Made by a program: the position numbers and the translations under genes. Of a DNA stretch of 20,171 nt, positions 1 through 20,171 are shown one piece after another. The notes beneath the pieces are model-generated. The model saw only the letters and a program-made list of their open reading frames with translations. It searched no databases and had not been told where the DNA came from. Location: positions 1 to 20,171 of the IMG/VR virus record IMGVR_UViG_3300031884_000170. The stretch is one strand, 5' to 3'. This stretch comes from a virus. Positions within the stretch are counted from its first letter, which is position 1; each line of letters begins with the position of its first letter.

Positions 1-3
1 AGG

Positions 4-81
4 TCAAACTACCCAGTCAAACGCAGCAGATGAGCCTCTTGTAGGGGCACGTTTCAAACCTAAAGTCAATGAAATCAACAT
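4..81 (-). CDS. possible 25-residue ORF after the tail fibre
   Basis: An ATG lies two bases after the tail fibre stop codon (TAACTATG on the minus strand) and opens a 25-codon frame that ends in TGA six bases from the window edge. The product begins MLISLTLGLKRAP and has no recognisable domain. There is no Shine-Dalgarno sequence, so expression would need translational coupling to the fibre gene. It may be chance. Confidence 0.15.
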   Translation of the reverse strand: MLISLTLGLKRAPTRGSSAAFDWVV

Positions 82-83
82 AG

Positions 84-1403
84 TTACGCGCGTAACTGTC
101 GAAGACCGGTAACCTGATTGATTACGCCCCCCGCCCATCGGCCCAAGAATGGGGTTATGGAAAACGTATCAAGGGATGCGGTATTTCCCGGTTCTGTTCC
201 TACAAAGATTTCAAAATCGCATTTCCTCCCAGCGGTATCCATGCCAAAAACTCTAACTTTCCCACCTAGCAAATTATGGACCGTCTGTAGAGCCTGAGTT
301 GCAATTCGATACCACCCATTAGCAGTAACTGGAATAACTTGCGGGAAAGTCAAACTTTGCACGCGTCCACCAATTGCCGCATACGGAACATTGGCAAATA
401 GCGCATTTCTATAAGCCCCAACCGGCAACGCATCAGAGGATTTTGTTTTTCCGATTGCGCACTCAGACCAAAAAAATGTTGTATCACCATTGTTTTGCCA
501 GAATGCGTTCAAGCCAATTGCTGCCGCAACATAGCCCGCAATAGTACAGGTGAAAAGAATAATTTGCCCATCTGGACAATACAGAGTGACGGTATTGGCC
601 GTTGGATTTGCAATCATCCGGACTTTGTATTTAGTACCGTCTGCACGCAGATTTCCACCGTACCATGTTTGATTTACTGGAACACCTGGGACCAATGATG
701 TGGCTGTGCATGGGAAGGATACAAGGCTTCCCGCCCCAGTCAGTGACGAATTAAATGACCAACCCGCAGCATACACATTGATGTGCAACATTCCCGCCGC
801 AAGCATGCCCCCATTCCACAGGCAGATGGTTCCACCAGCGTTACCGGAAAATGAACCTTCTATTTCAGTTACGGTCTGGGTGTCCGTTAGGCACGCGTAT
901 GTATTGCTAGCAGAAGTCCATGCATTATTCTGGATGTATGCAGATGACGCGCCTGCGCCGCTAAGAACCCAAGTATGCACACTTGGAGATATTCTTCCCT
1001 GCAGCAATGTTCCATCAGCAACATCAAAGTTGTCCCAAGGTGCGTTTCTGCTTCGAGATAGCAATAATGGGTTACCGGCGAAAGAGGCGGTTGCGCCCGC
1101 TGCAGAGCTAGCTGCAGCTGCAGCGCTGGCGGCAGCTGCAGCTGCGCTGGCGACCGACGACGCCTCATAATTCACCCACGCGCCGGATCGGTAGACCTGC
1201 ATGCCTATCGGTGCACTGGTGCGGAAATACATATCGCCGTCAATGATGGCGCCTCCCAGCGGATTTATTACTGGGTCTGCGCCAAGGGCGCCGTAGTAGC
1301 GCAAATCAAAATCAGCTGTGTAGTCATACAGCTGCATCAGCCAGTCTTTGAAACTGGCCCAGGTCTGTTGAGAGTCAAGCGCGGCGCGGGTCGGTAATGG
1401 CAT
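84..1403 (-). CDS. tail fibre / receptor-binding protein
   Basis: 439 residues, probably the distal fibre that contacts the host surface. Residues 1-78 form a phage-fibre-like head (FKDWLMQLYDYTADFDLRYY, then GDMYFRTSAPIGMQVYRSGAWVN) that would attach to the tail tip. Residues 81-108 are almost only Ala and Ser, a low-complexity linker. The rest is rich in Gly, Thr, Asn and aromatic residues, as in beta-structured trimeric fibre tips, but I recognise no named family. The start is well supported: AGGAG lies 7 bases before the ATG, and the gene follows the tip protein by 16 bases. The C-terminal coding part is far more A+T rich than the other structural genes (27 of 60 bases G+C in 181-240), which suggests a swapped receptor-binding domain. 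Fibre identity rests on position, architecture and composition. Confidence 0.75.
   Translation of the reverse strand: MPLPTRAALDSQQTWASFKDWLMQLYDYTADFDLRYYGALGADPVINPLGGAIIDGDMYFRTSAPIGMQVYRSGAWVNYEASSVASAAAAAASAAAAASSAAGATASFAGNPLLLSRSRNAPWDNFDVADGTLLQGRISPSVHTWVLSGAGASSAYIQNNAWTSASNTYACLTDTQTVTEIEGSFSGNAGGTICLWNGGMLAAGMLHINVYAAGWSFNSSLTGAGSLVSFPCTATSLVPGVPVNQTWYGGNLRADGTKYKVRMIANPTANTVTLYCPDGQIILFTCTIAGYVAAAIGLNAFWQNNGDTTFFWSECAIGKTKSSDALPVGAYRNALFANVPYAAIGGRVQSLTFPQVIPVTANGWYRIATQALQTVHNLLGGKVRVFGMDTAGRKCDFEIFVGTEPGNTASLDTFSITPFLGRWAGGVINQVTGLRQLRA
1114..1152 (-). repeat. tandem GC-rich repeat encoding the Ala/Ser linker
   Basis: Two adjacent copies of nearly the same unit, 18 bases (1114-1131) and 21 bases (1132-1152). 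They differ only by a 3-base insertion in the second. They encode part of the Ala-rich linker of the tail fibre. Such repeats can change length by slippage or serve as a recombination joint. The linker lies at the compositional boundary within the fibre gene. Confidence 0.6.
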
Positions 1404-1419
1404 GTATTTCTCCTAAAAA

Positions 1420-4164
1420 TTAAGCAGTGAATGAATATTCGGTAGACCAATTCAGGTCGGCTATGTCCTTGGCCCACACGTCATAAGCAGCGACGCGGAC
1501 CTTGTAGGTGACGCCGACCGTCAGGCCAGTGAGCGTGGCCGTGGCCGCGCTGCCGTCGTAGAACGAAGTGCCTGCGCCAGTTGTCGGGTCAAAACCGGCC
1601 GTGGTGCTGTAGCGCGCCAGGTAGCCAGCAAAGTCGGTAGCCGTGCTGGCTGTCCAGCTGATCGTGCGGCTGGTGCCACTGCCAGAAACTGCGACGCCGG
1701 TTGTGATAGCTGGGGCCGGGTTGCTGACGGCCAGGGTTGCCCAGGCGCCATTGCCTCCAGTGTCGCGGCCACGCACGTTCACGTTGTAGCTGCGCTTCGC
1801 TCCGCCGTCGGTTACCGCATCTGCGTACAGATACCGCACCACAGTGGCCGAGGTGTAAATGGTGCGCAGAAGCACAGTCGACACATCTCGGATTTCCACC
1901 TGGTAATCCGTCGCACGGGCGGTTGCGCCCCAGTTAATTTCGAAGGATGTGCCAACAAAGGCCGATGTGAGCGCAAGATTTGACGGCGCATCGGGCGGTG
2001 AAGGCTGGGCCGTCAGCGTGATCGGGATGGCCGTTACCTCGTCCAGACCTTGGATATAGGTGCCCAAGGCGTTGCGACTGGTGACCTTGATATACAGCGT
2101 CGTGCCAATGTCAGTGGCCGCCACATCGATCTGGGCAAGCGAGTCGTCCAGCCGCATCCATGGATCGCCTGCGCTGTGCGCGGGCGACGTGGTGCCGTAC
2201 AGGGCCCGGCGCAGATAGCCCAGGCTGTAGCGCCCGGCGGCTGTCAACGTAGCGTCGCGATAGCTCATCAGCTCGCCGTTGACCCACACCAGGCTGCGGC
2301 CTGCATCTGCATCGACTTGGCTGACGCTAGCGATCTGCGTGCTACCAGTCAGGTATGCATCCAGCACCTGCACCGGGTTCAGCGACACGCTGGCAAGCGC
2401 CAGGTTGCCAGCCAACAGACCAAGGCGGGCTCGCACGTTGATCTCCGCAATGCGCCGGTAATCTGTGCCCGTCGAGCTGACCCACACGATGGAGCCCCCC
2501 CAGTTGGGACCAGCCGTCACGCCAAGCCACAGCTGTTGAGCATTGCCGGTGGCGGCCGTCGGCATCATCACGGCACGCACGCTGACGGCATCCGGTGGGC
2601 CGCCAGTGTATCCAAAGCCACTGCCGGCCTGGCTAGCTTGTGTCACTGAGCCAGTGACTTGCAGGTCCTCTGCCGTAACTGTGATCGAACTATCATCGCC
2701 AGCTTCCACAATCTCAATGATGCGCACAGAGCGCGCAGACATGTCGATCCGCGAATCCGTGATCTGGACAATGTCCAGTGGCTCAAGCAGGTCGTAATTG
2801 ATGGGCAGGATGAACTTGTATTGCGAGCCCTCCGACATGTACTCGCGAAGCAGCAGTTCGCACACCGTGGCGGCCACGCCTTGGTTCGCAATTTCGTTGG
2901 CCTGCACCACGTCGGGCGCTTCGATCAGTCCAAAGGAATCGATGCTCGCGCTGTCCTCCGCGCTCTCCACTGCAGCCGCGTAATCAAGCGCTCGGTCCTG
3001 GTAAGCAATGCTGACTCTGTTGAAGCGATCAACGGGCGCCAGGCGCTGCTCTTCCACCGGCTCAGAAAAATCGTCATCGGTCAGCGAATAGACCGGGCCG
3101 CTGTATTCAGCTGCGGGCATGTAACTGCCGGTGGTGCTGGTCAGCGCATCCGTGGCCATCGGCACCAACTTGAGCACATTCACGGACCACAGCGGTCGCG
3201 AATGGGTGAGCAAGGCCATTTGCTTCACGTACTCAAAAACGCCTTTCCGCTCGGCCCATACAGGAGAAAACCACAGCCCAGCAGCATCGCACCAGGAGCG
3301 GTAACTACTCAGACCGTCCAGTAGTGAAGCCGGATACCCTGCGCCATACACCGGGTCCAGCAGCAAGTCGCTGATGATGTCGGCCGGGTTCGCGTCCACA
3401 TTGCCGCCACCCACTTGCGCCGGGCCATCAATCTCGAAACTGAGCTGCGGCAGGCCTGCGGCCGCACCCAGCAGCCAATTGGCTGACGCCACATAGGTGA
3501 CACCGCTGTATGCGATGTCCTGGGCAGGGTGTGCAGTGGTCAGGTAGCCCCACTGGGCCTGGCCCAGCGCGCCAGATCCAAACTGCGAAAGGCCGGCCAC
3601 TTGCATGGCGCTGAGAACCTGCACCGTGGTGCTGATTGTGTAAATGATTGTGATCACAGTGCCAACCGACACAGTGGTACCAAAGGTGTACACGCCTGCG
3701 GCCACTGTGTAGTCGGAGATAGTCGCGCCCAGCGAATCCGCCACCGACACAGTGGAGGCCCAGCGGCTGGAGTTGGGCACCGTGATGACCTTGCCAGATG
3801 GCAGGATTTCCGTATCGGTCATCTGGCTGGATGGCAGCGTCTTGGTGGTAGCCACCACCTTGTCCTTGTTCCGCCATACCGCCGTGATGCCGCTGCAGAC
3901 GCCTGCGCACAAGCCCATCAGGACGCTGGCCGTGTAGGTATAGGTGACATTGGTCATGGTGGTGCCGCCACCCTTGCCAGCAGACTGCGAGCTGCGCTGC
4001 TCGATTGCCGTGAAGTCGTCAAACCACAGCAGGTTCGGGCTCACCCGGTTGCGGCCCCACATCAGCGCAATAGGCACGCCCTGGCTGCTCTGTTGCACGC
4101 GCAGTGCGCCCAGGCGTGTTTCGCTGGTGGTAATGTCGTTACCGCCGCCCAGCATGCCGCTCAT
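1420..4164 (-). CDS. tail tip / host-specificity protein (J-like) with two FN3 domains
   Basis: About 914 residues, the large tail-tip protein that closes the tube and carries the fibres. The N-terminus (GVPIALMWGRNRVSPNLLWF) and the central part (DPVYGAG, a YxxxWCDAAGLWFSPVW stretch, RFNRVSIAYQDR) resemble the phage tail-tip domain found in lambda J and the gene-transfer-agent tip protein. The last ~195 residues hold two fibronectin type III repeats, about 721-820 and 821-916 counted from an upstream GTG. Residues about 124-178 are a beta-rich segment that resembles one in the tube protein. The ATG at 4164 is preferred over a GTG at 4170 because it forms a 4-base ATGA overlap with the upstream peptidase gene. 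Lambda J is longer (1132 residues). The position after hub and NlpC genes agrees. Confidence 0.85.
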   Translation of the reverse strand: MSGMLGGGNDITTSETRLGALRVQQSSQGVPIALMWGRNRVSPNLLWFDDFTAIEQRSSQSAGKGGGTTMTNVTYTYTASVLMGLCAGVCSGITAVWRNKDKVVATTKTLPSSQMTDTEILPSGKVITVPNSSRWASTVSVADSLGATISDYTVAAGVYTFGTTVSVGTVITIIYTISTTVQVLSAMQVAGLSQFGSGALGQAQWGYLTTAHPAQDIAYSGVTYVASANWLLGAAAGLPQLSFEIDGPAQVGGGNVDANPADIISDLLLDPVYGAGYPASLLDGLSSYRSWCDAAGLWFSPVWAERKGVFEYVKQMALLTHSRPLWSVNVLKLVPMATDALTSTTGSYMPAAEYSGPVYSLTDDDFSEPVEEQRLAPVDRFNRVSIAYQDRALDYAAAVESAEDSASIDSFGLIEAPDVVQANEIANQGVAATVCELLLREYMSEGSQYKFILPINYDLLEPLDIVQITDSRIDMSARSVRIIEIVEAGDDSSITVTAEDLQVTGSVTQASQAGSGFGYTGGPPDAVSVRAVMMPTAATGNAQQLWLGVTAGPNWGGSIVWVSSTGTDYRRIAEINVRARLGLLAGNLALASVSLNPVQVLDAYLTGSTQIASVSQVDADAGRSLVWVNGELMSYRDATLTAAGRYSLGYLRRALYGTTSPAHSAGDPWMRLDDSLAQIDVAATDIGTTLYIKVTSRNALGTYIQGLDEVTAIPITLTAQPSPPDAPSNLALTSAFVGTSFEINWGATARATDYQVEIRDVSTVLLRTIYTSATVVRYLYADAVTDGGAKRSYNVNVRGRDTGGNGAWATLAVSNPAPAITTGVAVSGSGTSRTISWTASTATDFAGYLARYSTTAGFDPTTGAGTSFYDGSAATATLTGLTVGVTYKVRVAAYDVWAKDIADLNWSTEYSFTA

Positions 4165-4607
4165 GGGCACACCTCTGCGGTGACGCGGTACAGCGGACCG
4201 AGGCGGCTAGAAAAGTCTGGGCCGTCGGCACGGTCAAGAATGACGCGGCCGGCGGGAAGATATGCATGAATCATCTGAGGCCAATCGGTGACGATTGCCG
4301 CATGTGAAAAAGTGCGGCCGAATCGGAAGGTTTGAATATCGCCCGGCTCAGCCGGTGAGCCCGCGGGAACTACCGTGGCGTGCTGATCAAGGCCCATCAG
4401 GTAGCGCTCTTCGGAGCGGTGCAGCATCCAGTCGTAGGGATAGGGCCGGGGGTCCGTCCAGGGGCAAATGCCAGCATCCCGGAACACGCAGCACAGCAGC
4501 ATCAAGCAGTCCACCCCGGCGCCGTGCACGGCAGCGGCATGGTGATAAGGCGTGTTGAGCCAGCGGTGTGCCTCTTTCAGTACCGCGGTTTGTTGGTCTG
4601 GCGTCAT
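4161..4607 (-). CDS. NlpC/P60-family tail peptidase (gene transfer agent g14-like, lambda K-like)
   Basis: 148 residues, a putative cysteine peptidase of the NlpC/P60 fold that would cleave peptidoglycan peptides during tail assembly or DNA entry. The catalytic Cys is C34 in GAGVDCLML, the His is H102 in FSHAAIVTDW, and a third polar residue may be H114 in MIHAYL. An early WLNTPYHH segment matches the family start. It lacks the N-terminal Mov34/JAB domain seen in lambda K, so it is closer to the short form next to DUF2163 genes in gene transfer agents. It starts directly after the hub stop codon (TAG then ATG) and its own stop overlaps the tip gene by four bases, so the three are probably translated together. 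Confidence 0.88.
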   Translation of the reverse strand: MTPDQQTAVLKEAHRWLNTPYHHAAAVHGAGVDCLMLLCCVFRDAGICPWTDPRPYPYDWMLHRSEERYLMGLDQHATVVPAGSPAEPGDIQTFRFGRTFSHAAIVTDWPQMIHAYLPAGRVILDRADGPDFSSRLGPLYRVTAEVCP

Positions 4608-5471
4608 CTACATCACCGTTTCAGGTTTGGGTATGAACGGCGCGCCACGGAAGCGCAGGCGGTTGGAATACTTCGCGCAGCCACTGGAGCCCAGGCTACG
4701 GTCGCAGCCGGGTGTGATCGTGAAGCTGTCGCCCACCGCCGGCGCCGACGGAAACGGATTGAAGAAACTCACCGACCCGTCCACTGCATGCGCTCGCACC
4801 GTCCTCGCCAAGCCCAGCAAAACACCGCTGGTGAACTCAATCACGCCACCAGTGAAGTAAGCCGTAGGCTCAGTGCGTCCCGTCATGATCAGCGCTGCGG
4901 TGCTGGCTGCACGCGCTGTGGCGGACACTGTCCAAGAGGCCCGCGCAATGCCGCAACCGGTGTCGTACAGCGTGTTGAGGCATGCCGACTGAAACACGGG
5001 TGGCACGGCCCGGTTGAATGTCTGGCTGGGCGGCTTGAGCGAGATTTCCAGATTACCGTCGCGCATGGTGACCGGTGCAAGTTGCCCTTGGTAGCGCGGC
5101 AGCACGCCCTTGAGCGTGCCATTCGCATCAAAGTATGCGCGCGACACAAGAAACGTCGCATCGTCCCAGATCCGTGCGCGCATCGCGGCCGCCGGCGTCA
5201 GTGCGTTGATCACGTCAGTAGACCGCGCCTGAATGGTGACCTTGCAGTCGCTCAGATCAATGCCGGCCTTAAAAGTCAGCGTCGATCGGCTCCAGAGCAG
5301 GCCGCCGGCACTGGCAGAGCCCAAGTAGACCGTGGAGCCGTCCACCACGTTGTCCACGCTGGTGGCATACCGCCACACGGATCCTGACGGCTTGGTCACC
5401 GTCAGCAGCTCCACGATTTCAATTTGGCGCGCCGTGGGGAGCCAGGCGGCCAAGGCAGGATGAACACGCAT
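4608..5471 (-). CDS. tail hub protein, DUF2163 / phage BR0599 family
   Basis: 287 residues, a tail-tip hub like the gene transfer agent ORFg13 protein. The N-terminal part (residues about 1-150) is beta-rich and matches the DUF2163 pattern. The C-terminal part has the family ending CDRSLGSSGCAKYSNRLRFR followed by GAPFIPKPE. Five cysteines are present: C76, and two evenly spaced pairs C164/C173 and C256/C265. The pairs resemble the four ligands of the iron-sulfur cluster in lambda tail-tip protein L, so metal binding is plausible. The gene starts three bases after the DUF2460 stop and abuts the peptidase gene, as in gene transfer agents. It is full length for the family. The cluster is an inference; family membership is fairly sure. 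Confidence 0.87.
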   Translation of the reverse strand: MRVHPALAAWLPTARQIEIVELLTVTKPSGSVWRYATSVDNVVDGSTVYLGSASAGGLLWSRSTLTFKAGIDLSDCKVTIQARSTDVINALTPAAAMRARIWDDATFLVSRAYFDANGTLKGVLPRYQGQLAPVTMRDGNLEISLKPPSQTFNRAVPPVFQSACLNTLYDTGCGIARASWTVSATARAASTAALIMTGRTEPTAYFTGGVIEFTSGVLLGLARTVRAHAVDGSVSFFNPFPSAPAVGDSFTITPGCDRSLGSSGCAKYSNRLRFRGAPFIPKPETVM

Positions 5472-5474
5472 GGG

Positions 5475-6152
5475 TTACAGAATGTTTTGCAGGCTCAGCA
5501 CAATGCCCAGCTTGCTGTTGGAAAAAAGGTGGCTCATAAATTCGGTGGCGGTGAACGTGTCGTCGGCAAACCGGGCGCGGTAGTAATACCGGCCTGTCCA
5601 CAGCAGGCGCTGGCCAGCAGGAGGCGCTGTGGCGAACTGAATCACCCCATTGGGCAACAGCGACCAGCCGCCGACCGGGGGCGTGTAGACATCGGATGCC
5701 GGCCAGCTTCCGAATGGCTGCGGCCAAAATTGCGCGTCACTCCCGATTGTGGGGAACCACTCGAAGCCGATAGCCATAGTGGCCTCGGGGTTGTGAATCA
5801 CATCCGTGCGTGTGCCGATGGTCCGGGTCAACTGGAATTGGGTTGTCGATCCGTCCCCTATGCCGAACTGGTAGTTTGTGACTTGGCCATCGTACGGGTC
5901 GTGAAACAGGAACGAGTCAAAGCTGCCGTTGCGGCTCATGAAGAAGCCGCGCAGGGTTTGCAGCTCGGTCAGGTTCGCCCTTTCACGAAGAACCTCGTAC
6001 GACAGATCAATCCGATGCTTAGGAATGGGCCGGTGGCGAATGCGTCGCTCGGCTCCACTCAAGGCCTCGAAAACATTAGTCTTGAAGCTGACAGCACGCG
6101 GGATGTCCCACGTGATGCCCGGCAGGTTGGAAGGGAATATTGCGTCGCTCAT
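5475..6152 (-). CDS. distal tail protein, DUF2460 family
   Basis: 225 residues. It resembles DUF2460 (gene transfer agent ORFg12), which joins the tail tube to the hub. Visible family features are an N-terminal FP.......W....S, the GAERR...RPIPKHRIDLSYE stretch, a central GFFMSRNGSFDSFLFHDP motif (about residues 69-86), and a late NGVIQFATAPPAGQ...WTGRYYYRARFADD segment. The length is typical. It starts two bases after the tape measure stop and is followed by the hub gene. In lambda the equivalent place is held by M and L, so the tail tip here is of another lineage. Confidence 0.87.
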   Translation of the reverse strand: MSDAIFPSNLPGITWDIPRAVSFKTNVFEALSGAERRIRHRPIPKHRIDLSYEVLRERANLTELQTLRGFFMSRNGSFDSFLFHDPYDGQVTNYQFGIGDGSTTQFQLTRTIGTRTDVIHNPEATMAIGFEWFPTIGSDAQFWPQPFGSWPASDVYTPPVGGWSLLPNGVIQFATAPPAGQRLLWTGRYYYRARFADDTFTATEFMSHLFSNSKLGIVLSLQNIL

Positions 6153-6154
6153 GT

Positions 6155-8572
6155 TCAGTATGCAAAGTTGCGCCGCTGGGTTTTGAGGGCCGAGACAATG
6201 TGCTGCCCGTTGTCACGAAACAAGCGGGCAACGCTTTGCGCATCGGTGGCATTGACATGCAGATGCACATCACCACCACCGGCAGCAGCACCGCCCTGCC
6301 CTTGGTCGGCCATGCCGCGGATCACGTCCGCATGCTTGGCTGGAAGGATCATTTCGCGGGCGTGCGCCTGGACGATGGGATTCACGTTGCCCGGGATGTC
6401 GAAGCCGCCGGCTGCGCTGGCCATCGGTGCAAAGGCCATGGCGGCCGCGAAGGCGGCAGCACCGGCGGCCGGTGCCATGGCCGGGCCCACGATTGGGATC
6501 GCGGCCGTGCTGGCAATCGCCGCCGCACCGGCAGTGCCCGCGTAGCCTGATATTTCAGACAGCGCCGTAGTCTTTCCGAACAGTACCTGCGCCATCTTGG
6601 TCATGAGCCACTTGGCTGCCATTTGTGCCAGGGCACTCGTGATCGCCTGAGTCATAGATTGCCATAGGCCCTGCATGACGCCCTTCAGCGACAACTGTCC
6701 TTGCAGCGCCTGGTTAAACACGTTTTGGAAGCCTGAGCCCATGGCGCTGATCACACCCATGGTGGTCTTTTGCGACTCCAGCACCGACTGCTCGCGGATC
6801 TGGCCCATGCGCAACTGGTGCGCCCGCTCCAGCGCTTCCTTTTCCGAATTGAGCTTCTCAATCTCGACTTTGTTCTTGTCTGGGTCAAGCAGCGCGATCT
6901 GTTGGCGCTCGGTGATGGCCTCCAGCGCAATCGCGTTGCGGCGGTTTTCAAAGGCCGCCTGGGCTGCCAGCACCTGCGCCTGGTCGAGCAGGCCGAGTTG
7001 TGCATTCGTCTGCATGCTCTGTTCTTCCAGTGCAATCGTCTGCAGCCGAAAGTCGCGATCGGCCTGCACACGGCTGGCCTTGATGGTGCGTTCCTGGTCG
7101 GCGGCTTGGCGCTGGATCTCCACGATGCGCTTGGCAGACTCTTCGTATTGCTTGGTGCCCGCTTGGTACTTCGCCTGGATCTCCAGCTCGATGCGCATGC
7201 GCTCATCCGTATTGTTTTTGAAGGCAGCGGCCTTGGTCTGTAACACGGCAACTTGCTGTTCAAAGTTTGCCTTGAGACCGGTCAACTCAAGCTCGGACGC
7301 TTTTCGCGAAATCGCCACACGTTCCCCCTCCGTCAGGTCCTTCCGCTTTAAAAGCTCCTGAAAAAATGCGGTGTTATCTTCTAAACTTCTTTCGCGATAT
7401 TGGCCTTCCATTGCACCTTGGCGTTCAATTGCAACTTTGGCAAGATCAAGCTGGGCCTCCCATCCAGCAACACGCGAGGGGTCTGCCTTATCAGTCTTTT
7501 CCTTTGGCTCTTTGAAGTGGCGAGGGGCTGGTTCGTCTCCATCCTCGTGCACTATCTTGGGGGCCACAATAGGCTTGCCGAAACCATTCCACAGGTCCTT
7601 CAAGGACTGCACGTTTTTTCCGGAGTCTTCCAAGTAGGAATTCCAGATGCTTTTGGCGCCTGAAAAATCACCAAGGAGCAACGCCATGCCAGCTGCTGCC
7701 ACAGCACCAATGCCCTGCCCGACTTGCTTCAGCACCACCCACACCGCTCCAGCCGCAGTGGCAACACCTTCAAGCGCCAAGGCAAAGGTTTCCCCGGCGA
7801 CTGGGCCTTCCTGACTCATGAACTGCCCCATGCGGGTGAACACCGGCAACAAAGCATTGCCGAACTGAATTTCCAGGCTCTTGCCCACCAGGTTCAGGTC
7901 CTTCATCTGCATGCTGTATTGCTTGCTCATGGCCGTGCCTTCGGGGCCCACGATCAAGCCTAGCTGCTTGGCCCGGATCTCGGCATCCTTCATCACCTGG
8001 TCGGTCAGCTTCAGGGTGGCGCGGATGTCCGTCCAGCTCTTGCCGTACACCTGCATGCCGGCAATGTTCTGCTCAATCGGGTTGTGGATCGCCAGCAACT
8101 TGGCGTTGACCTCGCCCATCACCTCGGTGACCGGGCGATAGGCGCCGCCGGTGTCGCGCACCTTGACGCCCAGCACGTCGAAGGCCTGGCCATTGGTCTG
8201 GATGTTCTTGCTCAGCTTCATGGCCGCGTCGGTGACCACGGAAGAATCAATGCCCAAGTGGCTCAACGCCACGTTCAAGACGCTGGCCTGCTCGGTTGTA
8301 ATTCCGAGCTGCTTGCTCATCTTTCCCGCTTCGCCGTTCCAGTCGTTGGCTTCGCTGATGAATTTCTTCAACGCGCCGCCGCCGGCCAGTACAGCGGTGA
8401 AGCCGGCCAGGTACTTGGTGACGGTGGTAAAGGTCTCTCCCAAGCGCTTGAATTCGGAGTCGATCGCCTTGCTGCCGTCGGTGGCGGCCTTCACCGCCGT
8501 CTTCATTCCGGCCTCAAATGCCGACGGGTCGGCAGTGATGTCTGTTTTGAATTCTTTACCGTCAGAGCTCAT
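6155..8572 (-). CDS. tail tape measure protein (lambda H-like)
   Basis: About 805 residues, the protein that sets tail length and is ejected ahead of the DNA. The N-terminal third has alternating helices and hydrophobic stretches (LAGFTAVLAGGGAL, AVAAAGMALLLGDF). The middle (about 375-590) is a long charged coiled coil rich in Gln, Glu, Arg and Lys. A second hydrophobic, Ala-rich region follows (about 675-730). The end (GGFDIPGNVNPIVQAHAREM, then GDVHLHVNATDAQSV and RRNFAY) is the usual C-terminus of lambda-type tape measures. The ATG at 8572 has GGAGAA just upstream, better than an in-frame TTG at 8584, and overlaps the T frame by 11 bases. At about 0.15 nm per residue the tail would be near 120 nm. 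A local A+T-rich patch lies at about 7330-7640. Confidence 0.93.
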   Translation of the reverse strand: MSSDGKEFKTDITADPSAFEAGMKTAVKAATDGSKAIDSEFKRLGETFTTVTKYLAGFTAVLAGGGALKKFISEANDWNGEAGKMSKQLGITTEQASVLNVALSHLGIDSSVVTDAAMKLSKNIQTNGQAFDVLGVKVRDTGGAYRPVTEVMGEVNAKLLAIHNPIEQNIAGMQVYGKSWTDIRATLKLTDQVMKDAEIRAKQLGLIVGPEGTAMSKQYSMQMKDLNLVGKSLEIQFGNALLPVFTRMGQFMSQEGPVAGETFALALEGVATAAGAVWVVLKQVGQGIGAVAAAGMALLLGDFSGAKSIWNSYLEDSGKNVQSLKDLWNGFGKPIVAPKIVHEDGDEPAPRHFKEPKEKTDKADPSRVAGWEAQLDLAKVAIERQGAMEGQYRERSLEDNTAFFQELLKRKDLTEGERVAISRKASELELTGLKANFEQQVAVLQTKAAAFKNNTDERMRIELEIQAKYQAGTKQYEESAKRIVEIQRQAADQERTIKASRVQADRDFRLQTIALEEQSMQTNAQLGLLDQAQVLAAQAAFENRRNAIALEAITERQQIALLDPDKNKVEIEKLNSEKEALERAHQLRMGQIREQSVLESQKTTMGVISAMGSGFQNVFNQALQGQLSLKGVMQGLWQSMTQAITSALAQMAAKWLMTKMAQVLFGKTTALSEISGYAGTAGAAAIASTAAIPIVGPAMAPAAGAAAFAAAMAFAPMASAAGGFDIPGNVNPIVQAHAREMILPAKHADVIRGMADQGQGGAAAGGGDVHLHVNATDAQSVARLFRDNGQHIVSALKTQRRNFAY

Positions 8573-8987
8573 GAACTTCTCCAAAAAACATTTGCTCCAG
8601 CGATGCCAGGGCTTCTTCGGGGGTGGTGGCTGTGGCCATGCCTGCAGGGGCCTGCAGGTTTTTGCCCATGCCTGCTATCCACTCGGGGCGATTGGGTGCC
8701 GCGTCGCTCGACTCTTCTTCAGCGGCTTCGTCCTGCGGCGCATCCGCTGGCTTGAAGTCGAGGTAGGCGGCGACCAGGTGGTGTACCGGGGGATAGATTC
8801 GCCACTCTTCCTCCAGCGCACGCAACACCAGCAGGTCTACATCGTTGCGGACGTAATCCCAGGTCCAACCGGTGTTTGCGCAGATTCGGGCGAAGAGCCG
8901 GGACCAGCTGACTGGCTCTTCGCCTGCGCGTTTCCCCGCTCGGCTACCTGCGCCTTGCGACGCACACCGGCCGCATCCAGCAGGCAC
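8562..8987 (-). CDS. tail assembly chaperone T frame, made as a G-T fusion by -1 frameshift
   Basis: This frame lies in the -1 register relative to the G gene and has no convincing start of its own. The first ~19 codons lie inside G and read as alternate-frame sequence; protein-like sequence starts at VSWSRLFARICANTGWTWDYV. It is best explained as the T domain of a lambda-type G-T chaperone, reached when ribosomes slip at GGGAAAC (8930-8936). The fusion would be G residues 1-107 plus the last 122 residues here, 229 in all, against 279 for lambda gpGT. The domain has conserved aromatics (GWTWDYV, EEEWRIYPP) and an acidic middle (DEAAEEESSD). Its end overlaps the tape measure start, the standard order in lambda-like tails. 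G-T coats the tape measure and recruits tube subunits. Confidence 0.8.
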   Translation of the reverse strand: MPAGCGRCASQGAGSRAGKRAGEEPVSWSRLFARICANTGWTWDYVRNDVDLLVLRALEEEWRIYPPVHHLVAAYLDFKPADAPQDEAAEEESSDAAPNRPEWIAGMGKNLQAPAGMATATTPEEALASLEQMFFGEVHEL

Positions 8988-9250
8988 TGTAAGACGTCGC
9001 CGATGTTGGACACGTCCAGCAGTTCGGCAACCTCCTCACGCGTGATGTCGGGATAGTTGCGGCGCAGCGCCATGTGGGTGGCATCGACCACGGTCTTGAC
9101 GGCCACGGGGTCTATGCTGCTGAGCGTGTGCAACTGATCCAGCCGGTCCTGCAGGGTTTCCAGCGCGCCCAGTGAAAGCGGCGCGATGGTGTAGACCCGG
9201 CCGCCCCCGAAGTCGTATTCGACCCCGGGAATCATGAGGCGCGCGCTCAT
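8837..9250 (-). CDS. tail assembly chaperone G
   Basis: 137 residues (lambda gpG has 140). It begins MSARLMIPGVEYDFGGGRVYTIAPLSL, a common start for this chaperone group, continues with a helical core (ALETLQDRLDQLH, then AVKTVVDATHMALRRNYPDITREEVAELLDVSN), and ends in a low-complexity Ser/Gly/Pro tail after the frameshift site. The ATG at 9250 is chosen because it makes a 4-base ATGA overlap with the tube gene stop; a longer frame begins at 9262. Most ribosomes would finish here, a minority would slip at codon 107 into the T frame. Placement between tube and tape measure genes supports the call more than sequence alone. Confidence 0.85.
   Translation of the reverse strand: MSARLMIPGVEYDFGGGRVYTIAPLSLGALETLQDRLDQLHTLSSIDPVAVKTVVDATHMALRRNYPDITREEVAELLDVSNIGDVLQCLLDAAGVRRKAQVAERGNAQAKSQSAGPGSSPESAQTPVGPGITSATM
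8889..8936 (-). promoter_or_regulatory. programmed -1 ribosomal frameshift signal (GGGAAAC plus stem-loop)
   Basis: On the minus strand the heptamer G GGA AAC (8936-8930) is in the G reading frame, an X XXY YYZ slippery site one base different from the lambda GGGAAAG. Five bases later (8924-8914) starts an 11-bp perfect stem GGCGAAGAGCC pairing with GGCTCTTCGCC (8899-8889) around a 14-base loop. The -1 frame entered is exactly that of the T ORF. All parts are read directly from the sequence; the efficiency is unknown. Confidence 0.88.
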
Positions 9251-10002
9251 GTCTGGCACCACCAGCCGGCAGAACCTGTGCCGTCGTCCAAGGCGGTAAA
9301 GCCGAAGTCAACAATTGCGAAGTCTTCGTTTTTGAACGGCAAGCCCAGCTTGTCGGACTGGCAATTGGTCAACTTCACGGCCAGCTTGCTGCCCTTGGAC
9401 TCGTTGTACAGGATGACCGAGAAGCTGGGGCTGTAACCCATCAACTGGTTGGTCATCTGCATGACGATGCCGCCAGTGGTTGCGCTGTACTCGCTGCTGA
9501 TCAACACGGCCTTGCCGGTGTCCGCTGCCGCGAATGTGTAGGCGCCTGCACTGACCGAATATTGGCCGGTGGTGGGTGCGCTGCTTACGCGGGTGAGGTT
9601 GTTGCCAGAGGTGTCGCTGACACCCAGATCAGCCTGCCAGGTGCCGCTACCTGGAATGGTCGGGGTCAAGACATATGGCGTGGCTGGAACGGTACCGGCC
9701 CAGTCGAGCTGCGGCAGCTTCACGCCCACCGTGGGTGTGACGCCAAAGTGCAGCGCTGCCAATGCCGTGACGTTGATGTCGGCCGTCTTGGCACTGAACA
9801 CCAGCTTCGCCTTGCCGCGGCCTTGATCAACAGGTAACTGATTTGCGCCATAGAGCGGCTTGATGTCGAATGTGAACTCAGAAGACACGTCCTGCAGAAT
9901 GCCGAAGCGAAAGGACTGCGGGACCGCCAAGGCATTGCCCAGGGCGTCGGTGCGGCTGGTGGCGATCAATACGCCAACGCCGAATTTCTGTTTTGTGGTC
10001 AT
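9247..10002 (-). CDS. major tail (tube) protein
   Basis: 251 residues, predicted to form the tail tube. The N-terminus (FGVGVLIATSRTDALG...PQSFRFGILQDVSSEFTFDIKPLYG) and the C-terminus (QLMGYSPSFSVILYNESKGSKLAVKLTNCQSDKLGLPFKNEDFAIVDFGF, shown here in parts) fit a tail tube fold. Between them (about residues 109-176) sits a beta-rich segment with W122, VSD and SVSAGAYTF that is similar to a segment of the tip protein. AAGGACG precedes the ATG. It lies directly upstream of the G chaperone with a 4-base overlap, the standard tail order. I see no close match to lambda V. The call rests on context, size and fold-like features. Confidence 0.82.
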   Translation of the reverse strand: MTTKQKFGVGVLIATSRTDALGNALAVPQSFRFGILQDVSSEFTFDIKPLYGANQLPVDQGRGKAKLVFSAKTADINVTALAALHFGVTPTVGVKLPQLDWAGTVPATPYVLTPTIPGSGTWQADLGVSDTSGNNLTRVSSAPTTGQYSVSAGAYTFAAADTGKAVLISSEYSATTGGIVMQMTNQLMGYSPSFSVILYNESKGSKLAVKLTNCQSDKLGLPFKNEDFAIVDFGFTALDDGTGSAGWWCQT

Positions 10003-10030
10003 GATGGAACGTCCTTAAAGTGAGGTTCGG

Positions 10031-10195
10031 TTACGCGGGTACGTCGGCAGCCTGTGGGGCTACCGGCACAGGGTCAACGCTGTTGGGGTGCGCGAGCACC
10101 ACATCAGAGTCCAGCTCGATTTCGTCACCAGCGCTTTTGAGGCTGCCGTCGGGCATGCGAAAGCTCGCACCAGGGCGAACGATGTACTTGGCCAT
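10031..10195 (-). CDS. small conserved-looking phage protein, 54 residues
   Basis: A short gene that size cut-offs would miss. The product starts MAKYIVRPGASFRMPDGSLK and continues with SAGDEIELDSDVVLAHPNSV and a Pro/Ala-rich end. It looks like a small soluble beta protein with an acidic middle. The start is strongly supported: AAGGAG at 10202-10207, six bases before the ATG, and this Shine-Dalgarno overlaps the stop codon of the U-like gene, so the two are probably coupled. It ends 28 bases before the tube gene. No family is recognised. Function is unknown; position suggests a structural or assembly role in the tail. Confidence 0.72.
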   Translation of the reverse strand: MAKYIVRPGASFRMPDGSLKSAGDEIELDSDVVLAHPNSVDPVPVAPQAADVPA

Positions 10196-10205
10196 GGAAG
10201 GCTCC

Positions 10206-10622
10206 TTACAGTGTGTTTTTGGAGATCAGGTAGCTGAATCGGTACCGGCTGGTTTTGTCCAGCGCGGTGGCATCCGCTTCAACTTCGGTAAAGCTTGCGG
10301 CCTCGATGCGAACGCTGTCCACCAAGGCCTGCAGGGCAGCGTCTCCCATCAAGACGCCATGGAACGACGCATGGATCAGCTCCGCGCTGGGTGTCGGCGG
10401 GTCGCTGCGCACATGAATGCGCAGTTCAATCTGCAGCGTGTGTTTGTCCATGAGGCTGCTAAATGACTCGATGGCAATCTCACGCGGACTGACATTGACG
10501 CATGGCGTTTCGCTGCGACTCTCAGCCTCTGTGCGCTCACGGAATACAGAGCAGCCCATGGGCACATTGGCCTTGAGTAGCGCATCCAGACGGTCCAGCA
10601 CTTGGGAAAGAACGGTAGCCAT
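10206..10622 (-). CDS. tail terminator / minor tail protein U-like
   Basis: 138 residues, near the 131 of lambda gpU, which caps the tail tube and sets the head-facing end. The pattern fits: an N-terminal helix (VLSQVLDRLDALLKANVP), a CVNVSPREI strand, the strand pair HTLQIELRIHV, a helix with LIHASFHGVLMGDAALQALVD, and a final strand YRFSYLI. It starts in a TGATG with the FII-like gene stop, so translation is probably coupled. The position between head-tail joining and tube genes supports a terminator role. Sequence similarity to lambda U is weak, so the call rests on pattern and order. Confidence 0.68.
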   Translation of the reverse strand: MATVLSQVLDRLDALLKANVPMGCSVFRERTEAESRSETPCVNVSPREIAIESFSSLMDKHTLQIELRIHVRSDPPTPSAELIHASFHGVLMGDAALQALVDSVRIEAASFTEVEADATALDKTSRYRFSYLISKNTL

Positions 10623-10933
10623 CAGGACAGCTTTGTCAGTTTGACGGTGCTGAACACGGCATCTTCCTGCTGTACCAAGTTGGTGCGCAGCTTGTAGGTG
10701 CCGTAAGCGCCATTGCGCAAGACCACCACCATCTCGTCGCGCTTGAGCCCCACCCAGGCAGCCGTTTCCAGCGTCAGGGTGTACTCACGACTGATGTGAT
10801 TGCCGCCGTCAGCGCCCGAATCACCTTCGTCAAACAACACCAGCCCGGCCACCGCTGCAGCCCCTGTGCTGGGGTTCCAGCTCATGGGGTTGCCGAAGTC
10901 GGCCAGGAAGGTGAGCGCATCGGATGCGAACAT
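10622..10933 (-). CDS. head-tail connector, FII-like
   Basis: 103 residues, small and beta-rich, in the place where lambda carries FII (117 residues), which forms the head-to-tail interface. The N-terminal helix (MFASDALTFLADFG) is followed by beta strands YTLTLETAAWVGLKRDEMVV and AYGTYKLRTNLVQQEDAVF, consistent with a beta-barrel connector. It overlaps the U-like gene in a TGATG, and the upstream gene ends 12 bases before it. Sequence similarity to FII is weak; an equivalent connector family could also fit. Confidence 0.62.
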   Translation of the reverse strand: MFASDALTFLADFGNPMSWNPSTGAAAVAGLVLFDEGDSGADGGNHISREYTLTLETAAWVGLKRDEMVVVLRNGAYGTYKLRTNLVQQEDAVFSTVKLTKLS

Positions 10934-10945
10934 GGTGGCGGACTA

Positions 10946-11263
10946 TCAGGCGATGGGGGGCGTGGCTGCGGCGGCGGTCACACCTTGCGCTTGTGCCAGG
11001 GCTGCGACCAAGGTCTGCACCAGGCTTGCTGGATCGCTGCCAGCCAGGGCGGTGACGTTGGCTGCCTTCTCGGCTGCCAGGGCTACATCGCGGTCCTTCT
11101 GACCCGCAAATTCGAGCTTGTGCAGATGGTCTGCAGCATCGGCATCATCCAGCGTGACTTCTTCTCCGCCGGTGTACTGACGCTCAGCCTTGTCACCCTT
11201 GGGACTGATGACGGTAAGGAACACGATGAATCCATCGCGGACAACATATTTTTTACTGGCCAT
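10946..11263 (-). CDS. hypothetical phage protein after the capsid gene
   Basis: 105 residues. The N-terminal half is beta-rich with a charged surface (KKYVVRDGFIVFLTVISPKG, then YTGGEEVTLDDADAADHLHK); the C-terminal half is Ala-rich and helical. AGGAG lies a few bases before the ATG. The place directly after the capsid gene is often held by a decoration, packaging-accessory or head-completion protein, but no family can be named. The N-terminal style (MA-K-K/Y-x-V, a basic start, then an acidic EEVTLDDADA or DEIELDSD patch) recalls the 54-residue gene at 10031-10195, which may mean the two are distantly related or simply similar small beta proteins. Confidence 0.7.
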   Translation of the reverse strand: MASKKYVVRDGFIVFLTVISPKGDKAERQYTGGEEVTLDDADAADHLHKLEFAGQKDRDVALAAEKAANVTALAGSDPASLVQTLVAALAQAQGVTAAAATPPIA

Positions 11264-11300
11264 GAAAGGCTCCTAAAAATGAAAGGGGAATGGGGGGGGT

Positions 11301-11327
11301 GCCCCTGCGCAGACTTGGCGCTGGGGC
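11301..11327 (-). other. hairpin between capsid and next gene
   Basis: In the 82-base gap after the capsid gene the minus strand can form GCCCC-A-GCGC / GCGC-A-GGGGC around a 7-base loop. A C-run follows rather than a T-run, so it is not a typical terminator. It may stabilise or attenuate the mRNA after the abundantly made capsid gene. This is a structural prediction only. Confidence 0.4.
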
Positions 11328-11345
11328 TGGGGTCACATTGCCGGA

Positions 11346-13391
11346 TTAGGGCGTGAGCGCGTCGGACATCATCGAGAACGATGCGGCATGGCGCACACCG
11401 ATGTCGATGGACTGCAGGGCGCGCAGCAGCACGCCGCCGCTCTTGTAGGCTTCCGTGGCGTACGGGTTGGGAACGATCTCCAGCACACCCCATTCGCCGA
11501 TCAGCAACTCACTCCAGGCACCGAAGAAGATCTCGGAGCACACGCCGGAGCTGGTGCCCTTGGTCAGTGTGCTGCGTGCTTGGTTGGAACGGGCAACGGG
11601 GTAGCCGTTTATCTCGCCAGGAGTGCCGGACTGTGCGCCCACTGCCGAGCCGGTCCACAGGTATTGGCCGGTGGTGGATTTCAGCTTCTTGGTGCTGCCG
11701 ATCGTCTTGGCATTGGTCAGGTACGCCAGGTTGGTTTCAGGCGCATTCGCGGAGGTCACCGCTGTTTCCAGATCAATGTAGTTATCGATGCTGACGGCTG
11801 CTCCGTTGGTCCCGCCGATGACCGAGCCGATGCCCGACACGTTGGCAATGCCGCGCGGTGTTGCGCCGGTACCGATGCCGGACAAGGCTGCCAGGTCAAT
11901 GCCCAAGGCCATGGCCGCCAGCATGTCAGCCCGGGCGATCATGTCGATGTCCGGCGTGGCCTGCATCAGCATGTTGCGGGTGATCAGGCTGTAGGTGCCG
12001 ATGCTCTTCATTGCCAGGCTCACCTTGTCGAATGTCGCTTCAGACTCGGTGGTGTCCACGCCTTCCGCCACCCAGAATGTAGAGGTCTGGCCGGTTTGGC
12101 GCGGAATGTCCACATTGCCCACCAGGCCGGACAGCACCGTGGCGCCCAGTTGCATGACGCGGGCCTTGTTGCGCAGCACTTCAATGAAGCTGCCGTCCAG
12201 CAGGTTGGTGGCAGCCAATGTGCCGCCGGTGGTGCCAGAACCGGCGGTGCCCACGGTGTAAGCCGTGCGCAGGTTGGTGGGGACGAAGAATGCCTTGGAA
12301 TCCTTGGGGACGCGGCCGGTGCGCTTGGCGATTTCGTTGGAGCATTCCAGCTCAAACCCAGCACCATCCCATTTTCCGGTCAACGAGGCATTGATCGCTC
12401 GGATCATGCTGTAGCGGGATTTTTCCGAAGTGGACAGGTCCGGGTTGTTGGTGTCGCCGAAATCGACGACGGCCTTGCCGGCCTTCTGGGCGCGTTCCAG
12501 CACCACGTCGGCAGCGGTCAGGCGGGCCTGATCAATGCTTGCGCCGCGTTGGATCAGACCAGTGCGCAGCTCGGGGCTCAGATCGTACTTTCGGGCCAGC
12601 GCATCGATCTCGGTCATGCGGGCGCGTTCGGCTTCTGCGCCGCGCTGCATGGTGGCAGCACCGCCATCGCCGTTGGAGACGTTACCGACTTCCAGATTGG
12701 TACCACCGGTACCGGATGGGGCGGCTTCGCCCGTAACCTGCTGCAGCAGGCGTTGCTTACGTTTGTTCATAGATTGCTCCTGGGGTTGATGAACTGGGGG
12801 GGTGAGTTGCGCCACAGGCGCGGGAGAGTCGGTTGCTTCTCGTTGGAGTTGCACGCCGTTTGCAACGTCAGCGCTGGCATGGCGGCCAACTCCAACGGTC
12901 GGGTCTGCTGGCACGGTGACCAGCGAAATTTCAAGAGGTTCCCAATCGATCGCGGTGATCGTGTCGGCCTCCACGTCTTCCAGCCATTTGTAGACGCGAT
13001 ATGCAAAGCTGACGTTGACCAGAATGTCGTCTTCCACCTGGCCCATGGCCCAGGCGCCGCGCTCATCCTTGCCAAAGCGCACATTGGCCCGGCCAACGCC
13101 GTCCGTGTTGCATTCGATGGACTCGACGACACCGAGCAAGTCATTCATGGAGTGGTTGAACAGCATGGGCATGGTCTGCTGCCGCTGACCCTGGCGCATC
13201 GCACCAGGTGCGTGGCTCAGAATCTCGGTGCCGTACCACATACTGACCGGCTCTTCAGAGCTGAAGGCCAGCGAGGTGGTGCGGGTGACGCTGTCGATCT
13301 TGGCTGCGCGCTGGCCATCAGCGCCGGGCAGCGCGCGCATGGATACCGTGCGGATCTGCGGCACCAGGGTGTCGGGAAGTTTTTTGGCCAT
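11346..13391 (-). CDS. prohead protease fused to major capsid protein (HK97 type)
   Basis: 681 residues with two functions. Residues 1 to about 185 are an HK97-family prohead protease: H80 in MLFNHS, S128 in VNVSFAYRV, then DWEPLEISLVTVPADPTVGV, a very typical ending. A linker (about 186-207) leads to an N-terminal scaffold-like helical region (about 208-330; RMTEIDALARKYDLSPELR) and the HK97 capsid fold (about 350-681; RQTGQTSTFWVAEGVDTTES, ATPDIDMIARADMLAAMALG, GTGATPRGIAN, INGYPVARSNQ). The protease matures the head and the capsid region forms the shell. AAGG precedes the ATG. An internal ATG with a strong ribosome site at codon 208 could produce free capsid protein. Lambda C/D/E are absent, so the head is of another type than the lambda-like packaging genes. 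Confidence 0.95.
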   Translation of the reverse strand: MAKKLPDTLVPQIRTVSMRALPGADGQRAAKIDSVTRTTSLAFSSEEPVSMWYGTEILSHAPGAMRQGQRQQTMPMLFNHSMNDLLGVVESIECNTDGVGRANVRFGKDERGAWAMGQVEDDILVNVSFAYRVYKWLEDVEADTITAIDWEPLEISLVTVPADPTVGVGRHASADVANGVQLQREATDSPAPVAQLTPPVHQPQEQSMNKRKQRLLQQVTGEAAPSGTGGTNLEVGNVSNGDGGAATMQRGAEAERARMTEIDALARKYDLSPELRTGLIQRGASIDQARLTAADVVLERAQKAGKAVVDFGDTNNPDLSTSEKSRYSMIRAINASLTGKWDGAGFELECSNEIAKRTGRVPKDSKAFFVPTNLRTAYTVGTAGSGTTGGTLAATNLLDGSFIEVLRNKARVMQLGATVLSGLVGNVDIPRQTGQTSTFWVAEGVDTTESEATFDKVSLAMKSIGTYSLITRNMLMQATPDIDMIARADMLAAMALGIDLAALSGIGTGATPRGIANVSGIGSVIGGTNGAAVSIDNYIDLETAVTSANAPETNLAYLTNAKTIGSTKKLKSTTGQYLWTGSAVGAQSGTPGEINGYPVARSNQARSTLTKGTSSGVCSEIFFGAWSELLIGEWGVLEIVPNPYATEAYKSGGVLLRALQSIDIGVRHAASFSMMSDALTP
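12768..12781 (-). promoter_or_regulatory. internal ribosome binding site and start for the capsid part
   Basis: AGGAG (12777-12781) stands six bases before an in-frame ATG (12768-12770) that encodes M208 of the protease-capsid fusion. The protein from here would start MNKRKQRLLQQV and have 474 residues, the length and start expected of a stand-alone capsid precursor. This match is better than the site at the gene's own start. Confidence 0.7.
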
Positions 13392-13423
13392 GGAGTGCCT
13401 TTCAGGTAAAGGGGAAAAGATGC

Positions 13424-15112
13424 TTACTTGCTGTCGTCACCTGCGGCATCGCCGTCGGCTTCAGGATCTGCAGGCGCTGCGGGATCGCCACCTGCAGCGG
13501 GCGGCTGGGCGCCGTCGTCGGCTGGCACTGGCGCCGGCTGACCTTGGCCCTTGTCGTTGACCTGGGCCGGGTCGGTATCGAACACCAAGCCCATGTCGGC
13601 GGCCATGTCGATCTCTTCTTCGCGGCGCTTGAAGGTGTCTTCCACATCGCTGTCCGGTGATGTCTGCGCGATCACATCGCCCACCGTCATGAATCCAGCA
13701 CGCACCGCCATCTTGTAGGCTGCGACCTCCTTGGCCGGATCGATCCAGCTCCAGCCGCGCGGCTTGTAACGCACTGCCTGGTACTTGGCCGAGTTGCTGA
13801 AGTAGTCCGTGCCGACCTTGACTGCGCCCACCAAGACCGCGGCGTCCAGAAACTCTTTGTGGATGTCGTCGCGCAGATTGCGGCACAGGAAACCCTGCAC
13901 CATGCGGTACAGGTCCCGGTCATCGAGCAGGCCCATGCGGCTGCCGCTGTAGTTGCTCTGGCTGTAGTCCCGGCTCAAGCTCTCGTAGCTGACGCCCACA
14001 CCGACTGCCATCTTGCGCAGCATGTAGCGCAGGAATGGGTCCACTGCCGGGTTGGGAGTGCCGGGCGCAAAGCTCGCTACATCTTCACCGGGCAGCAGGG
14101 TCTGCCAGGTGCCCGGCTCGGTATCGATCAGATTGCGGCCAGCTTTCTGGCCGTCGGGGGTCAGCGGCTCGGGGCTGCGGATAAAGCCCACGATGTTGGC
14201 ACTGGCTCGGGCCTTGACGATCTCGGCATCCTCGTAACCGCCCACGTTGTGCAGGGTCTTGAGCGCCGCATGAAACCAGGGCTCGCCGCGCGACTGGGGC
14301 CAGCGCTCCACGATATACAGGTGGATGATGTCTTCGGCGGGCACTCGCACAAAGCGCGAGGGCTCGAAGCTGGTGAACTGGTAGTCGCCCGGGTGCTTGG
14401 GGGAGAACCAGTAGGCCACCGGGCGGTGCCACTCGTCGATCTCCACGCCCATGCGGATGGCGTTGCCGTTCGGAGCCCGCGCCGTCTGCCAGTTGTCCAG
14501 CAGCTGATCGGCCTCCATCACCTCCAGGGCCAGCGGGATAGTGCCGCCGCCGAAGGGTTTGCGGATCTTGCGCACGATCGCTTCGCCTGCGGTCACCAGC
14601 TGCACCATGCACAGCCGTTCGATCTCGGCAAAGCTCAGCAGGCCTGCGACATGGCTGGTGCCCTTCTTGGCCCACTGTGCCCATGCAGCTTCGATGCTGT
14701 CGTTGATCTTGCCCTGCAGCTTGCCGCCGGCACTCATCACCTGGGCCTGCAGGCCGATACCGTTGCCCACCACGTTGTTGACGATCACGCGCACTGCATG
14801 CTTGGCGTATTCGTTGTCTCGCACCAGCTGGCGGCTGCGGGCCCGCAGGATGCGCAGGCTGGTCAGGATCTCGCTGTCGGCACTGGTGTTCATGGCCGAC
14901 CAGTCGCCCGTCAGGCGGTTGACTGCTGCGCCAGCATAGGAGCGCTCTTGTGTCGCCAGGCGCTCGCGCTGGATGGCAGCGCCACGCGCGGCGGAGCGCT
15001 CGGCGTTCCAGGCGGTCAGCACCTGGCTGCGCTTTACGGACAGGTCGGGCACCACGGTGCCAGTGGGCAGCGCGACGCGCGCAGCTGTCTCCCATTTGCT
15101 GGTGGTGTTCAT
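13424..15112 (-). CDS. portal protein, lambda B family
   Basis: 562 residues (lambda B has 533), the dodecameric ring through which DNA enters and leaves the head. Family features: an N-terminal region with ARSRQLVRDNEYAKHAVRVI and a VGNGIGLQAQV stretch, a SFAEIERLCMVQLVTAGEA helix, MEADQLLD, EIDEWHRPVAYWFSPKHPGD, a DIIHLYIVERWPQSRGEPWF stretch, and later VGVSYESLSRDYSQSNYSG-SRMG. The last ~40 residues are acidic, Pro- and Ala-rich and probably disordered. The start makes a 4-base ATGA overlap with the upstream gpW-like gene. It lies between the joining protein and the protease-capsid gene, as in lambda (W-B-C). No defect is visible. Confidence 0.95.
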   Translation of the reverse strand: MNTTSKWETAARVALPTGTVVPDLSVKRSQVLTAWNAERSAARGAAIQRERLATQERSYAGAAVNRLTGDWSAMNTSADSEILTSLRILRARSRQLVRDNEYAKHAVRVIVNNVVGNGIGLQAQVMSAGGKLQGKINDSIEAAWAQWAKKGTSHVAGLLSFAEIERLCMVQLVTAGEAIVRKIRKPFGGGTIPLALEVMEADQLLDNWQTARAPNGNAIRMGVEIDEWHRPVAYWFSPKHPGDYQFTSFEPSRFVRVPAEDIIHLYIVERWPQSRGEPWFHAALKTLHNVGGYEDAEIVKARASANIVGFIRSPEPLTPDGQKAGRNLIDTEPGTWQTLLPGEDVASFAPGTPNPAVDPFLRYMLRKMAVGVGVSYESLSRDYSQSNYSGSRMGLLDDRDLYRMVQGFLCRNLRDDIHKEFLDAAVLVGAVKVGTDYFSNSAKYQAVRYKPRGWSWIDPAKEVAAYKMAVRAGFMTVGDVIAQTSPDSDVEDTFKRREEEIDMAADMGLVFDTDPAQVNDKGQGQPAPVPADDGAQPPAAGGDPAAPADPEADGDAAGDDSK

Positions 15113-15678
15113 TGGACCCTTTGGAAGTTCGTGTAGAGGTTGCGGGGGTTGCCTTGCCCGTTGGCGATGGACTGGGCCGACTGCTCGCCCAGCACCCGGG
15201 ACTTCCAGAAGGCATGCAGGGTCATCAGCTCGCCGATGGTCTGGAACTCCATGGTGCGACCGGCAATTTCATATTTCTTGACCTTGCCGCCGGTGCTGTT
15301 GAAGGTGCCCATGGCAGCCTCGCACGCGGCCAGCGCAATCTGCGCAACGCTGCGCGGGTCGAACCCGGTAGACAGCTGCGTGATGTCCGGTGTCATCACC
15401 AGCTGGCCGGTGCCGACCGTGATGCGCTCCAGGCCATTCGTGAGGATGGCGGTCCAGGCATAGGTGCCAGCCACAAGGGCGGTACTGGCCGCGGCTGTCA
15501 GCGTAGTGGTCCAGCGCATTCCGGCGGCTGTGGCCACCAGGTTCAGCACGGCAGGGCCCCGAACGTAGTAGGTCAGCGTCCAGCTGCTGGCATCGGCCGT
15601 GCGACCGTCTGGCAGGGTGACAGGGTCATCCAGCCAGGTGGCGCTGTCACCACTGGGTAGGGTTGCAAAGATGTTCAT
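15109..15678 (-). CDS. head-tail joining protein: beta-rich domain fused to a gpW-like C-terminus
   Basis: 189 residues against 68 for lambda gpW. Residues about 107-187 look like gpW: a helix (SVAQIALAACEAAMGTF), a beta hairpin (KKYEIAGRTMEFQTIGE), a second helix (LMTLHAFWKSRVLGEQ) and a short C-terminal NPRNLYTNF like the GFYV end of gpW. Residues 1-100 are beta-rich (SSWTLTYYVRGPAVLNLVAT, TYAWTAILTNGLERI), an Ig-like or beta-sandwich domain of unknown role. gpW seals the filled head before tail joining. The gene sits between terminase and portal exactly as W does, three bases after the terminase stop and overlapping the portal start. gpW homology is from pattern matching by eye; position makes it likely. 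Confidence 0.72.
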   Translation of the reverse strand: MNIFATLPSGDSATWLDDPVTLPDGRTADASSWTLTYYVRGPAVLNLVATAAGMRWTTTLTAAASTALVAGTYAWTAILTNGLERITVGTGQLVMTPDITQLSTGFDPRSVAQIALAACEAAMGTFNSTGGKVKKYEIAGRTMEFQTIGELMTLHAFWKSRVLGEQSAQSIANGQGNPRNLYTNFQRVQ

Positions 15679-15681
15679 GGG

Positions 15682-17796
15682 TTACCAGTTGTTTGCGCTC
15701 CAGCCACTGCGGCGGGGCTGCGGCTGTTGTTGCTTCACGATGGGTCGGGCGGGTCGTACAGGCGTTTGCACAACGGCTTCGGGCTCACCAGGCCCCGGGT
15801 TATCCGTTCCCTCTTTCGGGCTGTCGCCAGCCCCGGCTTCGCTGAGGGGTATTTCTTCAGTGACTTGCTTCGCCGAGCTGGGCAGCTGCGCACGCTGGAT
15901 GGCATCGCCAAACAGTGCCGGCTGGTTAATGGCTTCCTCCTCCACCTCCCAGCGCTCAGTCCGCCACAGATTGATCTTCAGACTGCGGGCAGCGTGCAGC
16001 GCATAGACCTCGCAGTCCAGCGCCTCATTGCGCCGGCCCGATTTGCATTGCCACACCAAGCGACCGCGCACGCTCTTGTGCGGAACCTTGACCTCGGCCG
16101 TGACCTGGTCGTAATAGTCGGGGCGCACTGTGCGCATCCAGTGCATGCGGCCAGGGCCATTGCCATCCAGCTTGATGCGGCCACCCTGCGCATCCACGCC
16201 CAGGATCAGATCCTTTGCGACTTGCGTGCCCACCATGTACGGGCGGATGCCCGAGGGGTGCGGTTTGTGGCGGCCATTGGTGTCAATGCTGATCTTCGGC
16301 GCGCTGAAGACATCCTTGCCGACGTCCGTAGATCTGCCCTTGATCGCCATGAACTGGCGGTTCAGACGGCGGCGCACATAGCTGTAGACCGCGTCCTGCG
16401 TCTGACCGTCCGAGCTGTCGATGCTGACCGCGCGAATGCGCAACATGGCGCCGCTCGCATGCGGGAAGCCACCGGCCAGCAGCTGGTCCAGATCCCACCA
16501 GGCGCCCGACTGCTGCTCATTCAGCGCGCCGTCGTCGTCCCAGTGAACCATCATCGTGCGGCCGGGGATCTCACCCCACCACACCAGCCAACTTTCTTCT
16601 CCACGGCCCCATGCCCTGATCACAATGGCCAGGCGGTCGTGCTGCACGTCCACGCCGGCCGTTAGAACGACTCCACCCCATGGCACGGTTAGCTCCGCAT
16701 ATTCCTTGGCACGGGCCCGCAGCTTGTCGGCATCCGGCACCGTGCTCTGGTACGCATAAGCCAGGCCCTCGGTGTTGTTGCGGAAGCTGCGCAGCTTCGT
16801 GTCGTCACCCTGCGCCATTGCATGCTGGGCGGTCAGGTGCTTCTCCACCAGGCGGGCCAGCAGCGAGCCGGGGAACGGGCTGTACAGCTCATTGATGTAG
16901 AACCCTGCAATGCCGTGGAACGCGGCCGAGGCCTTCCATACCCCCAGGCGCACAGCACGGGTCTTCTCGGCATCGGTCCAGAGGCTGCCGCAATGGGGGC
17001 AGCAGTACCGGGCCGACTCCGGCACCGAGTCGCCAAACACCTCATGCGACTGAGCGGCGTCGTGCGTCCAGCGCACGTTCTCCCAGGACAGCACCTGCAG
17101 CTCGTTGCATGATGGGCAAGGCACCCAGAACTGGCGCTGGTCACTGCTCTTGTAGGCCGCGTCGATCCGGCTGAAGCCTTCGATCGTGGGCGTGCCGCCG
17201 AAGATCACTTTGCGCCTGGTGTATGACTTGGTCCGCTCCTCCAGGAGCGTGATCGTGTCGCCCTGGTCCTTCACGTTCGTGTTGCAATCGTCCGGCTCTT
17301 CGATGGCCACCACAGGAGCGGGTGTGGATTTCACTGAGCTGGGGCTGTTGGAGCCCACCAGCTTGAGGAAGCCGCCGGGAAAGCTCTTGAAGTCCCAGCG
17401 GTTGTCGCGGTCACGCACTTTATGGATGGGGATGCGCGTCGCCAGCCGGGGCGTGACCTCCACCATTGGGGTCAACTTCTCGTCATTGAACTGCTTGGCC
17501 GCCTCGGTCTTGGCGAACATGATGATCATCGGCACGGGGTCGATGTCAACGCGCCGCCCGATGTAGTTCAGCAACACGCCGTCGGTCCAGGCTACCTGCG
17601 CCGACTTGCGGCAGATCACCTTGAAAACTTTGGGATCGTCCAGCGCCTCGTGGATGCCGGCCACCCATGGGGTGATGTTGGGGTTATAAATTCCCGGCTT
17701 AGCCGAGGCCTTGCTCGACATCCGCCTGTGCTGCTTGGCCCAGTCCGTGGTCGACAGCTTCTCTTGCGGGGCGAGCACCTTCACCAACCGGCGCAC
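15682..17796 (-). CDS. terminase large subunit, GpA family
   Basis: About 704 residues (lambda A has 641). It packages DNA: an ATPase pulls the genome and a nuclease cuts it. Counting from an upstream ATG at 17889: a Walker A-like RKSAQVAWTDG (94-104), Walker B-like VVAIEEPD (193-200), a four-Cys zinc-like group C258/C261 and C297/C300, and nuclease acidic residues in GVDVQHD (D414), SIDSSDG (D491) and DCEVYALHA (D625). The family start VLAPQEKLSTTDWAKQHRRM follows. The ATG at 17889 gives 31 residues that are alternate-frame translation of terminase small and has no ribosome site, so a GTG at 17796 or 17781 is more likely. The exact start is uncertain. It ends in a Pro/Gln-rich tail. Confidence 0.94.
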   Translation of the reverse strand: MRRLVKVLAPQEKLSTTDWAKQHRRMSSKASAKPGIYNPNITPWVAGIHEALDDPKVFKVICRKSAQVAWTDGVLLNYIGRRVDIDPVPMIIMFAKTEAAKQFNDEKLTPMVEVTPRLATRIPIHKVRDRDNRWDFKSFPGGFLKLVGSNSPSSVKSTPAPVVAIEEPDDCNTNVKDQGDTITLLEERTKSYTRRKVIFGGTPTIEGFSRIDAAYKSSDQRQFWVPCPSCNELQVLSWENVRWTHDAAQSHEVFGDSVPESARYCCPHCGSLWTDAEKTRAVRLGVWKASAAFHGIAGFYINELYSPFPGSLLARLVEKHLTAQHAMAQGDDTKLRSFRNNTEGLAYAYQSTVPDADKLRARAKEYAELTVPWGGVVLTAGVDVQHDRLAIVIRAWGRGEESWLVWWGEIPGRTMMVHWDDDGALNEQQSGAWWDLDQLLAGGFPHASGAMLRIRAVSIDSSDGQTQDAVYSYVRRRLNRQFMAIKGRSTDVGKDVFSAPKISIDTNGRHKPHPSGIRPYMVGTQVAKDLILGVDAQGGRIKLDGNGPGRMHWMRTVRPDYYDQVTAEVKVPHKSVRGRLVWQCKSGRRNEALDCEVYALHAARSLKINLWRTERWEVEEEAINQPALFGDAIQRAQLPSSAKQVTEEIPLSEAGAGDSPKEGTDNPGPGEPEAVVQTPVRPARPIVKQQQPQPRRSGWSANNW

Positions 17797-18256
17797 CAGG
17801 GCCGCGCAGCTCGGGGTCGTATCGAGCAAGTTGGGATAGGGTGTCACGAATATGTTCTTCCACCAGTGCGGCGTCCAGATCGATGCCATACAAGGCGTCG
17901 ATCTCGGTTTTGAGTTTGTCGCCCAGGCTTGTCAGCTCGGTGCGGAAGGCGCCCACCATCTGCTGCAGCATGGGCTCCAGCTGGGCCAGGCTCACCACCT
18001 GGCCTTTCTTCTCGGCCAGCATGAAGAGCTTGAGCTCACGATCCACGCGCTCGGTCTGGGCGCGCTCGCGGGTCAGGTCCATCTCGCCATCGTTGGAGAC
18101 ATGGCCGGCAGCAGCGCCCCGCAGCTTGCGGATGTACGCGACGGTGATGTCGTCCAGGCTGGTGGTCTTCCAGGCAATGCCCAGCTCGGCCATGTGTTGG
18201 CTGACCGCCTGTTGCGACAGGTCGAGGCGTTTGGCGATGTCTTTTTGTGTCGGCAT
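17699..18256 (-). CDS. terminase small subunit, Nu1-like
   Basis: 185 residues (lambda Nu1 has 181), which recognises the packaging site and recruits the large subunit. Residues 1-28 form a helix-turn-helix (MPTQKDIAKRLDLSQQAVSQ) as in Nu1; residues about 58-92 are a charged helix starting MDLTRERAQTERVDRELKLF, and the rest is helical (VGAFRTELTSLGDKLKTEID). The last ~32 residues (after RYDPELR) are Gly/Ala-rich and overlap the large subunit in another frame. They look like read-through of a lost stop rather than conserved protein. The ribosome site is weak (AGGG about 11 bases before ATG). The 107-base gap upstream may hold the packaging site. Confidence 0.83.
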   Translation of the reverse strand: MPTQKDIAKRLDLSQQAVSQHMAELGIAWKTTSLDDITVAYIRKLRGAAAGHVSNDGEMDLTRERAQTERVDRELKLFMLAEKKGQVVSLAQLEPMLQQMVGAFRTELTSLGDKLKTEIDALYGIDLDAALVEEHIRDTLSQLARYDPELRGPGAPVGEGARPAREAVDHGLGQAAQADVEQGLG

Positions 18257-18363
18257 GGAGGCTTGGACCCTACGTTTACAACCCCCTTGCCTTTTCGAAA
18301 ACTAGGCGAATTTCGGGGTCATGGACTGCGCGTTTCCCACGGCCCAGAAGGACCCTGGATTTT
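18257..18363 (-). other. 107-base intergenic gap, candidate packaging (cos/pac) site
   Basis: Noncoding between the Z-like gene and terminase small. It holds a 10-base perfect palindrome TTTTCGAAAA (18292-18301) and two direct copies of GGACCCT (18265-18271 and 18350-18356) about 85 bases apart. The decamer ACTAGGCGAA at 18301-18310 recurs just after the Q-like gene. Lambda cos lies just upstream of Nu1, so this is a reasonable place for the terminase recognition site, but I recognise no known cos sequence. Confidence 0.3.
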
Positions 18364-18957
18364 TCAGCGGCTTAGGTACTCGATCTCATGTGTGAGCCGG
18401 TCCATGAAGGTGGACCTGATCATCTGCTCCATGATCTCTTGTATGCGGTCGGTGGAGTACGAACCACCAACGCTTGGGCCATACAGCTTGCGGATGGGGA
18501 AGTCATGCCAGCCACCGCGCCCGCCCTTCTTGTACTGCTTGGCATGGCGCACGACCGTCTTGCCTGCTGCCTTGTCTTCCACATACACACCTTGGCTACC
18601 GTTACGCAGCTGGCCTATGAATGCGCCCTTGATCAGCTTCTTTGCACCATGCACCTTGACGGTCACGCCTGCCTTGGACTCGCGAGGGCTGAAGAGCATC
18701 AGGCTCTTGACCTTGCGCTTGACCTTGATGCTGGCCACCAGACTGCCACTGCTTGCCTTAAACAAGCTCATGGCCGCTTTAATCTCTGCTGCCGTGTAGT
18801 TGTAGCCCTCATCCCGTATGCTCCTGGAGGCTTCAGTGCGTGCCATCTCAGCGGTGCGGTTCAGTGCGCGGGGTATGGCCTTATCGACCACATCACGCTT
18901 GTAGCTGTCCATGCGGGCCAGCACATCGGCAATGTTTGATTTGACCGAGATAGTCAT
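18364..18957 (-). CDS. minor tail protein Z-like
   Basis: 197 residues (lambda Z has 192). Family features: a basic N-terminal helix with DKAIPRALNRTAEMARTEAS, a basic central part (SIKVKRKVKSLMLFSPRE), KLIKGAFIGQLRNGSQGVYV and a late FPIRKLYGPSVGG motif, followed by a helical end. In lambda, Z helps position the tape measure end and attach the tail to the head. Here it sits upstream of terminase small, while the usual slot between the FII-like and U-like genes is empty. The ATG has no good Shine-Dalgarno sequence and lies only 11 bases after a terminator T-run, so its expression may depend on structure or read-through. Family call is fairly sure; function as in lambda is inferred. Confidence 0.82.
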   Translation of the reverse strand: MTISVKSNIADVLARMDSYKRDVVDKAIPRALNRTAEMARTEASRSIRDEGYNYTAAEIKAAMSLFKASSGSLVASIKVKRKVKSLMLFSPRESKAGVTVKVHGAKKLIKGAFIGQLRNGSQGVYVEDKAAGKTVVRHAKQYKKGGRGGWHDFPIRKLYGPSVGGSYSTDRIQEIMEQMIRSTFMDRLTHEIEYLSR

Positions 18958-18968
18958 TGTGGTGACCC

Positions 18969-19013
18969 AAAAAAGCGGCCTCAGCAGGTGGTGTGGGGGG
19001 ACTGCTGAGGCCG
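18969..19013 (-). terminator. Rho-independent terminator between Q and the late operon
   Basis: On the minus strand a 12-bp perfect stem (CGGCCTCAGCAG at 19013-19002 and CTGCTGAGGCCG at 18987-18976) around a 14-base loop is followed by one C and TTTTTT (18974-18969). This has the form of an intrinsic terminator in the direction of the late genes. It stands where lambda has tR', the target of Q. Confidence 0.85.
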
Positions 19014-19064
19014 GACCGGAGTGTCATCAAACCACTGTTTCATCACCTGTCGTAGTGATTCCAC
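18981..19064 (-). CDS. possible 27-residue leader ORF ending inside the terminator
   Basis: A GTG at 19062-19064, with AGG about 7 bases upstream, opens a 27-codon frame whose product begins MESLRQVMKQWFDDTPVRPQ. Its TGA lies in the second arm of the terminator stem, so translating ribosomes could cover or melt the hairpin. It has no homology I recognise and could be chance in a short gap. An in-frame ATG lies seven codons later. Confidence 0.2.
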   Translation of the reverse strand: MESLRQVMKQWFDDTPVRPQQSPHTTC

Positions 19065-19105
19065 AGCATGCCTGAATTTACCGGAAACGTTTTACTAGGC
19101 GAAAC

Positions 19106-19447
19106 TCATTTCAGTGCTTTTTCATCGCGCCGCGTATAGGCCACCTGTAGGCTGTGCAGCCTTGCATAAAGGGTACGCGTGGACATCTTCAGGATGCGCG
19201 AATGCTCCACCGCCGTGTGCGGCGTGCAGTAGACCTCGAACATGATGGCCTGCTCCTGGACATCCAGGCTGCGCACCCAATCGTCGCAGCGGCTGTCCTC
19301 CAGGCTCTTGATGGGCACGAACGAGGTTCGCACATTGCTGCGGCCCACAGCACCCCATGAGGCGCACAGGCCAGCGCTACCCAGGCCGCGCCCCATTTGC
19401 AGCCAAGTGCCCCACGCATGGAAGCGGCGATCGACCCAGTGAATCAT
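19106..19447 (-). CDS. Q-like phage late antiterminator (small type)
   Basis: 113 residues. It resembles small Q-type antitermination proteins: an N-terminal WVDRRFHAWGTWL, a middle VRSLDVQEQAIMFEVYC, and a helix-turn-helix-like end (about 78-101, VEHSRILKMSTRTLYARLHS). Such proteins load onto RNA polymerase near the late promoter and let it pass terminators. The ATG at 19447 is chosen because it overlaps the upstream stop in an ATGA; a longer frame to 19585 reads as alternate-frame sequence. Being followed at 92 bases by a strong terminator and then the late operon supports the role. The family match is by eye, so a generic DNA-binding protein remains possible. Confidence 0.7.
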   Translation of the reverse strand: MIHWVDRRFHAWGTWLQMGRGLGSAGLCASWGAVGRSNVRTSFVPIKSLEDSRCDDWVRSLDVQEQAIMFEVYCTPHTAVEHSRILKMSTRTLYARLHSLQVAYTRRDEKALK

Positions 19448-19719
19448 GCCTTTGACTCCAGTAGCGGAAAAATGCAGGCGTATGCACAACCGAAAGACAC
19501 CATCGCCCATGCAACATCGCGCTGGACGTCGACCAGGTTGAAGGGAGTTCCCATCACATGACCGGCCTCCATGGCCCAGAAGCAATTGGGCTCACCTGCC
19601 AAACCCCTGCGCACCAGGTGATAGGCCTGATTGCCGATCAGATCAGCCCTGGCCTTGATGGCTTTATAGGTCTCAGGCATGAACTGCTTTATCTGATCCG
19701 TTTTTTGCTGCACTGACAT
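19444..19719 (-). CDS. hypothetical phage protein upstream of Q
   Basis: 91 residues, unrecognised. Starts MSVQQKTDQIKQFMPETYKA and has a helical N-terminus, then a hydrophobic, Cys-containing C-terminus (VAWAMVSFGCAYACIFPLLE) that might be a single membrane segment or a buried helix. AAGGA lies ten bases before the ATG, and the stop overlaps the Q-like start in ATGA, so both are probably translated together. A possible link to lysis or late control is only suggested by position. Confidence 0.65.
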   Translation of the reverse strand: MSVQQKTDQIKQFMPETYKAIKARADLIGNQAYHLVRRGLAGEPNCFWAMEAGHVMGTPFNLVDVQRDVAWAMVSFGCAYACIFPLLESKA

Positions 19720-19977
19720 TTTTGTAGGTCCTTTTTAGCATCGCCGTCCACCCGTCCACTTAAATTCATTGATGTCATCACACACACATATCTCGCTCGC
19801 AAGCGCGCAGGCGGGCGCAGGCCTGCACACATCACATGCGCACATTTGGGGCCGATCACACTGGCTCTGGACAATGCAGCAGCTTCAACCCGGTATTTGT
19901 GGAAATACGACCGTGCTGTGTGCTCCATGCCAAACGGTGGACGTGTGGACGTCTACCGGCCAGCGTGACCGGTTGGG
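19720..19977. other. 258-base stretch without a clear gene
   Basis: I see no supportable gene. It contains a short CA run (19780-19790, plus strand), a 7-bp stem with a 3-base loop at 19956-19972 (one G-T pair, no T-run), and the near-repeat GTGGACGTGTGGACGT. A frame at 19689-19928 on the minus strand lacks a ribosome site and overlaps the next gene. No convincing promoter was found. Confidence 0.5.
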
Positions 19978-20127
19978 CTACGTCATGGGCGCGTGAACCG
20001 ACGTCCCCGCCACCGCGCCACAACACACGCTGCCAATCTTGCGTCCTGTGTGTGTTGTCACGCGGTGCGATTCCTGCGCCATGACCTTTTCGGCGGCACT
20101 GCGCCTTCCCTGGTCAAAATGGTGCAT
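19978..20127 (-). CDS. possible small protein, 49 residues
   Basis: Starts MHHFDQGRRSAAEKVMAQES, basic and polar, with a Cys pair (VCCGAVAG) near the end. AAGGA is about eight bases before the ATG, inside the end of the upstream gene, and the two overlap by 14 bases, as in translational coupling. No family is recognised. The good ribosome site is the main support; codon content alone is not decisive. Confidence 0.4.
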   Translation of the reverse strand: MHHFDQGRRSAAEKVMAQESHRVTTHTGRKIGSVCCGAVAGTSVHAPMT

Positions 20128-20171
20128 CGTCGGCTTCCTTATGGTCAGGGCCCTGTGCGGGGCTGCCATCG
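20114..20171 (-). CDS. ssb: C-terminal end of a probable single-stranded DNA-binding protein (partial)
   Basis: Only the last 18 codons are in the window, reading GSPAQGPDHKEADDAPF and then TGA. A flexible Gly/Pro/Gln-containing linker ending in the acidic tip DDAPF is the signature of bacterial and phage SSB proteins (DDIPF in E. coli), whose tip binds partner enzymes of replication and repair. The OB-fold lies beyond the right edge and cannot be checked. An SSB in the early region, upstream of Q, is common in temperate phages. The call rests on this tail alone. Confidence 0.55.
   Translation of the reverse strand, partial: DGSPAQGPDHKEADDAPF

Follow-up and report, generated by a model that had tools for sequence, protein, structure and literature searches.

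The window, a 20,171-base virus record, carries a head operon on its minus strand. The genes run in the order small terminase, gpA-type large terminase, phrog_5774 head-tail joining protein, lambda-type portal, a fused protease-capsid gene, gpFII-like attachment protein and tail terminator (Table 1). A preliminary description, made from the sequence alone, had placed an HK97-type protease and the capsid protein in one frame, and profile searches bear this out, on the minus strand. Peptidase_S78 (Pfam) matches residues 61-166 of the fused protein at 2.2e-8, above the curated cut-off, and Phage_capsid matches residues 393-675 at 2.7e-38. PHROG 617, 'major head protein', matches end to end, residues 30-677 aligning with positions 19-623 of the 626 in the profile (1.9e-130). 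His80, Ser128 and Glu154 are invariant across 63-73 relatives, and this alignment marks them as candidate catalytic residues.

The domain layout is clear in an AlphaFold model of the fused protein (63-sequence alignment, mean pLDDT 80): residues 32-160 fold as the protease, 162-242 are disordered and include Met208, 244-304 form the scaffold helices, and 402-680 adopt the capsid fold. The top Foldseek match of this model is 8gta, the capsid of phage R4C, followed by RcGTA, D3 and HK97 (1ohg among the matches).

Table 1. Features of the head operon that bear on the fused gene
Feature	Position	Strand	Remarks
Large terminase (gpA ATPase + nuclease)	15682..17889	minus	
Portal protein (lambda family)	13424..15112	minus	directly upstream of the fused gene
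Fused gene: S78 prohead protease, disordered linker, scaffold (delta-like) domain, HK97-fold capsid	13391-11346	minus	681 aa, ATG start
Protease half	12771..13391	minus	folded domain at residues ~32-160, then disordered linker to codon 207
Internal Shine-Dalgarno sequence, AGGAG	12777..12781	minus	
Internal start codon ATG	12768..12770	minus	codon 208
Predicted short product, scaffold-capsid precursor	11346..12770	minus	474 aa
Scaffold (delta-like) helices	12480..12662	minus	residues 244-304; AlphaFold model; placed like the HK97 delta domain
Head-tail attachment protein (gpFII-like)	10622..10933	minus	

A probable start site inside the linker

The internal site reads CCCAGGAGCAATCTATGAACAAACGT, with AGGAG-CAATCT-ATG at 12781-12768 on the minus strand. 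This is exactly what the preliminary description had reported: AGGAG, six bases, then ATG at codon 208 (12770), opening a 474-residue product. It had also called the internal site better than the gene's own start. That holds in this gene, where the own start has a 4-nt Shine-Dalgarno sequence (SD; GAAAGG, duplex -2.6 kcal/mol) and the internal start has a 5-nt SD (duplex -6.6 kcal/mol). Across the family the advantage is milder, with the internal SD longer than that of the own start in 68 members, equal in 37 and shorter in 39, in a comparison where the own start was picked so as to favour it. A single AGGAG-ATG match is little proof by itself. AGGAG-N4-9-ATG occurs six times on the minus strand of the window, two of the others (at 11263 and 1403) being ORF starts, and the significance of the match comes from its conservation. 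Met248 also appeared as a start when duplexes were scored without spacing limits, and was rejected as a false positive of that scoring.

A tblastn search with the fused protein returned 211 phage records, 53 of which span at least 80% of the protein. These records include Mica, Mano, Persinger, Alexa, VP882, phiHAP-1, ep3, Murka, RcCronus, R4C and the cyanophages S-CBS1 and S-CBS3. A first set of 205 loci, with 199 complete fused frames, came from scans of viral and bacterial contigs and from phage records around the gene; it was dereplicated to 148 sequences sharing fewer than 50% of their 4-mers. The linker between the VGxGR motif of the protease and the scaffold helices varies in both length and sequence in these relatives, with one Met kept; in an alignment of 73 sequences, no other residue near it in either direction is shared by a majority. 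Within the 70 residues that follow the protease domain, an in-frame ATG is present in 146/148 non-redundant fused relatives. An SD of at least 4 nt, at a spacing of 4-11, precedes a linker ATG in 134/148, against 88.9 +/- 4.4 (maximum 100) when each linker was recoded synonymously with the gene's own codons in 200 shuffles. For an SD of at least 5 nt the count is 75/148, against 47.2 +/- 4.2 (maximum 58). Part of the SD excess is due to the linker amino acids, because the synonymous null already reaches 60%.

Chance occurrence of the SD is ruled out by this null and by two further controls. An SD of at least 4 nt precedes 150/222 in-frame linker ATGs, compared with 25/191 out-of-frame linker ATGs and 237/1760 (13%) of in-frame ATGs elsewhere in the genes. 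The SD core is found in all three codon phases, encoding KE, EE, KG, RG and other pairs, so it is the RNA, not the peptide, that is kept. This, with a linker that is itself unconserved, also rules out the SD as a by-product of a conserved peptide. Purines make up 80-95% of positions -12 to -8 upstream of the first linker ATG, an ATG chosen blind to the SD. Among the 11 closest relatives the AGGAG is invariant, save for one CTGGAG.

A second set was collected with only the scaffold-capsid halves of R4C-like and VP882-like members as queries, to avoid favouring fused genes. Its 160 loci comprise 154 fused genes and 6 that are cut by a contig end; split protease and capsid genes with the same capsid number 0 among the 154 capsid-fetched loci that have upstream DNA. 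An SD of at least 4 nt is present in 55/75 new non-redundant members against a null of 31.6 +/- 3.4. This repeat rules out a sampling bias towards fused genes, and since every locus with upstream DNA is fused and the SD again exceeds its null, both the long open frame and the internal start look selected. In the first set about 9% of members lack an SD, and in the second 27% do. The preliminary description had held that an unconserved internal ribosome site would refute it; the site turns out to be kept in relatives whose identity spans about 30-90%, and its conservation does not depend on the peptide. Judged by sequence, the predicted internal start signal is kept in hundreds of distant phages.

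The surrounding mRNA also carries the signature of a start site. The mean folding energy of 50-nt segments is -6.0 kcal/mol at the internal ATG, versus -13 to -14.5 kcal/mol at 60 nt or more on either side. A low-GC linker that mimics a start is ruled out, as the dip is centred on the ATG and not spread across the linker. Codons 2-6 after the internal ATG contain 40% A, close to the 39% at the genes' own starts and twice the 20% that follows ATGs of the capsid domain (p about 1e-50). Thirty members without an SD, many of them cyanophage-like, retain both the structure dip and the A-rich early codons. Any initiation in these members must be independent of an SD. In the cyanophage-like branch the internal ATG, its A-rich context and the open mRNA persist without a Shine-Dalgarno sequence, which suggests that this branch starts internally without one in its hosts.

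Two probable starts and the dose of protease

The site and its conservation, the start-site signature, the strict fusion and the domain layout point to one gene with two in-frame starts, which very probably yields a bulk scaffold-capsid precursor and a rarer, protease-bearing full-length chain. Initiation at 13391 would produce the 681-aa protease-scaffold-capsid chain, and initiation at 12770, where AGGAG, six bases and ATG lie in an unstructured linker, would produce a 474-aa scaffold-capsid precursor equivalent to HK97 gp5. We infer that the strong internal site gives an excess of plain precursor and the own start fewer full-length chains. The two products would co-assemble through their identical capsid and scaffold parts, and the protease would enter each prohead covalently, on a minority of the shell subunits. 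After assembly it would cut away linker and scaffold, so that mature capsid protein alone remains. In this scheme the nested start would set the protease dose, and the fusion would guarantee delivery. HK97 proheads contain ~415 capsid and ~60 protease copies, and those of D3 contain ~90 protease copies (PMC12749128). A fusion with a single product forces a 1:1 ratio and so could not give an HK97-like ratio of capsid to protease.

It is quite unlikely that the gene makes only a polyprotein, with every subunit produced as protease-scaffold-capsid and trimmed later, and with the internal AGGAG-ATG unused. Published descriptions agree with such a scheme, the 684-aa product of Murka being called a 'single propeptide' (PMC10892653) and MD8 being described as placing three functions in a single gene (PMC8508860). 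The fusion is strictly kept, and the R4C capsid shows just its C-terminal part, as cleavage would give. However, if only a polyprotein were made, the junction should show no conserved SD or ATG, no A-rich codons and no structure dip, and all of these are seen. It would also place ~415 protease domains in each prohead, versus ~60-90 in HK97 and D3 (PMC12749128).

The internal start may instead be a relic, left over from an ancestor whose capsid gene was separate until the stop codon upstream of it was lost; it would still work and have no present role in dosage. Unfused relatives do have a strong capsid ribosome binding site just past the protease gene. In the distant Faecalibacterium phage Roos, the protease and capsid genes are separate, 17 nt apart, and AGGAGG precedes the capsid ATG. 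A relic should have decayed among relatives at 30-40% identity, yet the SD, its spacing and the open mRNA are kept while the surrounding peptide changes. We find this highly improbable as an account of present function; where origin is concerned, it fits the two-start explanation. Intragenic SD-like sequences have been proposed to slow ribosomes, and the site does sit between two folded domains, but a pause that lets the protease fold before the capsid is made would need no ATG spaced as for a start and no A-rich codons 2-6, and would leave the signature in SD-less members unexplained, which makes it barely credible.

Phage R4C is a member of the family, with the fused gene at 998-2884 of its locus and a 629-aa product. 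Its PDB chain (8gta) covers only residues 362-629 of 629, and its virion has 415 capsid copies (PMC10276861). The word 'protease' is absent from the structure paper, as is any capsid N-terminus or precursor size from its main text (PMC10276861). Pfam misses the protease domain in R4C as well, and the fusion therefore appears to have been overlooked in that phage.

Comparison with other phage and viral head genes

The preliminary description had likened the locus to lambda C/Nu3, with the capsid itself as the short product, and the comparison fits, as the scaffold helices and the complete capsid fold all lie within the 474-aa part. Both have one frame, a full-length protease product, an in-frame internal start (lambda nu3 is annotated at 5132, inside C) and an assembly protein that shares the C-terminal half. 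There are several differences. The short product of lambda is scaffold only and its capsid, E, is a separate gene, whereas here scaffold and capsid are joined; lambda C is annotated as an S49-family peptidase, and the protease of the fused gene is S78. The lambda Nu3 start has little SD and structured RNA, and the internal start of the fused gene is the opposite on both counts. With both its products predicted, the fused gene would work like lambda C/Nu3 by analogy, and it is not a member of that system by descent, given the S78 protease and the capsid in frame.

Herpesvirus UL26/UL26.5 also uses nested in-frame products, which supply a protease fusion in small amount and an assembly protein in large amount. 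It differs in that UL26.5 has a transcript of its own and in that the shorter protein is a scaffold rather than a capsid protein. HK97 gp4/gp5 has the same arrangement of a prohead protease followed by a capsid precursor with an N-terminal scaffold domain and the same capsid fold. In HK97 the protease and capsid are two separate genes (PMC8508860), while here they form one frame with the second start kept inside.

In the phrog_133 fusions of Pseudomonas phage MD8 and enterobacterial prophages, a single gene likewise covers protease, scaffold and capsid, and a conserved AGGA(G)-ATG marks the junction. They differ in having a ClpP-type protease of unrelated fold, a Mu-like capsid and a junction peptide that is itself conserved. 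An SD of at least 4 nt, AGGA(G) at 9-10 nt from the junction ATG, is present in 31/31 non-redundant ClpP-capsid fusions against a null of 16.0 +/- 2.6, and these fusions show the same dip in mRNA structure at the protease-scaffold junction. The RNA evidence is weaker here because the junction peptide is conserved too. The nested start of phrog_133 is apparently independent of the one in the S78 fusions, and finding this arrangement again with an unrelated protease points to a rule of design and not to chance.

Single-gene protease-capsid fusions are already known from Murka (PMC10892653), MD8 (PMC8508860) and Rhodobacter phage cluster RcC (PMC8601537), and nested starts are known from lambda C/Nu3. 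For the internal capsid start in these fusions we found no report in the literature searched, where subscription journals were thinly covered, and it is annotated in 0/22 phage records examined around the fused gene. A nested, dose-setting capsid start is probably a general and hitherto unannotated rule of single-gene phage heads, present in S78-capsid fusions of many bacterial phyla and separately arisen in ClpP-capsid fusions, so that hundreds of phage records would lack their most abundant structural precursor. If true, this would explain how phages with one gene for protease, scaffold and capsid escape a 1:1 ratio of protease to capsid, and how the protease gets inside the shell with no targeting interaction needed. 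Gene models would also need correction throughout a large family, whose members include the laboratory phages VP882, ep3 and R4C.

Records classed as plasmids, from Klebsiella, Pseudomonas and Roseomonas, also carry fused protease-capsid genes, and at least some of these records are probably phage-plasmids. S-CBS1, S-CBS3 and the Roseobacter phages CRP-406 and CRP-821 have ~200-310 additional residues before the protease domain. In CRP-821 this addition has only a weak match, to DUF5824, and a separate portal is unannotated within the stretch read. In Paenibacillus phage Pd_22F, a gene at 2411-4450 of the locus joins an S78-type protease to a Mu-like capsid (phrog_4523), and AAGGAG precedes a possible internal TTG/ATG start in its linker.
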